A stretch of 64,000 bases of DNA, from positions 1 through 64,000 of IMG/VR virus record IMGVR_UViG_3300006916_000046; one strand, given 5' to 3'. The position numbers and the translations under genes are program-made. Source of the DNA: a virus. Below, piece after piece: positions 1 through 64,000 of this stretch. Each line of letters begins with the position of its first letter. Position 1 is the first letter of the stretch. A model generated the notes under the pieces. That model was not told the DNA's origin and searched no databases. It saw only the letters and a program-made list of their open reading frames with translations.

Positions 1-651
1 GGGATTAGACCGTACAATGCAATTGCTTTTTCGGGTCCTATTGCCGTATTCGTTAGCGTTTTTCTCATGTACCCACTTGGACAGTCCAGTTGGTTCTTTG
101 CACCGTCCTTTGGCGTTGCGGCAATCTTCAGATTCTTACTTTTTCTACAAGGATTTCATAACTGGACACTCAACCCCTTCCATATGATGGGAGTTGCTGG
201 TATACTGGGAGGAGCACTCTTATGTGCTATTCATGGTGCTACTGTAGAAAACACACTTTATGAAGATGGCGAACAATCAAATACTTTCAAGGCATTTGAG
301 CCGACTCAAGAAGAAGAGACTTATTCAATGGTTACCGCTAATCGTTTTTGGTCGCAGATTTTCGGTATTGCGTTTAGCAATAAGCGTTGGTTGCATTTTT
401 TCATGCTGTTTGTTCCTGTTATGGGTCTCTGGACATCTTCAATCGGGATCATCGGTCTTGCACTCAACCTTCGTGCATACGATTTTGTATCCCAAGAATT
501 GAGAGCAGCAGAGGATCCAGAATTCGAAACATTTTACACAAAAAATATACTTTTGAATGAGGGGTTAAGGGCTTGGATGGCTCCAGTAGACCAGCCGCAC
601 GAGCAGTTTGTATTTCCAGAGGAAGTGCTTCCCAGGGGAAATGCACTGTGA
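1..651 (+). CDS. psbD: Photosystem II D2 protein, 3' part (start outside window)
   Basis: Host-derived photosynthesis gene; D2 is half of the photosystem II reaction-centre heterodimer in the thylakoid membrane and is supplied by the phage to keep light reactions running during infection. The reading frame is open from base 1, so about 216 C-terminal residues of a roughly 352-residue protein are present. Visible landmarks are [14 protein letters not shown] (chlorophyll/P680 His region), AIHG and RWLHF (the two non-heme iron His ligands), FWSQIFG, and the canonical end [10 protein letters not shown]. No frameshift is seen. The next gene overlaps its stop codon (GTGA), so the two are probably translationally coupled. 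Identification is certain; only the N terminus and promoter are missing. Confidence 0.98.
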
Positions 652-860
652 ATCACTATCTGGTTCTTGTATATGGCATATGCTTTTCTCTTATCGCAGG
701 AGGTGCTTTTGCTTTGATGTGGAGCAATGTTCAATCTATTAATAAGATAATGGATAAACCTCCTAAACCACGTCATCCAGAAGCACCTGAACCAGGAGAA
801 CAAGTAATGTATGTTGATTTATCTAGAGAAAAACTAGAGAATTTATATGGTGACAAATGA
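648..860 (+). CDS. Small single-TM protein downstream of psbD
   Basis: A 70-residue protein whose GTG start overlaps the psbD stop, which is why I chose this start over upstream in-frame ATGs lying within psbD. Residues about 3-25 ([20 protein letters not shown]) form a transmembrane segment; the rest is polar with a Pro-rich stretch ([15 protein letters not shown]). No known family recognised. Position suggests co-expression with psbD and a membrane location, possibly as a photosynthesis- or assembly-related accessory, but that is inference from context only. Confidence 0.65.
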
Positions 861-957
861 ACCTATACCAAAGTGGGTATATTGGATGGGCATTGGACTA
901 ATGTTATTCACAGTCTTTTGTTTTGGTATTATGCTTGCAGGTATGATCTATGTGTGA
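847..957 (+). CDS. 36-residue membrane micropeptide
   Basis: ATG start overlaps the end of the preceding gene by 14 nt. The product has a short polar head ([10 protein letters not shown]) and one hydrophobic helix of about 22 residues, resembling in size and layout the low-molecular-weight subunits of photosynthetic complexes. I cannot match it to a named subunit. It is the last gene before a strong terminator, so it ends the psbD transcription unit. Compactness, overlap and conserved-looking amphipathic design support it being real; the evidence is modest. Confidence 0.5.
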   Translation: MVTNEPIPKWVYWMGIGLMLFTVFCFGIMLAGMIYV

Positions 958-964
958 TATAGTA

Positions 965-988
965 AGAGGGTTAATTCCCTCTTTTTTT
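965..988 (+). terminator. Intrinsic terminator after psbD cluster
   Basis: Perfect 6-bp stem AGAGGG/CCCTCT with a 6-nt loop followed by a run of seven T. It closes the psbD transcription unit. Confidence 0.8.
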
Positions 989-1021
989 ATGATCGGAAAT
1001 CTTGATCCTGAAGAACGTATT

Positions 1022-1297
1022 ATGGCTAAACCGACTGTGTATGAACAAGTTGCATCCCTAGTCCGAAAATATGGATGGGAAGAAGATGATGAGATTACTG
1101 TTGAAATGGCAGGAACTCAAGTCTCTGGTATTGATGTGGGTGAAGAGTACAATAAAAGGTGGCAATCTCCTATTGGCACTCGTAAGTATAACAAAGATGC
1201 CTTTATTGTTATTAAGAATCAGTCTCGCAGGGACCTGACCAAATCTCAACCTTTCTCTGAAGGTGAATTTAATCCACGACATCCTCACGAAGGTTAA
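1022..1297 (+). CDS. Conserved-looking phage protein, unknown function
   Basis: A 91-residue soluble protein (starts MAKPTVYEQV). It is rich in charged residues, has no membrane segment or Cys motif, and ends in an extended SEGEFNPRHPHEG tail. No family recognised. The start was chosen at the internal ATG because upstream in-frame codons lie within the preceding terminator hairpin. Confidence 0.65.
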   Translation: MAKPTVYEQVASLVRKYGWEEDDEITVEMAGTQVSGIDVGEEYNKRWQSPIGTRKYNKDAFIVIKNQSRRDLTKSQPFSEGEFNPRHPHEG

Positions 1298-1305
1298 ACA
1301 ACCTC

Positions 1306-1334
1306 TTGCTAGAGACCTTTTTTGATGGTATGAT
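1306..1334 (+). promoter_or_regulatory. Sigma70-type promoter
   Basis: TTGCTA, 17-bp spacer, TATGAT. The predicted transcript start falls about 15 nt before the ATG at 1357, which favours that start over an upstream in-frame ATG. Confidence 0.45.
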
Positions 1335-1356
1335 GACTTCAAACAAAACTAAATTC

Positions 1357-1680
1357 ATGACTAATAGAGACTGGGAAGCAATGAATAGTCTTGAAGAAGC
1401 ATTCAATCAAATTACTACATTTGAGTTTCTTCTTGAGCAACTACAAGAAGCAGTAAATACCAATAACACTCAACGCATCGTTGATACTACTGCTGCATTG
1501 ACGGCTTTTTATACTCCTTATTGTAATAACTGGGATGATAAATTTACATCTGCATGGAATAAAATAATTCGAAATGAACCTAATTCATCTCATGACACTT
1601 CTTCAGCAGATGAAAATACAACTGATAGGGATTGGGAAGACTTTTGGAATAGTTTCTGTGAAGAAAAATGCCAACCATGA
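1357..1680 (+). CDS. Hypothetical acidic helical protein
   Basis: A 107-residue protein (MTNRDWEAMNSLEEAF...). It looks all-helical and acidic, with a Ser/Asp/Thr-rich linker followed by a Trp-rich tail (DRDWEDFWNSFCEEKC) holding two Cys. No family recognised. The start is set by the promoter just upstream; no strong Shine-Dalgarno is visible. Confidence 0.6.
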   Translation: MTNRDWEAMNSLEEAFNQITTFEFLLEQLQEAVNTNNTQRIVDTTAALTAFYTPYCNNWDDKFTSAWNKIIRNEPNSSHDTSSADENTTDRDWEDFWNSFCEEKCQP

Positions 1681-1716
1681 AATTTGGTAATTAAATATAT
1701 ACTATTAAATTATAAA

Positions 1717-1977
1717 ATGACTATGAATTTTTTAATTTATTCAAAGTTTGGTTGTCCATTCTGTGTAAAACTTAAAAGAGCAATGGAAATTGCAAATCTT
1801 CAACATAAAGTTTATATGCTAGATGAAAATTTTGACCGAAATGAATTCTATGCTAAATTTGGCCATGGTTCAACATTTCCACAAGTTGTATTGAATGTTG
1901 AAGGTCCTGATGATGGAACTCGTTTAGGTGGATGTACAGAAACTATTCAGTATTTGAGAGAAAATAAACTAGTTTAA
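1717..1977 (+). CDS. Glutaredoxin
   Basis: An 86-residue thioredoxin-fold protein with the CPFC redox motif at residues 13-16 after a beta strand (NFLIYSKFG), the cis-Pro segment TFPQVV, and the GG(C)TE glutathione-site turn near residue 70. Length fits a monothiol/dithiol glutaredoxin. It likely reduces phage ribonucleotide reductase or protein disulfides using glutathione in the cytoplasm. Cyanophages often carry such a gene near nucleotide metabolism genes; here thyX is 3 kb downstream. ATG 1717 is used; ATG 1723 is an alternative. Confidence 0.9.
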   Translation: MTMNFLIYSKFGCPFCVKLKRAMEIANLQHKVYMLDENFDRNEFYAKFGHGSTFPQVVLNVEGPDDGTRLGGCTETIQYLRENKLV

Positions 1978-1982
1978 GATCA

Positions 1983-2330
1983 ATGGAAGAAGTTTACGAT
2001 ATCGTAGAAAAAGCAATTGATCATGCATTTAATGGTAAATTCTTACTTAAATTTTACGAGTATCTTAAAGAGAGAAAAACCAAAAGAGTGGAGGTAGTTG
2101 AATTTATTCACAGTTCTACCGCACAAGAAATTACATCTCTTATATGTGAACTTGAAGAATATCTTGAAGGTGGTAGTGATTATAATCATAAATTCCTTCG
2201 TGAAGCATATGGACACATTCCAAAACCACAAGCAAGAAAGATAAAAGTTTATTTAAATGATATTATTGATGATGCAAAGAGGTATGACTATGATAGAAAG
2301 CCAGGAAGGAGAAAAAAGCAATCTAAATAA
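1983..2330 (+). CDS. Conserved phage protein, unknown function
   Basis: A 115-residue helical protein with a very basic C terminus (DRKPGRRKKQSK) that could contact nucleic acid. It starts 5 nt after the glutaredoxin stop and overlaps the next gene, so it belongs to one operon. No family recognised. Confidence 0.7.
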   Translation: MEEVYDIVEKAIDHAFNGKFLLKFYEYLKERKTKRVEVVEFIHSSTAQEITSLICELEEYLEGGSDYNHKFLREAYGHIPKPQARKIKVYLNDIIDDAKRYDYDRKPGRRKKQSK

Positions 2331-2517
2331 TGATGAACTCGGGATTAACCGAGGAGTTGAGCTACTATTAAGAAAAAGGAGAAGAAAGGAATCTGAACCC
2401 AAAACTTTTGAAGTAAAGTTTGGTAAAATGATTGCTCTCTTCCGCAGAGAGTTTCATTTTTATTTTGAATTCAGTTTTGATTATAAGAAAAAATTCTCTG
2501 GAGAAAGGCAATGTTAG
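2290..2517 (+). CDS. Hypothetical basic protein
   Basis: A 75-residue protein overlapping the previous gene by 41 nt. The ATG at 2290 sits 7 nt after an AGAGG ribosome-binding site; ATG 2284 is too close to it. The middle is very basic (RKRRRKESEPK), followed by alternating aromatic residues (FRREFHFYFEFSFDY), an unusual beta-like pattern. Its 3' end overlaps the next start. Function unknown. Confidence 0.55.
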   Translation: MIESQEGEKSNLNNDELGINRGVELLLRKRRRKESEPKTFEVKFGKMIALFRREFHFYFEFSFDYKKKFSGERQC

Positions 2518-2729
2518 CAGTAACTCTTACCATTAGTACTCTTGTTAGTATAATGTTCTTTTTTGTTGGTGGTATGCTAGGATGGCTAGCAAGAGAACAT
2601 TTCTATCAGACTCAACCAATTGTCACTCATCCAGAAATGTTTGATGAAAATGGCAATGTATTACCAGATGAAATTTTAGCAGTACGATTTGAAAACAGTT
2701 ATGACAACTACGAAGAAGAAGACGAGTAA
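2511..2729 (+). CDS. Small membrane-anchored protein
   Basis: A 72-residue protein with an N-terminal transmembrane helix (residues about 3-27, ending GGMLGWLAREH) and an acidic cytoplasmic tail ending NYEEEDE. A GGAG ribosome-binding site precedes the start. The design (N-terminal anchor plus acidic tail) is typical of conserved cyanophage small membrane proteins; no function is known to me. Confidence 0.7.
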   Translation: MLAVTLTISTLVSIMFFFVGGMLGWLAREHFYQTQPIVTHPEMFDENGNVLPDEILAVRFENSYDNYEEEDE

Positions 2730-3273
2730 GACAACTCAACCAATTGGAGCAATATTGCCTCCCAATCCATTTGTATATGAAGTTTTAGAACTGGCATCTA
2801 AACAAAGGTCAAGTGCTAAAAAAGTGGAGGTTCTTAAAACATATGAACACATTTCATTAAAGTCTATTTTTATTTGGAATTTTGATGAGACTGTAATTTC
2901 TGAACTTCCTGAAGGCGATGTTCCTTATGGTGATGCAGAAGACCAATCAGTGTATTCTGGATCTCTCTCTGAAAATTTGGCAAGAGAGGCCCGTGGTGGT
3001 GAATCTGCCACTGGTCAAGACCTTGATGGAAGAGGTAAAACATCTCTTCGTAGAGAGTATCGAAATCTCTATCACTTTGTCAAAGGTGGTAATGGTGGGT
3101 TGAATCATATTCGTAGAGAGATGATGTTCATCAATCTTCTTCGTGGTCTTCATCCTAAAGAGGCTGAAGTTTTGATTTTGACCAAAGATAAAAGACTCTC
3201 CACAAAGTATAAAATTACAAAGGACATTGTTTCACAAGCATATCCTGATATTCAATGGGGAAACCGTTCTTGA
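2701..3273 (+). CDS. Conserved cyanophage protein (DUF6433-like)
   Basis: A 190-residue soluble protein overlapping the previous gene by 29 nt. The N-terminal Lys/Thr-rich tail is followed by PFVYEVLELASKQRSSAKKVEVLKTYEH and later FINLLRGLHPKEAEVLILTKDKRL. This arrangement resembles a family of about 190 residues conserved in T4-like cyanophages (I recall it as DUF6433). Function unknown; sited among DNA-metabolism genes. Confidence 0.65.
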   Translation: MTTTKKKTSKTTQPIGAILPPNPFVYEVLELASKQRSSAKKVEVLKTYEHISLKSIFIWNFDETVISELPEGDVPYGDAEDQSVYSGSLSENLAREARGGESATGQDLDGRGKTSLRREYRNLYHFVKGGNGGLNHIRREMMFINLLRGLHPKEAEVLILTKDKRLSTKYKITKDIVSQAYPDIQWGNRS

Positions 3274-3280
3274 TAATATT

Positions 3281-3631
3281 ATGACTGAACAAGTTGCAGA
3301 AAAGACAGAAGTTACTCAAGAATCTAAAATGGAGTCATGGACATCATCTGAAAAGGAAAATTCTAAAAAAGTATATGGTTGTGAAATTATGATTGAAAAT
3401 GGAACTTGGGAACAAGTTACCACTAAAGAATGTCCTAATGATGCCCATATTATAAAGTATGAAGTTGATGGTGAGACTCGATATGATTTAACTCGTAGTC
3501 AAAAAGTAGTCAATATCTTTAACATGTATTGGGATAAATTCCGTGATGGATTAAAGAGTATTGAATATGGTAAGGGTGCATATAACCCTAAACTATGGGG
3601 AGCCAAACCTCCCAAGGAGAAAAAGAAATGA
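3281..3631 (+). CDS. Conserved phage protein, unknown function
   Basis: A 116-residue protein with an acidic, disordered N terminus (about 30 residues) and a compact domain containing CEIMIENG...VDGETRYDLTRSQKVVNIFNMYWDKF. The Lys-rich C terminus ends PPKEKKK. It starts 7 nt after the previous stop and shares an ATGA overlap with the next gene. No family recognised. Confidence 0.65.
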   Translation: MTEQVAEKTEVTQESKMESWTSSEKENSKKVYGCEIMIENGTWEQVTTKECPNDAHIIKYEVDGETRYDLTRSQKVVNIFNMYWDKFRDGLKSIEYGKGAYNPKLWGAKPPKEKKK

Positions 3632-3840
3632 GTGCTGGATTTGGTGGAAACCCTGGAGAGGGTAGAACAGGAAAGGATGCAAAAATTACAATTGATTTAG
3701 ATGCAATTGATGGTGTGGTTAAGAAGTATAAGAAAGTTAAAAAATACATGAAGTCAAATATGTATGCCGTGATGTCAATGGATGGAACTGAACAGATTGT
3801 TAAAGAGTTGATTGAAGAAGCAGAGCAAAACGAAATTTAG
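3628..3840 (+). CDS. Conserved small phage protein
   Basis: A 70-residue protein starting at the ATGA overlap with the previous gene. A Gly-rich head (SAGFGGNPGEGRTG) precedes a Lys-rich helix and an acidic helix (EQIVKELIEEAEQNEI). It is the last gene before a terminator, so it closes the operon begun near 1717. Function unknown. Confidence 0.65.
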   Translation: MSAGFGGNPGEGRTGKDAKITIDLDAIDGVVKKYKKVKKYMKSNMYAVMSMDGTEQIVKELIEEAEQNEI

Positions 3841-3857
3841 CTTTTAAATCCATTTTA

Positions 3858-3890
3858 GGGGGCAAAAAAATCTGGGGCTTTTTTGCTCCT
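3858..3890 (+). terminator. Intrinsic terminator
   Basis: Stem GGGGCAAAAAA/TTTTTTGCTCC (one G-T pair) with the T-run in the 3' arm, followed by more T-rich sequence. It separates the upstream operon from the riboswitch unit. Confidence 0.6.
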
Positions 3891-3933
3891 ATAAGGTTTT
3901 TAAACAGTATCAAATGATACACAACAAAAGTAC

Positions 3934-3962
3934 TTGACTAAATAAGGTATAAGGTCTATAAT
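3934..3962 (+). promoter_or_regulatory. Sigma70-type promoter of the riboswitch unit
   Basis: TTGACT, 17-bp spacer, perfect TATAAT. The expected transcript start is around 3969, i.e. directly at the beginning of the aptamer-like leader at 3971. Confidence 0.8.
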
Positions 3963-3970
3963 AGACCTGT

Positions 3971-4044
3971 CGTTCATCCAAGAGGCAGTCGCTGTGCACA
4001 TAGCATAGAAAGACACATCTGGACGCAAGTAAGTCGCGGAACGG
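3971..4044 (+). promoter_or_regulatory. Glutamine-riboswitch-like leader (glnA / Downstream-peptide class), copy 1
   Basis: The leader begins CGTTCATCC and ends GGACGCAAGTAAGTCGC GGAACGG. CGTTC (3971-3975) pairs with GAACG (4039-4043) and ATCC can pair with GGA, which is the closing-stem layout of the glutamine-binding glnA and Downstream-peptide RNAs known from cyanobacteria and cyanophages. The AAGTAAG segment resembles their conserved AAGTAGG bulge. The call rests on memory of the consensus, not on a covariance-model search. Confidence 0.6.
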
Positions 4045-4046
4045 AG

Positions 4047-4252
4047 CGTTCATCCTATGATTGAGTTACTACTATTAGCTAATTTACATAGTCCTCCAAA
4101 CATGACTTGTCAGCAAGTTAGAGAGGTGGCAGAAACCGTACTGGATTCTGATATGTCTCAACAAGATAAGCAAAGATTCTTATCTCGTTTGTTTGGACAG
4201 CATATGATGCTAAAGTGTCTTAAGAAATAGGACGCACACGACTGAAGGAACG
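4047..4252 (+). promoter_or_regulatory. Split second copy of the riboswitch-like leader enclosing an ORF
   Basis: The 5' half CGTTCATCC recurs at 4047-4055 and the 3' half GGACGCA...CTGAAGGAACGG at 4230-4253. CGTTC (4047-4051) and GAACG (4248-4252) again pair perfectly. The complete 57-codon ORF 4057-4230 fills the interval, its TAG overlapping the first G of GGACGC. Functional status is unknown; the AGTAAG bulge is absent from this copy. Confidence 0.5.
4057..4230 (+). CDS. Small protein encoded inside the split leader
   Basis: A 57-residue helical protein (starts MIELLLLANLHSPPNMTC, ends FGQHMMLKCLKK). It begins 2 nt after the 5' half-motif and its stop overlaps the 3' half-motif. The length fits the short downstream peptides associated with this leader class in marine cyanobacteria and phages. 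No function known; probably an early, glutamine-responsive phage product. Confidence 0.7.
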   Translation: MIELLLLANLHSPPNMTCQQVREVAETVLDSDMSQQDKQRFLSRLFGQHMMLKCLKK

Positions 4253-4290
4253 GGAGATTAAATTCACCCTAGTATTTCAGGAGAAACACA

Positions 4291-4458
4291 ATGAATACAC
4301 TTCTCATGATCAAGAAGCAGATCGACAAAGCATCTGCACTTCACGACGCTCAAATTGCTCATACTGCATATCGTGGTGTTGAGTATAACGTATGTGGTCA
4401 TGAACCACATGAGACTCACGGTACATTCTGCTATCGTGGTCATACTTATAACAAGTGA
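4291..4458 (+). CDS. DUF4278-like small protein
   Basis: A 55-residue protein with a helical N terminus (MNTLLMIKKQIDKASALHD) and two YRGxxY signatures (AYRGVEYNV and CYRGHTYNK) that are the hallmark of the cyanobacterial DUF4278 family. A GGAG ribosome-binding site lies 8-9 nt before the ATG. It follows the second leader half-motif and is bounded downstream by a terminator, so it is the main downstream gene of the riboswitch unit. Biochemical role unknown. Confidence 0.7.
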   Translation: MNTLLMIKKQIDKASALHDAQIAHTAYRGVEYNVCGHEPHETHGTFCYRGHTYNK

Positions 4459-4481
4459 ATTACTTGTATTAGAATGCATAG

Positions 4482-4507
4482 GAGAGGTTGACTACCTCTC
4501 TTTTTTT
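4482..4507 (+). terminator. Intrinsic terminator carrying the next promoter's -35
   Basis: GAGAGGT/ACCTCTC 7-bp stem, 5-nt loop TGACT, then seven T. The loop and stem edge contain TTGACT, the -35 of the following promoter. Confidence 0.85.
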
Positions 4508-4516
4508 GTCTATAAT
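4488..4516 (+). promoter_or_regulatory. Sigma70-type promoter overlapping terminator
   Basis: TTGACT at 4488-4493, 17-bp spacer made of the terminator's 3' arm and T-run, then TATAAT at 4511-4516. Predicted start near 4523, 15 nt before the next ATG. Confidence 0.75.
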
Positions 4517-4537
4517 TGTAGTAGTTGACTCCATTTC

Positions 4538-4711
4538 ATGGATAGAGATAAATTAAAACTCATCATCAAAAACATGGAACTCCTTCTCGATTCTTTGAAA
4601 GCAGAAGTGCTTTCTGAACCTGAATCGTACTTACAGGGAGAATACTTAAATTATCCACAAATTACTGACTATGATGAGGTATTTGATGATGACGATGGAT
4701 ACCCCGATTAA
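4538..4711 (+). CDS. Small acidic phage protein
   Basis: A 57-residue protein (MDRDKLKLIIKNMELLLDSL...). An N-terminal amphipathic helix is followed by an acidic tail ending DEVFDDDDGYPD. It sits directly behind the composite terminator/promoter and just ahead of the next ORF. No family recognised; the predicted transcript start and clean spacing support it. Confidence 0.6.
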   Translation: MDRDKLKLIIKNMELLLDSLKAEVLSEPESYLQGEYLNYPQITDYDEVFDDDDGYPD

Positions 4712-4715
4712 AAGT

Positions 4716-4895
4716 ATGTACGAAGAATTAAATTGCTTCGAAGAAGCCCTTAAACATTTCGGAACTAGAGTAGAGTTTGCTATTGCTATGGAGATGGGTA
4801 GAAAACTGACTCCAGAAGAAGCATATCAAATTATCAAAACTGAACTAAAAGCATTAAAATCCTGTCGTAAGAAATTTAAAAAAGATGAATGTTAG
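4716..4895 (+). CDS. Conserved small helical phage protein
   Basis: A 59-residue all-helical protein (MYEELNCFEEALKHFGTRVEF...) ending in a basic cluster (CRKKFKKDEC). ATG 4716 lies 4 nt after the upstream stop; ATG 4695 is an alternative adding MDTPIKS. Its 3' end overlaps the thyX start. Unknown function, likely co-expressed with thyX. Confidence 0.65.
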   Translation: MYEELNCFEEALKHFGTRVEFAIAMEMGRKLTPEEAYQIIKTELKALKSCRKKFKKDEC

Positions 4896-5520
4896 ATTGA
4901 TTAGTGTGACTCCTGATGCGGAGAAAACAATGGGTTATGTTGCTCGTGTGAGCAATCCCTCTAACCAAGAGAATCCTAAAGTTGCAGGACTTCTCAAATA
5001 TTGTGTGAATCACCAACACTGGTCTGTGTTTGAGCAGGCATTCATGACGCTTGAAATTGAGACTACCAGGGGACTGGCGGCCCAAATTTTGAGGCATCGT
5101 AGTTTCACATATCAAGAGTTTTCCCAACGATATGCTGATTCTTCTCTGTTAGGTGGTACAATTCCTCTCCCAGAACTCCGTCGTCAAGACACCAAGAATC
5201 GTCAGAATTCTATTGATGATGTTGACCCATTTATCGTGCAAAAATATGAGATGTTGATGCAAGACCATTTTAAAGAAGCAATGGACTTGTATCAAAAAAT
5301 GCTTGATGAAGGTATTGCAAAGGAATGTGCTCGTTTCGTGTTACCCCTCGCAGTGCCCACAAAACTCTACATGTCAGGTTCATGCAGGTCATGGATCCAT
5401 TATATCTCTTTGAGGTCGGCCAACGGCACACAGAAGGAGCACATGGACATTGCAGAGGCATGTAAAAAAATTTTTGTGGAGCAATTCCCGACTGTTGCTG
5501 AAGCACTAGAATGGGTCTAA
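4885..5520 (+). CDS. thyX: FAD-dependent thymidylate synthase ThyX
   Basis: A 211-residue flavin enzyme that methylates dUMP to dTMP with methylene-tetrahydrofolate and NADPH, feeding phage DNA synthesis. The family signature RHRSFTYQEFSQRY lies near residues 69-83 and covers the RHRxxSxxxxSxRY-type motif (Ser replaced by Phe at one variable site). Length is normal. The N terminus is canonical (MNVRLISVTPDAEKTMGYVARVS) and starts within the previous gene's 3' end, suggesting coupling. Common in T4-like cyanophages. Confidence 0.95.
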   Translation: MNVRLISVTPDAEKTMGYVARVSNPSNQENPKVAGLLKYCVNHQHWSVFEQAFMTLEIETTRGLAAQILRHRSFTYQEFSQRYADSSLLGGTIPLPELRRQDTKNRQNSIDDVDPFIVQKYEMLMQDHFKEAMDLYQKMLDEGIAKECARFVLPLAVPTKLYMSGSCRSWIHYISLRSANGTQKEHMDIAEACKKIFVEQFPTVAEALEWV

Positions 5521-5545
5521 ATATCTTTATCTTGAATTTATAACT

Positions 5546-5791
5546 ATGGCAACATATCCTGTTAAACACAAAGAAACTGGTGAAACCAAAGATGTAAAAA
5601 TGAGCGTTCATGATTGGGATCAGTGGCGTAAAGATAACCCAGATTGGGAAAGATACTATACTCCAGAAAATGCTCCCAACTTTGGTGAAGTTGGTGAAGT
5701 ATATGATAAACTCAAAAAATCTCATCCTGGTTGGAATGATGTTCTTCATAAAGCATCAAAAGTTCCAGGTTCAAAAGTAAAACCAGTCTAA
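5546..5791 (+). CDS. Conserved cyanophage protein, unknown function
   Basis: An 81-residue soluble protein starting MATYPVKHKETGETKDVKMS, with a Trp-rich core (VHDWDQWRKDNPDWERYY) and a C-terminal WNDVLHKASK segment. The pattern resembles small proteins often found beside phoH in cyanophages. No catalytic motif is visible. It lies between thyX and phoH on the same strand. Confidence 0.7.
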   Translation: MATYPVKHKETGETKDVKMSVHDWDQWRKDNPDWERYYTPENAPNFGEVGEVYDKLKKSHPGWNDVLHKASKVPGSKVKPV

Positions 5792-5796
5792 AGTTT

Positions 5797-6552
5797 ATGC
5801 CAAGAAGAAAAAAAGCATCTGATCAACCAATTGGTGTTGGGCTAACCGCAAAACAAATGAAGAGGAAAAAACCAATTAATCTCGATTTAATGCGAGATAT
5901 TGAACCTCTCACAGAAAATCAAAAAATTCTATTTGATTCATATGATGACGAAAAAAATATCGTAGCCTATGGTGCTGCTGGAACAGGAAAAACATTCATT
6001 ACACTTTATAATGCACTTCAAGATGTTCTAGATGAAACAACACCCTACGAAAAAATTTATATTGTAAGATCACTTGTTTCTACCCGTGAAATTGGGTTCC
6101 TTCCTGGAGATCATGAAGACAAGTCCTCTCTGTATCAGATTCCATATAAAAACATGGCAAAGTACATGTTTGAAATGCCTACAGATGCTGACTTTGAGAT
6201 GCTTTATGGTAATCTCAAAACTCAAGGAACAATTAGTTTTTGGAGTACTTCATTCATTCGTGGAACCACATTGGATAGATGTATTGTAATCGTTGATGAA
6301 TTTCAAAACTTGAATTTTCACGAACTTGATAGTATTATTACAAGAGTTGGTGAAAACACCAAAATTATGTTCTGTGGAGATGCCACTCAAAGTGATTTGA
6401 TCAAACAAAATGAAAGAAATGGTGTGGTCGATTTTATGAAAATTTTGAGAGCTATGCCATCTTTCAATGTTATTGAATTTGGTGTTGAGGACATTGTAAG
6501 GTCTGGTCTCTGTAAGGAATATCTACTAACAAAACTGCAAATGAATCTATGA
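5797..6552 (+). CDS. phoH: PhoH-like P-loop ATPase
   Basis: A 251-residue protein with Walker A GAAGTGKT (residues 59-66) and Walker B/DE segment CIVIVDEFQN (near 161-170), followed by the sensor-like MFCGDATQSD. The first 30 residues are a basic tail. This is the PhoH family widespread in marine phages, related to SF1 helicase-like ATPases; its role in infection is unresolved although it is often linked to phosphate stress. It overlaps the next gene by ATGA. Confidence 0.95.
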   Translation: MPRRKKASDQPIGVGLTAKQMKRKKPINLDLMRDIEPLTENQKILFDSYDDEKNIVAYGAAGTGKTFITLYNALQDVLDETTPYEKIYIVRSLVSTREIGFLPGDHEDKSSLYQIPYKNMAKYMFEMPTDADFEMLYGNLKTQGTISFWSTSFIRGTTLDRCIVIVDEFQNLNFHELDSIITRVGENTKIMFCGDATQSDLIKQNERNGVVDFMKILRAMPSFNVIEFGVEDIVRSGLCKEYLLTKLQMNL

Positions 6553-7229
6553 ATTTTATTCATCATAATTATCTCGGTGAAATTGAACTTGAAAAAAAAG
6601 AAACTAATGGAATGCGCCTATACCATCTTCCTGATGGTCAATGGGTGCCTTCTATTACATCAGTAACCTCTTTTTATAATCGACAAATTTTCGTAGAGTG
6701 GAGAAAACGAATTGGTGTTGAAAAAGCAAATGCGATTACAAAAAAAGCAACTGCAAGAGGAACAGATTTTCACGAAGCAGCTCAGGCATATTTGATGAAT
6801 TTGGAAATGGACTGGAATGAGTTCATGCCAATGACTAAAATTATGTTCACTCATGCAAGACCCTATCTTGATAAGATAAATAATATACATGCCATTGAAA
6901 GAACGCTGTATTCTAAATATCTTGGATTGGCAGGAAGAGTTGATTGTATTGCAGAATATGAGGGAGAACTTGCAGTAATCGACTTTAAGACATCTGATAA
7001 AATTAAACCAGAAAAGTGGATTGAAAACTATTTCGTGCAAGAAATGTTTTATGCATCTGCTTATTATGAGATGACTGGTATTCCTGTTAAAAAGTTAATT
7101 ACTTTGATGGTCACTCCTGGTGGAGACGTAAAAGTATTTGACAAAAGAAACAAAGAGGATTATATTAGAATGCTAGTTCGGTATATTAAAGAATTTGTAC
7201 ATCACAATACTGGGTCAGATGGAGAATGA
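6549..7229 (+). CDS. RecB-like PD-(D/E)XK exonuclease
   Basis: A 226-residue nuclease. The core shows GRVDCIAEYEGELAVIDFKTS, the canonical RecB-type GxxD...hDxKT active site, after a helical segment with ARGTDFHEAAQAYL (the upstream H/E motif). A C-terminal VQEMFYASAYYEM matches the QxxxYxxA motif of this superfamily. It probably processes DNA ends during replication, recombination or host DNA breakdown. Located between phoH and gp33 as in other cyanomyoviruses. Confidence 0.88.
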   Translation: MNFIHHNYLGEIELEKKETNGMRLYHLPDGQWVPSITSVTSFYNRQIFVEWRKRIGVEKANAITKKATARGTDFHEAAQAYLMNLEMDWNEFMPMTKIMFTHARPYLDKINNIHAIERTLYSKYLGLAGRVDCIAEYEGELAVIDFKTSDKIKPEKWIENYFVQEMFYASAYYEMTGIPVKKLITLMVTPGGDVKVFDKRNKEDYIRMLVRYIKEFVHHNTGSDGE

Positions 7230-7476
7230 ATTAGAAAAGGTTTTAGAGCAAAAGTTTTTTTGCCCATCCCGCTTTGCACAAGAAATAGAAAAAATTGTTC
7301 TTGAGCAGGAGAATGTGAGTTATATTGATGCAATTATTTATTTTTGTGATCAGAATAAAATAGAATTAGAATCAGTACCAAAACTAATTTCAAAACCACT
7401 TAAAGAAAAAATTAAGTGTGAAGCAATCGAATTGAATTTCATGAAAAAAAATTCCAAAGCAAAACTTCCTCTTTAA
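7219..7476 (+). CDS. 33: Late-transcription co-activator gp33
   Basis: An 85-residue protein overlapping the exonuclease end. T4 gp33 bridges host RNA polymerase to the gp45 clamp to activate late promoters. The segment FAQEIEKIVLEQENVSYIDAIIYFC...SVPKLISKPLKEKIKCEAIELNF matches the helical core of T4 gp33 (a MVEEFGMSYLEA-like helix followed by a KFI-type loop). Position directly before gp59 and gp32 is the T4 order 33-59-32. The start ATG 7219 is inside the previous gene. Confidence 0.85.
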   Translation: MENELEKVLEQKFFCPSRFAQEIEKIVLEQENVSYIDAIIYFCDQNKIELESVPKLISKPLKEKIKCEAIELNFMKKNSKAKLPL

Positions 7477-7477
7477 T

Positions 7478-8080
7478 ATGAAAGTGACTCCTTTCGAAAC
7501 TTATAAGACGTATTTGGCACTCAAAAATCATTTTTCGAAAGATAAGTATGATTATCATAAGTACTGTAAGAAAACGAGAGCTACCGTCCAATCGTTTTAT
7601 AAGAGAAAAGATAGATTCTGGTTTGAAAAAATATCCAGACAAAAAAGTGATAAAGAAATAGAACAATTTTTTGTTTCAAATTTTGTTGCTACCGACACCC
7701 CAGAAAATTTATGGATTGGAGAGATTATCAATTCTGGCGAAAGAAATTACGTCGAATGGACAAAACGACATCAGAGTTTGACGTACTTGTTCAAAGAACA
7801 AAGCAGCGAATTGTTCTTGGAAAACGAATTAGAGAGTGTTTTCGATTGTTCGAAAGGCCATCCTCCCATTCTAAAAAAGTTTTTAAGTGGAGAAATTTCA
7901 ATCGAAACTCTGGTGATTTATGATAAAATATTTTCTTTCAAAAGCAAATTTGACAAGCAACTTTCAGACCCAGTGTGGGAAACCGTAAGTATGAAGATAA
8001 AAAAATATTCTTCTTTCATACATATAGATGTATTTCGTTATAAGAAAATTTTAAAACAAATTGTACTTGGAGAGGTATGA
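7478..8080 (+). CDS. 59: Replicative helicase loader gp59
   Basis: A 200-residue basic, helical protein that in T4 loads gp41 helicase onto gp32-coated DNA at forks and recombination intermediates. The N-terminal pattern (TPFETYKTYLALKNHF..KYDYHKYCKKTRATVQSFYKRKDRFWFEKIS) and the FFVSNFVA..ENLWIGEI block match T4 gp59. Gene order and length (T4: 217 residues) agree. Starts one base after gp33 ends. Confidence 0.92.
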   Translation: MKVTPFETYKTYLALKNHFSKDKYDYHKYCKKTRATVQSFYKRKDRFWFEKISRQKSDKEIEQFFVSNFVATDTPENLWIGEIINSGERNYVEWTKRHQSLTYLFKEQSSELFLENELESVFDCSKGHPPILKKFLSGEISIETLVIYDKIFSFKSKFDKQLSDPVWETVSMKIKKYSSFIHIDVFRYKKILKQIVLGEV

Positions 8081-8421
8081 GTTTTTTCGAGTCTAAAATG
8101 GTTCAAGATGAATTAAAAAGCATCAATGACCTACAAGAAATTGTGTATGCAGGGATTTTTAAATTTCCTGCTATGGATCGTTCTGAAAAATTGAATCATA
8201 TTAAAATGCTGGAAGAACTTTTAGAAAAACAAAAAGTTCTTTATATGAGATTGTCATTATCCGATGATCCTGATGCTAAATTGATGAAAGAAAGAATTCA
8301 AGAATCAGCCGCTCTTATGGGTATAACAAAAGGTGATGACATTGCAAGTCATCTGAATGGGATGTCCGAAGTTCTAGAAAAATTCAAGCAAACGCTTGAC
8401 ATTTCAGAGTCTGACGACTAA
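8077..8421 (+). CDS. DUF1825 family protein
   Basis: A 114-residue helical protein shared between cyanobacteria and their phages (DUF1825). Diagnostic stretches are MSFFESKMVQDELKSINDLQ, FKFPAMDRSEKLNHIKMLEELLEKQKVLYMRLSLSDDPDAK and MKERIQESAALMG. The start shares ATGA with the gp59 stop. Its function is unknown; the fixed place between the helicase loader and gp32 suggests a DNA-replication role or a host-derived regulator. Confidence 0.88.
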   Translation: MSFFESKMVQDELKSINDLQEIVYAGIFKFPAMDRSEKLNHIKMLEELLEKQKVLYMRLSLSDDPDAKLMKERIQESAALMGITKGDDIASHLNGMSEVLEKFKQTLDISESDD

Positions 8422-8470
8422 AATAACGAAGTACACAAAAGCCAAATCTAAACAATCCGAGGTAATCCGA

Positions 8471-9406
8471 ATGTCATTCGCAAATCTTAAGAAGCAATCT
8501 TCTCTTGGTTCTCTCACTTCTAAACTTGTCAAAGAAGTTGAGAAAATGAACACTACTTCAGGTGGCGCTGATGAGCGTCTCTGGAAACCAGAAATGGATA
8601 AAAGTGGTAATGGTTATGCAGTTATCCGTTTTCTTCCTGCACCTGATGGAGAAGAACTTCCTTGGGCAAAGATGTACTCTCATGCCTTTCAAGGCCCTGG
8701 TGGTTGGTACATTGAGAACTCCCTGACCACTCTGGGTCAAAAAGATCCTGTTTCCGAGCACAATCGTGAACTCTGGAATAGTGGTAACGAAGCAGATAAA
8801 GATACTGTACGTAAGCAAAAGCGTAAACTTTCTTACTATGCTAACATCTATGCTGTAAAGGATGCTGCAAATCCTCACAATGAGGGTCAGGTCTTCCTTT
8901 ATAAGTTTGGTAAGAAAATCTTCGACAAAATCATGGAAGCAATGCAACCTGAATTTGAAGATGAAACTCCTATCAATCCTTTCGACTTCTGGCAAGGTGC
9001 AAACTTCAAACTGAAACTGAAGAAAGTTCAAGGTTACTGGAACTATGATTCTTCAGAGTTTGATCGTCCTGCTCCTCTGTTGGATGATGATGATGCACTT
9101 GAAGCTGTCTGGAAGAAGCAATATTCTCTGACTGCACTGACTGCTGCTGATCAGTTTAAGGACTATGATCAACTTGCAAAACGTCTTGCAATGGTTCTTG
9201 GTCAGAAGTCTCCTTCACGTCGTTATGATGAAGAAACTGATAATGAAGATACTGGTCGTGGTTCTTTCACTCCAGAATTTTCTTCTCGTCAGCAAAAGAG
9301 TGAACTTCCTGAAGAATTGAGCAATCAACTCAATAATATCTCATCTTCAAAAGATGAAGATGAGGATGATGCACTGTCTTATTTCCAAAAACTGGCAGAA
9401 AGTTAA
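8471..9406 (+). CDS. 32: Single-stranded DNA-binding protein gp32
   Basis: A 311-residue ssDNA-binding protein coating replication and recombination intermediates. N-terminal basic cooperativity segment FANLKKQSSLGSLTSKL (residues 3-19), OB-fold core with WKPEMDKSGNGYAVIRFLPAP, and an acidic C-terminal tail (DEDEDDALSYFQKLAES) that recruits partners such as gp59. The zinc-binding Cys cluster of T4 gp32 is not present in the corresponding segment. A GAGG ribosome-binding site precedes the ATG. The stop overlaps that of the opposing gp53. Confidence 0.95.
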   Translation: MSFANLKKQSSLGSLTSKLVKEVEKMNTTSGGADERLWKPEMDKSGNGYAVIRFLPAPDGEELPWAKMYSHAFQGPGGWYIENSLTTLGQKDPVSEHNRELWNSGNEADKDTVRKQKRKLSYYANIYAVKDAANPHNEGQVFLYKFGKKIFDKIMEAMQPEFEDETPINPFDFWQGANFKLKLKKVQGYWNYDSSEFDRPAPLLDDDDALEAVWKKQYSLTALTAADQFKDYDQLAKRLAMVLGQKSPSRRYDEETDNEDTGRGSFTPEFSSRQQKSELPEELSNQLNNISSSKDEDEDDALSYFQKLAES

Positions 9407-10077
9407 GTATAAAGTCTGATATTATCAGCTCTTTGAAGGGTTTCACTCACATACTGGGTGGAACCCTCTTTATATTTCATAAGTTCTTCCATATCATCAA
9501 GAACAACAGGAAGATACCTGTCTTTCAAAAGAAAAATTACTCTTTTATCATTATTCAATTTTTCTTCATATTCATAGTTTGTGACTGGTGATGATATATT
9601 TGCTAACTCAACTTGAGCAGGAACACCTGAATCATAGAAACTTAAACTTTGAGTTTCATCAACTTTTATTCCTTTCGGAAAAATAATTCTTCCCTCACTA
9701 TCTTTTACTTCAACTGATTCGTAATGATGTACTCCATTATATAATTCGTTATAATTTCCATATTTTCCAAGGAGATATTTTTCAAAATCATCGTTTCTTA
9801 AAGGCCATTCATCATAGATATTTAAAATATTATTGCAAGTCAAAACAACCCAATCCAGAAAAGGATTTCCATATACTTTATCTGCAACAATGTCTGGACG
9901 ATCATCACCTTCAATAATATATTTGTCAAAAAATACTAGATTTTCAAAAATATCATCTCTTATTTTTCCTTTTTTAAATAAATTTTTTACTCTTGTAAAA
10001 TCACTAAGTGCTGATTTGTCACTTTTGCGATCAATGTATTCAATATCTGGAAGTTTGCGGAAGTATGAGTTTGACAT
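9403..10077 (-). CDS. 53: Baseplate wedge protein gp53
   Basis: A 224-residue wedge subunit that joins wedges into the baseplate ring. The N-terminal domain shows FTRVKNLFKKGKIRDDIFENLVFFDKY followed by the gp53 hallmark KVYGNPFLDWVVLTCNNI and DEWPL. Length is slightly above T4 gp53 (196). It is the last gene of a leftward cluster and meets gp32 tail to tail, with overlapping stop codons and no room for a terminator. Confidence 0.9.
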   Translation of the reverse strand: MSNSYFRKLPDIEYIDRKSDKSALSDFTRVKNLFKKGKIRDDIFENLVFFDKYIIEGDDRPDIVADKVYGNPFLDWVVLTCNNILNIYDEWPLRNDDFEKYLLGKYGNYNELYNGVHHYESVEVKDSEGRIIFPKGIKVDETQSLSFYDSGVPAQVELANISSPVTNYEYEEKLNNDKRVIFLLKDRYLPVVLDDMEELMKYKEGSTQYVSETLQRADNIRLYT

Positions 10078-10078
10078 T

Positions 10079-11581
10079 TTAGTATCCTATACTGTAATCT
10101 GGTGAAGTTTCGTCATTACCTAGTTCTGTATAATCATCATTAAAGATTGGTTCTAATTCTTGGAATTCGAAAGAAAGTTCGTAAGAAACCATAGAACTAT
10201 CCCAGTGTGTAGCATATGTTCCATCAGGAGTATAATTTACATTGAAAGAAAGTAAAGCACACTCTTTTATTCGTGGAAGATATTTGTGTGGGTTATCACC
10301 TCCTTTATCAGCATTTGTATTTCGTCTTCCATCAACAAATGTTAATCTGTATAGATTGGGAGATTGGAGGAATAGGTTGGTTGTTGTTCGTTGAACTGCC
10401 ATAGATTGCTTAAACATTCTGATTATCATCAGAGCTCTTTTAGCTTCTTCAGGACTCCTTGGACTTAATTTATATGTAAAATTAAATGGTCTCAATGTGG
10501 GACCTTGAAACAAAAGTTCTAAATTTGGATTTAATACTCCACCACCAGTTCTTGCTAAAAGACCACTAACTCCTGTTGCTTGCTCTGAAAAATATATAGA
10601 AGCTGCAGTTTGTAAATCTTTACCGGCGGCCATAAGGTTATTTTTTATAGTACTAATTGCATCAGCAGCACCTGATCCACCAGAAATGTAATTTTTTGTT
10701 GCGTTTGCTATCTGTAATGCAATGGCATTGTCCTCTTTTCCTCCCCAATTGACCCTATTATTATCTCTGATTGCCCCTGGTGCAGGTAAAATAACTCCAC
10801 CAAGTTCTTGATCGATTCTGATTCTATCTCTACTACGGGTATCATATAACCTTGTTACATTTGTTGTTGAGGTATTAATGTCTCTTGGTTGTGATTTGTA
10901 TATTTTTATTTTGAGTTGATCCTGACTATTTGAGAGATTCTCTGGATATCTTACGAGACTAGCACCTGGAATCGCGTAAGTTCCTATTTCATTTCTACTT
11001 CCATCAACTGCTTTTCCTGCGTCCAATCCGGTTAGTTGTAAATTCTTAACAGTCGGATCTGTCGGATCTGGATTGCCATCCGGATTTTGCCCGTTTGGAG
11101 GAGGAACCGATCCTCGCTTAAAGTTTTTAGCAAATATGGCGTTTACTTGGGCATTACTTAAATTGTTTCCCGCTCTGTTTAATAAAGTTCTATATGTTTT
11201 TTTAGCATTATTAACTGCCATTACATTTAGAGAACTTGGTCCTGAATCACGTAGATCTTTCAATATATTATCACTTAAAACATTTCCCGAAAGACCTGAA
11301 GCATTTACAAACTTTTTGTCAGAGTTATCATAGTATTGAGAGTCCTCATATGTAATTGGGGCCCATCGTCCATCAGGATTTAATTGTGCTGCTTTGTAAA
11401 ATTGATTTGATGATCTTTCATACAATAACCATGTTGTCAGGGTTTTAGTGTCTGTGTTCAGTTCAGTATAGGTTGAAAAATAAAGTTTATTTCCATTTGG
11501 ATCGCGATTCCCATTGCTGTCATATTTAAGATCAAACACTCCCTCTCTTTGAAGAACACCATTAATTCCTATTATTGCCAT
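10079..11581 (-). CDS. 48: Baseplate tail-tube cap gp48
   Basis: A 500-residue tail-tube-related protein expected to sit on the gp5-gp27 hub below the tube. The C-terminal tube-like domain is recognisable by LNPNLELLFQGPTLRPFNFTYKLSPRSPEEA and PRIKECALLSFNVNYTPDGTYATHW. Residues about 135-200 contain a Pro/Gly/Asn-rich linker, and the middle is helical and variable. It is longer than T4 gp48 (364) through an N-terminal extension. Followed at once by gp53 and driven by its own late promoter. Confidence 0.82.
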   Translation of the reverse strand: MAIIGINGVLQREGVFDLKYDSNGNRDPNGNKLYFSTYTELNTDTKTLTTWLLYERSSNQFYKAAQLNPDGRWAPITYEDSQYYDNSDKKFVNASGLSGNVLSDNILKDLRDSGPSSLNVMAVNNAKKTYRTLLNRAGNNLSNAQVNAIFAKNFKRGSVPPPNGQNPDGNPDPTDPTVKNLQLTGLDAGKAVDGSRNEIGTYAIPGASLVRYPENLSNSQDQLKIKIYKSQPRDINTSTTNVTRLYDTRSRDRIRIDQELGGVILPAPGAIRDNNRVNWGGKEDNAIALQIANATKNYISGGSGAADAISTIKNNLMAAGKDLQTAASIYFSEQATGVSGLLARTGGGVLNPNLELLFQGPTLRPFNFTYKLSPRSPEEAKRALMIIRMFKQSMAVQRTTTNLFLQSPNLYRLTFVDGRRNTNADKGGDNPHKYLPRIKECALLSFNVNYTPDGTYATHWDSSMVSYELSFEFQELEPIFNDDYTELGNDETSPDYSIGY

Positions 11582-11595
11582 TACATTTATGGTTT

Positions 11596-11967
11596 TTATT
11601 TATTTAGTTTAAATTTTGCATAAGGTATTGTTAGAAGTTCATCAAGTTCATCCCATTGAACCTCATACAATTGGCCTGCAAGTTCTTCCCATGTATAATT
11701 TCTGATTGGAGACTCTGATTCCATCTGATATTCTCTCCAATGAAAGTTGAATGCTTTAAATCCCCATCTTTGCAATTCAATACAAGCAATCAAAGGATGT
11801 TGATCATAATTAATATTTGGTGTTTTTGGATTATAGACAAAGGTATAATATTTTCCTGGTTCTGGAATAGGTTCAACTGTATCATTCAATAATTGCATAA
11901 TTTCCAACATCATATCTTCTGGATCGTTTGTTCTAAGATTGATGTCGTTTCCTTGCAATCTGCTCAT
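11596..11967 (-). CDS. Conserved cyanophage protein between gp4 and gp48
   Basis: A 123-residue acidic protein with a Trp/Tyr-rich centre (GKYYTFVYNPKTPNINYDQHPLIACIELQRWGFKAFNFHWREYRQ-type segment) and ending in IPYAKFKLNK. No fold recognised. It shares ATGA with the gp4 stop, so expression is coupled to head completion. Late, probably structural or assembly-related. Confidence 0.7.
   Translation of the reverse strand: MSRLQGNDINLRTNDPEDMMLEIMQLLNDTVEPIPEPGKYYTFVYNPKTPNINYDQHPLIACIELQRWGFKAFNFHWREYQMESESPIRNYTWEELAGQLYEVQWDELDELLTIPYAKFKLNK
11597..11604 (-). promoter_or_regulatory. Late promoter (minus strand)
   Basis: AATAAATA on the minus strand, 16 nt upstream of the gp48 start. Confidence 0.6.
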
Positions 11968-12407
11968 TTGATTCCTAGTTCGTTTTCGGTGATGATTTTA
12001 AATTCTATTTTTCGATCAGCACACCATTCTCTTGCAGCTTTCCATTTTGCCTGATTTATAGAATAGGTAACACATTCATAAAGATATGATTTAGTTTGTC
12101 GTTTTGGTTGTTTTGGTGGAACAGTTTGTTTCTTTGGTTTTACTTCAACAACATATGTTTTTATTGATCCGTTTGTTTCTTTTACTTTAACCAAGTAATC
12201 TGGAAAATAACGATGAATTCTATTATCTGCAGGAGATACATATGGAATACAAAATTCTTCTGAAGCCCAAGAAATTATATTTTCATTTGTATCACACCAC
12301 TTACAGAATCTTCTTTCCCAAGAACTTCTACAGATAATGTTTTTCCAATCTCCTTTATATTTTTGTGGATTTGAAGGAATATATTTGCTTTTAATACTTT
12401 CTGCCAT
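11964..12407 (-). CDS. 4: Head completion protein gp4
   Basis: A 147-residue protein of the T4 gp4/gp50 family with a PD-(D/E)XK nuclease-like fold, needed to finish DNA-filled heads before tail joining. The signature runs YKGDWKNIICRSSWERRFCKWCD, ISWASEEFCIPYVSPADNRIHRYFPDYLV and VVEVKPKKQ; the D (FPDY) and ExK (EVKPK) positions are intact. First gene of the leftward late cluster; preceded by a late promoter. Confidence 0.93.
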   Translation of the reverse strand: MAESIKSKYIPSNPQKYKGDWKNIICRSSWERRFCKWCDTNENIISWASEEFCIPYVSPADNRIHRYFPDYLVKVKETNGSIKTYVVEVKPKKQTVPPKQPKRQTKSYLYECVTYSINQAKWKAAREWCADRKIEFKIITENELGIK

Positions 12408-12439
12408 TATCTTGCCTACATAATATACAAGATCAAAAA

Positions 12440-12447
12440 GTATTTAT
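12440..12447 (-). promoter_or_regulatory. Late promoter (minus strand)
   Basis: TATAAATA read on the minus strand, 33 nt upstream of the gp4 start; perfect T4-type late -10. Confidence 0.7.
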
Positions 12448-12449
12448 AG

Positions 12450-13550
12450 ATGTCTTTAACGGGACCACAATCAATTAGTAAGATCAAATCAACCCTGTTG
12501 TCACCAGCAACAACTTCTCATTTTGTGGTATCTATACAGAAACCAAATGAACTCAATTCAGATAAAGAAACGGTGGTAGAAACGGGAACTGGTTCAATAG
12601 CTAGAGATTTTGCAAGTTATTTGGCTCAACAAGGAATTACTAGAGATATTAATTCTATAGAATATTTAAATTTAGCTTGTTCTGATGCTTCTTTACCAGG
12701 TTCTAGTCTTGCGACTAGTGAAATAACCGGAGATTATCACGGAGTTACTGAAAGACATGCATATCGTAGAATTTATGATGATAGAATTGACTTAACTTTT
12801 TATGTTGATGCAAAAAAATACTATGCAATTCGCTTTTTTGAAGCATGGATAAGATATATTATGTCCGAAACATATACGGGGACTGCAGATCAACAAGGAA
12901 GAAGTGATGATGAGAAGAATTTATTTTATAGGTCTAGATATCCCAGTCAGTATACAACAAATCTAGAAATTACGAAATTTGAGAAGGATAATATTTCAGG
13001 CAATAAACCAAGTTTAAAGTATAGACTTTACAATACATATCCCGTGTCTATTGCATCAATGCCAGTTTCTTATGATGCAAGTTCTCTTTTAAAATGTACA
13101 GTTTCAATGAACTACAGTCGGTATTCTCTTATTCCTACTAACAGTAGTTTTGGAACATTTGGAGGAAATGCCAAATCAGCAAACGAAAATCCCAATTCCC
13201 CAGAAGGAACTGGGGATAATAGTAATCAGTCTGAATTTAGGACTGTACCTAATAATATAGATTTTGGAAGAACAATACCTGCTGATCGGATTAGTGCAAC
13301 TAATGCATTTAATGCATCATTACCTGCTTACGATTTCAATCAATCATTGAACACTACTCCATTAAATATTACTAATACCAGAACTTTCGATCTCAATAAA
13401 GATTTTTACACTGGAGGATATGGTAATCCAGAAGACGGTCCACCAGAACGACAATCAATTCAGAGTCAAATTGGTGAATTACAGGAAATGGCGGAAAGAT
13501 CTCAACAACGCCAAGCTGCCAATTCTAGAGGTGGTGCATCTGCAGAATAA
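12450..13550 (+). CDS. 54: Baseplate-tail tube initiator gp54
   Basis: A 366-residue protein related to tail tube gp19 that starts tube polymerisation on the baseplate. The diagnostic block is LACSDASLPGSSLATSEITGDYHGVTERHAYRRIYDDRIDLTFYVD followed by RFFEAWIRYI. A long low-complexity C terminus (Pro/Asn/Gln-rich, ending QQRQAANSRGGASAE) is a cyanophage-type extension. Divergent from gp4 across a 42-bp gap. Confidence 0.8.
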   Translation: MSLTGPQSISKIKSTLLSPATTSHFVVSIQKPNELNSDKETVVETGTGSIARDFASYLAQQGITRDINSIEYLNLACSDASLPGSSLATSEITGDYHGVTERHAYRRIYDDRIDLTFYVDAKKYYAIRFFEAWIRYIMSETYTGTADQQGRSDDEKNLFYRSRYPSQYTTNLEITKFEKDNISGNKPSLKYRLYNTYPVSIASMPVSYDASSLLKCTVSMNYSRYSLIPTNSSFGTFGGNAKSANENPNSPEGTGDNSNQSEFRTVPNNIDFGRTIPADRISATNAFNASLPAYDFNQSLNTTPLNITNTRTFDLNKDFYTGGYGNPEDGPPERQSIQSQIGELQEMAERSQQRQAANSRGGASAE

Positions 13551-13595
13551 TATCAGAACAGCACTACTCTTCTAATAATAACTTCAAATCACTCA

Positions 13596-13603
13596 ACTAA
13601 ATA
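13596..13603 (+). promoter_or_regulatory. Possible late promoter (ACTAAATA variant)
   Basis: Matches NATAAATA except one base; 32 nt upstream of gp26. The same variant precedes the genes at 41721 and 44930. Confidence 0.4.
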
Positions 13604-13634
13604 ATATCAACTGATTTTTTCATATTAGGACATT

Positions 13635-14354
13635 ATGCCTTTACCAAAAATTTCTACACCAACTTATGAACTTGAGTTGCCATCTACAGGTCAAACAATT
13701 GAATACAGACCCTTTCTAGTCAAGGAAGAGAAGGTATTAGTGATTGCTCTGGAAAGTGAAGATACTAAACAGATTACAAATTCAATTAAAACAGTTATTA
13801 GAAATTGTATTCTTACGAAAGGAATTAAAGTAGAGTCTTTACCAACTTTTGATATTGAATACTTGTTTCTGAATATTAGAGGTAAATCTGTTGGGGAAGA
13901 TGTTGAAGTCAATGTTATTTGTCCCGATGACCGTGAAACAAAGGTTATGGTAAACATCAATCTTGATGATATTAAGGTTCAAAAGGATGAAAATCATACA
14001 AATAGAATTAAACTTGATAATTCTATTATGATGGAAATGAAATACCCATCTCTTGATGAGTTTATCAAAAACAATTTTGATTTCTCTAATGAATCTTCTA
14101 TGGACCAATCATTTACACTGATTTCTTCCTGTATTGATAAAATTTATACTGAAGAGGAAGTTTGGGCTGCAGGAGATTTTACAAAGAAAGAAGTTAATGA
14201 GTTTCTTGAGTCTATGAATTCTTCGCAATTCAAAGAAATTGAAAAGTTCTTTGAAACTATGCCCAAGTTATTACATAAAATTGAAGTTACAAATCCAAAA
14301 ACGAAAGTAAAAAGTGAAGTTGTTTTAGAAGGGTTATCATCTTTTTTCTCATAA
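13635..14354 (+). CDS. 26: Baseplate hub protein gp26
   Basis: A 239-residue hub assembly protein. LPSTGQTIEYRPFLVKEEKVLVIALES near the N terminus and CILTKGIKVESLPTFDIEYLFLNIRGKSVGE match the T4 baseplate family gp26 (PF12322), as does the C-terminal SFFS-ending domain with EFLESMNSSQFKEIEKFFETMP. Length is close to T4 (208). First gene of the rightward hub operon, followed 11 nt later by a small ORF as in other T4-like phages. Confidence 0.88.
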   Translation: MPLPKISTPTYELELPSTGQTIEYRPFLVKEEKVLVIALESEDTKQITNSIKTVIRNCILTKGIKVESLPTFDIEYLFLNIRGKSVGEDVEVNVICPDDRETKVMVNINLDDIKVQKDENHTNRIKLDNSIMMEMKYPSLDEFIKNNFDFSNESSMDQSFTLISSCIDKIYTEEEVWAAGDFTKKEVNEFLESMNSSQFKEIEKFFETMPKLLHKIEVTNPKTKVKSEVVLEGLSSFFS

Positions 14355-14365
14355 GTATGATTCAT

Positions 14366-14545
14366 ATGAATTTGGAGTCTTACTTCAAATTAAATTTTTC
14401 TTTGATGCAGTATCATAAATATTCTTTGACTGAAATTGAAAATATGATTCCGTGGGAGAGAGACGTTTATGTTGGTCTTCTACAACAACACTTGGAAGAA
14501 GAACAGTTGAAACAACAACAGCAGCAAAGAAATGCCAGGTTCTAA
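14366..14545 (+). CDS. Small hub-assembly protein
   Basis: A 59-residue protein with MNLESYFKLNFSLMQYHKYSLTEIENMIPWERDVYVGLLQQHLEEE and a Gln-rich tail. The PWERDVY motif is typical of the short ORFs following gp26-like genes and of tail assembly chaperones. ATG 14366 is preferred over 14357 because homologous proteins usually begin at MNLE. It overlaps the next large gene, consistent with chaperoning its product; this role is inferred. Confidence 0.6.
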   Translation: MNLESYFKLNFSLMQYHKYSLTEIENMIPWERDVYVGLLQQHLEEEQLKQQQQQRNARF

Positions 14546-16943
14546 AGCAGAAAAGTTAAGAAAGGCATATGAGTTTAAACTCGGAAAGAGCTTAGTATCT
14601 AAACTTTCCGACGATCAAATTAACTTACTTTCTAAATTTTATAATTCTTTAAGTGAATCTGAACAGAGTGATATTGATAATAAAATTTTCAAGGGGCATA
14701 CTGATACTGATCTCCATGAAATGGCAGAGGCATTTTATCAGGAACAGGTAGAAAATAAGGAATCAAAAGAAACTCCAAAAGAAACTCCAAAAGAGACTCC
14801 AACAAAATCATCTGCGATTGTTCCATCAAATTTTTTCGGAAAAGGTAGATATGAAAAATATCTTGAGGAGATTAATGCTCAAGGGACAATAGAGGGGCAT
14901 CAATTAACATCACAAGAAAGAAAAGAAGCATTTAAGAGTAGAAAAAATAAAATTAATTTTGAAACTTTTGTCGATAAAGTATTAGAAAAAAAAGTTGCAG
15001 CTGCATCAGTTTCAAACACAAATGTATCAAAGTCGTTGATGGGTGGAGGAACTCTTGCGACTGTTGAAAACATAAAAAATACTGTAAATCAGAGCGTATC
15101 TACGGGTGAAGATTATACTGAAATTTTAGGGAAGATAGATGAAATAATAGATGTTCTTAAGAAAGAGCAGAAACTTAAAGAAAAGATTGAAAATACTAAA
15201 AGGAAAGAAAAAGAAAAACGCAAGAGAAAAGGTGCTGAATCTAATTTAGAAAAAGGATTTAAAGCAGCAAGGAAAGCAGTTGAAAAAGTTGTTGCTCCAG
15301 TAAAAGGTATTTTAGATAGAATTATAAATTTCTTCTTAACTGTTCTGATGGGAAGAGCAGTTGTTAAGTTGATTGATTGGTTCTCTGATGAAAAAAATAA
15401 ATCAAAAGTAGATTCTATTTTTAGATTTTTAGGTGAAAATTGGCCTAAACTTTTAGCTCTCTTTCTTGTCTTTAAAACTGGACTTGGAAAATTTGCAAGA
15501 AGTTTAATTAGACTTGTAATTAAAGGAACTGCAAGATTAGTTGCTGCAACTGCAGCATTACTAGCAAAAGCAGTTGGTGGTAAAATTGGAGGAAAATTTG
15601 GGAAATTTAGCAAATTCCTTGGAGGAAGGAAAGGAAAACTTTTAACTGCTGGTCTTGAAGTTGCTGCTGTTACTGGTGGCACAATGTTACTAGGTAATCA
15701 AATTGAAAATGTATTTAAAGTTGACTCCCCACCAGAAGAAGGTGAAGAAACTAAAACTCAAAATTATAAAGGTGGGGGAATGGTTTTCCCACAATTTAAA
15801 ATGCCATCATTTTTACATTTATTCAAAGGTTCAGAATATGATGGTGATGAAGAAAAACAAAGTTCAGAAAAACCTCAAGGTTATGTGAGTGGAGAGAAGG
15901 GCGTAGATAAAGTTCCTGCCATGCTTTCTGATGGCGAATTTGTGATGTCAACAGGTGCTGTTGAAAGATATGGAATTGATACTCTCGAATCAATGAATGC
16001 AGCTGGCGGTGGTGACAATAATCCAAAAATAAAAAGTGGAAAAATATTTGCTTCTGGTGGTGGTTTTATTAATTCTGCATTACATCATTTAAAGAAAGAC
16101 GAAGCATTATCATCGCTGACAAGGGGGAAAAATGACCATATTAAACCGGGAGGAATGAGTGTTGTTTCCAATACTAACTGGTCATCAATAACACCATCAA
16201 CTCCAATATACGCATATCATACTGGAATTTCTGGAGACCGTCCTACAATAGGATGGGGTTCTACATTCTATGATAGTATATTGAATGGAAAAAAACCAGT
16301 AAGGCCTGGGGATCAAATTACAAAATCAAAAGCAGATGAAATTTTAAAGGAAAATATAACAGACCTTTATAATACATACAATAAAATAATTCCACTATTT
16401 AAACATTTTAGTGATAATCAAAAAGCAGGTCTTTTAGTATTAGGATACAATGCACCTTATGCTCCTATTGGTGGTTATCCAAATCTAACAAAGGCATTGT
16501 TAGACGGTAATATGGCGGCTGCTGCAAATAATATATACCGAGAAGGTCCGAATGCTGAAAGGATTGCATTAGAAAAAGGACTAATATTAAGTGGACCTCC
16601 AGTAGTAAAAGGTCCAAAAATAGTCGGTCCAAAAATAGTCGGTGAAAAAAAAGTTGGTTCTGGAATTCCATTTTTTCCAGATCTTACCATTCAAAATATG
16701 TTTAAACCAAAACCTTATTTTAGTGGAGGATTAATTACTGGTGCGGGGTCTCAAAAAGGCCTCCCATCAATTCCACCACCAATGAGTTCAAATGTTCAGG
16801 TCGAATACGTTCCTATAGATGCAATGAAAGGAAATTCACCTCCAGTAGTAGCAAGTAGTTATGGTGGTTCTGATATTCCATCATTCTCTGCTTCAGCACC
16901 TGGACCTGATTATAAGAGACAAACATTAGGTATTACTGCATAG
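14532..16943 (+). CDS. Hub/tape-measure-like protein with lysozyme-like domain
   Basis: An 803-residue virion protein. Residues 1-210 are polar and coiled-coil-like with repeated ETPK units; about 255-400 contain hydrophobic helices and Gly/Ala-rich segments typical of tape measures; KVPAMLSDGEFVMSTGAVERYGIDTLESMNAAGGG (about 457-490) is a Gly-rich phage tail motif; about 555-690 resembles a GH24 (T4 lysozyme-type) fold (AYHTG...TIGWGS, DNQKAGLLVLGYNA). The catalytic Glu expected shortly before AYHTG is not visible, so it may bind rather than cut peptidoglycan. Likely hub or tape measure; symbol not assigned. Confidence 0.6.
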   Translation: MPGSKAEKLRKAYEFKLGKSLVSKLSDDQINLLSKFYNSLSESEQSDIDNKIFKGHTDTDLHEMAEAFYQEQVENKESKETPKETPKETPTKSSAIVPSNFFGKGRYEKYLEEINAQGTIEGHQLTSQERKEAFKSRKNKINFETFVDKVLEKKVAAASVSNTNVSKSLMGGGTLATVENIKNTVNQSVSTGEDYTEILGKIDEIIDVLKKEQKLKEKIENTKRKEKEKRKRKGAESNLEKGFKAARKAVEKVVAPVKGILDRIINFFLTVLMGRAVVKLIDWFSDEKNKSKVDSIFRFLGENWPKLLALFLVFKTGLGKFARSLIRLVIKGTARLVAATAALLAKAVGGKIGGKFGKFSKFLGGRKGKLLTAGLEVAAVTGGTMLLGNQIENVFKVDSPPEEGEETKTQNYKGGGMVFPQFKMPSFLHLFKGSEYDGDEEKQSSEKPQGYVSGEKGVDKVPAMLSDGEFVMSTGAVERYGIDTLESMNAAGGGDNNPKIKSGKIFASGGGFINSALHHLKKDEALSSLTRGKNDHIKPGGMSVVSNTNWSSITPSTPIYAYHTGISGDRPTIGWGSTFYDSILNGKKPVRPGDQITKSKADEILKENITDLYNTYNKIIPLFKHFSDNQKAGLLVLGYNAPYAPIGGYPNLTKALLDGNMAAAANNIYREGPNAERIALEKGLILSGPPVVKGPKIVGPKIVGEKKVGSGIPFFPDLTIQNMFKPKPYFSGGLITGAGSQKGLPSIPPPMSSNVQVEYVPIDAMKGNSPPVVASSYGGSDIPSFSASAPGPDYKRQTLGITA

Positions 16944-16947
16944 GACA

Positions 16948-19893
16948 ATGATTAATACTAAAAAACTCTTACCATCTAGTACAAGTTCTCTTGCAAAAAT
17001 TTCCAATTCTGGTAATAGATATTCTAATTTTAACGTTGGTCCTGAAAAAAAATCTAATGGAGTATCAGAAGTTAGTGATAAATTAACCAATATTCATAAA
17101 TTTTTAAAAGGTTCTGTTGCTTTTGATAAAAAAGTAGAAGATGATAGGAAAAAAGAAGATGAAGCAGGCAAAAGACAAAAAGAAGAAGAAAAACTAGAGA
17201 AGAAAGAAGATAAACAAAAATCTAAAAAGAAAGTTAATCTACCAAAAATTGGATTTTTGGATAGAATTAAAAATTTCATTACCAATGTTCTTTTAGGATT
17301 TTTTGTTGTTCGTTTAATTGATCATCTTCCAGCAATACTAGAGTTTTCTAAAAATTTATTCTCAATTGGGGAGTTTGTTCTTGATTTTAGTGGAAAAATA
17401 CTTGATGGATTAGTTTCATTTATTGATTGGGGATATAAAGCTAGCGATGGTACTGAAAAGTTTTTAAAGAGTTGGGGTGGTGATAATGCTGTAGAAGTAT
17501 TTGAAGCATTTAATGGAGCAATAGGAAAACTGATTGATGTTGCCATCATTGCAGGTTTTGCGATGGCAGATCAAGGACAAGGTGGTGTTCTCGATATTGC
17601 TGGAGACATGATCTCCGACAAACTTACACAAAGGGCAGGACAACAGGTTGCTGGTAAAGCAGTAGCAAAAGGTGCTGGTATTGGTGCAGGAACAGCAGCT
17701 GCTATTGTTGGTGGTGTTGGATTACTTGCTTCTGCATTAGGTGAAGGTGCTTTTCAACTCAGAGGAACTGGAAAAAATATTGAGAAAGCAGCAAAAAGTG
17801 AGTATGATAAACATAAAGACAAATGGGCAGTAGATCCAAGAAGAATTGCTTCTTGGGGTATGTATAAATTGGCTCAATTTGGTAATATGTCACTTAGTAC
17901 AGTTGGATTTTTACTTGATGTTGTTGGTGCTCCATTTAGATATGCAATAGAATTAATTCGTTATCCATTTTTAAGTGAGCAAGATAAAGAAAAACAAGCA
18001 CATAATCTTGCAAAATTTGATGCAAGAATTCGTGAAGATGTGAGAGAAGCATTGAATATGGTGACTCTGGGCATGGCCTTTAAAGAGAAAGGTTCCTTCG
18101 GTAATATGTTTGGTAATGATGCAGCCCAGAAGGAAATGATGGGTAAAATGCAAGGAGGTGGTTCTTTAACTAGAAAAGGTAATAGGGTTACAAGAAAAAT
18201 ACCAAAAGCAAAACAAAAACAAATTGCAAGAAGACCTGCAAAGATTCAAGTTCCAAAAACACCTGGTGGAGACATTGGTGGCAAAGAAAAATATGCAACA
18301 CATTTTCCAAAGTATGATCCAGAAAAACCAAGTGCAACCACAATAGTTACAAAAGCAAATGAAGGATTTAATAATGTAGATTATTTTGGACCTATTTTGA
18401 GCATTGCGTCTAAAATTATTCTTGGAGAGAGACCAAAAGCTGAAGATTATCGAAATGTTGGTCTAGGGATCAATAGAATGTTTGTTATGGGTATGAATGA
18501 CGGTATTATCAATATTACTCAAGTGAAAAAATTTGCTGGTGGAGGAGCAGTTAATAATTCTGGAATACCGATGGATCTTTCGAAATGGACTGAAAGAACG
18601 ATTGAAAAATCTTTAACTAAAGAACTTTCAAGAACTTTTCAGAAAATGAATATTGCTGCTGGTCAATCTCCCTCTACGCCCCCAAGAAATCTTGATCCAT
18701 CAGCGAGAGCGGGCGGATTGTATGGAGGATATCAAGTAAATCAGGGAATTCAAAAAGAAATATATGAGTATTTGATTAATGAGAAGAAATTGAATGACTA
18801 TCAGGCTCTTGGTTTGATGGCAAATATCAGTAGGGAGAGTAGTTTTAATCCAGCGGTAAATACGGGAGATGGTGGAAATTCATGGGGATTATTTCAGTGG
18901 AATCATGGTGCTGGAAGAAGAGATCCATTTGTTGCCGCAGTACCTGATTGGCAAACGAATTGGAAAGCACAAATTGATTATGCTTTGGATGGTGAAGCAG
19001 CATATAGAAACGTACAATTGAAATTTAAAACCACTCAATGGTCTAGTGCTTATGCTGCAGCAGAATATTGGATGAGAGAATTTGAAAATCCTGCAGACAA
19101 GGCAGGTGCTAATGCATATCATCAACGTTATTTAGCTAGCGTTCCTAAAGGACCGACCGGATCTGCACAATTCAGAGCAAAAACTACAACTGGAGGTTCG
19201 GGCAGTTTTAATGTTATTCAATATTTAACGGGTGATACCACATATAGGGCAGGTCCTGGGGTTGATTCAAATCAGTTTTACTATGATCCGGGTCATGGTG
19301 GTAATAATTATCATGAACATTTTGGATTCAATAATGTTGACGATAAAATTATGGCAATGGAACACTTGGAAAACCAAGGTTTTGAAATTGGCAGTCAAAA
19401 TCGAAGAAATGATCCTGGTCTACATGGAAGCAATCTTGCTTTTGATGTTCCATTTTATAAACCAAGTGGTGGAACACAAAAAGGATTTTCTGATGACACT
19501 GCAGGAGAACAAGCATTTAGTGCAGCAGTTAGAGCATCTATGGGTATGTTTCATGGAGGATCAACAGGAAAAGGTGGTATTATATTCACCCATCCAGGTG
19601 AATACATAATAGATAAGGACAGTGTAGATTTACTTGGAACAGATTTTTTTGATATTATAAATCAAATTGAAAATGAAAGTCACCTTAAACAAAAGTCTGG
19701 TTTATTGATTTCACGATTGTCTCAATATGCTTCATATGACCAAAGAACAAAGAAAACCGTTGTAGTTCCAATACCGCAACCTCAACAACCAATTCCATAT
19801 CCAGTTACTGGAAATTCATCTTCAGCAATGTCTGGTGTCTTACCAGTAGGAGGAACTGAAGATGCATTCAAGCAATTATACATGGGTAACTAA
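16948..19893 (+). CDS. Large tail hub protein with tail lysozyme and M15-like domains
   Basis: A 981-residue virion protein starting 4 nt after the previous gene. N-terminal coiled coil (DKKVEDDRKKEDEAGKRQKE region), a hydrophobic helix (FLDRIKNFITNVLLGFFVVRLI) parallel to that in the preceding protein, and Gly/Ala-rich tape-measure-like sequence to about 260. Residues about 595-735 match the phage tail lysozyme family (GLMANISRESSFNP...SWGLFQWN). Residues about 775-845 show HEHFGFN...GSNLAFDVPF, resembling M15-type peptidase domains. Together these suggest cell-wall digestion during DNA injection. Confidence 0.68.
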   Translation: MINTKKLLPSSTSSLAKISNSGNRYSNFNVGPEKKSNGVSEVSDKLTNIHKFLKGSVAFDKKVEDDRKKEDEAGKRQKEEEKLEKKEDKQKSKKKVNLPKIGFLDRIKNFITNVLLGFFVVRLIDHLPAILEFSKNLFSIGEFVLDFSGKILDGLVSFIDWGYKASDGTEKFLKSWGGDNAVEVFEAFNGAIGKLIDVAIIAGFAMADQGQGGVLDIAGDMISDKLTQRAGQQVAGKAVAKGAGIGAGTAAAIVGGVGLLASALGEGAFQLRGTGKNIEKAAKSEYDKHKDKWAVDPRRIASWGMYKLAQFGNMSLSTVGFLLDVVGAPFRYAIELIRYPFLSEQDKEKQAHNLAKFDARIREDVREALNMVTLGMAFKEKGSFGNMFGNDAAQKEMMGKMQGGGSLTRKGNRVTRKIPKAKQKQIARRPAKIQVPKTPGGDIGGKEKYATHFPKYDPEKPSATTIVTKANEGFNNVDYFGPILSIASKIILGERPKAEDYRNVGLGINRMFVMGMNDGIINITQVKKFAGGGAVNNSGIPMDLSKWTERTIEKSLTKELSRTFQKMNIAAGQSPSTPPRNLDPSARAGGLYGGYQVNQGIQKEIYEYLINEKKLNDYQALGLMANISRESSFNPAVNTGDGGNSWGLFQWNHGAGRRDPFVAAVPDWQTNWKAQIDYALDGEAAYRNVQLKFKTTQWSSAYAAAEYWMREFENPADKAGANAYHQRYLASVPKGPTGSAQFRAKTTTGGSGSFNVIQYLTGDTTYRAGPGVDSNQFYYDPGHGGNNYHEHFGFNNVDDKIMAMEHLENQGFEIGSQNRRNDPGLHGSNLAFDVPFYKPSGGTQKGFSDDTAGEQAFSAAVRASMGMFHGGSTGKGGIIFTHPGEYIIDKDSVDLLGTDFFDIINQIENESHLKQKSGLLISRLSQYASYDQRTKKTVVVPIPQPQQPIPYPVTGNSSSAMSGVLPVGGTEDAFKQLYMGN

Positions 19894-21215
19894 TGTCACA
19901 AACACCTATTACATCTAGTTTATCACAACCAACCGCAGTTAAAAAACTTGATATTGTTTCAAACAAGGATGCAACATCAACTTCCTTATTAGGAGGTCTT
20001 TCTAGACTTGAATATTTTGAAAGTATTCTTCAAGATACAATAAGAGCAGAGGTTTTTTATGCAGATACTGGAAATGCTGTAAACGGAAGATCTGTTCTTG
20101 AGGCATTACCTCTAGTTGGAACTGAAGAAGTTAAGTTAAAATTAAGTGATAATTTAAATAATAATATAGATTTAACTTTATATGTCAATAAAGTTACTCC
20201 ATTTTATGAAGATACTACCAAATCATTAGTTAATTTGAGTTTGGTTTCTGAAGAATTTATTACAAACGAAATGGGCAGATCTCGCTTGAATATTCGTTTT
20301 GATGGAAAAATATCTGATACAATAGAGAAAATTTTAACTCAATTTCTAAAGACAACCAAGAAAAGAGATATTGAAACTACATCAAACAATTATAATTTTA
20401 TTGGAAACAATAAAAAACCATTTTATACTATTAATTGGCTTTCTAAAAAATCGGTATCAACCACAAACAGTGCAATGGGTATGAGTGCTGGATATTTCTT
20501 GTTTGAAACAACAGAAGGATATAAATTTAAATCTATTGATACATTATTTGCACAGAAACAAAAGAAATCATTTATTTTTACAAATACTTCAGATAGAGGC
20601 GGAAAAATTCCTGCAGGTTATGATGGAAAAATATTGAGTCATAGACAAGACAATAGAATTCAAGCACAAGAAAAATATCAGATTGGTGCATTTGGAACTC
20701 GTCTTGTTACTTTTGACCCCTTTAATTGTTTTTATGATGTAAAAGTGCAGACATCGGAGGAGGCAAAATCTGGAGTAAAATTGGCTGGAAAAGAACTGCC
20801 AAAGTTTAATGATAAGTTTTCTACGGAAGAGTTATTTACGAGAACAACATATATGCTTATTGATAAAGGCACTTTACCAACAGGGGACACCAATCAACAA
20901 ATTGAAAAGTCACAATTGCAGAATTTTGACGTTCAAAATATATTAAATCAATCAATACGTCGATATAATCAAGTCTTTAGTAATATGGAAACAATTACTA
21001 TTGCTGCAGATTTTAGTTTACATGCAGGAGATGCAATTTACATAGATATACCAAGTGTTCAGCAAGATAAAGGTTCTGATGTAAATCGACAGACTGGTGG
21101 TCTATATATTATAGCTGAATTATGTCATTACATATCTCCACGAAATACTTTCACTAAATTAAATTTAATACGGGATTCTTTCGGTAGAAAAGGTAATCAC
21201 ACAACAACGTTATAA
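19893..21215 (+). CDS. 27: Baseplate hub protein gp27
   Basis: A 440-residue hub ring protein (T4: 391). It begins at a TAATG overlap with the preceding stop. The first half is a pair of tube-like barrels (SRLEYFESILQDTIRAEVFYADTG, VKLKLSDNLNNNIDLTLYVNKV), and the C-terminal region has HAGDAIYIDIPSVQQDKG and GGLYIIAELCHYISP, typical of VgrG/gp27-like hubs. Neighbours gp5 and the lysozyme-bearing proteins fit a gp27-gp5 injection device. Confidence 0.8.
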   Translation: MSQTPITSSLSQPTAVKKLDIVSNKDATSTSLLGGLSRLEYFESILQDTIRAEVFYADTGNAVNGRSVLEALPLVGTEEVKLKLSDNLNNNIDLTLYVNKVTPFYEDTTKSLVNLSLVSEEFITNEMGRSRLNIRFDGKISDTIEKILTQFLKTTKKRDIETTSNNYNFIGNNKKPFYTINWLSKKSVSTTNSAMGMSAGYFLFETTEGYKFKSIDTLFAQKQKKSFIFTNTSDRGGKIPAGYDGKILSHRQDNRIQAQEKYQIGAFGTRLVTFDPFNCFYDVKVQTSEEAKSGVKLAGKELPKFNDKFSTEELFTRTTYMLIDKGTLPTGDTNQQIEKSQLQNFDVQNILNQSIRRYNQVFSNMETITIAADFSLHAGDAIYIDIPSVQQDKGSDVNRQTGGLYIIAELCHYISPRNTFTKLNLIRDSFGRKGNHTTTL

Positions 21216-21217
21216 AA

Positions 21218-21436
21218 ATGGAAAAAAAATCTTTACAGCAACATATCAATGACGACAAAGATATGTTGGATGATTCAACTTTGTCACCACAAATGCGTCG
21301 TCATGTAGAAGATGAGTTAGATCATCTGGAACTTTATCAAGCAAATCATCCTGATGATGATCATGACCCAACTCCTCTTGAAATATATTGTGATGAAAAT
21401 CCAGATGCTGATGAATGTAGAATATATGAGGATTGA
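21218..21436 (+). CDS. CP12-like protein
   Basis: A 72-residue acidic protein 2 nt after gp27. Its C terminus PLEIYCDENPDADECRIYED reproduces the GAPDH-binding C-terminal module of cyanobacterial CP12, including the Cys pair 58 and 67 (C-x8-C) and the terminal YED. The N-terminal Cys pair of full CP12 is missing; instead there is an acidic helical SPQMRRHVEDELDHLELY segment. CP12 shuts down the Calvin cycle by tying GAPDH to PRK; a phage copy would push carbon to the pentose phosphate route. Placement between gp27 and gp5 is unusual. Confidence 0.7.
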   Translation: MEKKSLQQHINDDKDMLDDSTLSPQMRRHVEDELDHLELYQANHPDDDHDPTPLEIYCDENPDADECRIYED

Positions 21437-21440
21437 TTAG

Positions 21441-24104
21441 ATGGAAGGAGGTGCATTATTTAATCCTGGATTTTTAGGTGGCAATTTTTTATGGTGGGTA
21501 GGCCAAGTTGCTGATGATAGAACTTGGAGAGAAAACGTAAAATCAGAAAAATATGAGAATCCAAAAGATAATAAAGGATGGGGATACCGGTATAAAGTAA
21601 GAATTATTGGTCTTCATGACAAACAAGAAACTTTAATACCATCAGACCAATTGCCTTGGGCTCAGGTCATGTATCCCATTACTGCTGGTGGTGGTCAAGG
21701 TGGTTCATTTCAAACACCTGGAATTAAGCAAGGAATGTTTGTGTTTGGATTTTTCTTGGATGGTCAGGATCAGCAGGTTCCTGTTATTATGGGTGTTCTT
21801 GGAAATAATGCACAAACACCTTTAAGTTTAACGACATCACTGTCTGGTTCTGAAAATTTCACTGCTCAAAGTGGCCATGCAAATTCTTATGATGATCAAA
21901 CAAAACTTACAGCAGACAAAAATCTTGCAGTAACACCTCCAGAAGAAGAAAAGGCACCAACTAAAGAAAGCACTGATCCACATCAAAAAACTGTAGCAGA
22001 TGAAAAAAAAGATAGACAATTAAAGAAGAAAAAACCCTTAAAATGTCCTGATAAGAAACAAAAGAGTGGATTAAAATCCATTCAAACTATTCTTGAAGAA
22101 CTTACAAAAGATATACAAGAAGCACAAAAAGCATTTAAAAACTTTAAGGATGCTGCTTCTTTGAGATTGAAAAAAGGATATGTACAAGTACAAAAATGGA
22201 TAAAATTAAAGATGCAAGAAGCATCTAGGGAAATTGCAAAACATGCAAAGGAAATATACATCAATGTTCAGAATTGGATATCTGATCAGTATAATAAAAC
22301 ATTAAAACCACTTCTAAAAAATCTTCCAGGTTCTTCTTTAATAGAAGCCTTTAAATTAAAGATGAAAGGTTTAGAAGCAATTGCATGTAAATTTAATGCA
22401 TTAATGAAAGGTCTTGGACCATTGATTAATCAATTTTTAAATGATAAAAATTCTCAAGCACATTCTAATTCTAAAAATTCAGCAAGTTCTGGGGGTACTG
22501 GAGGTTCTGATTCACCATATTTACAATATCAACAAGCACTTCGTGATGCTGGAGGAAATCAAAACTTAACTGGAGGAAATCAAAATTTACCTGACGCAAG
22601 AATTATTAGTGCGCCAACAGAAGAGTTAATTCGTAGTGGATTGATAGAAGATGAAGATGCAAGAACACCTTTAGATGATATAGTTGCACCAGCTCTTCCC
22701 ATAGATGGATATGGAACACCAACTCCAATATGCACCACTGAAGAATTAATGGCATTTCTTTTGGGACAGCATCTTAATGATATAATGACCACTTTTAATG
22801 AAGCAGTTAGACCAATTGCAGATCAAGTTAGAACTACAGTTGATCAGGCAGATACTACAGAAGCCAATACATTGGCACAATCTAGTGGAAAGACAACTAT
22901 TAATGATTTTGCATATACCGTAACATCTGAAAATGTTGATAGAGCACGAAAATCTGGAGATCTTGTAGATGCTTTAGCACGAACTCTTGCATCAAATGGT
23001 CTTGGGATGAGTCAAACACACCCAATTGAACAGGCAAAGGATTATTTTCAATCTAAAAATTATTATGGTGGATTAGTTACATTAAAGGCAAATCAAATAG
23101 TAGGACCACAACGTTCTAGTGATAATTCTGGTACAATTTCTTCTTTAGTTGGTTCGAAAGGCGATCTTCGATCAACTTTTGTAGATACTGTTGGAGTTTA
23201 TTTATTAGGACAAAATCTTACTAGTCCGCTGATTCAAGAAGGAAAACAACTTTTAGATGAAGTTATTTCATATCTCATACAAAATGACCCAGGAATCACT
23301 ACAACTTCTGAGCCAGGAAGGGAGGGACAAACTACTAGCACTACAACGCCAACCCCATTACCTACAATTTTTAATAAAGCATTAAAAGTATTATCTGGTG
23401 CACTAACTTTAGGGGCAGCGGTATCGCCACCCACTGCAGTTGTTGGTGGCATTGTCAATCTTGCCAATACTCTTATTTCTACTGGTTTTAACCTTAATAA
23501 TATTCCTGGCACATTAAAATCTGCTTTTGGAGCTTCTTTTCCTGCAATAGGAATTGCTTCTGATTTTGTTAGTGTAGCAGCCAATTTGGCAAGCGGAAAT
23601 ATGGCAGCAGCTATCAATTCAATTACTGGAATGCTACCTGGTGTTGGAAATCAGGTGGCAAATGTATTTAATGCTTTAAAAGATGGAAACCTTGGAAAGT
23701 TAACTTATGAAGTTGGTCTTCTTTCGAGAGTGAATCCTAGAATTTTAGATGCAATCATAAAGAATGTAATTCAAGTTGATATGATTAATCCAGAAAATGT
23801 ACAAAATGTGCTAAATTCTCTTGGAGTTAATTTTGATATTGGTGCGGCATTAGGATTTATTAGTTCCATTAGTGAATTTTTTGCATGTGATCCAAAACCA
23901 AAGTGTTCTCCAAATACTGATCATACTCTTCAAGAGGGTGGAAATGCAAGACCAGGAAAAGAACAACCAAATCTATCACAAATTGCAAATTTAGCATCTC
24001 AAACTGCAACTGCGTTGGGAAGTGAAGGTGTTTCCGATGCTATTCAAACTGCAAGTGATGTAACAGGAGTTGTTACGAAGTTCCGAACACCATCAACAAC
24101 TTAA
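21441..24104 (+). CDS. 5: gp5-like baseplate hub protein (OB-fold, no T4 lysozyme domain)
   Basis: An 887-residue virion protein. Residues about 8-135 form the gp5 N-terminal OB-fold (FLWWVGQVADDRTWRENV, WGYRYKVRIIGLHD, LPWAQVMYPIT, GGSFQTPGIKQGMFVFGFFLDGQDQQVPVIMGVLGNN). The remaining 750 residues are Lys-rich helical, Ser/Asn-rich and Ala/Gly-rich sequence without a recognisable lysozyme or beta-helix. The needle part appears to be encoded separately at 25364. Lytic domains are found instead in the two proteins upstream of gp27. Confidence 0.8.
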   Translation: MEGGALFNPGFLGGNFLWWVGQVADDRTWRENVKSEKYENPKDNKGWGYRYKVRIIGLHDKQETLIPSDQLPWAQVMYPITAGGGQGGSFQTPGIKQGMFVFGFFLDGQDQQVPVIMGVLGNNAQTPLSLTTSLSGSENFTAQSGHANSYDDQTKLTADKNLAVTPPEEEKAPTKESTDPHQKTVADEKKDRQLKKKKPLKCPDKKQKSGLKSIQTILEELTKDIQEAQKAFKNFKDAASLRLKKGYVQVQKWIKLKMQEASREIAKHAKEIYINVQNWISDQYNKTLKPLLKNLPGSSLIEAFKLKMKGLEAIACKFNALMKGLGPLINQFLNDKNSQAHSNSKNSASSGGTGGSDSPYLQYQQALRDAGGNQNLTGGNQNLPDARIISAPTEELIRSGLIEDEDARTPLDDIVAPALPIDGYGTPTPICTTEELMAFLLGQHLNDIMTTFNEAVRPIADQVRTTVDQADTTEANTLAQSSGKTTINDFAYTVTSENVDRARKSGDLVDALARTLASNGLGMSQTHPIEQAKDYFQSKNYYGGLVTLKANQIVGPQRSSDNSGTISSLVGSKGDLRSTFVDTVGVYLLGQNLTSPLIQEGKQLLDEVISYLIQNDPGITTTSEPGREGQTTSTTTPTPLPTIFNKALKVLSGALTLGAAVSPPTAVVGGIVNLANTLISTGFNLNNIPGTLKSAFGASFPAIGIASDFVSVAANLASGNMAAAINSITGMLPGVGNQVANVFNALKDGNLGKLTYEVGLLSRVNPRILDAIIKNVIQVDMINPENVQNVLNSLGVNFDIGAALGFISSISEFFACDPKPKCSPNTDHTLQEGGNARPGKEQPNLSQIANLASQTATALGSEGVSDAIQTASDVTGVVTKFRTPSTT

Positions 24105-24115
24105 GGTATCATAAA

Positions 24116-25336
24116 ATGCCCATAGCACCTACTCCACGCGAACGTATTACAGTTAATTATATTAGTCCTACTATGGGATTAGTAACTGATATTACTATAG
24201 AAGAAGCGAATGCATATGAAAAAAATAATCCAGGAACAATTTTTATTTTTGTTGATGGTGAGGGAGATATTAACTATTTGGGAATAGAACAGGTTAATCT
24301 TCTTACGGTCAATAGTTTACTTCGTGTGAGTCCTTGTGATGTGACTCCCAGAAAATGTGGACCTCCAGTGGTTAATATTTACGGAGGTGGAGGAATTGGT
24401 GCAATAGCAAACCCAATTATTGATCCAAATGGTGTTTTAATTGCAGTTGATCTGGTTTCTGGTGGGTTTGGTTATACTTCTGCTCCAAGAGTTGCAATTA
24501 TTGATGAATGTGATCTTGGAAGTGGAGCTGTTGTAAATGCAGAAATTGACGATGGAGGTTCAGTATCTAATATCATTATTTTTGATGGAGGAACTGGATA
24601 TGTACCAGGAACTATATCAGTTGATGCAACACCACAAATAAATCCATCGGATCCAGATTATCCAGTTGTTTTACAATTAGATGATGTAATAGTTGAAAAA
24701 CCAGGTATTAACTACAATTGTTCTGAAGATAATATCGTAATTACCCCCAGTAATGGAACTGAATTAGCATATACATGTGATCCATTTGGAAGAATCAACG
24801 GAGTAACTGTAAAAACTGGAGGTTATTTCACTGAAATTCCTACAATTGGAATTGAAAGTAATACTGGGGTAAATGCAAAATTTATTCCTACGTTCAAAAT
24901 TATTAGAGAAGTTGAAGAAATTGTAGAAAGAGGTGCTGTAAAGGTTGTTTATGTAAAGGATTTGGTTGGCCTTACTATAAATGGTTATTTGGATGGAAAA
25001 CCATTTTATGGAAAAGTATTTTTTGAAGATGGTATTAAATATGCGGGAGTTTCTGGCCAAGGTGGTGCAAAAATAAGAGTTTATGATACTAGGATTGAAA
25101 GTATCAATAAGGAAAATATAGTGAGAGTAGATGAGGTTGTTCTTTCTAGAGGACAAACAGAAGGAACAGTTGCTTTTATTCAGGAACAAGCATCTACGGA
25201 AACTTCCACCAATCAAGTTAATTATGGTTATATAACAGAATCACCTTCTCCTTCTCCAGCACCTTCTCCAGCACCTTCTCCAGCACCTTCACCTTCACCA
25301 CCACCATCTGGAGGAGATTATGGTGGCGGTTACTAA
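24116..25336 (+). CDS. Virion structural protein with Pro/Ser tail
   Basis: A 406-residue beta-rich protein lying between gp5 and the spike gene. It contains recurrent short motifs of the type DLVSGGFGYTSAPRVAI, IIIFDGGTGYVPGTISV and VKTGGYFTEIPTIGI, a pattern of GxGY repeats seen in phage tail proteins. The C terminus has a repetitive PAPSPSP stretch then GGDYGGGY. Probably part of the baseplate hub or spike; no enzyme motif seen. Confidence 0.65.
   Translation: MPIAPTPRERITVNYISPTMGLVTDITIEEANAYEKNNPGTIFIFVDGEGDINYLGIEQVNLLTVNSLLRVSPCDVTPRKCGPPVVNIYGGGGIGAIANPIIDPNGVLIAVDLVSGGFGYTSAPRVAIIDECDLGSGAVVNAEIDDGGSVSNIIIFDGGTGYVPGTISVDATPQINPSDPDYPVVLQLDDVIVEKPGINYNCSEDNIVITPSNGTELAYTCDPFGRINGVTVKTGGYFTEIPTIGIESNTGVNAKFIPTFKIIREVEEIVERGAVKVVYVKDLVGLTINGYLDGKPFYGKVFFEDGIKYAGVSGQGGAKIRVYDTRIESINKENIVRVDEVVLSRGQTEGTVAFIQEQASTETSTNQVNYGYITESPSPSPAPSPAPSPAPSPSPPPSGGDYGGGY
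25243..25300 (+). repeat. 12-bp tandem repeat encoding PSPA units
   Basis: About four copies of CCTTCTCCAGCA and close variants, in frame, giving a Pro/Ser/Ala linker. Confidence 0.8.
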
Positions 25337-25342
25337 TAAATA
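25335..25342 (+). promoter_or_regulatory. Late promoter
   Basis: AATAAATA overlapping the stop of the preceding gene, 21 nt before the spike gene ATG. Confidence 0.6.
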
Positions 25343-25363
25343 TTAAAAAGTAATTCTCATTAT

Positions 25364-25891
25364 ATGTCAAAAAAAGAAAATTTTTGGACACAAGTGATTG
25401 CTGCAATGAATGGTGCAATGACTTTTGGTGGCCTTAGTCCATCAGGAGATGTGCGTTCTAGCATTGAACTTCAAGGTGCTGATGGAAGACATTTTATAGA
25501 TTTGTCTGAAGATGGTGTTCGTGAAGGATGGACCACTATAAATGCTCCAGGTGCAATTCAAATTAATGCAGGAGAAGATTTAGAGAAGGACCAACATGGT
25601 ATTTTTATTAATACTGAAAATGGTGATATTATTCTTCGAGCAAAAGATGGAAGAATAAGAATTGAAGGAACTGATGTTGAAATTGTAGCATCTAATAATT
25701 TTTTGGTAAATGCAGTTGAAGCTGTCAAGATAGATTCAAAAAATATTACAATTGATGCAGTACAATCACTTAAACTTTTGACAACAGGTGCATTAACAAT
25801 TGATGGTAAATTAGCTACACAAATTTTATCACCAATAGTTCATGCAATAACATGTGCTACAGACCCAGAGAAAAAACCAGGAGAAATTTGA
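25364..25891 (+). CDS. Beta-helical tail spike / gp5 needle-like protein
   Basis: A 175-residue protein. The second half is a regular run of short beta strands (GIFINTENGDIILRAKDGRIRIEGTDVEIV and VKIDSKNITIDAVQSLKLLT) like the trimeric beta-helix needle of T4 gp5C and VgrG proteins. Its separate coding with an own late promoter implies that the OB part and the needle of gp5 are split in this phage. Function as membrane-puncturing tip is inferred. Confidence 0.7.
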   Translation: MSKKENFWTQVIAAMNGAMTFGGLSPSGDVRSSIELQGADGRHFIDLSEDGVREGWTTINAPGAIQINAGEDLEKDQHGIFINTENGDIILRAKDGRIRIEGTDVEIVASNNFLVNAVEAVKIDSKNITIDAVQSLKLLTTGALTIDGKLATQILSPIVHAITCATDPEKKPGEI

Positions 25892-25903
25892 GGAGAAAAT
25901 AAA

Positions 25904-26722
25904 ATGGCATTTCAAGCAGATGAATTTTGGGCTTATGGTGGACAACTTCTTTGTTCAGAACCAAATAAAATACCAATTGCTCTTGGTGTAGGACCAAGTA
26001 AAATTATTGGTTCTTCTTACATTCAGGGTCCAGCAATGGTAGGAAGTCCAGATAGATTTCCTAATGTGTATGCAACGATGATGATTGGACCACCAGCACA
26101 TTCTGGTCCTCAACCTGTTATTCCAGGTGCATTATGTTATGGAGTTAATAATCCATATTCACTAGCAGTTTCAGGACCCTCTGCACTTATGGGTCCGGTA
26201 GATGCGAATGGTAATATAAGTGCTCAAGGTAATGTTCAGGCACAGTCTGATGTATTGGCTAAGTGTGGAACAGTATCTTTAACAGAGACATATGCAATTG
26301 CAAAGTCCAAAAAAAGTTTTGATATTCCTCATCCATCAAAAGAAGGATGGAGATTGAGGCATGTTTGTCCGGAAGGTCCATCTAGTGATGTATATTTTAG
26401 AGGAAGAGTTACAAATAAAAAAGAAATTCAACTTCCATTATATTGGGAAGAACTTGTTGATCCAACAACAATAACGGTCAATTTAACACCAATTGGAGCT
26501 CATCAGAATGTAATTGTAAAAAGAATTGCTGATAATAAAATTTATCTACAAGCAAATGGTGGGATGCCAATCAATTGCTTCTTTCATGTTTATGCAACTC
26601 GTATTGATGGCGAGAGATTAATTCCCGAATATGAAGGAACTTCACCTGCAGATTATCCAGGTGATAATAGTGGATATTCTATTGCTAGTTACACTTACGA
26701 CATTCCATCTGGAGAACAATAA
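25904..26722 (+). CDS. Virion structural protein, unknown
   Basis: A 272-residue protein with a PAAR-like Gly/Pro-rich N-terminal half (PIALGVGPSKIIGSSYIQGPAMVGSPDRF and IPGALCYGVNNPYSLAVSGPSALMGPVDANGNIS) and a beta-rich C-terminal domain beginning KKSFDIPHPSKEGWRLRHVC. A GGAGAAAAT ribosome-binding region precedes the ATG. The N-terminal half could be a spike-capping element; the C-terminal block resembles domains in cyanophage tail proteins. It runs directly into the next fibre gene (TAAATGG). Confidence 0.65.
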   Translation: MAFQADEFWAYGGQLLCSEPNKIPIALGVGPSKIIGSSYIQGPAMVGSPDRFPNVYATMMIGPPAHSGPQPVIPGALCYGVNNPYSLAVSGPSALMGPVDANGNISAQGNVQAQSDVLAKCGTVSLTETYAIAKSKKSFDIPHPSKEGWRLRHVCPEGPSSDVYFRGRVTNKKEIQLPLYWEELVDPTTITVNLTPIGAHQNVIVKRIADNKIYLQANGGMPINCFFHVYATRIDGERLIPEYEGTSPADYPGDNSGYSIASYTYDIPSGEQ

Positions 26723-28360
26723 ATGGCAGATCCTAATTTAGAGTTTATTAAACTAGATGTATCACCATTACCAGTGATAGAAGATGGTGCTCCTGGTGTT
26801 GATATTGACTCATCTGGAATAGCTGTTGTTGGAATTATCACTGCAACAACTTTTGTTGGTGATGATATTACAATTGGAACTGGTGTTACTATTAATGACT
26901 CTGGAATACATGTAACAGGAGTCATCACTGCAACATCTTTTGTTGGTGATGGTTCTAATGTAACAGGTATTTCAACACTTAACATCACAGGTTATAGTGG
27001 TGGTGGAGGAGGAGCATTTTCGTATGATAACACCACAAATGTCTTTACAACAAATCTAACATCATTACCAGATAGAGATACTGGTTCTAATAATTTCTTT
27101 GTAGGGGCAAATGCGGGAAATCGTATTACAACGGGTTCTCATAATATAGGAATAGGAACCTCTGCCGGAAATCAACTTACTACTGGAAGTTGTAATAACT
27201 TCTTTGGTAATTGTGCAGGAAGATGCAACACCACTGGATGCAACAATAACTTCTTTGGTAATCAGGCAGGATACAATAACACCTGTGGATGTCATAATAA
27301 CTTCTTTGGTTGTTGTGCAGGACACTGCAACACCACTGGATGCAACAATAACTTCTTTGGTCGTTATGCAGGATGTCTCAACACCTCTGGAAGTCATAAT
27401 AACTTCTTTGGTTGTTGTGCAGGAAGATGCACTACCGTTGGAAGTTCAAATAACTTCTTTGGTTATCAGGCAGGATATAGAAACTGTAGTGGAGTATTTA
27501 ATAACTTCTTTGGATATTGTGCAGGATACAACAGCACCACTGGATGTGGTAATAACTACCTTGGTTATTGGGCAGGAAGATTAAACAGTTGTGGAAAATT
27601 TAATAACTTCTTTGGATATCTTGCAGGATGCAGGAACAGCACTGGATGTTGTAATAACTTCTTTGGATATCAGGCAGGATACAACAACACCACTGGATTT
27701 GAAAACAACTTTATTGGTGCTCATGCGGGATGTAATAATACCTTTGGGGATTATAATAACTTCCTTGGTACATGTGCAGGAAGATGTAATACCAGTGGAA
27801 ACCATAATACTGCCATTGGTTGTAATTCAGGATACAACAACAGCACTGGAAACAATAATGTTTCAATAGGCCAAAGTGCAGGATGTTTAGTAACCGGTTC
27901 CAATAATATTATGATTGGTTGTGGAACTGGTATTGGTGTGAATGGAATGGGAGACCATACTGGTAGTGATACAATCTATATGGGTAATACTAGTCATACA
28001 AAGGCTTGTATTCAAATTGCATGGACAACAAACTCTGATGTTCGTAACAAGTGTATTTGGGGTAATGTTTCACATGGAAGAGATTTCTTGAGAAACGTAA
28101 ATCCAATTAAGTATTCATTTAAGAGTAGAGATACAGATGAACTTATTGATGAAAAAATGAGATATGGTTTCTGTGCTCAAGAAATTTTATCTCTTGAACT
28201 TCCAGAAAATCCAGTTATTACTAATGTAGATAATGCAGATAATTATGGTGTCACCCATGAGTATTTGATTCCTATCTTGGTAAATGCTATTAAAGAACTT
28301 GATGCAGAAAACAAAGCAATTCTTGCTCGCTTGGAGGCCCTAGAGAAAGAAAGCCCTTGA
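26723..28360 (+). CDS. Tail fibre with Cys-rich NNFFG repeats and S74 chaperone
   Basis: A 545-residue fibre. Residues 1-105 have VTGVITATSFVGDGSN-type repeats found in phage fibres. About 120-410 is made of roughly 16 units of a 17-residue repeat (NNFFGxxAGxxNTTGxx) rich in Cys. The C terminus from about 430 is an intramolecular chaperone of the peptidase S74 class: SDVRNK carries the catalytic Ser and Lys, followed by NPIKYSFKSRD, YGFCAQEIL and a coiled coil. Self-cleavage would release the mature trimer. Likely host-recognition structure. Confidence 0.82.
   Translation: MADPNLEFIKLDVSPLPVIEDGAPGVDIDSSGIAVVGIITATTFVGDDITIGTGVTINDSGIHVTGVITATSFVGDGSNVTGISTLNITGYSGGGGGAFSYDNTTNVFTTNLTSLPDRDTGSNNFFVGANAGNRITTGSHNIGIGTSAGNQLTTGSCNNFFGNCAGRCNTTGCNNNFFGNQAGYNNTCGCHNNFFGCCAGHCNTTGCNNNFFGRYAGCLNTSGSHNNFFGCCAGRCTTVGSSNNFFGYQAGYRNCSGVFNNFFGYCAGYNSTTGCGNNYLGYWAGRLNSCGKFNNFFGYLAGCRNSTGCCNNFFGYQAGYNNTTGFENNFIGAHAGCNNTFGDYNNFLGTCAGRCNTSGNHNTAIGCNSGYNNSTGNNNVSIGQSAGCLVTGSNNIMIGCGTGIGVNGMGDHTGSDTIYMGNTSHTKACIQIAWTTNSDVRNKCIWGNVSHGRDFLRNVNPIKYSFKSRDTDELIDEKMRYGFCAQEILSLELPENPVITNVDNADNYGVTHEYLIPILVNAIKELDAENKAILARLEALEKESP
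27085..27900 (+). repeat. 51-bp in-frame repeat array (about 16 units)
   Basis: Units share the DNA core AATAACTTCTTTGGT, then GCAGGA and AACACCACTGGA, with a spacing of 51 bp. The strong DNA similarity, not just protein similarity, suggests recent unequal recombination. It also produces long spurious open frames in other registers. Confidence 0.88.
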
Positions 28361-28385
28361 CGACCCCATCGCTCTCTGTTATACT
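28357..28385 (+). promoter_or_regulatory. Sigma70-type promoter
   Basis: TTGACG, 17-bp spacer, TATACT. The -35 overlaps the fibre gene stop. Drives the gene at 28413 and probably the tRNA cluster. Confidence 0.75.
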
Positions 28386-28412
28386 ATATGAGTAATCAAG
28401 GAAACCCACCGA

Positions 28413-28595
28413 ATGCAAGACGAGTTTCTCACCCGTTGTGTTGTTGATCCTACTAAAAGGAAGTTCTATTTGTTTTCAAACGAAGGTGACGAGAAAGTGA
28501 TTGATTGTGAAACAATGGAACAATTCATGAGCGTTCTTCAATTTGTTCGTGCTACTTGTAGTGAAGATGTTCTTGCATATTCCAATCCTCTTTGA
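28413..28595 (+). CDS. Small phage protein upstream of tRNA cluster
   Basis: A 60-residue protein (MQDEFLTRCVVDPTKRKFYLFSNEGDEKVIDC...) with alternating beta and helical segments. The start lies about 20 nt after the predicted transcript start of the promoter at 28357, with an AAGGAAA region ahead of it. No family recognised. Confidence 0.65.
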   Translation: MQDEFLTRCVVDPTKRKFYLFSNEGDEKVIDCETMEQFMSVLQFVRATCSEDVLAYSNPL

Positions 28596-28621
28596 TAAGA
28601 TGAATGCATATTCTCCAGAGC

Positions 28622-28650
28622 TTTACAAAGATATCCTAGAATGCTATAAT
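28622..28650 (+). promoter_or_regulatory. Possible early promoter ahead of tRNA genes
   Basis: TTTACA, 17-bp spacer, perfect TATAAT. Predicted start about 28657, suitable for the tRNA operon; too close to serve the ATG at 28652. Confidence 0.5.
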
Positions 28651-28651
28651 T

Positions 28652-28807
28652 ATGAGACCAGAAACCCGACAGTCTATGGAAATGTTATTTGCAGCAAAAT
28701 GGAATTTACCAAAAGCAGCGAAAAACGCAGGACTGACCAACAAGGAGATGAAAATTACATTTAACGAGTATTGTACTTTTCATCCACCAACATATAAACC
28801 TGAATAA
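28652..28807 (+). CDS. Small HTH-like phage protein
   Basis: A 51-residue protein, MRPETRQSMEMLFAAKWNLP followed by KAAKNAGLTNKEMKITFNEYC, ending TYKPE. The KWNLPKAAKNAGLTNKEMK stretch has helix-turn-helix spacing, and the pattern recalls small proteins common in cyanophages. An overlapping frame starting at 28600 encodes 54 residues but looks less protein-like. It ends 10 nt before the first tRNA. Confidence 0.6.
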   Translation: MRPETRQSMEMLFAAKWNLPKAAKNAGLTNKEMKITFNEYCTFHPPTYKPE

Positions 28808-28817
28808 GGTTTTTCTT

Positions 28818-28889
28818 GGGAGTGTCGCATATTGGTTAATGCCCATGCCTTATAAGCGTGTGAACCGAGTTCAATTCTCGGCATTCCCA
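28818..28889 (+). tRNA. tRNA-Ile (UAU)
   Basis: 72-nt cloverleaf: acceptor GGGAGTG/CATTCCC with one G-T pair, T arm CCGAGTTCAATTCTCGG, anticodon loop CTTATAA giving UAU (reads AUA). No CCA encoded. Confidence 0.85.
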
Positions 28890-28891
28890 CT

Positions 28892-28966
28892 TGCTCCTTT
28901 AGCTCTCTGGTGAAAGCTCTCTGCTCATAACAGAAGAAAGGTCAGTTCGATCCTGACAAGGAGCAC
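28892..28966 (+). tRNA. tRNA-Met (CAU)
   Basis: Cloverleaf with acceptor TGCTCCT/AGGAGCA, anticodon stem TCTG/CAGA and loop CTCATAA giving CAU; T arm GTCAGTTCGATCCTGAC. A paired first base argues against an initiator; a lysidine-modified Ile2 cannot be excluded. Confidence 0.8.
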
Positions 28967-28968
28967 TC

Positions 28969-29040
28969 GGGTGATTGGCGCAGAGGTAGCGCAGTAGATT
29001 TACATTCTATTGGTCACTGGTTCGAATCCAGTATCACCCA
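28969..29040 (+). tRNA. tRNA-Val (UAC)
   Basis: Acceptor GGGTGAT/ATCACCC, anticodon stem TAGA/TCTA with loop TTTACAT giving UAC; T arm CTGGTTCGAATCCAG. 72 nt. Confidence 0.88.
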
Positions 29041-29044
29041 CCTT

Positions 29045-29327
29045 GCGAGTATGGTGGAATCGGTAGACACACCAGACTTATGAAAATTGAGCCTCATTTG
29101 AGAAATCTTATGAGTGTAACTCCTCAAATTCGGGGAAACCTGTAAAATGGCAATCCCGAGCCAAGCATCGCAAGATGAAGGTGTAGAGACTAGACGGGGA
29201 GCACCTAAACCGAAAGGTATGGTGAAGGGATAGTCCAGACCACAAACCGTAAGGGCAAGGAAACTTGTAGTGGTAAGAAAATCTGTTGACCATTGCGGTC
29301 GTGGGAGTTCAAGTCTCCCTACTCGCA
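29045..29327 (+). tRNA. tRNA-Leu (UAA) interrupted by a group I intron
   Basis: Exon 1 is 29045-29079 and exon 2 29278-29327. Joined, they give acceptor GCGAGTA/TACTCGC, anticodon stem CAGA/TCTG and loop CTTAAAA with anticodon UAA, a Leu-type variable arm (TTGACCATTGCGGTC) and T arm GGGAGTTCAAGTCTCCC. The intron sits between U34 and A35, the classical site of cyanobacterial and plastid tRNA-Leu introns. Confidence 0.9.
29080..29277 (+). ncRNA. Group I intron (IC3-like) in tRNA-Leu
   Basis: 198 nt, ending in G. The core elements are present in order: P AATTCGGGGAAACC (29127-29140), Q around GCAATCCCGAGC (29150-29161), R GTGTAGAGACTAGA (29181-29194), S AAGGGATAGTCC (29225-29236). Exon CTT can pair with GAG in AATTGAGCC to form P1 with a terminal U-G. 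No endonuclease ORF inside. Confidence 0.88.
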
Positions 29328-29331
29328 TTAA

Positions 29332-29339
29332 AATAAATA
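29332..29339 (+). promoter_or_regulatory. Late promoter
   Basis: AATAAATA, 18 nt before the ATG at 29358. Confidence 0.55.
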
Positions 29340-29357
29340 AGACAAAACGGTAAGTAT

Positions 29358-29669
29358 ATGTCTTATCAATACAAAATCACCAGTTCATATTGTTGGTATA
29401 ATAATGGCAGTATGATTGTGAAAATGTATTTCATAAATGGCCTTCCATTTACTTTTGATGAACTTCCAGATGGACATTTACGCGATAAAGAATTAATTAA
29501 AGAAGCAAATAAATCAATATCTTATGAACCAGATGAAATGTATCGATATTCATTTTATCTGATTGATGAAGAAATGCATCCGATGCTTTTTCCTGTTGAT
29601 TTGGAAAATCCGGAAGATATGCCAGACCAAGAAATAGAACTTTGTGATGAGCAAGATTTTATGCGATAA
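29358..29669 (+). CDS. Hypothetical protein
   Basis: A 103-residue acidic protein (MSYQYKITSSYCWYNNGSMIV...) with aromatic-rich beta strands in the first half and a Pro/Glu/Asp-rich C terminus. No family recognised. Behind a late promoter and ahead of giant virion genes, so a late product is likely. Confidence 0.65.
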   Translation: MSYQYKITSSYCWYNNGSMIVKMYFINGLPFTFDELPDGHLRDKELIKEANKSISYEPDEMYRYSFYLIDEEMHPMLFPVDLENPEDMPDQEIELCDEQDFMR

Positions 29670-29672
29670 ATA
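29665..29672 (+). promoter_or_regulatory. Late promoter
   Basis: GATAAATA overlapping the stop codon of the preceding gene; 30 nt before the next ATG. Confidence 0.6.
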
Positions 29673-29702
29673 AAATATAAGGAATTACTTGCAGAAAATA
29701 AA

Positions 29703-32700
29703 ATGGGTCTCTCAAGATTAGAGAATTTTATCAAGAATGTTCGTGGCAATATTTTGTATGTGAGTCCCAATGATTTGGACTCTACTGATAGTATTGAAAA
29801 TAGTGGAAATTCACTCACTCGACCATTCAAAACAATACAAAGAGCACTGGTTGAAGCATCTAGATTTTCATATCAAAAAGGATTGAATAATGATAGATTC
29901 AATCAAACAACTATTTTAGTATATCCTGGTGAGCATACTATTGATAATAGGCCTGGATATATTCCTGATGGTTTGGGTACATTTAAAACTAGAAGTGGAT
30001 TTAACGCTGAAGATTTTACAGCATGGGATGGAAACACTGTATATGATTTAAATACCGAGAACAATGCACTATACAAATTAAATAGTGTTCATGGTGGTGT
30101 TATTGTTCCTCGTGGTGTATCAATTATTGGTATTGATTTAAGAAAAACGAAAATAAGACCAAAATATATTCCAAATCCAACTGATAGTAATATTCCAAGT
30201 TCTGCCGTGTTCAGATTAACCGGTGGTTCTTATGTACAAAATTTTACTATTTTAGATGGTGATCCAAATAGCACATCATATAGAGATTATTTGAACAGTG
30301 ACTTTATTCCTAATTTTTCTCACCATAAATTAACCTGTTTTGAATATGTTGATGGTACAAATAATGTAAAAATAAGTGATACTTTCTTAACATATGAATC
30401 AACCAGAACAGACCTTGATATGTATTATGAAAAGGTCGGATTGGTCTATGGTACTGCAAGCGGAAGAGAAATTCAACCAGATTATCCGTCCACTGGTTTA
30501 GACATTGAACCTAAAGTTGATGAGTATCGTCTTGTTGGTCCTACTGGCCAATCTGTAGAAATTTCTGCCATACAAGCAGGTAATGGTGTTGTTGCCACAA
30601 CAACTATCACAGTTACAACGGCAACTGCAATTGATGGTTTAGATGTAGATAATGTTATAGTTATTGATGGATTAGCAGATACAGAATATAATGGAAGATA
30701 TACTGTTACTGAAAAAATTAATTCAACACAATTTAAATATATTACAAATAATCCTCCTGTAGACCCAAATCCATCATCAACTGCAACTGCAACAGCATCT
30801 ATTGTCGTTGATAATATAACATCAGCATCTCCGTATATCAATACAATCACATTGAAATCTGTTTATGGAATGTGTGGTGTTCTTGCAGATGGATCAAAAT
30901 CTTCAGGATTTAAATCAATTGTTATTTCGGAATTTTCAGGTATCTCTCTTCAGAAAGATGAAAATGCCTTTGTAAAATTTAATAAGACCAGTGGTGTATA
31001 CGAAGATACTACAATTCCTGGTAATGAGAACTTAAGTTCTGATATAGATGCAGTTTATAAACCAGCATATTCAAATTTCCATATTAAAGGAACTGGAGAT
31101 ACTTATATTCAAGCAGTATCTTGTTTTGCTATCGGTTTTTCAGAGCAATTTGTTTCTATTGATGGAGCAAATTTATCGTTAAGTAATTGTAATTCAAATT
31201 TTGGAGCTAAATCATTATCTTCATCTGGTTTCAAAAATACTGCAACAAGTACTGAAGATTTAGGATACATTTCTCATATTCTTCCACCAAGAGAAGTGGA
31301 TGAAGATGAAATTAGTGTATCTTTTGCTCCGATTGATATTAAAACTACTATTGGAATTGGTACAACTAATGAAAGATTATATTTGTATGATCAAAAAAAT
31401 GTAGACTCTATACCATCAAGTGAGTTCAATGGATATAAAATTGGTGCAAAAGCATCTGATAAACTTTATATTTTAACCTCAAATGGTGAGCAAAAGGTAG
31501 AGCATTTTTCAAGAATTGTAATGTCTAATTCTCAGTCTAGTTCTGAAAAAGTATTTAATGTTCTCAAAACAAATGTTGGTATCAATAGTATTGTTTCTAA
31601 TACCATTACATTAACAGAAAATCATACTTTCCAGAATGCAGAATCGGTGAGAGTTATCAGTGAAGATGGTTCTCTTCCAGATGGAATAGAATCAAACACC
31701 GTATATTATGCAATTACCTCTGGAGTAGATCCTGACGAGATTAAACTTGCGAGTAGTGAAGCTAATGCAAGAACTTTAAGTGCGATTTCATTTAATAATT
31801 TTGGAGGTTCTTTAAAGATTGTCAGTAGGGTATCTGATAAAAAATCTGGTGATGTTGGCCACCCAATCCAATATGATACTGGTTCTAGTCAATGGTATAT
31901 TAAGGTAGCAACTGCTAATACAGAGAACTTAATTTATTCAAATGTAATTGTTGGTTTAGGAACAACTGCATTTAATAATGACGCATCACCTAAAACATAT
32001 GTGAAGAGAACACCTGATAATAGGCAATTAAAGGATTCAATTTATCGTCTTCGTTATGTTATACCTGAAGTTGATTCAACAGTGGCAAAACCACCATCTA
32101 TTGGAGCAGTTATTCAAGAATCAAGTACTTCAATTGGTAGCACAGCAATAGAAGTAGGAAAATATTTTGGTTCCGGCACACTGACTAATTCAAATCAATT
32201 AAGAAATTTTAAAATTATATCTGATGTTTCATGGGATACTGAATTAGCATATTTCACAACAGAAGTTCCACACAAGTTGAATGTGGGATCACAAGTTCAA
32301 ATTAATAATGTAAAGAGCACCTTGAATGTTGCTGGAGTAGGAAATTCAGGATTTAATAGAACTTATTCTGTTGTTGGGGTAGGAAGTGCTAAACAATTTA
32401 GTGTAGGATTATCAACAGATCCAGGATCTTTTACGAGTGATATTACAGTAAGAGATACAAATCTTCCAAACTTCTCAAGAAAAAGATATAGAAATACTTA
32501 TTATGTGCAAAATGTTGAAGAAGTTCAAGAATATATTAGTGGAGTTCAACCTGGAGTTTATTATCTAACAGTTTTGAATTCTACTAATTCTCCATCAATA
32601 TCACCATTCACTGGAGAAAGTTTCTCTCAACCAATACAGAATCTTTATCCAGAAATTGATAGAGATAATTTATTGTCTGACATAAATGCTACAATTTCTG

Positions 32701-35528
32701 TAGCTTCACCATCTCCAATTGGAAAAGTTACTGTTGATGATTCGAAAAATAGCATTACAAGAGAAACATCTGATAAATTTATATCCGATATCAATATTGG
32801 TGTGGGATTAACTGATATTTTAACAAATGTTGTCGGTACTGGTGGAACTATTCATGAATTACGTACAAAAATTGACCATGGACTTAATGGTGCAATAAAA
32901 GTTAGCATTGCTTCCAGTGGTGCAAATTATGGTACGGGTTCTGCTTCTGAAGTCATTTATTATGGCGCAAAACTAGTTGCATCTGCATCATCAACTGGAC
33001 CAACAGGAAAACATGCATCTGCTAGAGTTACTGTAGATGCAAATGATGGCGGAATTACTGAAGTATTAATAACTGATGGTGGAAGTGGATATTTCCCAGG
33101 AAATCAATGCAAAATTGTTAGTGTAGCAACTACAACAGGACATAGTGCGGCAGAAGTAGTAATTGAAAAAGTCAATGATAATGTTGGAGATGTTGTTAAG
33201 ATTGTAGGAGTTTCTTCCGATACTTATGAACCATATAATACATTATACAGAATTACTTCTGTTGGTATTGGTTCCGAAAAAGATTTTAGAGCCGAGTCTA
33301 TTTCTGAAATTAGTGGGGTTACAACCACCGGAATTGGTGCAACTGTTCTATCAAATGCAGTTTTATATAATGTTGGAAAATCTGTTGGCATTTCAAGTAT
33401 CAATTATTTTTCAAGCACTGGTATTGCAACAGTCACAACAAATTCTAATCATGGATTTGGCGTAAACAATAAAGTTAGAATTGTTACTGGTATTGCAACA
33501 ATGCCAGAATTTGATGGTGAATTTATCATCAAAAAAGATGAAAGTCTTACATCATTCTCATTTAATTTGGGTATTGGTGTCACAGACCAACCTGTTGCTA
33601 TGGGTTCATCTATGTTTGTACTTCCAACAGGATGGACATCAAATGCAGGGACACTTGGTGAAAAGGATAGTAGTGTTAATGCTAGAATGGTTTCAAATTA
33701 TGCTGGAATTACAACAACACTTTCATCTGGTATTGCCAATGCCACAACCGATGAAGTATCATTAACAAACGTTGGTGATTTAAATCTTGCCGCAGGTGAT
33801 TATCTATCCATTGATAATGAAATAGTAAGAATCAAAACAAATCCATCAAATCCGTTAAGCAATCCACTTTTAGTCTTTAGAGGGGTTCTTGGATCAAAAG
33901 CAACATCTCATGATTCTGGATCAATTGTTCGTAAAATACAACCACTTCCAATTGAATTTAGAACACCATCTAAAAATGTAGCTCAAAGTCATGTTTGGGA
34001 ACATGTTGGTTTTGGACCAGGAAATTATTCTACAGGTCTTCCTAGTAATCAAACTCGTGGAAAAACACCTGAAGAAGAAATATTATCACAGTCATATAAG
34101 AAGGATGGTGGTCTTAATTTCTTTGATGGAATTGATAATGAAGGATCTAGTTACTTTGGAAATAAGAAAATTAATAATATTTCTGGAGAAGAGGAAGTAT
34201 TTGATGGACCAAATCTTAATAGTGAAACTGTAATCAATACAAAATCAACTACATTTGAAGGAAAATTAACTTCAACTTCAGATGAAGGTGTTGAGGCAAA
34301 AAATATACTATTAAAAGGAAATGTAGACCTTGCCAAAAAACATACTGTAGAAAAAGAAGCACCATCATATACAGGAAATCCTGGCGACATTGTTTATTCG
34401 GATCTTCCAATTGAGGGTCAAAATTCTGCCTGGATATATGCAAATGATAAGAGTTGGAAGAGAACAGGACCAATAGCATTGTCAGCTGACACCGATTCTT
34501 ACCTATTCAGTAGTGTAGGTATTGGAACTACAACGTTATCTCTAAAAGATCATATTGTGCAAATTGGTTCTGGTTCAAGTATTGTTACCATTGGACCAAA
34601 TGGAAGTGTTGGTGTTGGATCAACAGGGCATATATTTAAGTTCAGAGTAGAAGGTACATCACATTTCTCCGGTAGTGTTTCTGCAGGTGATGCTATTACT
34701 GCGAGTAGCTTTATTGGTGATGGCTCTGGTCTAACAAATCTGAACGTATCGGCAACTGGATGGGCACAAGTTGAAGCTGGACTTGGAACTGGTATTTACA
34801 ATACTCAACTAAACAGAGTTGGTATTAATACTGCTGCTCCACAAGTTGTTCTTGATGTTGGTAGTCCCACATCTGGTGTTGGTGGAACAGATTTAAGAGT
34901 ACGTAACATTGCAAAATTTGATAGTTCAGTAGTTGCACAAAATATTAGTGTAGGTGGTATTCTTACGTCAACAAATTATCGTCTTGATAGTACGTTATCT
35001 AGAATTAGATCAGGGATTGTAACTACATCCACATTAGTTGTTGGTACTGCTGGAACTGTTATTACAACAAACTCTTCCCAGAATATTGGTATTGGAACAC
35101 TTGCAGCAAGAACTAAATTGGATGTTGAAGGAAGATTGAGAACTAAATCTCATTCCGAAAATATTGAAGTCGTATCTGTTTCTGCTGGAAACGTTAATAT
35201 TGATTTGAACAAAGCAACAATATTTGATTTAGATCTTTCAACTTCTGGCACTGATGTTACCCAATTTACCCTTCTTGGAACTCCAGATTCTGCAGCTTCT
35301 TCGGAGTTTGTTATTAGAATTAAATCAAATGGTTCTAATTCTGTTGGTATCAATACATTCAAGAATCAATCTGGAACTAATTTGAGAGTATATTGGCCAT
35401 CATCTGTTCCCAATGTTTCAATATCTACAGATAAGTATGATTTCTATAGATTTAGAACTTTCTCAAGGTCTGGAGCGATTGACGTATTTGGTTTTGTTGA
35501 TGGACAAAACATGGGATATCAATACTGA
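29703..35528 (+). CDS. Giant virion structural protein with N-terminal beta-helix
   Basis: A 1941-residue protein conserved in type among cyanomyoviruses. The N terminus (GLSRLENFIKNVRGNILYVSPNDLD...NSLTRPFKTIQRALVEASRF) has the pectate-lyase-like entry motif RPFKTIQRAL, followed by beta-helix-like turns (GGVIVPRGVSIIGIDLRKTKIRP). The middle has Ig-like and GGSGYFPG-type turns; the last third has GIGT and SFIGDGSGLTN fibre motifs shared with the downstream fibres. Likely a baseplate-attached adhesin or fibre base. Enzyme activity cannot be claimed. Confidence 0.75.
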   Translation: MGLSRLENFIKNVRGNILYVSPNDLDSTDSIENSGNSLTRPFKTIQRALVEASRFSYQKGLNNDRFNQTTILVYPGEHTIDNRPGYIPDGLGTFKTRSGFNAEDFTAWDGNTVYDLNTENNALYKLNSVHGGVIVPRGVSIIGIDLRKTKIRPKYIPNPTDSNIPSSAVFRLTGGSYVQNFTILDGDPNSTSYRDYLNSDFIPNFSHHKLTCFEYVDGTNNVKISDTFLTYESTRTDLDMYYEKVGLVYGTASGREIQPDYPSTGLDIEPKVDEYRLVGPTGQSVEISAIQAGNGVVATTTITVTTATAIDGLDVDNVIVIDGLADTEYNGRYTVTEKINSTQFKYITNNPPVDPNPSSTATATASIVVDNITSASPYINTITLKSVYGMCGVLADGSKSSGFKSIVISEFSGISLQKDENAFVKFNKTSGVYEDTTIPGNENLSSDIDAVYKPAYSNFHIKGTGDTYIQAVSCFAIGFSEQFVSIDGANLSLSNCNSNFGAKSLSSSGFKNTATSTEDLGYISHILPPREVDEDEISVSFAPIDIKTTIGIGTTNERLYLYDQKNVDSIPSSEFNGYKIGAKASDKLYILTSNGEQKVEHFSRIVMSNSQSSSEKVFNVLKTNVGINSIVSNTITLTENHTFQNAESVRVISEDGSLPDGIESNTVYYAITSGVDPDEIKLASSEANARTLSAISFNNFGGSLKIVSRVSDKKSGDVGHPIQYDTGSSQWYIKVATANTENLIYSNVIVGLGTTAFNNDASPKTYVKRTPDNRQLKDSIYRLRYVIPEVDSTVAKPPSIGAVIQESSTSIGSTAIEVGKYFGSGTLTNSNQLRNFKIISDVSWDTELAYFTTEVPHKLNVGSQVQINNVKSTLNVAGVGNSGFNRTYSVVGVGSAKQFSVGLSTDPGSFTSDITVRDTNLPNFSRKRYRNTYYVQNVEEVQEYISGVQPGVYYLTVLNSTNSPSISPFTGESFSQPIQNLYPEIDRDNLLSDINATISVASPSPIGKVTVDDSKNSITRETSDKFISDINIGVGLTDILTNVVGTGGTIHELRTKIDHGLNGAIKVSIASSGANYGTGSASEVIYYGAKLVASASSTGPTGKHASARVTVDANDGGITEVLITDGGSGYFPGNQCKIVSVATTTGHSAAEVVIEKVNDNVGDVVKIVGVSSDTYEPYNTLYRITSVGIGSEKDFRAESISEISGVTTTGIGATVLSNAVLYNVGKSVGISSINYFSSTGIATVTTNSNHGFGVNNKVRIVTGIATMPEFDGEFIIKKDESLTSFSFNLGIGVTDQPVAMGSSMFVLPTGWTSNAGTLGEKDSSVNARMVSNYAGITTTLSSGIANATTDEVSLTNVGDLNLAAGDYLSIDNEIVRIKTNPSNPLSNPLLVFRGVLGSKATSHDSGSIVRKIQPLPIEFRTPSKNVAQSHVWEHVGFGPGNYSTGLPSNQTRGKTPEEEILSQSYKKDGGLNFFDGIDNEGSSYFGNKKINNISGEEEVFDGPNLNSETVINTKSTTFEGKLTSTSDEGVEAKNILLKGNVDLAKKHTVEKEAPSYTGNPGDIVYSDLPIEGQNSAWIYANDKSWKRTGPIALSADTDSYLFSSVGIGTTTLSLKDHIVQIGSGSSIVTIGPNGSVGVGSTGHIFKFRVEGTSHFSGSVSAGDAITASSFIGDGSGLTNLNVSATGWAQVEAGLGTGIYNTQLNRVGINTAAPQVVLDVGSPTSGVGGTDLRVRNIAKFDSSVVAQNISVGGILTSTNYRLDSTLSRIRSGIVTTSTLVVGTAGTVITTNSSQNIGIGTLAARTKLDVEGRLRTKSHSENIEVVSVSAGNVNIDLNKATIFDLDLSTSGTDVTQFTLLGTPDSAASSEFVIRIKSNGSNSVGINTFKNQSGTNLRVYWPSSVPNVSISTDKYDFYRFRTFSRSGAIDVFGFVDGQNMGYQY

Positions 35529-35534
35529 TAAATA
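35527..35534 (+). promoter_or_regulatory. Late promoter
   Basis: GATAAATA overlapping the preceding stop; 37 nt before the next start, with GGGGGAG as a ribosome-binding region. Confidence 0.6.
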
Positions 35535-35571
35535 ATAAAAAAAGTAGTATTCTGGGGGAGAGTGAACCCAA

Positions 35572-38500
35572 ATGGCAGGAATTAATAAGAATTTTGTTAT
35601 TAAGAATGGCATTGAGGTCAACACTAATTTAATTGTAGGTAATACTGAATTAGGTCGAGTTGGTATTGGAACCACTCAACCTCTTCAAAATTTACATGTT
35701 GTCGGTGGTATTGGTGCAACATCCATCGATGTTACTGGGGTTGCAACCATTCGAACATTGAATGTCCTTGGAGTTACAACTCTCCCACAATTGGTTCTTG
35801 GTGCTGGAGATCCTGTCATAACAGGAACACCAAATCAGATATTAGCTGTTTATGATGGTGTACATATTGAGGGAAATACTGGTATTGGTATCACCTTACC
35901 AAATGCCAGATTAGATGTTGTTCCACCATCAGATAAAAGTGCAGGTATATTTTCAGGATCATCTTCTGAAGGGATGGTTCATATTGTTCAGAAAGGTGAG
36001 GGGGATGCATTAAGAGTTGAGAGTATTCCTGCAGGTATCAACACAACTGCTTTTGTCGTAACAGGAGTCGGAACAGTTGGTGTAGGAACCACTAATCCAG
36101 ATGTTAAACTTACTGTTTGGACATCAGTATCTACAGGAACCACTGCAATTTATGCAAGAGGTGATGTTGTTGGCACTGGTATTGGTTCCTTTATTAGTTT
36201 GCAATCAGAGACTGCAAATGTTGCTATTGGAACGATTGGTAAATTAGTAGGTCAGTCTTTAAATTATAGTGGAATTAATACATTAACAAGCATTGAATCT
36301 ACAGAACTAACAGTAAGTGGATTCTCTACGTTAGGTAGTGCCAAGTTATCAAATACAATTCTTGCTGGTGTTAATACTGGATTGTATGCTCCAGGTATTT
36401 CTACATTAACTTATCTAACAGGTCAATCTGCAAACTATAGTGGAATTTCTACATTAACTTCTCTTGATGGAGTATCATTAAATTATACTGGTATTTCTAC
36501 TATTAGTCATGTAAGTGGAACAACTTTGGTTGTTTCTGGATTCTCTACATTAGGTAGTGCCAAGTTATCAAATACAATTCTTGCTGGTGTTAATACTGGC
36601 CTCTATGCTCCAGGTATTTCTACATTAACTTATCTAACAGGTCAATCTGCAAACTATAGCGGTATCAATACTCTTGGTTTTGTCGAGTCAATAACCTTAA
36701 ATGTTTCTGGATTTAGTACTCTTGGTGCTACTTCTGCATCATTATTAAGTGTTTCTGGTGTCTCTACACTTACTGGAGGTGTTAATGCTGATGCAGGTAT
36801 TAAGGCCGCAAGATTAAGTGTTGCTGGAATTTCTACATTAGGACAAACCACAACTGCAGGTCTCAAGAACACTGGAATTTCTACATTAGGTAATGCAACA
36901 GCAGACACATTAGTTGTTTCTGGATTTAGTACTCTTGGTGCTACTTCTGCATCATTATTAAGTGTTTCTGGTGTTTCTACACTTACTGGTGGAGTAAATG
37001 CTGATGAAGGTATTAAGGCCGCAAGATTAAGTGTTACTGGAATTTCAACATTAAGTGATGCAACATCAACTAACCTTGTTGTATCTGGATTTAGTACTCT
37101 TGGTGGTTCATCTGCAACATTATTGAGTGTTTCTGGTGTCTCTACACTCACTGGTGGAGTAAACGCCGATGAAGGTATTAAGGCCGCAAGATTAAGTGTT
37201 ACCGGTATTACTACATTAGGTCAAACTACAGCAACAGGATTAAAAGTTACTGGAATTTCTACATTAGATCAAACTACCACAACTGGTCTTAAGAACACTG
37301 GAATTTCTACATTAGGGAATGCAACAGCAGACACTTTAGTTGTTTCTGGATTTAGTACTCTTGGTGGTTCATCTGCAACATTATTAAATGTATCTGGATT
37401 TAGTACTTTTGGATCTATTAGTGCAATAAATGCAAACTTCACGGGCGTTACCAGTATAACATCACTTGCTCTTGGTGAACAATTAGCATTAAGTTCTTTC
37501 AGTGTAAGTTCAGAATTTGTTAGTACTGCAGGTGTTAGTACACTTTCTGCCACACAAATATCAACATTAGAAGTCACTGGCATTTCCACATTAGGTCAAA
37601 CCACAACTGCAGGTCTTAAGAATACTGGAATTTCAACATTAGGTAATGCAACAGCAGACACTTTAGTTGTCTCTGGATTTAGTACTTTTGGTGGTTCATC
37701 TGCAACTTTACTTAACATTTCTGGTGTCTCTACACTTACTGGAGGTGTTAATGCTGATGCAGGTATTAAGGCCGCAAGATTAAGTGTTACCGGTATTACT
37801 ACATTAGGTCAAACTACAACTACTGGCTTTAAGAACACTGGAATTTCTACATTAGGGAATGCAACAGCAGACACTTTAGTTGTTTCTGGTGTCTCTACAC
37901 TCACTGGTGGAGTAAATGCTGATGCTGGAATTAAGGCTGCCAGATTAAACGTTACTGGTATTACTACTTTAGGTCAAACTACAGCATCAGGATTAAATGT
38001 TGCTGGTATTACTACATTAGGTCAAACCACAACTGCAGGTCTTAAGAACACTGGCATTTCCACTTTAGGTAATGCTACGTCAGATACTTTAGTTGTTACC
38101 GGTATTACTACATTAGGTCAAACCACAACTGTTGGTCTCAAGAACACAGGCATTTCTACATTAGGAAATGCAACAGCAGATACATTATCTGTCTCTGGTG
38201 TTGCTACTGCAAGTTCCTTCAGTGGTTCTGGTTCTGGTTTAAGTGATGGAACTGTACCAATTGCATCTCTTGATATTGATGGTGGTACAGAACTATCATC
38301 TCTGGCTAATGAAGATTTATTCATTGTTGATGATGGTGCAGGTGGAACTAATCGTAAAATTACTGCAAGCAACGTAAGTGCATATGTTCTTGGTGGTGCA
38401 TCAGGAAGTGTTAATTTCCAGAACTTGAATGTGAGTGGTATTGGTACAATAGTTAATCTTATATCAACTAATGCAAATATTAGTGGAGTATTAACAGCTA

Positions 38501-41500
38501 CTAATATTGAAGGTAATGGTGATGGAATTACTTCAATTCGTGCAGGTATTCTGACCGGTTCTCTTCCTCCGATTGATGGAAGTCAACTGACAGGAATTGT
38601 TGCAACTGGTACTGGTGTTCAAATATTTGATGGATATGGTGGTTCTTATGGATATGGTGCTGTTTATTCGGGTATTGGTATTACTTTTGTATATAATACT
38701 GATAACGTTACTGTAGATTTCAATGCAGGAATAACAACAATTGGCCTTTCAACCTCTGTGAGCATTGGAGGTTCAATGACTGCAACATCATTCCATGGTG
38801 ATGGTGCGGGTCTTACAAATGCTGGTGCTTTCAACTATGATAACACCACAAATATTTTTGCACAAAATATTACATCATTACCAAATAGAACTGATGGTGC
38901 TGATAACTTCTTTGCAGGTAGATCTGCAGGACATAATATTACTAGTGCAGACAACAATATTGCAATAGGATCTTCTAGTGGTTTAAACCTTACATCCGGA
39001 CACAATAATATATTCCTTGGTGCTTGTGCAGGATGTAATACTGATACTGCATATCATAATGTATTCCTTGGTGCATGTGCAGGATGTAACAATAGCGGTG
39101 GCGATTATAATACCTTCATTGGTCAGCATTCGGGACGTGATAACACATCTGGAAATTATAATACTTTCATTGGTCGTTCTGCAGGATACAACAACAATAC
39201 TGGCGATTATAATACCTTCATTGGATATTGTGCAGGATATGACAATTGCAATGCTTCAAACAATACCTTCATTGGATATCTTGCAGGAAGGTGCAACAGC
39301 ACTGGAGCTGGTAATTTCTTCGTTGGTCAGTGTGCAGGACATTTCAGTTGTAGTGGATTTTACAATAACTTCCTTGGTGATAGTGCAGGATATTGCAACA
39401 CCTCTGGAACCAATAATAACTTCCTTGGTAGATGTGCAGGATGTAGTAATACCTCCGGATCTTATAATAACTTCTTTGGACATGATGCAGGATGCAAAAA
39501 CACCACTGGAAGTTGTAATAACTTCATAGGCGAGTGTGCAGGATTCTGCAACACCGATACTAATGGCTCAGTAGCAATTGGACAATCAGCAGGATATCAT
39601 AATGATGCTTCTGATAATGTCTTCTTGGGAAGAAATGCTGGATTTACTACTGTTACTCGTTCTTCAAGTGACCTTATTACGGGTTCTCATAACTTCATAT
39701 CGGGTGTTGGAGCTGGTTCCTCATTAACCACTGGATGCAATAATACCTTCATTGGTAATAGAGTAGGAAGATACAACACCACTGGAGATTACAATAACTT
39801 TCTTGGCAATTTTGCAGGAGGAAATAACACCACTGGAGGTTGTAATAACTTCTTTGGTAATCAGGCAGGATACTACAATACCACTGCAAATAATAATAAC
39901 TTCCTTGGTAGTTCTGCCGGATACAAAAACACCACTGGAAGTCATAATAACTTCCTTGGTGATAGTGCAGGATATTGCAACAATTCTGGAAGTAATAATA
40001 ACTTCATTGGTGAGCGTGCAGGATTCTGCAGCGTCGATGGATGTCACAACAACTTCTTTGGTTGTCGAGCAGGATGCAAAACCACTGGAGTTTGTAATAA
40101 CTTCTTTGGTGCAGCTGCAGGTGTAAGTAACACCTCTGGAAGTAATAATAACTTCTTTGGTAATGCAGGAGGAAATAATACCACTGGAAGTTATAATAAC
40201 TTCTTTGGTCAGTCTGCAGGATGGGTCAACTCTTGTGGATGCCATAATAACTTCTTTGGTTGTTGTGCAGGATACAGCAACAGCACTGGATGTTATAATA
40301 ACTTCTTTGGTCCTTTTGCAGGAAGATGCAACACCACTGGTTATGATAACGTAGCAATTGGCCGATGTGCAGCACATTGCAGAACCACTGGTCATAGTAA
40401 TGTTTCTATAGGTAATTCTGCAGGTTACTTTAGTACTGGTAATAATAATACCTTTATTGGTGTCCTTGCAGGTTCAGGTTTTGCTAGTGCATCTGGTTCG
40501 TATAACATATTCTTTGGACATTGTTCAGGTCGTTCAAATACTAGTGGAGCATGTAACCTTTTTGCAGGTTTAAGAAGTGGTGCATGTAATACAACAGGAG
40601 AATTCAATATCTTCTTTGGACATTGTGCAGGACATTGCAACACTGATGGAGATTGCAACATTGTTGCTGGTTATAAGGCAGGTTTCTCAAATGAAACAGG
40701 TTGTCATAATGTCTTCCTTGGTTGGTGTGCTGGTGCCACAAGCACTAAAGGAGAACAGGTTGCAATTGGATATAATGCAAGAGTTGCTGCACCTACAGAA
40801 AGCACCCAATTAGCAATTGGTATTGGTAATACAAATTGGATTGATGGTAATGAGTCATACTTTGTTGGATTTGGAATTACTAATCCAACACAAAGAGTTG
40901 ATGTTGGTGGAAACATAAAGGTTTCTGGAGAACTTCATGGTCCAACTAACTTCGTCATTGATCCAGCGGCAGTTGGTGATAATACTGGTTCGGTAAGAAT
41001 TAAAGGAGACCTTTATGTTGATGGTGATAACTTTGTTGTCAATTCGGAAACAATTACTCTTGGTGATTTTGTAGTTGGTATCGCATCCACAGTTCCAAAT
41101 CGCACTGAATTGGATGGTGCAGGAATTGGAATTGGCAGTGATGTTACTTTCCTTTATGATGATACAAATACTGCACTTAAATCTAATGTAAATCTGAATC
41201 TTTCTTCTGCTGATAAAACATATAAGATTAATGGAACTGATGTTCTGTCTGCAACAACGCTTGGATCTGGAGTTGTTAATTCTTCACTAACATCTGTTGG
41301 AAATCTTACATCATTAACTGTTAGTGGGGATGTTAGTGTCAATGGTAGTGGAGGTATTTCGGTTGTCGGTGTTGTAACTGCATCTGACTTCAATTCAACT
41401 TCTGATCAAAAACTGAAGACAAACATACAGAGAGTTGAAAATGCAGTTGATAAGGTACAACAAATTGATGGTGTATCATTCAATTGGATTGAAAATAATA

Positions 41501-41676
41501 AACCTTCTATGGGTGTTATTGCTGACCAGGTTGAAAAAGTTCTGCCTGAACTGGTAAGTAATACCGATCCGAAGACGGTTAATTACAACGGATTGATAGG
41601 TCTTCTGATTGAGGTTGTAAAAGAACAACAAACACAAATTAATGATTTGAACGAAAGACTATCAAGACTTGAGTGA
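35572..41676 (+). CDS. Giant tail fibre with GISTLG and NNFFG repeats and S74 chaperone
   Basis: A 2034-residue fibre. Residues about 220-880 are degenerate repeats of the form SGFSTLGxxxAxxLxVSG/GISTLGNATADTL; about 1105-1735 carry roughly 36 units of the 17-residue NNFFGxxAG repeat, many with Cys. The C terminus from about 1940 is an S74 chaperone (STSDQKLKTNIQRV with Ser and Lys, MGVIADQVEKVLPELV, then a coiled coil). Strong ribosome-binding site. The protein should form a long trimeric fibre whose chaperone tip is cleaved off. Confidence 0.82.
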   Translation: MAGINKNFVIKNGIEVNTNLIVGNTELGRVGIGTTQPLQNLHVVGGIGATSIDVTGVATIRTLNVLGVTTLPQLVLGAGDPVITGTPNQILAVYDGVHIEGNTGIGITLPNARLDVVPPSDKSAGIFSGSSSEGMVHIVQKGEGDALRVESIPAGINTTAFVVTGVGTVGVGTTNPDVKLTVWTSVSTGTTAIYARGDVVGTGIGSFISLQSETANVAIGTIGKLVGQSLNYSGINTLTSIESTELTVSGFSTLGSAKLSNTILAGVNTGLYAPGISTLTYLTGQSANYSGISTLTSLDGVSLNYTGISTISHVSGTTLVVSGFSTLGSAKLSNTILAGVNTGLYAPGISTLTYLTGQSANYSGINTLGFVESITLNVSGFSTLGATSASLLSVSGVSTLTGGVNADAGIKAARLSVAGISTLGQTTTAGLKNTGISTLGNATADTLVVSGFSTLGATSASLLSVSGVSTLTGGVNADEGIKAARLSVTGISTLSDATSTNLVVSGFSTLGGSSATLLSVSGVSTLTGGVNADEGIKAARLSVTGITTLGQTTATGLKVTGISTLDQTTTTGLKNTGISTLGNATADTLVVSGFSTLGGSSATLLNVSGFSTFGSISAINANFTGVTSITSLALGEQLALSSFSVSSEFVSTAGVSTLSATQISTLEVTGISTLGQTTTAGLKNTGISTLGNATADTLVVSGFSTFGGSSATLLNISGVSTLTGGVNADAGIKAARLSVTGITTLGQTTTTGFKNTGISTLGNATADTLVVSGVSTLTGGVNADAGIKAARLNVTGITTLGQTTASGLNVAGITTLGQTTTAGLKNTGISTLGNATSDTLVVTGITTLGQTTTVGLKNTGISTLGNATADTLSVSGVATASSFSGSGSGLSDGTVPIASLDIDGGTELSSLANEDLFIVDDGAGGTNRKITASNVSAYVLGGASGSVNFQNLNVSGIGTIVNLISTNANISGVLTATNIEGNGDGITSIRAGILTGSLPPIDGSQLTGIVATGTGVQIFDGYGGSYGYGAVYSGIGITFVYNTDNVTVDFNAGITTIGLSTSVSIGGSMTATSFHGDGAGLTNAGAFNYDNTTNIFAQNITSLPNRTDGADNFFAGRSAGHNITSADNNIAIGSSSGLNLTSGHNNIFLGACAGCNTDTAYHNVFLGACAGCNNSGGDYNTFIGQHSGRDNTSGNYNTFIGRSAGYNNNTGDYNTFIGYCAGYDNCNASNNTFIGYLAGRCNSTGAGNFFVGQCAGHFSCSGFYNNFLGDSAGYCNTSGTNNNFLGRCAGCSNTSGSYNNFFGHDAGCKNTTGSCNNFIGECAGFCNTDTNGSVAIGQSAGYHNDASDNVFLGRNAGFTTVTRSSSDLITGSHNFISGVGAGSSLTTGCNNTFIGNRVGRYNTTGDYNNFLGNFAGGNNTTGGCNNFFGNQAGYYNTTANNNNFLGSSAGYKNTTGSHNNFLGDSAGYCNNSGSNNNFIGERAGFCSVDGCHNNFFGCRAGCKTTGVCNNFFGAAAGVSNTSGSNNNFFGNAGGNNTTGSYNNFFGQSAGWVNSCGCHNNFFGCCAGYSNSTGCYNNFFGPFAGRCNTTGYDNVAIGRCAAHCRTTGHSNVSIGNSAGYFSTGNNNTFIGVLAGSGFASASGSYNIFFGHCSGRSNTSGACNLFAGLRSGACNTTGEFNIFFGHCAGHCNTDGDCNIVAGYKAGFSNETGCHNVFLGWCAGATSTKGEQVAIGYNARVAAPTESTQLAIGIGNTNWIDGNESYFVGFGITNPTQRVDVGGNIKVSGELHGPTNFVIDPAAVGDNTGSVRIKGDLYVDGDNFVVNSETITLGDFVVGIASTVPNRTELDGAGIGIGSDVTFLYDDTNTALKSNVNLNLSSADKTYKINGTDVLSATTLGSGVVNSSLTSVGNLTSLTVSGDVSVNGSGGISVVGVVTASDFNSTSDQKLKTNIQRVENAVDKVQQIDGVSFNWIENNKPSMGVIADQVEKVLPELVSNTDPKTVNYNGLIGLLIEVVKEQQTQINDLNERLSRLE
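36319..36659 (+). repeat. 122-bp near-identical direct duplication
   Basis: 36319-36440 and 36538-36659 are almost identical (GGATTCTCTAC...GCAAACTATAG), 219 bp apart. The phase is conserved, so the fibre gained a repeat block by in-frame duplication. Confidence 0.85.
38890..40770 (+). repeat. 51-bp in-frame repeat array (about 36 units)
   Basis: Same DNA core as the array at 27085; several units are shortened by one codon or extended (for example near 39600-39720), showing slippage of the array. Confidence 0.85.
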
Positions 41677-41678
41677 TT

Positions 41679-41686
41679 ACTAAATA
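41679..41686 (+). promoter_or_regulatory. Possible late promoter (ACTAAATA variant)
   Basis: One mismatch to NATAAATA; 34 nt before the next fibre gene, whose start follows a GAGGACGG ribosome-binding region. Confidence 0.4.
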
Positions 41687-41720
41687 ATAAAAAACTACCC
41701 AGTATATACGAGGACGGTAG

Positions 41721-44700
41721 ATGGCTATTAAAATTTCCAATTCTACTATTATCGATGATAATAGAGATATTCTAAATGCTGGAACCACGGGTGTTGGAAC
41801 TATAACCGTTGGTTCTGGCGTTACAATTTACAATGAGGGTGGTGGTAGTGCATACATTGGATTTGCAACTCATAATGTTAGAATTGGAGATAGCACAACA
41901 GGTCAATCATTAACAAGCGGAAAAAATAATACTTTTATTGGTGTTGGTGCAGGACGTAGCAACACCTCTGGAACTAATAATATCTTCTTTGGTCAACAAT
42001 CAGGATTCTGTAATACTTATTCTAATGGTTCTGTAGCAATTGGTGCATCAGCAGGATATCATAATAATGGTGATGACAATGTTTTTATTGGCCGAAATGC
42101 TGGATTTACTACTGCTACTCGTTTTTCAGGTAATCTCATTTCAGGTTCTAATAATTTTATATCAGGTGTTGGAGCTGGTTCATCATTAACCTTTTCAAAC
42201 CATAATGTCTTTATTGGTCTTTGTGCAGGACACTATACCACTACCGGAAGTTATAATATATTCCTTGGAAAATTTTCAGGATGTAGCAACACTACCGGAG
42301 GATATAATAATTTCTTTGGGGCATGTGCAGGATATTCTAACACTAGTGGATGTCATAATAACTTCTTTGGACACTATGCAGGATGTTCTAACACCAGTGG
42401 AAAGTATAACAATTTCCTAGGCCTCAGTGCAGGATGTAATAATACCGAAGGATGGTATAACAACTTCCTTGGTATTTGTGCAGGATTCAAAAACACCACT
42501 GGATGTGATAACAACTTCCTTGGTCAGTGTGCAGGAGTTTGTAACACCACTGGATGTAATAACAACTTCCTTGGTGAGTGTGCAGGATTAAAAAACACCA
42601 CTGGATGTGATAATAACTTCCTTGGTCTTCGTGCAGGAGTTTGTAACACTGAAGGATGTCATAATAACTTCCTTGGTGAGTGTGCAGGATTCAAAAACAC
42701 TACCGGATCATATAATAACTTCCTTGGTCCCTCTGCAGGCAAATGTAATACTACTGGAGGTTCAAATAATTTCTTCGGAGTTCTTGCAGGATTCCGTAAT
42801 ACTGTTGAGTGTGGAAATGTTTATATTGGGGAATGTGCAGGATATAATTCACAGGGACATACTGCATGGGATAGTGTTGATGCAAGTGAGCAATATAACA
42901 CCTTTATAGGATATAGAGCTGGATTCTCTACAGCATCTCCATATGGATTTTCGCGTAGAAACGTTGCAATCGGATATTGTGCAGCTGGTTCTATAGGAGT
43001 AGCTTTCCCTCAACAAGGTGGAATAGATTATTGCCCAATTTCCAACATATTCATTGGAGAATGTGCTGGTTATAATGCTAATGGCGACATGTATGATAAC
43101 GTTTTCCTTGGAAGATATGCAGGGGAAAAAGCTTCAGGTTGTGTCACCAATAACGTTGCTATTGGACGTAGTGCTCTTGGTTATGCTGAAAATAATTTAT
43201 GGAATGCCTTGTCCAAATCCGAGCATAATATAGCAATTGGATATTTTGCTGGTTATTTATCTCGTGATGGATGTTATAATAACTTCCAGGGATATCAGGC
43301 AGGATGTAGTAACACTACTGGATGGCATAATAACTTCTTTGGACAACAAGCAGGATTGTGCAACACCACTGGATGCTATAATAACTTCCTTGGACGATGG
43401 GCAGGATGCTTCAACACCACTGGAAGTGTTAATAACTTCATTGGTTATTGTGCAGGATGTAGCAACACCACTGGATCCAATAATAACTTTCTTGGACAAG
43501 GTGCAGGAAAGTGCAACACCTGTGGAGGTTGTAATAACTTCATTGGATGTGCTGCAGGACGGTCCAACACCACTGGATGTTATAATAACTTCTTTGGCAG
43601 AAGGGCAGGATACGGTAACACCACTGGATTCCATAATAATTTTATTGGTCATATGGCAGGATGTAATAACCTCTCTGGAAATTCCAATAACTTCATTGGA
43701 TATCAGGCAGGCCTGAACAACACCTCTGGAGATTGTAATAACTTCTTTGGATCTATGGCAGGAAGAGCCAACACCACTGCATGTCATAATAACTTCATTG
43801 GTTCATGTGCAGGATGCAGAGTCAACACCGGAGGTTATAATAATTTCTTTGGTAATTTTGCAGGAAGGTATATCACTACTGGATGTCATAATAACATCCT
43901 TGGCCATTGTGCAGGACATGGCACCTTTGCAATTGGAGAAACAATAAATGGATGCCATAACAACTTCTTTGGACAATATGCAGGGATCTCGATTACTTCC
44001 GCAAGTTATAATAACTTTATTGGTTTTCGTGCAGGTGAAGGTCAGAAAAATGTATTATTTTACAGTAATTGTGCGACAGGGTGCCATAATAACTTCTTTG
44101 GAAGTTATGCTGGTCGTTATAATCTCTCTGGTTCTAGCAATATTTTCCTAGGTCAATGTGCAGGTAACACAAATACCACTGGTTCTTGTAATATTGCCAT
44201 TGGTAGGGATGTAGAGCTTCCATCTGCAACTGGTGACAAACAACTTGCAATCGGTGATGGAACTGATCGTTGGATTAGTGGTGATAGTGATTTCATTGTA
44301 ACTGCAAATGTAAGAGGATCCACACGTCAGATTGTTGGTTATAGCACTGATGCTACTTTTACACAACCAATAACTGCAGCCCAATTTAACACTATTGATG
44401 ATATGGCTATTGAGATTACTCTTAACAGTGCTTCAAATAAAGTTCTTGTTACTTTTGATCTTACTGGAGAATTTGCTAATACCGCTAGTAATTATGATAC
44501 TGGCATTTCTATTCAAAGACATAGTGGCAATTATGCAGGTGGATTCATAGATGTGGCACCAGGAGAGACCGCTGCCGGATATCATAATTCTGCTGGAAGC
44601 AGAAATCGTGGAATAACAACACCAGTTGTGAATTATTCTCAAGACGCTGCCAGCACTGCAGAAAAACTATCAATTATCAATTTCCTGGATAGTCCAAATA

Positions 44701-44843
44701 CAACTGGTATTGTGACATATTACCCAACAATTTATCCAAGAATCACCGACACTTGGTATGGTAATAGAACGGTCGCTGATACTGACGGCAATCAACATGA
44801 AAGATTTATTTCATACATCACTCTTCAAGAAATTGTTGGTTGA
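41721..44843 (+). CDS. Tail fibre/adhesin with NNFFG repeats and distinct tip domain
   Basis: A 1040-residue protein. The first 60 residues are a short beta-rich attachment segment; about 65-825 hold more than 40 units of the 17-residue repeat; about 840-1040 form a beta-sandwich-like C-terminal domain (RQIVGYSTDATFTQPITAAQ, KVLVTFDLTGEFANT, ERFISYITLQEIVG) instead of the S74 chaperone of the two sister fibres. The tip probably contacts the host surface. Several units near 390-480 are strongly diverged. Confidence 0.8.
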   Translation: MAIKISNSTIIDDNRDILNAGTTGVGTITVGSGVTIYNEGGGSAYIGFATHNVRIGDSTTGQSLTSGKNNTFIGVGAGRSNTSGTNNIFFGQQSGFCNTYSNGSVAIGASAGYHNNGDDNVFIGRNAGFTTATRFSGNLISGSNNFISGVGAGSSLTFSNHNVFIGLCAGHYTTTGSYNIFLGKFSGCSNTTGGYNNFFGACAGYSNTSGCHNNFFGHYAGCSNTSGKYNNFLGLSAGCNNTEGWYNNFLGICAGFKNTTGCDNNFLGQCAGVCNTTGCNNNFLGECAGLKNTTGCDNNFLGLRAGVCNTEGCHNNFLGECAGFKNTTGSYNNFLGPSAGKCNTTGGSNNFFGVLAGFRNTVECGNVYIGECAGYNSQGHTAWDSVDASEQYNTFIGYRAGFSTASPYGFSRRNVAIGYCAAGSIGVAFPQQGGIDYCPISNIFIGECAGYNANGDMYDNVFLGRYAGEKASGCVTNNVAIGRSALGYAENNLWNALSKSEHNIAIGYFAGYLSRDGCYNNFQGYQAGCSNTTGWHNNFFGQQAGLCNTTGCYNNFLGRWAGCFNTTGSVNNFIGYCAGCSNTTGSNNNFLGQGAGKCNTCGGCNNFIGCAAGRSNTTGCYNNFFGRRAGYGNTTGFHNNFIGHMAGCNNLSGNSNNFIGYQAGLNNTSGDCNNFFGSMAGRANTTACHNNFIGSCAGCRVNTGGYNNFFGNFAGRYITTGCHNNILGHCAGHGTFAIGETINGCHNNFFGQYAGISITSASYNNFIGFRAGEGQKNVLFYSNCATGCHNNFFGSYAGRYNLSGSSNIFLGQCAGNTNTTGSCNIAIGRDVELPSATGDKQLAIGDGTDRWISGDSDFIVTANVRGSTRQIVGYSTDATFTQPITAAQFNTIDDMAIEITLNSASNKVLVTFDLTGEFANTASNYDTGISIQRHSGNYAGGFIDVAPGETAAGYHNSAGSRNRGITTPVVNYSQDAASTAEKLSIINFLDSPNTTGIVTYYPTIYPRITDTWYGNRTVADTDGNQHERFISYITLQEIVG
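41930..44190 (+). repeat. 51-bp in-frame repeat array (over 40 units)
   Basis: Third and largest array of the unit. A diverged middle part (about 42800-43230) separates two regular blocks. Confidence 0.85.
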
Positions 44844-44869
44844 TCTCTTTTTATAGAGAATGTTATAGT
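44840..44869 (+). promoter_or_regulatory. Possible sigma70-type promoter / weak hairpin
   Basis: TTGATC, 18-bp spacer, TATAGT, with a small TCTC/GAGA hairpin in the spacer. An ACTAAATA late-like box follows at 44893-44900. Either could drive the sulfotransferase gene. Confidence 0.35.
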
Positions 44870-44929
44870 GTAATTGAGGTTATTGATTAAGAACTAAATA
44901 CAGTATGATTGATTGAGTTGTATTATTCT

Positions 44930-45838
44930 ATGGCATTTCTTTCACAATTGAGCAACAAGAATAAGTCAGGTTCAGAAAGAAAGTTTTACTTTATGGCAGG
45001 TCTTCCACGTTCTGGAAGTAGTTTATTATCTGCACTATTGAATCAAAATCCAAGATTTTATTCTGGACCTTCAAGTCCTGTTCTTTCAACAATGTATTCA
45101 ATTGAAAATCATCTGGCAAATGATGAATTATATCATGGTTATCCAAAAGAACAACAGGCATTTGAATTGATTTCTAGTGTCATTCATCACTTCTATAGTG
45201 ATGTATCTGACCCAGTGATTATAGATAAAAATCGTGCATGGCCTGCAAGAGTATCATATATTGAAGGGTATATTGGACATAAAGCAAAGATTATTTGTCC
45301 TGTAAGAGACATTGATGAGATTCTGACATCAATGATTACGATGATTCGTCGTAATCCTTACAAAGAGGGACAATCAAGAATTAACTTTATTGATGAACAA
45401 TTGGTTAAACTCAATATTCCAATCAGTGATGATAATCGTTGCGAGTATATTGCAGGTCCTGAAGGTATTTTGGGACAATCACTCAATGCAATGATGGAAG
45501 GTGTAAATCAAGGATTTGCAGATAGATTGCATTTTGTAGAGTATAAAGACCTCGTAAATAAACCTCAAGAAACACTTAATCAAGTGTATGAATTTCTTGA
45601 AGAAGAACCATTTGAGCACACATTTGATAATCTTAAGAATGAAAATCAAGAGAATGATTTGAATACTTATGGGCTTGCAGATATGCACCATGTTCGTGCA
45701 GAACTTAAATCAACAGCATCAAATCCAGAAGAGATTCTTTCTCTAGATGTTAGAAAAAGATGTGAAGGCATGGACATTTGGCGTCAAATCAATTATAATC
45801 AGAATGAACAAGTTGTACCTAATGTAATTAAGATATAA
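44930..45838 (+). CDS. Sulfotransferase-family protein
   Basis: A 302-residue protein with the PAPS-binding P-loop KFYFMAGLPRSGSSLLSALL (residues about 19-38) and a downstream 3'-phosphate-type segment IICPVRDIDEILTSM matching the sulfotransferase fold. KDLVNKPQETLNQVYEFLEEEPFEH is the typical C-terminal helix pair. It may transfer sulfate to a glycan or protein, plausibly on the phage fibre or the host surface. It forms a pair with the next gene (1 nt spacing). Confidence 0.8.
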   Translation: MAFLSQLSNKNKSGSERKFYFMAGLPRSGSSLLSALLNQNPRFYSGPSSPVLSTMYSIENHLANDELYHGYPKEQQAFELISSVIHHFYSDVSDPVIIDKNRAWPARVSYIEGYIGHKAKIICPVRDIDEILTSMITMIRRNPYKEGQSRINFIDEQLVKLNIPISDDNRCEYIAGPEGILGQSLNAMMEGVNQGFADRLHFVEYKDLVNKPQETLNQVYEFLEEEPFEHTFDNLKNENQENDLNTYGLADMHHVRAELKSTASNPEEILSLDVRKRCEGMDIWRQINYNQNEQVVPNVIKI

Positions 45839-45839
45839 A

Positions 45840-46754
45840 ATGAAAGAAAAGTATTGTATTTTTCATGTTCAAGGTGGACTTGGAAAGCACATTGCATCTA
45901 CAGCAGTTGCAAAGTGTATTAAAAATAATTATCCAGAACGAAAACTCATCGTAGTTGCCGTTTATACTGACGTATATCTTAATCTTCCCTTCATTGATAG
46001 GGTATATCAATTAGGAAATACGAATTATTTTTACCAAAACTATATTGAAAATAAGGACTCTTTGATTTTTCATAATGAGCCTTATTTTACAACAGATCAT
46101 GTTCATAAACGTCTTCCACTAATTCAAACTTGGTGCAAGATGTATGGTTTGAATTATCGTGGAGAGATGCCACAAATTAAATTCAATCCACTACAAAAGA
46201 AAATTTCCAAAGATGTATGGAAAAAAGGTGATAAACCAATGATGGTTATTCACACTAATGGTGGATTGATTGAACCAAATGCAAGACCATATCTATGGGC
46301 ACGAGATATGCCCATAGATATTGCACAAGAAATTGTTGACAAATACCATAAAGATTATACGATTTATCAGTGCACAAAGGTCAATTCAGAAAAATGTATC
46401 AATGCCGAAATCATTGAATTCGGATTTGAACAAGGTAGTATGCAGTTAGGAATCCTTGAGTTTTTGAGTATTATTTTACATAGTGACAAGAGGATTCTGA
46501 TTGATAGTTCACTACAACATGCTGCAGCTGCACTGAAACTTCCATCATTGGTTCTTTGGAATGGAACAAGTCCAAAGGTATTTGGATATGATATGCACAC
46601 AAACCTTGAAACTATCAAACCACAAAACTTCAAACTTCCCGGAAGTTATTTGTTTGATTTTGATTTCAATGGTCCAGAGCATGAATATCCATTTGATGAG
46701 GATGAGAAGTTATTTGATACTGACAAAATTTTTCAATACATAGAAGAGAAGTAA
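45840..46754 (+). CDS. Glycosyltransferase-like protein (GT9/heptosyltransferase fold)
   Basis: A 304-residue protein with two Rossmann-like halves. The N terminus (CIFHVQGGLGKHIASTAVAKCIKNNYP) resembles the GLGD-type entry of heptosyltransferases, and the C-terminal RILIDSSLQHAAAALKLPSLVLWNGTSPKVFGY matches the donor-site xDSxxxHxAAAL...LxGxTxP pattern. The sugar and acceptor are unknown. Adjacent sulfotransferase suggests a joint glycan-modifying pathway, active late and perhaps on virion or lipopolysaccharide. Confidence 0.68.
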   Translation: MKEKYCIFHVQGGLGKHIASTAVAKCIKNNYPERKLIVVAVYTDVYLNLPFIDRVYQLGNTNYFYQNYIENKDSLIFHNEPYFTTDHVHKRLPLIQTWCKMYGLNYRGEMPQIKFNPLQKKISKDVWKKGDKPMMVIHTNGGLIEPNARPYLWARDMPIDIAQEIVDKYHKDYTIYQCTKVNSEKCINAEIIEFGFEQGSMQLGILEFLSIILHSDKRILIDSSLQHAAAALKLPSLVLWNGTSPKVFGYDMHTNLETIKPQNFKLPGSYLFDFDFNGPEHEYPFDEDEKLFDTDKIFQYIEEK

Positions 46755-46766
46755 AGGAGTAAAGTT

Positions 46767-47000
46767 ATGCCTTCAGAAGAAATGACCCCAGAAGAAATCG
46801 CAGGAACATACAATGCTGCGATGGACAGTGTAAATCTCATCAATAGAATTGTAGAGCAAGAAATTCTTTCAGAAGATGATGAAGATACTGTTAGTCGTAA
46901 TGTAGAACATCTTAAGATTCAAGTAGGAAAAGATTTTTGGACTACAGAAGATCTAACACCATTCAATGATGCGATCACAGCTGGTGAAGCAGTTCTCTGA
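46767..47000 (+). CDS. Small acidic phage protein
   Basis: A 77-residue protein (MPSEEMTPEEIAGTYNAAMDS...) with helical, Glu/Asp-rich sequence. A clear AGGAG ribosome-binding site lies 7 nt before the ATG. It closes the sulfotransferase operon before a terminator. No family recognised. Confidence 0.7.
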   Translation: MPSEEMTPEEIAGTYNAAMDSVNLINRIVEQEILSEDDEDTVSRNVEHLKIQVGKDFWTTEDLTPFNDAITAGEAVL

Positions 47001-47021
47001 TTATCATTCGTAACAACACTT

Positions 47022-47053
47022 ACCTCTTGAACTTTTGTTTCAGGAGGTTTTTT
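47022..47053 (+). terminator. Intrinsic terminator
   Basis: Imperfect stem ACCTCTTGAA / TTTCAGGAGGT followed by six T. Separates the structural half from the accessory region. Confidence 0.65.
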
Positions 47054-47058
47054 AATGC

Positions 47059-47087
47059 TTGACAAACACTTAAAATATGTGTACAAT
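47059..47087 (+). promoter_or_regulatory. Sigma70-type promoter
   Basis: TTGACA, 17-bp spacer, TACAAT, directly behind the terminator. Leader of about 45 nt to the ATG at 47141. Confidence 0.75.
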
Positions 47088-47140
47088 TACCTTTGTGGAG
47101 GTTGATAAAAATAAAAGCTAAATATTTCTTTTAGATACTT

Positions 47141-47620
47141 ATGAAAACGATTGAAAGACACAGATACAAAGACAAGGAGATATTTGAGACACGCACTCTA
47201 AAGTTTAGACCATTTGAATATAAAGATATTGATTTGGTGATGTTAATGATTGCAGAGAATCTCACACCAAAGATGGTATCAAAAAAATATAGAGAAGAGA
47301 ATAAAGATAATCCAATGTTTGGACATTGCTATCATTCTTCTCAAGCATTATATTATCTTATGAATACAGATGTATTGGAACAAATGAGTGCAATTGATTA
47401 TCATGATGAAGCACATTGGTGGTTAAGAGATAAGTATACGCATGAAGTGTATGATATTACTGCAGATCAATACTATTCAGTCAATCAAGTTCCACCATAT
47501 GCACAAGGTAAAAAGAAAGCTTGGTATGGATGGAAACAGAGACCACATCAAAGAACATTAGATTTGATGGTAAAGGTTTTAAGTAATAGACTTATTTCAG
47601 ATGAAGTGTTGACATATTAA
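47141..47620 (+). CDS. Possible papain-fold cysteine hydrolase
   Basis: A 159-residue protein with the ordered motifs GHCYHSSQALYYLM (Cys at about 68), a downstream His in EAHWWLRDK (about 91-92) and an acidic YDITADQYYS segment. The C...H...D order and surrounding hydrophobics are those of papain/NlpC or transglutaminase-like folds, in which Cys attacks the substrate. Substrate unknown. Evidence is motif-level only; a non-catalytic protein is possible. Confidence 0.5.
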   Translation: MKTIERHRYKDKEIFETRTLKFRPFEYKDIDLVMLMIAENLTPKMVSKKYREENKDNPMFGHCYHSSQALYYLMNTDVLEQMSAIDYHDEAHWWLRDKYTHEVYDITADQYYSVNQVPPYAQGKKKAWYGWKQRPHQRTLDLMVKVLSNRLISDEVLTY

Positions 47621-47623
47621 ACT

Positions 47624-47651
47624 GGGCCCTGTAAAGTGTCCTAGTGATGTG
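47624..47651 (+). promoter_or_regulatory. GGGCCC element, copy 1
   Basis: N3 TGT, N8 CCTAGTGA, end TGTG. It starts 3 nt after the preceding stop; a canonical sigma70 promoter lies 30 bp further on, so two promoters may serve the DUF262 gene. Confidence 0.7.
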
Positions 47652-47680
47652 AGGGAGAGCAATCAACTTCACAACACCAG

Positions 47681-47709
47681 TTGACAACGGTTCTCCGATT
47701 TGTTATACT
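47681..47709 (+). promoter_or_regulatory. Sigma70-type promoter
   Basis: TTGACA, 17-bp spacer, TATACT; nearly consensus. Predicted start about 47716. Confidence 0.85.
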
Positions 47710-47769
47710 GACCTCATCAAACGAAACACTGTTTGATCTCGTATCCTTCTTCTAACATATTGAAGAAGT

Positions 47770-49008
47770 ATGCAAAAACCCACACTTTTTCAAACTTCAA
47801 TTATGCAGACCAATCAAAATTTTATGATCCCGCTCAAGGAGCCTATTAGTCTTCTTGAATATGCTTACCTTCTGCTTAAGACCCGTAAGTTTTGTGCTCC
47901 AGAGCAATTCCAACGCCCTGAAGCATGGCAAGTAAAGGATCGTAAATCATTTTTTCAATCAGTGTTGATGAATCGTGCAGAAGGCACTCTTGTCTTGGTT
48001 GATATTCAACAATGTATCGAACGTATGGAATATGGCGGAGATACAAGTAGCGATACTTATAAATTTTTCAAAAAATACTTTAATGAAGGGTTCAAGTATT
48101 TTGTTCTAGATGGTAACAACCGTCTGTGCTTTATCACTTCTCTTCTAGAAGATAATTATCTTATTCCCGAAGGGACTTACGAATTTATCAGTGATGAAGT
48201 CAACGGAAACATTTCATCATTTACTGTTCGCAAGGGAAAGCAAAAGTTCTCTGACCTGCCTACACGAGTTCAACGTGTTATTCAATCTCGAAAGTCTGTG
48301 TTGAGTGTCTATACTCAAATTACCTTGGAAGGTATGTCTGAAGTGTTCCAAAATGTGAACTCTGGTGTTCCTCTTAACGCACAAGAACTTCGCAACGCAT
48401 ATTCTTCTCCTTGGGCTGAGTTTTTTCGCGATCTTTCAAAGGAGGTTGCACCTCTTCTTGGTTACACTCACAAAGACCCCATTTTCCGTCTTAAGGGTCA
48501 AGAATGGTTGGTTGATTGTATTGCCATGGCAATTGATGGAATTGCAATCAATGAAGTTACTGGAGAACTTCAATTTACTGGAGTTACACAAACATCTAAA
48601 AACAAACTGTATAAGAGCACTTTCTTTACTCAAGAGGAGCAAAACTTCTATACTAATAAATTCATTGAATTGATGGATTTCATTTCTCAAATGCTCCATG
48701 ATGAAATTCTTGAAGAAAAATCTCTCAAGCAAAAATCTAAAATCCAAAATCTTTATTGGATGATGACAACTGTTGATGGAATTGAGACCTATGATCAAGC
48801 AGTTGCAGCTGTTGAAAAGCAAGAAATTGCTTATCTTGACAAGCAACGTAAGTTTGGTGAAGAGGACAAAACCTTCCGTCAATGTTGTGAAGGCATGAAT
48901 GCTGAAAACTTGGAGGTTCGATACACAATTCTTACCGAAATTCTTACCGAAGTGGTCGGTGAGCGCAATGATTTCTCTACTCTCAATGAAGTTTTTGAAA
49001 GTGTCTGA
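47770..49008 (+). CDS. DUF262 (ParB/GmrS-like) protein
   Basis: A 412-residue protein with the DUF262 hallmarks: QFQRPEAWQ near residue 44 (the xxYQRxYxW motif), VLDGNNRL near 111-118 (DGQQRL equivalent) and FQNVNSGVPLNAQELRNA near 193-210 (the F..vN.gg..Ls..Elrn motif). This nucleotide-hydrolysing fold is found in type IV restriction (GmrSD) and related defence enzymes. The HNH (DUF1524) nuclease domain is absent; the C-terminal half is helical. It may block or mimic host defence. Confidence 0.8.
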   Translation: MQKPTLFQTSIMQTNQNFMIPLKEPISLLEYAYLLLKTRKFCAPEQFQRPEAWQVKDRKSFFQSVLMNRAEGTLVLVDIQQCIERMEYGGDTSSDTYKFFKKYFNEGFKYFVLDGNNRLCFITSLLEDNYLIPEGTYEFISDEVNGNISSFTVRKGKQKFSDLPTRVQRVIQSRKSVLSVYTQITLEGMSEVFQNVNSGVPLNAQELRNAYSSPWAEFFRDLSKEVAPLLGYTHKDPIFRLKGQEWLVDCIAMAIDGIAINEVTGELQFTGVTQTSKNKLYKSTFFTQEEQNFYTNKFIELMDFISQMLHDEILEEKSLKQKSKIQNLYWMMTTVDGIETYDQAVAAVEKQEIAYLDKQRKFGEEDKTFRQCCEGMNAENLEVRYTILTEILTEVVGERNDFSTLNEVFESV

Positions 49009-49057
49009 ACCTTGCGTTAGTTAGGAAGGAGTTTCAAGGGTTCTTTGAGTAATCATT

Positions 49058-49085
49058 GGGCCCTTCAAAGTGTTTTAGTTCTGTA
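49058..49085 (+). promoter_or_regulatory. GGGCCC element, copy 2
   Basis: N3 TTC, N8 TTTAGTTC, end TGTA. The next ATG is 12 nt downstream. A hairpin-like AACCTTG/CAAGGGTT precedes it. Confidence 0.7.
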
Positions 49086-49097
49086 ACCATCTATTCT

Positions 49098-49289
49098 ATG
49101 AAACGAGAATTTATCTGCGTTCAACCAAAATCCAATAAAGCAAAGAATCGTTTTGCTAATGAGATGGATAAACTTCATTCTTGTGTTGTTGAACAACGCA
49201 CAGGAGGAAAGGTGTTTCTATCTTCTATCAGTGGAAAATACTCTTTTTGGATGAGTGAATCCTCTGATGATAACTGGGACGTTATTTAG
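49098..49289 (+). CDS. Small basic phage protein
   Basis: A 63-residue protein (MKREFICVQPKSNKAKNRFA...) ending FWMSESSDDNWDVI. Lys/Arg-rich first half, beta-like second half. Start chosen at the ATG directly after the GGGCCC element. No family recognised. Confidence 0.6.
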   Translation: MKREFICVQPKSNKAKNRFANEMDKLHSCVVEQRTGGKVFLSSISGKYSFWMSESSDDNWDVI

Positions 49290-49339
49290 CACTAGGCATA
49301 AATTTTTGTTGCCAAATGTCCTGATTTTCACACATTTTT

Positions 49340-49347
49340 GATAAATA
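49340..49347 (+). promoter_or_regulatory. Late promoter
   Basis: GATAAATA about 70 nt before the next gene. Confidence 0.45.
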
Positions 49348-49419
49348 GTGATAGAATTATGAGGTACACCCATGAATCCGTATTCTACATTATGATGTTC
49401 AATGTGCTTGGAGGATATT

Positions 49420-49596
49420 ATGCACAATCTTATTTCTTACAATCAACTTGCGGGTTGGAAGCAATTTGAAACGACACTGAATCATTTCAATGAGCAAAGC
49501 GATGTCATCAATGATTACTACCAATGTTTAATAGAATGTGATGACAAACAGCATATCTGCAAAAAAATTTGTAAGGAGGTGCTCAATCAAGAATAA
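49420..49596 (+). CDS. Small Cys-rich phage protein
   Basis: A 58-residue protein (MHNLISYNQLAGWKQFETTL...) with a C-terminal quartet of Cys in CLIECDDKQHICKKICKE, which could bind a metal or form disulfides. A perfect GGAGG ribosome-binding site 5 nt upstream fixes the start. The type is common in cyanophages; function unknown. Confidence 0.7.
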   Translation: MHNLISYNQLAGWKQFETTLNHFNEQSDVINDYYQCLIECDDKQHICKKICKEVLNQE

Positions 49597-49609
49597 TAAT
49601 AATACATAG

Positions 49610-49632
49610 CCCTTGACGTAACCCGTCAGGGG
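49610..49632 (+). terminator. Hairpin containing the next promoter's -35
   Basis: CCCTTGACG/CGTCAGGGG, 9 pairs with one G-T, followed by TTTT. TTGACG lies inside the 5' arm. Confidence 0.65.
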
Positions 49633-49641
49633 TTTTATACT
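49613..49641 (+). promoter_or_regulatory. Sigma70-type promoter overlapping hairpin
   Basis: TTGACG, 17-bp spacer, TATACT. Predicted start about 49648, 14 nt before the ATG at 49662. Confidence 0.75.
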
Positions 49642-49661
49642 AAAACTGGATGGTAAATCTC

Positions 49662-50087
49662 ATGAAACTGCAACCTCTTCTTCTGGCATTAACTGTTTTT
49701 TGTTCTGCTGCTCCTGCAAGTGCAGAGGTTTATATGTATCATGAATCATATTGCTATGAGAATATAGAAGAATATGTGCCAGGGTATCGTAATCGTTGGG
49801 GAAGATATGTTGGTGGTTATGTAAAGACAACTAGATCTAGAGTTCCATGCCACAGACATAGAAGTTATAGATCTGAACATCATCACTATCATTCCAATAA
49901 CAACAATAATCAAAGCAAATCTAATGGAAAGAAAGACGATAATTCATGTATTGAAGGAAGTATATTAGGTGGTATTGCTGGTGGTGGTGCCGGTGCAGCT
50001 TTGTCTAGAGGAGATGGACGCTTTTGGGCGATTCCTACAGGCATTGTAGCTGGTGCATTAGTTGGATGTCAAATTGATGGCGGCTAA
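49662..50087 (+). CDS. Secreted/outer-membrane glycine-zipper protein
   Basis: A 141-residue protein with a classical signal peptide (MKLQPLLLALTVFCSAAPASA, cleavage before EV), a Tyr/Arg-rich domain with two conserved-looking Cys, a His/Asn-rich linker (HHHYHSNNNNNQS) and a C-terminal glycine zipper (GSILGGIAGGGAGAALSRG ... IPTGIVAGALVGCQ) as in 17-kDa surface antigen-like proteins. It should be exported to the periplasm or outer membrane during infection. Possible roles are superinfection exclusion or envelope stress; not provable here. Confidence 0.72.
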   Translation: MKLQPLLLALTVFCSAAPASAEVYMYHESYCYENIEEYVPGYRNRWGRYVGGYVKTTRSRVPCHRHRSYRSEHHHYHSNNNNNQSKSNGKKDDNSCIEGSILGGIAGGGAGAALSRGDGRFWAIPTGIVAGALVGCQIDGG

Positions 50088-50274
50088 ACAAAAAAACATA
50101 GTCACTTATGTAACCATGAATCTGGGGCAAGACAATACGTTTTGCAAATATCCTGGTAAAATGGTTACTATAGGAACGATGTCAATTGCACTATACTGGT
50201 TAGTAATGCTTGGTATGGTTGTAAACGCATATTATCATCATCACATCAACGTTGATATTGTTACAAAGTGTTAA
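50077..50274 (+). CDS. Small single-TM protein
   Basis: A 65-residue product overlapping the glycine-zipper gene by 11 nt. A transmembrane helix (GTMSIALYWLVMLGMVVNAYY) is followed by HHHINVDIVTKC. Start uncertain: ATG 50077 or 50116. Co-expression with the secreted protein suggests an envelope role. Only moderate support. Confidence 0.5.
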   Translation: MAAKQKNIVTYVTMNLGQDNTFCKYPGKMVTIGTMSIALYWLVMLGMVVNAYYHHHINVDIVTKC

Positions 50275-50351
50275 GCAAATAAAAAGAGAATCTTAAAAAA
50301 ACGGATCAGGTCAAAAATTCATAGTAAAATATTTTGAATCACACATAATCA

Positions 50352-50513
50352 ATGACCCGACCATCAAAATCCACCGAACTCACTCAAGAAGAGTGGAACG
50401 ATATGAAAGCAATCCGAAATGCTATCAAAGAAAGACCACATTCAGTTCATCCTGATAAGATGGAGGCATTTACAGAGTATTTGATTCGTAGCATGAGGGG
50501 AATGGATTGTTGA
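50352..50513 (+). CDS. Small phage protein
   Basis: A 53-residue basic protein (MTRPSKSTELTQEEWNDMKA...). All-helical, with an HPDKMEAFTEYLIRSM tail. It fills the gap between the TM protein and GGGCCC element 3, ending 4 nt before the element. Confidence 0.6.
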   Translation: MTRPSKSTELTQEEWNDMKAIRNAIKERPHSVHPDKMEAFTEYLIRSMRGMDC

Positions 50514-50517
50514 AACT

Positions 50518-50545
50518 GGGCCCTTCAAAGTGTTCTGTTAATGTA
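50518..50545 (+). promoter_or_regulatory. GGGCCC element, copy 3
   Basis: N3 TTC, N8 TCTGTTAA, end TGTA. Next ATG 19 nt downstream. Confidence 0.72.
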
Positions 50546-50564
50546 AGCACCATTCCAATGTAGC

Positions 50565-50747
50565 ATGATAGATTTAGATAAACTTTCGCACGAAGAAAAG
50601 GAAGCCCTTGCAGAAGATTGTGAGGACTATCTTTTACATCGTAACATTCCTCTCTTTTCGCATTCATATGATAACATCATTTTACATGCGTTAAGAGAGG
50701 GTTATCAGATAAAAAAGTTCGATCGTTTCACGAATAAACCACAATGA
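50565..50747 (+). CDS. Small phage protein
   Basis: A 60-residue protein (MIDLDKLSHEEKEALAEDCEDYLL...) made of two helices with a basic C terminus. It shares ATGA with the following ORF. No family recognised. Confidence 0.65.
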   Translation: MIDLDKLSHEEKEALAEDCEDYLLHRNIPLFSHSYDNIILHALREGYQIKKFDRFTNKPQ

Positions 50748-50890
50748 ACAATAAAAAAACAAACAAATCAAATCGTCAAGAAGAAAAATTTTGGAATCAA
50801 ATTGAAAAGGAAGCTTCAAAGTATGAAGTAACCGTTGATTATTATTTGGATGAATTTGTTATTGATAATCAATACTTCATGAAAGATTGA
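50744..50890 (+). CDS. Small phage protein
   Basis: A 48-residue protein with a Lys/Asn-rich head and an acidic, aromatic C-terminal half (VTVDYYLDEFVIDNQYFMKD). Coupled to the preceding gene by ATGA; its stop is part of the next promoter's TTGACA. Confidence 0.6.
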   Translation: MNNKKTNKSNRQEEKFWNQIEKEASKYEVTVDYYLDEFVIDNQYFMKD

Positions 50891-50915
50891 CAAGGACTTC
50901 ATTTTTTATTATACT
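50887..50915 (+). promoter_or_regulatory. Sigma70-type promoter
   Basis: TTGACA, 17-bp spacer, TATACT. Predicted start about 50922, 17 nt ahead of the next ATG. Confidence 0.8.
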
Positions 50916-50938
50916 TTTGAGGTAATCTAACCAAATCA

Positions 50939-51175
50939 ATGACAAAGTATTTCTACACTGTTGACCACTTCATTCCCTTTCCCCGTTCTGAATATGGTGG
51001 AGTGTGGGTTGTTGTTGCCGAAAATGATGAAGAATGTTTTGATCTGATCACTGCTGAAGATGAAGGAGCGAACGATGACTATTATGGTCGTCTTCGTGAA
51101 AACATCATGAAGGCACCAACATATGCTCTTGCTGAAGAGTATGATTCTGGTATTGTGGAGCAATTTACGACATGA
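50939..51175 (+). CDS. Conserved small phage protein
   Basis: A 78-residue acidic protein (MTKYFYTVDHFIPFPRSEYG...) with a beta-strand-rich first half (GGVWVVVAENDEECFDLI) resembling a small alpha/beta fold. First of three tightly overlapping genes. Unknown function. Confidence 0.7.
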   Translation: MTKYFYTVDHFIPFPRSEYGGVWVVVAENDEECFDLITAEDEGANDDYYGRLRENIMKAPTYALAEEYDSGIVEQFTT

Positions 51176-51459
51176 ATCTCAAAGATATTGAATTTGGTCA
51201 TAAACCACCAAAAGGATTTCGGTATGAGGTAAGAGATTTCAAACGTAATGTTATTTCTATTTGGTTATGTCATCCAAATGTATACACATACAAATCTGAA
51301 CCCATAAAAACAATCTGGGGATTTTATGATACCAAGAAAAAACAATATCTTGCTCCTAAAGATTGTAAAACTGTAGGTAAAGTTGTAGATTTTGCAGATA
51401 CAAGAAATTATACTGCGATGCAACTCAATCTAAATCCTCTAGAGAGAGCTTTTTTATGA
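51172..51459 (+). CDS. Small phage protein
   Basis: A 95-residue protein with mixed beta strands (FRYEVRDFKRNVISIWLCHP, IKTIWGFYDTKKKQYL) and a basic character. ATGA coupling on both sides. It looks like a small beta-barrel; no family recognised. Confidence 0.65.
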   Translation: MNLKDIEFGHKPPKGFRYEVRDFKRNVISIWLCHPNVYTYKSEPIKTIWGFYDTKKKQYLAPKDCKTVGKVVDFADTRNYTAMQLNLNPLERAFL

Positions 51460-51728
51460 CATATACGCCAAAGGTTAATGATTATGTAAAATGGCATCAT
51501 GGCGAATTTATTGATGAAGGATGGGTTTATTTTCGATGTAGTGATTACATCACAATTGAAGTTGGAACAAAGGATAAACCAGATACATTAGTTGATATTC
51601 ACAAGAAGACTCACATTCTTGTTGTATGTCAAAACTGGTATTGGCACGAGTTAGAGTATCTCCACAGTCGTGGGGATATTGGTGTAAGTGAGTATAAATC
51701 TCAAGAACATAGACCCATTGACCCTTAA
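51456..51728 (+). CDS. Small phage protein, SH3-like barrel
   Basis: A 90-residue protein rich in Trp/Tyr (VNDYVKWHHGEFIDEGWVYF, WYWHELEYL) with a strand pattern like a small SH3-type barrel. Coupled to the previous gene by ATGA. Function unknown. Confidence 0.65.
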   Translation: MTYTPKVNDYVKWHHGEFIDEGWVYFRCSDYITIEVGTKDKPDTLVDIHKKTHILVVCQNWYWHELEYLHSRGDIGVSEYKSQEHRPIDP

Positions 51729-51731
51729 ATC

Positions 51732-51875
51732 ATGTATCAAGTGAATTATCTTAAACCTAAAAAGAAAGGTTTTGCAAATCATTCAGCATCTTTCATCAAA
51801 ATTGAAGATGCTATTTTTTGGGAGAAACTCAAAAAGACAGAGGGATGTAAGGATTTTCAAATTCTGGTTAAGTAA
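51732..51875 (+). CDS. Small basic phage protein
   Basis: A 47-residue protein (MYQVNYLKPKKKGFANHSAS...) ending CKDFQILVK, with a beta-helix-beta look. It starts 3 nt after the previous stop and ends 4 nt before GGGCCC element 4. Confidence 0.6.
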   Translation: MYQVNYLKPKKKGFANHSASFIKIEDAIFWEKLKKTEGCKDFQILVK

Positions 51876-51879
51876 AACT

Positions 51880-51907
51880 GGGCCCTCTAAAGTGTTCCAC
51901 TATTGTA
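51880..51907 (+). promoter_or_regulatory. GGGCCC element, copy 4
   Basis: N3 TCT, N8 TCCACTAT, end TGTA. Next ATG 18 nt downstream. Confidence 0.72.
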
Positions 51908-51925
51908 ATCAACGATTCACACAAA

Positions 51926-52066
51926 ATGGATTGGTTCGACGACATTCAAATTGAAGAACTTTCTAACTTTGATTATCAAGAAGATCCTCTCGAAGAGGAA
52001 CTCTTTGAAGAAAACAATGATGAGAAAGCTTTTCAAGCATTTCTAAAGTCTAACTGGGATTTTTGA
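51926..52066 (+). CDS. Small acidic phage protein
   Basis: A 46-residue strongly acidic protein (MDWFDDIQIEELSNFDYQED...) ending FLKSNWDF. DNA-mimic-like charge; no family recognised. Confidence 0.6.
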   Translation: MDWFDDIQIEELSNFDYQEDPLEEELFEENNDEKAFQAFLKSNWDF

Positions 52067-52105
52067 TCTAAACATTTATAACTTTTCACCTCAACTGTAC
52101 TCAAA

Positions 52106-52285
52106 ATGAACTCTTCTAGCACTCTTTACGAACTCCAAGAACTCAAGAAACTCTGGAGGAATCAATCTTTCTACTTTTCTCAAGAGCAAAAGAAACGTTA
52201 TGAAGAACTTACGAAACTTCGTCATGCTCGTGTCAAAGAATTGTATGAAAATGATATGGTCTTCAAACCTGGAGTAACTAAATAA
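52106..52285 (+). CDS. Small helical phage protein
   Basis: A 59-residue basic coiled-coil-like protein (LYELQELKKLWRNQSFYFSQ...EELTKLRHARVKELYE). A TTATAACT box lies about 25 nt upstream. No family recognised. Confidence 0.6.
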   Translation: MNSSSTLYELQELKKLWRNQSFYFSQEQKKRYEELTKLRHARVKELYENDMVFKPGVTK

Positions 52286-52311
52286 TCTGAATATATGTGG
52301 GCAGTCAACGC

Positions 52312-52371
52312 TGCAGGGGTGTAATGTTGACGTAAGTCCCACTTTATGTTATAAATAATGATACCCCTGCA
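52312..52371 (+). repeat. Inverted repeat flanking a promoter
   Basis: TGCAGGGGT (52312-52320) and ACCCCTGCA (52363-52371) are perfectly complementary with 42 bp between, containing a promoter. Could form an operator pair or RNA stem. Confidence 0.55.
52327..52357 (+). promoter_or_regulatory. Dual sigma70/late promoter
   Basis: TTGACG, 17-bp spacer, TATAAA; the -10 is part of the perfect late box TATAAATA (52350-52357). Drives the gene at 52380. Confidence 0.65.
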
Positions 52372-52379
52372 AAAGAATT

Positions 52380-52688
52380 ATGAAAGATGTATTCGCGTCC
52401 CTGCAAGAAATGGAGTGGGACGACTATATCCCACCCGAAGATATTATCTCCATTCATGATACCGACTTCACAAAACTTCCACGCTGCGAATGGAAGACTA
52501 AAAGGTATTGGTGGAATAATGGAGTTGATGAAACATTGCAAGAAAAATGTCCTCCTGGATGGAAAAGGGGCAGGGCAATGAGTGAAGAGCATAAAAATAA
52601 ATTTAAATGTCAACCTGGCAGGCAAAAAGGTATCCCAAAAAATACAAACAGAAAAAGAGACAGTAAAGGGAGAGTTTGTGGCAGTTGA
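52380..52688 (+). CDS. Hypothetical phage protein with NUMOD3-like tail
   Basis: A 102-residue protein. The acidic N-terminal half (VFASLQEMEWDDYIPPEDII) is followed by a Trp-rich middle and a basic tail SEEHKNKFKCQPGRQKGIPKNT that recalls NUMOD3 nuclease-associated modules. No nuclease domain is present. The family assignment is weak. Confidence 0.55.
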   Translation: MKDVFASLQEMEWDDYIPPEDIISIHDTDFTKLPRCEWKTKRYWWNNGVDETLQEKCPPGWKRGRAMSEEHKNKFKCQPGRQKGIPKNTNRKRDSKGRVCGS

Positions 52689-52721
52689 AGAGGTGTCCCT
52701 GACCCCTTGACTTCTAGCGGC

Positions 52722-52729
52722 AATAAATA
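52722..52729 (+). promoter_or_regulatory. Late promoter
   Basis: AATAAATA, 26 nt before the next start; a TTGACT lies 12 bp upstream. Confidence 0.55.
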
Positions 52730-52755
52730 TAAGATATGAGTAGTCAAGAACACCA

Positions 52756-53325
52756 ATGAAAACCTTTTCTTCTTTTTTAGCAGAAGTTTATGATCGTGAT
52801 GTCATGGGTTCTTCACAAATTCGCAAACAAGGCGAAGGTGGAAGAGTTGGAGCTGATCGTAGAAAGACAGAAGCTGAAAAGCGTCGCACCAAGTTAGGAC
52901 CAGGAGGAACAAGAGTTCCTGCTAAATCTTACAAACCAAGAAAAGATATTGGTACGCAAAGACAAGCATCTACAAGATTGCAGCAACCAGAGAAAGAAAG
53001 AGGTGCTGCTGATGTAAAAGCAAGAGCAGCTGCAGCAGCAAAGGAAGAAAGAAAGAAAGCAGCACAGGCAAGAATTGCTGCAAGAAAAGCAGGCAAACCT
53101 GCACCAACAGCACAAAAACCAAAATCAAAAGATGCTGAAAAGGAAGGCACTAAATTACTCTCAAAAAAAGGGACTACTCAAAAGAAAACTGGTGAGAAAA
53201 TTGAAAGAACAACTTCACGCCAATACACCAGAGATGAAAAGAAAAGAATGGTAAGAGCTGGCAAGAGATTGCAAAAAGATTTGCAAAAAGGAGTTGATAG
53301 ACCTGCTTCACATTACCAACCATAA
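52756..53325 (+). CDS. Putative internal head protein with capsid-targeting sequence
   Basis: A 189-residue very basic, Ala/Lys/Arg-rich protein. The N terminus MKTFSSFLAEVYDRD matches the T4 capsid-targeting sequence MKTYQEFIAEA, including a L-x-E site where the T4 head protease gp21 would cut (after FLAE). The rest is low-complexity cationic sequence (KARAAAAAKEERKKAAQARIAARK) suited to DNA binding. In T4 such proteins (IPs, Alt) are packed in the head and injected. A late promoter upstream fits. Homology outside the tag is not visible. Confidence 0.62.
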   Translation: MKTFSSFLAEVYDRDVMGSSQIRKQGEGGRVGADRRKTEAEKRRTKLGPGGTRVPAKSYKPRKDIGTQRQASTRLQQPEKERGAADVKARAAAAAKEERKKAAQARIAARKAGKPAPTAQKPKSKDAEKEGTKLLSKKGTTQKKTGEKIERTTSRQYTRDEKKRMVRAGKRLQKDLQKGVDRPASHYQP

Positions 53326-53332
53326 TCTCACT

Positions 53333-53360
53333 GGGCCCTTCAAAGTGTCCTTGTAGTGAG
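53333..53360 (+). promoter_or_regulatory. GGGCCC element, copy 5
   Basis: N3 TTC, N8 CCTTGTAG, end TGAG. CACT before and AGTG inside can pair. A standard promoter follows 23 bp later. Confidence 0.65.
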
Positions 53361-53375
53361 TCCATAATCGTCCAT

Positions 53376-53410
53376 AACACCCTTGACACTGACGTTGAGG
53401 GTGTTATACT
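53376..53410 (+). promoter_or_regulatory. Composite hairpin and sigma70-type promoter
   Basis: AACACCCT/AGGGTGTT stem (53376-53405, inner pairs with wobbles) embeds TTGACA (53383-53388); 16-bp spacer; TATACT (53405-53410). Predicted start about 53417, 17 nt before the helicase ATG. Confidence 0.7.
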
Positions 53411-53433
53411 ATCTTTATCGTAATTCTATTTTG

Positions 53434-54624
53434 ATGGTCACACTTCGTCCTCATCAGCAACGTATTCTTGATCGTATGCTTGCCTATGATAAGGGTCAAA
53501 TTATTGTGCCTACTGGTGGTGGCAAAACTATCTGTATGATTCAAGATGTTGCAGAGAATTGTAAGCACATTGATAACGGAATGACCACGGTTGTGGTTGC
53601 TCCTCGTATTCTTCTTGCAGAACAACTTTGCAGCGAGTTTCTGGAGATTATTGATACAAATTACAATCACATTATGCACGTTCATAGTGGTGAGACACAT
53701 CACTTCTCTACCACTAATCCAGAGAAGATTGCATTGTTTGCTAACACTGCTCGCACAGCTGGTGAGAATGTAATCATCTTCACCACCTATCATTCTCTGG
53801 ACAGAGTTCGTCAAGCAGATATTGAAGTTAATAACATTTACTTTGATGAAGCACACAATTCTGTTCAACGAAACTTCTTTCCTTCTACAGAGTTTTTCTC
53901 TCATGATGCTGATCGTTGCTATTTCTTTACTGCGACTCCGAAACATTCTCTTACGGTGAGCAAACCAGGGATGAATGACCCAGAAGTTTATGGTCAAGTC
54001 CTGGTCAATGTTCCTGCTCCAGAGCTTGTTGATGGTGGATACATTCTCCCTCCCAAAGTTGTTGTAAAGCAACTTGATATGGTTCAGGATAAGTTCAAGA
54101 TTTGGTCTCGTGATTGTGACTTTCTGATGCAGACCATTGATGACCAGCAAACTGATAAAGTTCTGGTCTGTGCTCGCACTACCAAACAGATTGTTGGTCT
54201 TATCGGTGAGAGTGATTTTGCACTTGAATGTGCCAAACGTGGCATGTCTTGGATGACAATCACCAGCAAGACTGGTGCTATCATTGACGGTCAGAAAGTG
54301 AACCGTGAGGTATTTTTTGACACTCTCAATGCTTGGGGTAAAGATTCCAACAAGAAGTTTGTGGTTCTTCATCACTCTATTCTATCTGAAGGTATCAACG
54401 TAAATGGTTTAGAGTCGGTAATTTTCCTCCGCAACATGGACTTTATAGGTATTAGCCAGTCTATTGGACGAGTTATACGTCTAGGAGGCAGCCACAAGAC
54501 CTTTGGATTGGTCTGTGTGCCCGTTTATGACTCTGTGGGTATCTCTACCTCCCGCAAGGTTCAGGCAGTCGTTGACACCGTATTTGAGCAAGGTTTGCCA
54601 GCAGTTTCGGAGATCCGCAGATGA
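53434..54624 (+). CDS. SF2 DEAD-box-like helicase
   Basis: A 396-residue helicase of the ResIII-type superfamily 2. LRPHQQRILDRML (Q-like), Walker A IVPTGGGKT (about 24-32), Ia VVVAPRILLAEQL, DEAH box YFDEAHN (about 137-143), III FFTATPKH, and motif VI SIGRVIRLG (about 343-351) are all present. No nuclease domain. It is shorter than T4 UvsW and uses DEAH, so I do not assign that symbol. Possible roles are branch migration or DNA restriction in concert with the nuclease/methylase genes downstream. It overlaps the next gene by ATGA. Confidence 0.9.
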   Translation: MVTLRPHQQRILDRMLAYDKGQIIVPTGGGKTICMIQDVAENCKHIDNGMTTVVVAPRILLAEQLCSEFLEIIDTNYNHIMHVHSGETHHFSTTNPEKIALFANTARTAGENVIIFTTYHSLDRVRQADIEVNNIYFDEAHNSVQRNFFPSTEFFSHDADRCYFFTATPKHSLTVSKPGMNDPEVYGQVLVNVPAPELVDGGYILPPKVVVKQLDMVQDKFKIWSRDCDFLMQTIDDQQTDKVLVCARTTKQIVGLIGESDFALECAKRGMSWMTITSKTGAIIDGQKVNREVFFDTLNAWGKDSNKKFVVLHHSILSEGINVNGLESVIFLRNMDFIGISQSIGRVIRLGGSHKTFGLVCVPVYDSVGISTSRKVQAVVDTVFEQGLPAVSEIRR

Positions 54625-54863
54625 GTTATCAACCAACAAATTCTTATATTCTTGAACCACAACAATCCCCACTAGGTTTTATTGTTGGTAACTGGAATGA
54701 CCCTAATGTTTATGCAGCAGTGCCATTGTCTGGTAGTAAAACACAATTAGTTGTTATACATCGCGGGAGACAAATTAAAACATGTCGCAATCGCCAATCA
54801 GCAATCAACTTTATTGAAAAACATAGAAAAGGTAAAAGTGTAGCAAAACTGCCCATTGATTGA
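54621..54863 (+). CDS. Small protein downstream of helicase
   Basis: An 80-residue protein (MSYQPTNSYILEPQQSPLGF...) with a beta-rich core (FIVGNWNDPNVYAAVPLSGS..LVVIHRGRQIKTC) and a basic tail. Coupled to the helicase by ATGA, suggesting a partner or regulator. No family recognised. Confidence 0.65.
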   Translation: MSYQPTNSYILEPQQSPLGFIVGNWNDPNVYAAVPLSGSKTQLVVIHRGRQIKTCRNRQSAINFIEKHRKGKSVAKLPID

Positions 54864-54867
54864 TAGT

Positions 54868-54895
54868 GGGCCCTTCAAAGTGTCCTTATAGTATG
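54868..54895 (+). promoter_or_regulatory. GGGCCC element, copy 6
   Basis: N3 TTC, N8 CCTTATAG, end TATG; here the element's last three bases are the ATG of the next gene. Confidence 0.68.
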
Positions 54896-55792
54896 CAGAA
54901 CAAACACATCGAACACCCCGAAGATTTTATTCTCACTGGTGACTTATCTGTTTTGGATTGGTTTTGTGAGGATGACAGTTATGTTTCTCTCAAGATTGAT
55001 GGTGCTCCCGCTATTGTTTGGGGTATCAATCCTGCCACCAATCAATTCTTTGTAGGAACCAAATCAGTTTTCAACAAGAAACTAATTAAAATCAATGAAA
55101 CGCATGATGACATTGATCAGAATCATTCTGGCAATGTTGCTAACATATTACACCATTGTTTTGATTACCTTCCTCGTATCAACGGGATTATTCAAGGTGA
55201 TTTTATTGGGTTCGGTGGTAGTGATACTTTTCAGCCCAATACGATTACTTACAAGTTTCCGGAGACGATAACTCAAAACATTATCATTGCTCCACACACT
55301 TTTTATACGGCAGAGCATGATCTTCGAGATGCTATTGCACAACCATTGAAGTTCACTATCACTGACACAATGTATTGTAAGATTGTGCATCCTGATGCGT
55401 GGATTCTTGATGACATTGATTTGCACAAGTCTGCACGATTTGCACGTCAGATGTCAACTCTGGTTGAATTTGCGACACCAAAGCAACTTCCACTCATCAA
55501 GAAAGTTCTCAATACCTACTTCAAGATTGGTGCAGAGATTGATGAGGATGAAATTGCATATATTGCACAATGTGATGTCAACCTGATTCGGCTTTGGAAG
55601 TTGGTAAGGTCTATCAAACAGGATATGCTTTACATGTGTCAGAATGATTCTGATATGCAATGTGAAATCAATGATGAAGAAGTTGATCATGAAGGTTATG
55701 TTTGCACAAATCAGTTTGGTACATACAAACTGGTAGATCGCGAGGTCTTTAGTCGCCAAAATTTTATTAACGATAAAGTATGGGCCCCTTAA
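54893..55792 (+). CDS. Nucleotidyltransferase/ligase-like protein (KxDG)
   Basis: A 299-residue protein with SLKIDGAPAIVWG (Lys34-Asp36-Gly37), the lysyl-nucleotide motif I of ATP-dependent ligases and RNA ligases, IIQGDFIGFG (about 99-108) as motif III equivalent, and DHEGYV (about 264-269) as motif IV. The C-terminal helical region differs from DNA ligase OB domains. It may be a polynucleotide ligase or an AMP/NMP transferase. Similar cyanophage proteins (I recall DUF6267) carry a related KWDG site. The stop lies inside element 7. Confidence 0.62.
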   Translation: MQNKHIEHPEDFILTGDLSVLDWFCEDDSYVSLKIDGAPAIVWGINPATNQFFVGTKSVFNKKLIKINETHDDIDQNHSGNVANILHHCFDYLPRINGIIQGDFIGFGGSDTFQPNTITYKFPETITQNIIIAPHTFYTAEHDLRDAIAQPLKFTITDTMYCKIVHPDAWILDDIDLHKSARFARQMSTLVEFATPKQLPLIKKVLNTYFKIGAEIDEDEIAYIAQCDVNLIRLWKLVRSIKQDMLYMCQNDSDMQCEINDEEVDHEGYVCTNQFGTYKLVDREVFSRQNFINDKVWAP

Positions 55793-55809
55793 AGTGTCCT
55801 ATTGATGAG
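55782..55809 (+). promoter_or_regulatory. GGGCCC element, copy 7
   Basis: N3 CTT, N8 CCTATTGA, end TGAG. It overlaps the last codons of the preceding gene; the next ATG is 12 nt downstream. Confidence 0.7.
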
Positions 55810-55821
55810 AACGAAATTATC

Positions 55822-56397
55822 ATGAATCTAACTGCAATCGTTGAACTCTATGAGACTGAAGTTGATCAACTTCCCCAGACTCATTTTGAGTTAGGTGGTG
55901 GTGCTGCTCGTTCTGAATCTGGTTTGGTTTATGAGAACCTGATTGAACGTACTTGTAATGAACTGGCTTTAGATGCCCGCAAAAATGATTACAAAAGCAC
56001 TGAAGTAGTTGATGGCACTTGCCTGAAGAATCTTCAAGTTGATAAGCACATCTATCGTAATGGTGTGATGGTAAAAGCAGTAGAATCTAAAACATATTTG
56101 GATGCTTGCTATCTGAAACGTGCTGTAATGGATTTCATCGAACTGGAGCAATCTCCTGAAGTTCCTGAATGGGTAGAGTACGCAATCTTTGCAGGACAAA
56201 ATGCTTGTGGTAAAGATGCTTTTGCATACTATCAAGCATTTTTCAAAAAGATTACTGGCAAAGAAGTAAAGATCTTCTTTGTGAATCCTTCCCGCAAGCG
56301 TTCATCTTCTCGCCCCATCTACAAGGAAGAGTATCGTGAAGATTTTAAGCTTGACTCTGTAGTGTATAATGAGTTTGTGGAATGGTTGAACAAGTGA
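55822..56397 (+). CDS. Probable PD-(D/E)XK restriction endonuclease
   Basis: A 191-residue protein. The catalytic-looking core is VDKHIYRNGVMVKAVESKTYLD: Asp at about 74, then Glu88-x-Lys90 in a beta strand followed by a helix (CYLKRAVMDFIEL), the order D...ExK of type II endonucleases. The N-terminal helix includes GGGAARSESGLVYENLIE, typical of small REases. Directly followed by a DNA methyltransferase with a TGATG stop/start overlap, the usual layout of type II restriction-modification pairs. Cleavage site unknown. Confidence 0.62.
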   Translation: MNLTAIVELYETEVDQLPQTHFELGGGAARSESGLVYENLIERTCNELALDARKNDYKSTEVVDGTCLKNLQVDKHIYRNGVMVKAVESKTYLDACYLKRAVMDFIELEQSPEVPEWVEYAIFAGQNACGKDAFAYYQAFFKKITGKEVKIFFVNPSRKRSSSRPIYKEEYREDFKLDSVVYNEFVEWLNK

Positions 56398-57134
56398 TGC
56401 TGTATAACGATGATATGTTCAATGTTCTGGGCAATCTTGAACCCCAGAGCATTGATCTTTTGCTGACAGATTTTCCCTATGGCACACTCAACAAGTCCCG
56501 TAATCAATGGGATCGTGTGATTGATTATGAAAAGTTCTGGGAGATTGTTGATATTATCTGCAAACCAAATTGTGCTATCATTTCTACAGCAGCACAACCA
56601 TTTACATCGGTATTGATCTCTACAAATTATAGGGATTTTAAGTATTGCTTGGTATGGGAAAAAAGTAAAGCAACTGGATACCTGAATGCTAAAAAGCAAC
56701 CGATGAGAGCACATGAAGATATTGTAGTTTTTTACAAGAAACAACCAATCTACAATCCCCAGATGACAAAAGGTACTCCATATGATAAGGGTAAAGCTGT
56801 GAGGGATGCAGAACAATATGGAAAGCAAACTAAAGCTGTGCATGTCAAAAATGAAGATGGGACAAGATACCCTCGCAGTGTACTATATTTTAAGACAGCA
56901 GAAGATGAGGGTAAATTGCATCCTACACAGAAACCTGTTGCACTCTATGAATATCTGATTCGCACATATTCTAATGAAGGTGATACTGTGCTCGATCCTT
57001 GTATGGGTAGTGGCACCACTGGAATTGCTGCTTTTAATACTAATAGAAACTTTATTGGAATTGAACGTGAAAAGAAATACTTTGATGCTGCACAGGAAAG
57101 GTTAAATCTACCACTATTGAATGCGATGGCATAA
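56397..57134 (+). CDS. DNA (N4-cytosine/N6-adenine) methyltransferase, beta class
   Basis: A 245-residue enzyme. Motif IV TDFPYG (residues 24-29, a DPPY-type catalytic loop) comes first and the SAM-binding motif I VLDPCMGSGTTG (about 198-209) near the C terminus, the order of beta-class methylases (PF01555). LHPTQKP and GIEREKKYFDAAQERL complete the family pattern. It starts at a TGATG overlap with the nuclease gene. It could protect phage DNA from its partner or from host enzymes. Target sequence not predictable. Confidence 0.9.
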   Translation: MLYNDDMFNVLGNLEPQSIDLLLTDFPYGTLNKSRNQWDRVIDYEKFWEIVDIICKPNCAIISTAAQPFTSVLISTNYRDFKYCLVWEKSKATGYLNAKKQPMRAHEDIVVFYKKQPIYNPQMTKGTPYDKGKAVRDAEQYGKQTKAVHVKNEDGTRYPRSVLYFKTAEDEGKLHPTQKPVALYEYLIRTYSNEGDTVLDPCMGSGTTGIAAFNTNRNFIGIEREKKYFDAAQERLNLPLLNAMA

Positions 57135-57136
57135 TT

Positions 57137-57164
57137 GGGCCCCTTAAAGTGTCCTATTGATGTA
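57137..57164 (+). promoter_or_regulatory. GGGCCC element, copy 8
   Basis: N3 CTT, N8 CCTATTGA, end TGTA; begins 2 nt after the methylase stop, next ATG 10 nt downstream. Confidence 0.73.
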
Positions 57165-57174
57165 GGTAAAGATT

Positions 57175-57690
57175 ATGATTTCACTTCCTAACCCAAACAG
57201 AACCATGATTGTTGAATCTACCAATTCTGAAACTTTTTCTGATTTCTGTGCTCAACGTGATGCACAGAATACCATTCAGTTGAATGTCACCAAGTATTGT
57301 TTTATGCTTTGTGATGCACTGCTGAAGAATTTCATTGATTACAGCATCAAGTCTCATCAACGTGCGATTGCTAACTACAACTACACTTATGGTAATGATG
57401 ATTCAACTCAATCAAATTATCATCAGGCATGTATTGAAGACCTGAAGAATGGTCAATGTGGTTATGAGTTCACTGTAGAGTCTGGTCGTAAGTATCACAA
57501 AATTATGATGAGTGCCAATGGTTCTCGTTCCGTTCATGCTTTTGTTGATAGAAAGACTGGCGAAGTTTACAAACCTGCCAGTATCAAAGCTCCTGCCAAA
57601 GGTGTTCGTTATGACTTGCGATTGATTGAACAACGTGAATGGTTGTTTGAAAATGCAGATTGGGCAGGAGGGTATCTTTATAAGAGGTAA
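57175..57690 (+). CDS. Conserved cyanophage protein, unknown function
   Basis: A 171-residue protein. The C-terminal domain GRKYHKIMMSANGSRSVHAFVDRKTGEVYKPASIKAPAKGVRYDLRL is characteristic of a protein family common in T4-like cyanophages. The N-terminal half is helical with several Cys. No catalytic motif visible. ATG 57175 follows element 8; ATG 57205 is an internal alternative. Confidence 0.75.
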   Translation: MISLPNPNRTMIVESTNSETFSDFCAQRDAQNTIQLNVTKYCFMLCDALLKNFIDYSIKSHQRAIANYNYTYGNDDSTQSNYHQACIEDLKNGQCGYEFTVESGRKYHKIMMSANGSRSVHAFVDRKTGEVYKPASIKAPAKGVRYDLRLIEQREWLFENADWAGGYLYKR

Positions 57691-57726
57691 TGTGCTATAC
57701 TGAACATGTTCAATTAAGAGGTTATT

Positions 57727-57894
57727 ATGAACGATCAACGTCATTATCATACTGAAAGTGAGCGTAAACAACTTGATGGAGTTGTCACTGATTCTGATAT
57801 AAATGGGTGGAACATTTCTAAATTGAATCGCATGAAAGTTCGTGCAAACAATCTTCCTGATGACTCTCTGATTATTGATGATGAACTACACTAA
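57727..57894 (+). CDS. Small phage protein
   Basis: A 55-residue polar protein (MNDQRHYHTESERKQLDGVV...) with an acidic end. AAGAGG ribosome-binding site 5-6 nt upstream. A TATACT -10-like box lies about 30 nt upstream. Overlaps the next gene by 14 nt. Confidence 0.6.
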   Translation: MNDQRHYHTESERKQLDGVVTDSDINGWNISKLNRMKVRANNLPDDSLIIDDELH

Positions 57895-58087
57895 ACAACA
57901 ACTTGTTGATGCACTTCAACATGAATATGAGTACATGATTCATGATGATTATGATCCTGATGTTGATATGACTCTGGAAGAACATCTTGAATGGTTACAT
58001 ACACTGACCATTCAAGAATTGGTTGAAGAAACATCAACCGATGAAGATTATTATACGCTTGATCAATTCATGTATAATCATTCATGA
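57881..58087 (+). CDS. Small acidic phage protein
   Basis: A 68-residue acidic helical protein (MNYTKQQLVDALQHEYEYMI...). Three ATG codons in a row open the frame; 57881 gives the MNYTK start. No family recognised. Confidence 0.65.
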   Translation: MNYTKQQLVDALQHEYEYMIHDDYDPDVDMTLEEHLEWLHTLTIQELVEETSTDEDYYTLDQFMYNHS

Positions 58088-58145
58088 CAAGTAAAGAAAA
58101 ACTTCTGTTCATTTCATCATTCGTTTGGTTTCTACACTGGGGAAC

Positions 58146-58568
58146 ATGTCTAGCATCTACACTTCTGGATACGGTTATTCTAAAAAGCTCTGTGAGAGTG
58201 TTACCTCTTGGTTTTTGAAGAAGTATTATCCACGTCATAAGATTGATGTGGATATTTTACATCGTGGATTGAGACGTGAAAATGTACTGGGGTATTGTGA
58301 TGTAGTTGGTCCTTCTTATCGACCAAGACATTTCCTGATTGAACTTCAGACCGATATGTGTAAGGAGTTGTATATAAAAACTCTTTTACATGAATTGACT
58401 CATCTTGCACAATGGGTAAGAGGTGATCTACGACACCGATATGGAAAATTGTGTTATTCACAAGAACCAGTGGAAATCTATGACTATGAAGATCAACCAC
58501 ATGAAATTGAAGCACGAGAGGAAGAAGAAAGACTCTACAATCTGTACTGTAATGAAATCTTAACATAG
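58146..58568 (+). CDS. SprT-like zinc metalloprotease
   Basis: A 140-residue protein with the zinc-binding HELTH motif (residues about 82-86, LLHELTHLAQWV) and a downstream acidic helix HEIEAREEEERL that can supply the third ligand. Length and motif layout resemble SprT/minigluzincin proteins. Target unknown; it may cut a host or virion protein or DNA-protein crosslinks. Start at the ATG giving MSSIYTSG. Confidence 0.75.
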   Translation: MSSIYTSGYGYSKKLCESVTSWFLKKYYPRHKIDVDILHRGLRRENVLGYCDVVGPSYRPRHFLIELQTDMCKELYIKTLLHELTHLAQWVRGDLRHRYGKLCYSQEPVEIYDYEDQPHEIEAREEEERLYNLYCNEILT

Positions 58569-58605
58569 TTGCACTTAAGAATTTCTTCAACTACAATAAA
58601 GAAAA

Positions 58606-58797
58606 ATGGAAAATGGTCAAGAGATGCAAGCTATCAGGGACTTTCTAACAGATGAGCAGTGGCACATTGTGATTGATGCTATCGAACAAGAAGCATTTTT
58701 ATTGGATGAAAGTGAGGAGTATTTTGATAAGTGTGAGGACATTATAAACAGAATCCATTCATTGCTTCACATTACTGGGCCCTCTAAAGTGTCCTAG
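58606..58797 (+). CDS. Small acidic phage protein
   Basis: A 63-residue acidic helical protein (MENGQEMQAIRDFLTDEQWH...). Its last seven codons are part of GGGCCC element 9, so the regulatory element is partly coding here. No family recognised. Confidence 0.6.
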   Translation: MENGQEMQAIRDFLTDEQWHIVIDAIEQEAFLLDESEEYFDKCEDIINRIHSLLHITGPSKVS

Positions 58798-58804
58798 TTG
58801 TATG
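58777..58804 (+). promoter_or_regulatory. GGGCCC element, copy 9
   Basis: N3 TCT, N8 CCTAGTTG, end TATG. Embedded in the 3' end of the previous gene; the first in-frame ATG of the next gene (58802) overlaps it. Confidence 0.68.
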
Positions 58805-58828
58805 AAGACCACTATGAAAGAAAACAAG

Positions 58829-59146
58829 ATGACAACACTTTTCCGTCAAGGAATCAAATTTGAAGAGTATTGGGGCACTGAAGTTCGTGCTCATCATATG
58901 AACACTCGTTCTGTTTATCGTCTGCTGGAAGATGATGACATTGCGATCACACATTCCGCACCATATGTTGATGGTGAAAGTGTTGATCAATTTGCTGTAA
59001 CTTTCACCGAAGTTACTGCATATCATGAGAATGGAAATGTGTTATCATCAACCACAAAAACACTTGGAGTTTATGATAACTGGTTGGATGCTTATTACCG
59101 AGCATTCTCTATTCTAAACAAGAAAACATTAGCACAACTTGTGTGA
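58829..59146 (+). CDS. Hypothetical phage protein
   Basis: A 105-residue protein (MTTLFRQGIKFEEYWGTEVR...) with mixed strands and helices. In-frame ATGs exist at 58802 and 58814; I use 58829 because a promoter in element 9 would start transcription around 58809. The upstream ATG 58802 would add nine residues. No family recognised. Confidence 0.65.
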   Translation: MTTLFRQGIKFEEYWGTEVRAHHMNTRSVYRLLEDDDIAITHSAPYVDGESVDQFAVTFTEVTAYHENGNVLSSTTKTLGVYDNWLDAYYRAFSILNKKTLAQLV

Positions 59147-59148
59147 TC

Positions 59149-59379
59149 ATGAGAATTGACATTGTAGGTCGAATTATCGGAAGCTTTCTGGTTGTTTCTG
59201 CTTATTTTGTTGTTTTACATGTAAATGTAACATTTGGAGTTCTGATGCACTTCATTGCCGATGCAATTTCCATTCCATTCTTTATACGAACAAAGTCATG
59301 GGATGTTGTAATTATGTTGGCATTTCTTTTAATCATTTCAACTAGCAAACTGTTCAATTTGGGAGGAATCGTATCATGA
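59149..59379 (+). CDS. Small multi-spanning membrane protein
   Basis: A 76-residue hydrophobic protein with about three transmembrane helices (IIGSFLVVSAYFVVLHV, FGVLMHFIADAISIPFF, VVIMLAFLLIIST). The design recalls small host-type membrane proteins. It could be an envelope modulator such as a superinfection-exclusion factor, but this is speculation. Coupled by ATGA to the next gene. Confidence 0.7.
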   Translation: MRIDIVGRIIGSFLVVSAYFVVLHVNVTFGVLMHFIADAISIPFFIRTKSWDVVIMLAFLLIISTSKLFNLGGIVS

Positions 59380-59519
59380 AATGGGATGTGAAACTGTATG
59401 TTGCCGGAAAGGTATTTACCGAAGAAGTTTATGCCCGAGATGCACAAGATGCAAGGGAGACAGCATTAGCACGAAATCCCACTGCTAAAGTTATTGGAGT
59501 GAATGGGAGTTTCAAATAG
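59376..59519 (+). CDS. Small conserved-looking phage protein
   Basis: A 47-residue protein (MKWDVKLYVAGKVFTEEVYA...ARNPTAKVIGVNGSFK) with a beta-helix-beta pattern. A GGGAGG ribosome-binding site lies near the start. It ends right before element 10. Confidence 0.65.
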   Translation: MKWDVKLYVAGKVFTEEVYARDAQDARETALARNPTAKVIGVNGSFK

Positions 59520-59520
59520 T

Positions 59521-59548
59521 GGGCCCCTTAAAGTGTCTCATTAGTGTA
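59521..59548 (+). promoter_or_regulatory. GGGCCC element, copy 10
   Basis: N3 CTT, N8 CTCATTAG, end TGTA; starts 2 nt after the stop, next ATG 16 nt downstream. Confidence 0.75.
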
Positions 59549-59564
59549 AGCACAGTTCAGAAAA

Positions 59565-59729
59565 ATGCAAGAATCAAAGTTCCTTCTTCACGGTCAACAT
59601 CATCGTTCTAATGGTTGGGTGATGAATGATTGTTTAGGTTACATCAAAGAAACAAAAGAGGATGCGATTGCTACATGTAATCGACTCAATCCTAACTTTG
59701 TGATTCACTCTATCACTGTTGAAGAATGA
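59565..59729 (+). CDS. Small phage protein
   Basis: A 54-residue protein (MQESKFLLHGQHHRSNGWVM...) with His-rich N terminus and C-terminal NPNFVIHSITVEE strands. No family recognised. Confidence 0.6.
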   Translation: MQESKFLLHGQHHRSNGWVMNDCLGYIKETKEDAIATCNRLNPNFVIHSITVEE

Positions 59730-59769
59730 CCAAAGCAACACACAAACGATTCACACACATCTTTTGATT

Positions 59770-59922
59770 ATGAACGAAACTGAACTCGAAGCTCTTGAAG
59801 TGATGGAAACCATTGAGGATTCCGTTGAATATATTTGTAATGAGTATATGTTAAGTGGAGAGAAAGTTTGGACTATGATTGCAGCACTTGCTGATGCAAA
59901 GATTGCACAATTTCCTGATTGA
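59770..59922 (+). CDS. Small acidic phage protein
   Basis: A 50-residue acidic helical protein (MNETELEALEVMETIEDSVE...). Start chosen at the ATG 40 nt after the previous stop. Ends just before element 11. Confidence 0.6.
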   Translation: MNETELEALEVMETIEDSVEYICNEYMLSGEKVWTMIAALADAKIAQFPD

Positions 59923-59930
59923 TAATGAGT

Positions 59931-59958
59931 GGGCCCTTGAAAGTGTTTCAGTAGTGTA
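59931..59958 (+). promoter_or_regulatory. GGGCCC element, copy 11
   Basis: N3 TTG, N8 TTCAGTAG, end TGTA; next ATG 20 nt downstream. Confidence 0.75.
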
Positions 59959-59978
59959 AGTCGTTCGTTATTTCAGTC

Positions 59979-60230
59979 ATGCAACTCACTTCCAAAGATG
60001 GTAACATGGTTGTTGATTTCTATCCCGTCAAATTTGCAGACGGTGGGATTCACAATCGTTTGATGCTCAAAGTTGTGACTTTTATTGGTGCAACTCAATC
60101 CAAATCTTACATCAACAAGAAAGATTTTCAGCATGAGGTTGATTCTCGTGTGAAGGGTTATGGTTATCAAGTCACTGATGATTCGATGATTCCACAACTC
60201 TTTAACTCTGCAATGTGTCTTGCTTGCTGA
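59979..60230 (+). CDS. Small phage protein
   Basis: An 83-residue protein (MQLTSKDGNMVVDFYPVKFA...) with a beta-rich first half and a helical C terminus ending NSAMCLAC. First of three genes joined by TGATG overlaps. No family recognised. Confidence 0.65.
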   Translation: MQLTSKDGNMVVDFYPVKFADGGIHNRLMLKVVTFIGATQSKSYINKKDFQHEVDSRVKGYGYQVTDDSMIPQLFNSAMCLAC

Positions 60231-60421
60231 TGTCAATTATTCAATCTTATCTTCACAATAAAATGATGGATCGTCTTGAAATGCTTTCTCAACGTGAACA
60301 ATTGATGGAGGACATTGATTGTATTGTATCGGCACAATATGGTCAAGGAAATGAAGAACTTGCTGATGAAATGATTAAGTTGTTATGTGATGCTGTTTGC
60401 AAAAACTTTCCTGCTAACTGA
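60230..60421 (+). CDS. Small helical phage protein
   Basis: A 63-residue helical protein (MSIIQSYLHNKMMDRLEMLS...LLCDAVCKNFPAN). Starts at a TGATG overlap and ends in another, so translation is coupled. Unknown function. Confidence 0.65.
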   Translation: MSIIQSYLHNKMMDRLEMLSQREQLMEDIDCIVSAQYGQGNEELADEMIKLLCDAVCKNFPAN

Positions 60422-60657
60422 TGTCATTTGTTTCCACCTTTGATCATACTAATTCCATGACTGACAACATCATCAACCGTGACGAATTGCAGGACAATCT
60501 TATTCATCAGATTCTGGATGATATGGATTTGAAGACGATGTATGCTTGCTTATATGATTACATGTCTGAAAGCTATGACAAGTATTCAGTTGATGAAATT
60601 GTCGAAGAAGTCGAAGAGTATTACCCACAATTGTTGGAGGATGCAGATAACTCTTAA
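60421..60657 (+). CDS. Small acidic phage protein
   Basis: A 78-residue acidic protein (MSFVSTFDHTNSMTDNIINR...) with the helix LKTMYACLYDYMSESYDKYS. TGATG overlap with the previous gene. No family recognised. Confidence 0.65.
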   Translation: MSFVSTFDHTNSMTDNIINRDELQDNLIHQILDDMDLKTMYACLYDYMSESYDKYSVDEIVEEVEEYYPQLLEDADNS

Positions 60658-60660
60658 AAC

Positions 60661-60732
60661 ATGTCAATTTACAAAGATTACTGGACTAAACCAAAACCAA
60701 CGAAAGAACCCAAATCAAAAGAATCCAAATGA
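60661..60732 (+). CDS. 23-residue Lys/Pro-rich peptide
   Basis: MSIYKDYWTKPKPTKEPKSK then ESK. It sits 3 nt after one stop and shares ATGA with the next start, which suggests real translation. Only spacing supports it. Confidence 0.4.
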   Translation: MSIYKDYWTKPKPTKEPKSKESK

Positions 60733-60884
60733 AAACATCATTTTGTAATGGCAATTCATGGTCTAAATTTGATGCTTACTATCATGATGATAGTGAACAA
60801 TGGACTTATGAATTGATTGATGGACATCACCGCACAAGTTTAATTTACGAGGATAATGATGATGAAATTCTACAAGATTACTGA
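60729..60884 (+). CDS. Small acidic phage protein
   Basis: A 51-residue protein (MKTSFCNGNSWSKFDAYYHD...) rich in Trp/Tyr and acidic at the end. Coupled by ATGA to the preceding peptide and overlapping the next gene by 23 nt. Confidence 0.55.
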   Translation: MKTSFCNGNSWSKFDAYYHDDSEQWTYELIDGHHRTSLIYEDNDDEILQDY

Positions 60885-61056
60885 TATTGAGTTTGATTTT
60901 GATTATGAAGACATTACATTGGAGGAACAGAATGAAGTGATCGAAGGTGCCAAAGCTTGTCTATGGGATGCAACAAATGAGGATGATCTTTGTGATGTCA
61001 TTAGTGACAACACCGGATGGTTTGTGAAGTCATTCTCTTATGATGTTATTCGATAA
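60862..61056 (+). CDS. Small acidic phage protein
   Basis: A 64-residue protein (MKFYKITDIEFDFDYEDITL...) with an alpha/beta look and the C-terminal NTGWFVKSFSYDVIR. Three consecutive ATG codons (60856-60862) follow a GAGG box; the third gives the usual MKFYK start. Confidence 0.65.
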   Translation: MKFYKITDIEFDFDYEDITLEEQNEVIEGAKACLWDATNEDDLCDVISDNTGWFVKSFSYDVIR

Positions 61057-61064
61057 CAAACACT

Positions 61065-61092
61065 GGGCCCCTTAAAGTGTTTCAGTAGTGTA
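61065..61092 (+). promoter_or_regulatory. GGGCCC element, copy 12
   Basis: N3 CTT, N8 TTCAGTAG, end TGTA. AAACACT before and AGTGTTT within can pair across GGGCCC. Next ATG 21 nt downstream. Confidence 0.75.
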
Positions 61093-61113
61093 GAAACGAA
61101 ACAACTCTCTCAA

Positions 61114-61281
61114 ATGTCTCAACAACTCAATGCTTCTATCTATCGTCAACTCTTCACTGATTGTGAGTGGGATGCTATCTCTTCTGCAATGAAAGATTAT
61201 GCTGATTATGGTGACGAAGAAGCAAACATTGCTGATTCGATTGATGCAAAGATCACTCAAATTTTCAAACTTACTGCCTGA
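61114..61281 (+). CDS. Small acidic phage protein
   Basis: A 55-residue helical protein (MSQQLNASIYRQLFTDCEWD...). Ends 2 nt before the next start. No family recognised. Confidence 0.6.
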   Translation: MSQQLNASIYRQLFTDCEWDAISSAMKDYADYGDEEANIADSIDAKITQIFKLTA

Positions 61282-61283
61282 TT

Positions 61284-61445
61284 ATGTTACATCAACTCCC
61301 TAACGGTAAAATCATCATGCACGATGGATTAATCCGTGAACTTGCTATTCAACGAATGGAAACTTATGATCGTTGGATACAAGACAATCGTGAACAATTA
61401 AAGATCGAATCTCAACAACTTTTCGATGATATGTTCGGAGGTTAA
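61284..61445 (+). CDS. Small phage protein
   Basis: A 53-residue protein (MLHQLPNGKIIMHDGLIREL...FDDMFGG), mostly one long helix. Followed by a hairpin-like GACTC...GAGTC region at 61453-61488, which might slow or end transcription. Confidence 0.6.
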   Translation: MLHQLPNGKIIMHDGLIRELAIQRMETYDRWIQDNREQLKIESQQLFDDMFGG

Positions 61446-61516
61446 TTCTTTCAATGACTCCGAAATCTTCCGAGGTTTTCCGAGTCGAGTCACGCCCCTA
61501 ATTTTATCAAAAAACT

Positions 61517-61729
61517 ATGATTCTTCTGACATCTGATTCTCACGGTTGTGTGTATACTATTGACAGTGAAGGTTGTTTATACTATATGCCCAAACATCTT
61601 GATGGATCAATTAACTTTGAAGAACTTGCAGAAGTTGAATCTGTTGATGAATTAGATGATGAAGATACTTCTCAAATTCATTCTCAATTGATTACAATGT
61701 CCAAATCAATTGGTCATTACTTCTGTTAG
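61517..61729 (+). CDS. Small acidic phage protein
   Basis: A 70-residue protein (MILLTSDSHGCVYTIDSEGC...) with beta-hairpin-like N terminus and acidic helix. Ends one base before element 13. No family recognised. Confidence 0.6.
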   Translation: MILLTSDSHGCVYTIDSEGCLYYMPKHLDGSINFEELAEVESVDELDDEDTSQIHSQLITMSKSIGHYFC

Positions 61730-61730
61730 T

Positions 61731-61758
61731 GGGCCCCTGAAAGTGTTTCAATAGTATA
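61731..61758 (+). promoter_or_regulatory. GGGCCC element, copy 13
   Basis: N3 CTG, N8 TTCAATAG, end TATA; next ATG 16 nt downstream. Confidence 0.75.
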
Positions 61759-61774
61759 GGATACCATTTCTCTC

Positions 61775-62119
61775 ATGCGTAAGATCGAACAACAAATGAA
61801 CAATGCCATTTCTAACAACAAGTCCTGGCAATCTGCAAACACCAGTGTTGTTTGTGATGACAATGGTGTCTCTCATGTGTATCTTCATGGCAACAAGATT
61901 GCAGAGGTTGGTGATGACTTTGTTCAGATCTTTGATGGTGGTTGTCAATCCAATACCACCAAATCCCGTCTGAATGCTATTCTCAAAGAACATGCAATTG
62001 ATGGTGAGTGTGTGTATCAAAAGAACTTCAAATGGTATGTTGATAAGTTCATTGGATGTGCCGGAACTTTCAAGGTTTATAACACTTTCGAGTTCACTGA
62101 TGGTTTCATGTTTGCCTGA
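61775..62119 (+). CDS. Conserved phage protein, unknown function
   Basis: A 114-residue protein with SWQSANTSVVCDDNGVSHVYLHGNKIAEVGDDFVQIFDGG and a C-terminal GECVYQKNFKWYVDKF...FEFTDGFMFA; a beta-rich fold seen often in cyanophage accessory regions. It ends 5 nt before the opposing homing endonuclease. Confidence 0.72.
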   Translation: MRKIEQQMNNAISNNKSWQSANTSVVCDDNGVSHVYLHGNKIAEVGDDFVQIFDGGCQSNTTKSRLNAILKEHAIDGECVYQKNFKWYVDKFIGCAGTFKVYNTFEFTDGFMFA

Positions 62120-62124
62120 TTGAT

Positions 62125-62928
62125 TTAACTCTCTTCTCTATACCATCTGCAACCCTTCCAACTATATCTGGAAGGGTTTTTTAATGCCTTCGTTACACCT
62201 GTAGCTTTGCCGCTACCTAACACTCTACCCGCTTCTCTTATACTATCAAAGTGATATATGATTTTCCCGTCTAATATACGCTTGCCATAGATTTTATGGG
62301 AGTAAGGTCTATTATCTAATTTCTCCCACTTATATCCATATGCCACAATCTTCTGTTTGATTGCTCTACTGATGTTGCCAGAACCTCCTTTGATTCCTAT
62401 ACTCTTCCGCGCTTCAGTTATGCTATCAAATTCAAGAACTTCTCCCGTCTCGACATTAGTTGCTCTGACTTTTCTCCTAGCATGTTTACCATCACCGCTC
62501 TTATCTCCGAATGGATTAACCCCTTGATATTTGTCTTTTAGAGTATTACGTATTGAAGCAATATGTTCAGGAGACTTTTCTTTCCCTTGCATAGTTGTTG
62601 ATATTCTATCCCGAACTTCTTCGCTTATCTCTTTTGCTTGTTCTCCGCCTGTTGTTAGATTGTATCCGTTGTTAAATGTATCAAACTGTTCTATCCAATA
62701 TCTCTCCCTATCCGAGAGTTGCGCCGCTGGGATATTAGTTTCTATTTCACGGACAGTAAACATAGAGACGCCATATTTCTTGATTGCTCTATACAATGGT
62801 CTGTGTGATTTACTCTTCGATTCTGTTATATGATGCCGCCATCTTTCGCCCACGGTCTTGATAGTCTGACCGATATATCTCTTGCCATTTACCTTACAAA
62901 TGATTGAGTAGATTGTCCCAGTTGTCAT
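62125..62928 (-). CDS. GIY-YIG homing endonuclease
   Basis: A 267-residue free-standing endonuclease on the opposite strand. The GIY-YIG domain is at the N terminus (GTIYSIICKVNGKRYIGQT, residues 3-21; Arg in GERWRHH; Glu in RERYWIEQFDT; NGYNLTTGGEQ). A NUMOD3-like segment follows (EEVRDRISTTMQGKEKSPEH), then two NUMOD1-type DNA-binding repeats (ITEARKSIGIKGGSGNISRAI and IREAGRVLGSGKATGVTKAL), ending WKGCRWYREES. A mobile selfish element; no intron around it. Its target is probably nearby. Confidence 0.92.
   Translation of the reverse strand: MTTGTIYSIICKVNGKRYIGQTIKTVGERWRHHITESKSKSHRPLYRAIKKYGVSMFTVREIETNIPAAQLSDRERYWIEQFDTFNNGYNLTTGGEQAKEISEEVRDRISTTMQGKEKSPEHIASIRNTLKDKYQGVNPFGDKSGDGKHARRKVRATNVETGEVLEFDSITEARKSIGIKGGSGNISRAIKQKIVAYGYKWEKLDNRPYSHKIYGKRILDGKIIYHFDSIREAGRVLGSGKATGVTKALKNPSRYSWKGCRWYREES
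62151..62182 (+). terminator. Intrinsic terminator inside the endonuclease 3' end
   Basis: Perfect 10-bp stem AACCCTTCCA/TGGAAGGGTT, 8-nt loop, six T. It ends the rightward transcript from 61775 and lies within the coding 3' end of the leftward gene. Confidence 0.8.
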
Positions 62929-63263
62929 AAGATAGCGTGTGATAGAAGGCTTTACTATGTATGATAAAATGCCCCGCTAAATGGTGTCTATATAAAGGTT
63001 TAGCGAATTTATTGTTAGTAACTCCGAATGCACTGTGTAGTTACTTTGGGGCGTATTTACAGTGTTTTTAATGTGTCTAGGAGTAGTGATTTTAGACTGC
63101 CCCAGCTTATCACACCACCGAGAAATTGTCAACCCCCCGATGTCAGAATTTCCAGAAATAAGACTTACAAAAATCACACTGATTCTGATAAATACCTGCA
63201 ATGACTTGACAGAAATGCTCTGTTAGATTATACTATAAAAGTCACTCAAATCCCCCCAAAGAT
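62929..63263. other. 335-bp noncoding region with structured repeats
   Basis: No ORF with support. It holds CGCTAAA/TTTAGCG (62975-63005), AGTAACT/AGTTACT (63015-63045), a late box GATAAATA at 63187-63194, and the promoter at 63206. It may have been created when the endonuclease gene inserted. Confidence 0.5.
63206..63234 (+). promoter_or_regulatory. Sigma70-type promoter
   Basis: TTGACA, 17-bp spacer, TATACT; near-consensus. Predicted start about 63241, 23 nt before the next ATG. Confidence 0.85.
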
Positions 63264-63437
63264 ATGTCAGTTGCTTATCGCCAGGCACAGAAACAGCGTT
63301 ATCGCATTACTCTTGAGCTTGATGTAATGCATGACTTCGACCCGCACCAGCTTGATTGGGAGAAACTCTTTGAGCTGGAACCGGCAGAGAAGGTGACAGC
63401 TTATGTGGAGGACTTGAGCACACCGGACTTTTGGTGA
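63264..63437 (+). CDS. Small phage protein
   Basis: A 57-residue protein (MSVAYRQAQKQRYRITLELD...) with a helix-strand layout and an acidic C terminus ending TPDFW. Its codons are more GC-rich than its neighbours' (CTG, CAG, CCG), hinting at a different origin. Function unknown. Confidence 0.65.
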   Translation: MSVAYRQAQKQRYRITLELDVMHDFDPHQLDWEKLFELEPAEKVTAYVEDLSTPDFW

Positions 63438-63449
63438 GTTATAAACAGT

Positions 63450-63477
63450 GGGCCCTGTAAAGTGTTCTAGTAGTATA
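63450..63477 (+). promoter_or_regulatory. GGGCCC element, copy 14
   Basis: N3 TGT, N8 TCTAGTAG, end TATA. The next gene starts 89 nt later, the longest leader of the set. Confidence 0.72.
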
Positions 63478-63526
63478 AGGGACGCAATCGGACGGACCCA
63501 CTGACACCTCACCGATTGAATCTCAA

Positions 63527-63564
63527 GATCAGATCTGATCATCAGTCAACGTTAATCATCAGTC
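63527..63564 (+). promoter_or_regulatory. Palindrome and direct repeats in a leader
   Basis: GATCAGATCTGATC (63527-63540) is a perfect 14-bp palindrome; ATCATCAGTC occurs twice at 63538-63547 and 63555-63564, ending 2 nt before the next ATG. Looks like a protein- or RNA-level operator. Confidence 0.45.
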
Positions 63565-63566
63565 TT

Positions 63567-63842
63567 ATGACATCAACTTTGCAGTCTAATCTCACCGATA
63601 CCACTTACAACGGGTGGGCGAATTATGAGACCTGGAACGTATCACTCTGGATCGGTAATGATGAGTTTCTTTATAACACTGCCAAGGCATGTGTAAAGTA
63701 CGTGAGTGATAACGAAACACCCTACGATAGGTTCGTTCGTTGTATGCACAATAACGAAGATTTCGTCACTGGTGATAACGTGCGTTGGGATGATGATAAC
63801 ATCGACCGTGATGAAATTATGGAGATGATGGAAGAACTCTGA
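63567..63842 (+). CDS. Conserved DUF7249-like protein
   Basis: A 91-residue protein with the signature YNGWANYETWNVSLWIGNDEFLYNTA shared by small proteins of cyanophages and cyanobacteria (I recall DUF7249). The C-terminal half is acidic (WDDDNIDRDEIMEMMEEL). No function known. The start was chosen at the ATG after the repeated leader, giving MTSTLQSN. Confidence 0.75.
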   Translation: MTSTLQSNLTDTTYNGWANYETWNVSLWIGNDEFLYNTAKACVKYVSDNETPYDRFVRCMHNNEDFVTGDNVRWDDDNIDRDEIMEMMEEL

Positions 63843-63924
63843 TCCGTCAGCTACCAGTCTAACAAATTGACCTGGAGATGTCAATAAACTCTCTGTCAGT
63901 TCTTTACACTTTTCTCTCGTTATT

Positions 63925-64000
63925 ATGTCTCGCGAAGTTGCACTCGGTCTTCTCCGTCAAGGTAACACTGGCAGTGAAATTCTGTCGATTCTGGATGTGA
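63925..64000 (+). CDS. Small phage protein, 5' part (runs off window)
   Basis: Open frame from ATG 63925 to the window end, 25 codons: MSREVALGLLRQGNTGSEIL then SILDV. The sequence pattern (R..AL.LLR.G..GSEIL.ILD) resembles short conserved cyanophage proteins. Confidence 0.6.
   Translation, partial: MSREVALGLLRQGNTGSEILSILDV

Follow-up and report, generated by a model that had tools for sequence, protein, structure and literature searches.

The two motif copies previously described as tandem glutamine-riboswitch-like leaders are almost certainly two halves of one nested RNA, as judged from how their strands covary among related phages. We consider it likely that this RNA is a single phage class I glutamine riboswitch with a gene in one of its arms, that it acts as a glutamine ON switch and, with less certainty, that it may be coupled to translation of the embedded gene (ORF B). 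The stretch of DNA analyzed here (64,000 nucleotides [nt]; termed the window herein) is part of an 89-kb virus record, and its gene content is like that of cyanophage S-B05 at the same locus (photosystem II D2, glutaredoxin, ThyX thymidylate synthase, and PhoH). The two motif copies, the ORF, and the promoter were all found where they had been predicted. The 5′ half, CGTTCATCC, lies at 3971 to 3979 (copy 1) and 4047 to 4055 (copy 2), and the 3′ halves are GGACGCAAGTAAGTCGCGGAACGG (4021 to 4044, copy 1) and GGACGCACACGACTGAAGGAACGG (4230 to 4253, copy 2). The exact 5′ half occurs at only these two places in 64 kb; near matches are frequent by chance, and it is the conservation across phage records that shows the copies not to be chance occurrences. 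A 298-base query matched 423 phage records, nearly all of them named Synechococcus or Prochlorococcus phages, and pattern scans of IMG/VR gave at least 120 matches to the copy 1 3′ half and at least 120 to the copy 2 3′ half. The features of the locus are listed below; the suffixes 1 and 2 denote the copy.

3934 to 3962, + strand: sigma-70-type promoter (TTGACT, 17 bp, TATAAT), with the same layout upstream of most relatives.
3971 to 3975, + strand: 5′ strand of outer P1 (CGUUC-1), predicted to pair with 4248 to 4252.
3977 to 4023, + strand: outer P2 arm (UCCA...UGGA), a plain 39-nt hairpin in the window.
4024 to 4031, + strand: CGC (C4026 in a putative long-range pair with G4253) and AAGUA, the 5′ side of the outer E-loop, aligned to the RF01739 consensus CGGAAGUA in ORF-less relatives.
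4032 to 4036, + strand: 5′ strand of P3 (AGUCG), predicted to pair with CGACU at 4239 to 4243.
4039 to 4051, + strand: inner P1 hairpin (GAACG-1 at 4039 to 4043, loop GAG, CGUUC-2 at 4047 to 4051).
4053 to 4058, + strand: 5′ strand of inner P2 (UCCUAU), predicted to pair with 4227 to 4232.
4057 to 4230, + strand: ORF B, 57 codons (57 amino acids), in the inner P2 arm, with a hydrophobic N terminus and two cysteines.
4227 to 4232, + strand: 3′ strand of inner P2 (AUAGGA), including the ORF stop codon UAG (4228 to 4230).
4233 to 4238, + strand: CGCACA with the second CGC, which may pair with GCG at 4036 to 4038 or dock as a strand of a second glutamine site.
4239 to 4252, + strand: 3′ strand of P3 (CGACU), GAAG (3′ side of the E-loop), and 3′ strand of outer P1 (GAACG-2, 4248 to 4252).
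4242 to 4247, + strand: anti-Shine-Dalgarno strand CUGAAG, predicted to pair with UUUCAG at 4275 to 4280 in the ligand-free fold.
4275 to 4283, + strand: strand UUUCAGGAG with the Shine-Dalgarno AGGAG of the DUF4278-like gene.
4291 to 4458, + strand: DUF4278-like gene (55 amino acids), the putatively regulated gene.
4480 to 4507, + strand: intrinsic terminator, the end of the transcript unit.

Read from the outside in, the element is CGUUC-A-P2-CGCAAGUA-P3(AGUCG)-inner part-P3(CGACU)-GAAG-GAACG-G, and the P3 arm leads to a second junction, which consists of a small inner hairpin and the ORF B-bearing arm. Each copy had been proposed to close with its own CGTTC-GAACG stem; comparison of the locus in other cyanophages confirmed that the element is conserved and at the same time revealed that the partners are swapped between the copies, in 170 of 170 distinct relatives. 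Since most relatives do not vary in P1, natural variants were scanned for on purpose. Among 300 occurrences, GAACG-1 changed to CAACG exactly when CGTTC-2 changed to CGTTG, and GAACG-2 changed to AAACG exactly when CGTTC-1 changed to CGTTT, the few CGTTG-1 entries and some CGTTT-1 entries being misassignments to the P2 loop or to ORF A. With the ORFs cut out, the swapped P1 helices paired in all 170 distinct rows, with C-G to U-A changes on both sides of the outer helix and, in 44 rows and with no exception, G-C to C-G changes on both sides of the inner helix; the own-copy registers paired in 125 to 126 rows and mispaired in 44 to 45. One relative (L206) has the outer P1 change without the inner one. 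The case for nested pairing is that paired change has no exception in either P1 helix and that the two helices change in different combinations. Scored on 40 distinct rows with a counting tool whose shuffles ignore the relatedness of rows, the nested structure paired 98.0% of cells, with both-side change at 10 pairs, compared to 92.8% and no both-side change in either P1 helix for the tandem structure. RNAalifold recovered the nested fold unaided, and it also paired the GCG beside P3 (4036 to 4038) with the second CGC. Inner P2 covaries at its fourth pair (C-G/U-A). P3 is paired in 169 of 170 rows at its terminal pair and in 170 of 170 at the other four, and since it is nearly invariant, with few variants (G-U), it itself contributes little covariation.

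The outer fold has the features expected of a class I (glnA kind) glutamine aptamer (RF01739), with P1, P2, E-loop, and P3, and we assign it to this class on that resemblance. The CGUUC/GAACG closing helix is formed by the outer pairing, with changes on both sides; P2 follows directly after CGUUCA, and all five of its pairs covary; and the E-loop is represented by AAGUA (4027 to 4031) and GAAG (4244 to 4247) in the window, with AAAG for GAAG in many relatives. Glutamine is very probably the ligand of the putative outer aptamer. The predicted relationship to glutamine riboswitches was borne out by the relatives that lack an ORF, 10 of 12 of which scored 38 to 46 bits for RF01739 (cutoff, 35) as a single composite match; in place of the two tandem aptamers that had been proposed, the alignments point to one class I aptamer whose P3 arm carries a second junction. 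In the ORF-less phage ACG-2014f (41.1 bits for RF01739), the inner part appears as an insert in P3. The Infernal searches of the window itself gave scores below the gathering cutoffs for copy 1 (15.0 bits for RF01739, cutoff 35; 13.7 bits for RF01704, cutoff 33) and no match to either model for copy 2, and Rfam at gathering score over the whole window found nothing at the locus. By the refutation test set out with the original prediction, this failure of the single copies would have ruled the prediction out; its cause is the insertion of the ORF, and none of 18 ORF-bearing loci reached the RF01739 cutoff. Because its RF01739 score is below gathering, the window element is filed as a variant and not as a member by score. 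Gene-bearing relatives never pass Rfam, so annotation pipelines overlook such split elements: phage S-SCSM1 carries both halves, and its genome paper names only PhotoRC-II and wcaG (PMC9602691).

A class II assignment (downstream-peptide RNA, RF01704) fits less well. The class II model was passed by 1 of the 12 ORF-less relatives (34.0 bits), and the class II P2 enclosing GGAACGG with its CGUUC pseudoknot was absent, the P2 positions of the model being deleted or mispaired. We also considered and rejected a class II copy 2 with CUGAA/UUCAG as its P2. This helix is real, but it encloses 30 to 60 nt and has no linker to GGAACGG, and it is therefore better read as an anti-Shine-Dalgarno helix.

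ORF B begins one base past the second 5′ half, and its TAG (4228 to 4230) overlaps the second GGA; in the window, A4057 and U4058 of the start codon are matched by U4228 of the stop codon and by A4227. The ORF thus lies inside a folded RNA, as had been suggested, but in the arm of the inner junction and not in a second aptamer. The relatives all share one order of parts. The promoter is followed by the first 5′ half, a short hairpin or a gene, and the first 3′ half; then come the second 5′ half, a gene, the second 3′ half, and the DUF4278-like gene. An ORF-sized insert was present in the second copy of 160 and in the first copy of 39 of 171 classified loci, and plain hairpins in both copies of 10, counts that are not unbiased frequencies since the loci were selected by pattern. 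Among 255 loci with an ORF-sized insert, the ATG is directly behind the inner 5′ half in 253, the insert length is in frame in 250, and the stop codon is a TGA or TAA inside CGACTGA (P3 and E-loop) in 242. In 10 of the 255, it is a TAG just before the 3′ half; the window belongs to this class, and its ORF B stops upstream of P3, unlike that of most relatives. The median dN/dS of ORF B is 0.22, compared to 0.75 and 1.62 for the other frames. On these comparisons of sequences, ORF B is a real gene family kept in an RNA arm. Its last codons, GAC GCA AAC GAC (DAND), are nearly frozen synonymously (GCA in 162/162, AAC in 131/131, and GAC in 318/324 cases), whereas elsewhere in the gene the same amino acids use GCA, AAC, and GAC 44%, 24%, and 26% of the time. 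This freezing of synonymous sites suggests that the letters act as both protein and RNA, so that in most relatives the same letters would be RNA of the putative binding site as well as the last codons and the stop codon.

The ORF B products have 50 to 66 amino acids, a hydrophobic N terminus, and two conserved cysteines. About a quarter of the relatives (about 40 loci) carry a complete second gene, ORF A, in the outer P2 arm, and its start-side and stop-side letters covary (TCC/TAGGA, TCT/TAAGA, and TCT/TGAGA). Profile comparison indicated that the ORF A and ORF B families are homologous (E about 1e-8). No Pfam match was obtained for ORF A or ORF B products; PHROGs of unknown function match most of them, and the ORF B of the window had no PHROG match. 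AlphaFold2 predicted a hydrophobic N-terminal helix followed by a two-helix hairpin (pLDDT 78 to 79), and comparison of the models with the PDB gave no significant match.

Promoter, RNA element, ORF B, DUF4278-like gene, and terminator form a self-contained unit, and from the position of the promoter transcription is expected to start at about 3969, at the first copy. An inverted repeat, GGTCTATAATAGACC (3953 to 3967), encloses the −10 box; its arms vary among phages yet remain complementary (GGTCTATAATAGACC, TATGGTATAATAACCATA, TGTCATGCTATCATGACA, and CGTAGCAATTTGCTACG). Arms of at least 6 were found in 116 of 165 distinct loci and in about 5% of shuffles, with the repeat allowed anywhere in the last 28 bases and a few repeats not at the −10 box. 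A second promoter (TTGACT-17-TATAAT, 4488 to 4516) overlaps the terminator and would start the next small gene (4538 to 4711); the gene behind this small ORF (4671 to 4895) matched Pfam DUF7219 (73.9 bits). Farther along the window, at 28818 to 29259, three tRNA genes are followed by a group I intron match (63.3 bits; cutoff, 50).

When 84,980 genomes were scanned for the exact pattern of the inner core, four contigs were returned, none labeled cyanobacterial. A cellular origin was rejected since these four look like phage contigs in metagenome-assembled genomes or assemblies. The loci L318, L319, L320, and L321 are cyanophage contigs apparently binned or assembled into records named Saprospiraceae, Nonlabens, and Euryarchaeota.

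The gene downstream of the element matched PHROG 545 (E = 1.3e-32) and scored below the Pfam cutoff for DUF4278 (PF14105; 20.6 bits, gathering 25.3, E = 5.9e-4); on the strength of this E value and of the PHROG match, we call it DUF4278-like. As predicted, a DUF4278-like (YRG) gene is next downstream, in 220 of 220 distinct loci, with its Shine-Dalgarno mostly 7 to 9 bases ahead of the ATG. In the aptamer, CURAAG belongs to P3, the E-loop, and P1; its possible alternative partner is a CUUYAG that continues into AGGAG. At the variable position, A occurs only with U (42 loci) and G with C (75) or U (53), and AAAG always goes with UUUAG (42/42). The downstream strand was chosen by motif search, which biases the percentage of pairing upward; the A/G-U/C coupling was not imposed by it. 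The lowest-energy ligand-free fold uses this anti-Shine-Dalgarno pairing in 11 of the 12 ORF-less relatives and likewise in the window, and the nested aptamer lies 0.3 to 8.3 kcal/mol above it in the ORF-less relatives. A translational ON switch would be expected to have such an alternative in its ligand-free fold, and ON control of the DUF4278-like gene by glutamine seems fairly likely from this arrangement. Against it, the OFF fold pairs no more of the ribosome-binding site than its ends (AG of AGGAG). Both classes of glutamine riboswitch activate expression and precede DUF4278 genes in cyanobacteria (PMC6316151).

Two kinds of insertion were seen around the end of the element. About 26 of the 220 distinct loci (e.g., L053, L060, and L205) have an extra short hairpin block, AACGGATCC-N-GAGAAGGTT, in the expression platform, between the last GAACG and the DUF4278 start. 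In five loci (L087, L140, L236, L246, and L256), an HNH-endonuclease-like gene with its own CGTTCATCCC is inserted at the aptamer end, just past the GGAACG or GGAAC of the last half; in phage Sf-FS3, an HNH endonuclease is annotated under the match. The aptamer may be a homing site.

In the mechanism that we propose, without glutamine the CUGAAG of the last aptamer strand would pair with UUUCAGGAG and hide the ribosome-binding site of the DUF4278-like gene; with glutamine, CUGAAG would be held in P3, E-loop, and P1, leaving the site free, and the DUF4278-like protein would be made. With less certainty, ORF B would be read from the same transcript, the folded aptamer would hinder its translation because this begins within the inner hairpin and arm, and ribosomes on ORF B would melt the inner arm, and P3 as well in most relatives, undoing the aptamer. 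Folding and translation should exclude each other, given that ORF B starts in the inner hairpin and arm and mostly terminates inside P3 and the E-loop. In this way, the RNA would balance the glutamine signal against translation, and the two genes would respond oppositely. It had been suggested that translation of the ORF disrupts the second aptamer; a clash with the fold is still expected, but there is no self-contained second aptamer to disrupt. Whether mutual exclusion with ORF B translation is itself a selected control we regard as nearly balanced, with the weight slightly against. Several points speak against the proposed mechanism: an inner P2 of 5 to 6 bp closes a loop of 160 to 190 nt, which carries an energy cost, a translated loop would often be open, and the GGAG (4043 to 4046) that lies upstream of the ORF B start in the inner hairpin of the window is missing in many relatives (loops GTTC, GAAC, GAA, and GAT). 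Glutamine-rich infected cells are likely to make the phage DUF4278-like protein; if it resembles the DUF4278 proteins of the host in its role, it may bear on the control of glutamine synthetase.

A possible, if unlikely, alternative is that the element has two glutamine sites, an outer class I site and an inner, circularly permuted one sharing P3, with the inner site composed of GAACG-1, CGUUC-2, and CGC-2; glutamine could then bind cooperatively and control the start of ORF B directly. The core letters that PMC6698751 describes for the site are all found in the inner junction, and CGC-2 is frozen beyond coding need. The RNAalifold pairing of CGC-2 with GCG (4036 to 4038) would, however, be enough alone to explain this conservation, and four loci have CGA instead. 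P1 variation of the type CGUUG/CAACG occurs in known aptamers too, and the inner P1 varies in the same way. The inner junction nevertheless has no E-loop, and the 3- to 4-nt loop capping the inner stem may be too tight. The loop is GAG in the window and GTTC, GAAC, GAA, GAT, or GAUU elsewhere. A translation-gated form of the two-site riboswitch, with glutamine binding and translation of the embedded gene mutually exclusive and the embedded and downstream genes opposed, is doubtful.

It is improbable that ORF B is a leader peptide only, whose translation and not its product matters: its fixed position and a stop codon inside the aptamer would suit such a role, but purifying selection acts across the whole protein, two cysteines are conserved, ORF A is homologous, and at least 10 loci have neither ORF. 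Still less credible is the view that the RNA halves are mainly a recombination handle, for swapping small genes or landing homing genes, with regulation secondary. Different ORF families do lie between the same ends, and HNH-type genes are inserted at GGAACG in several relatives, but a handle needs no compensatory changes in P1 and P2, no E-loop, no anti-Shine-Dalgarno helix, and no constant DUF4278 gene. Two tandem self-contained aptamers with their own CGUUC-GAACG stems, the second split by the ORF, can hardly be the answer: both copies have the core letters CGUUCA, CGC, and GGAACGG, copy 2 alone scores 32 to 34 bits for RF01704 (cutoff, 33) in a few ORF-less relatives, marine metagenomes are reported to contain tandem glnA RNAs (PMC2864571), and a mismatch costs only one of five stem pairs, which would permit a transient tandem fold, but the own-copy mismatches are repaired by the swapped pairing, copy 1 lacks the E-loop GAAG and copy 2 lacks AAGUA, Infernal aligns the ORF-less relatives as one composite, and the tandem fold was less stable in 11 of 12 constrained folds. 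The single nested class I riboswitch remains our preferred reading.

Riboswitch aptamers are normally regarded as compact, untranslated leaders. Here, hundreds of marine phages have a conserved, putative aptamer whose arms hold complete protein genes, which suggests that cyanophages widely read host nitrogen status, and the element allows a direct test of competition between ribosome and ligand for one RNA. With the glnA RNA (RF01739), it shares P1 (CGUUC/GAACG), P2, the AAGUA/GAAG E-loop, and P3, and class I RNAs of cyanobacteria likewise lie upstream of a DUF4278 gene (PMC6316151); glnA RNA has previously been annotated in cyanophages by Rfam search (PMC9964418). It differs from RF01739 in that P3 leads to a second junction, that one or two complete genes lie in the arms, that the form with a gene is undetectable by the Rfam model, and that the predicted long-range pair is the C:G of class II in place of the G:C of class I (C4026:G4253 corresponds to the long-range pair of PMC6698751). 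The class II RNA (RF01704) has the same core letters (CGUUCA/CGCA/GGAACGG) and the C:G long-range pair, and it too is found upstream of small DUF4278 proteins in marine picocyanobacteria, but the phage element lacks the P2 hairpin around GGAACGG that forms the pseudoknot. In motif order, the tandem glnA RNAs of marine metagenomes (PMC2864571) are like the phage element, with two copies in a row; the phage copies exchange strands.

In a literature search with limited coverage of subscription papers, we encountered neither a riboswitch aptamer whose arms hold complete genes nor a strand-swapped double glutamine element. A glutamine riboswitch upstream of DUF4278 was already known; the complete genes in aptamer arms and the strand-swapped double element are apparently new. 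Group I introns carry ORFs in their peripheral loops, with termini shared by RNA and coding sequence. The likeness to them is that a protein gene is lodged in a loop of a structured RNA; the phage element differs in having no splicing and no homing function in ORF B, and its host RNA is a putative ligand-sensing leader.
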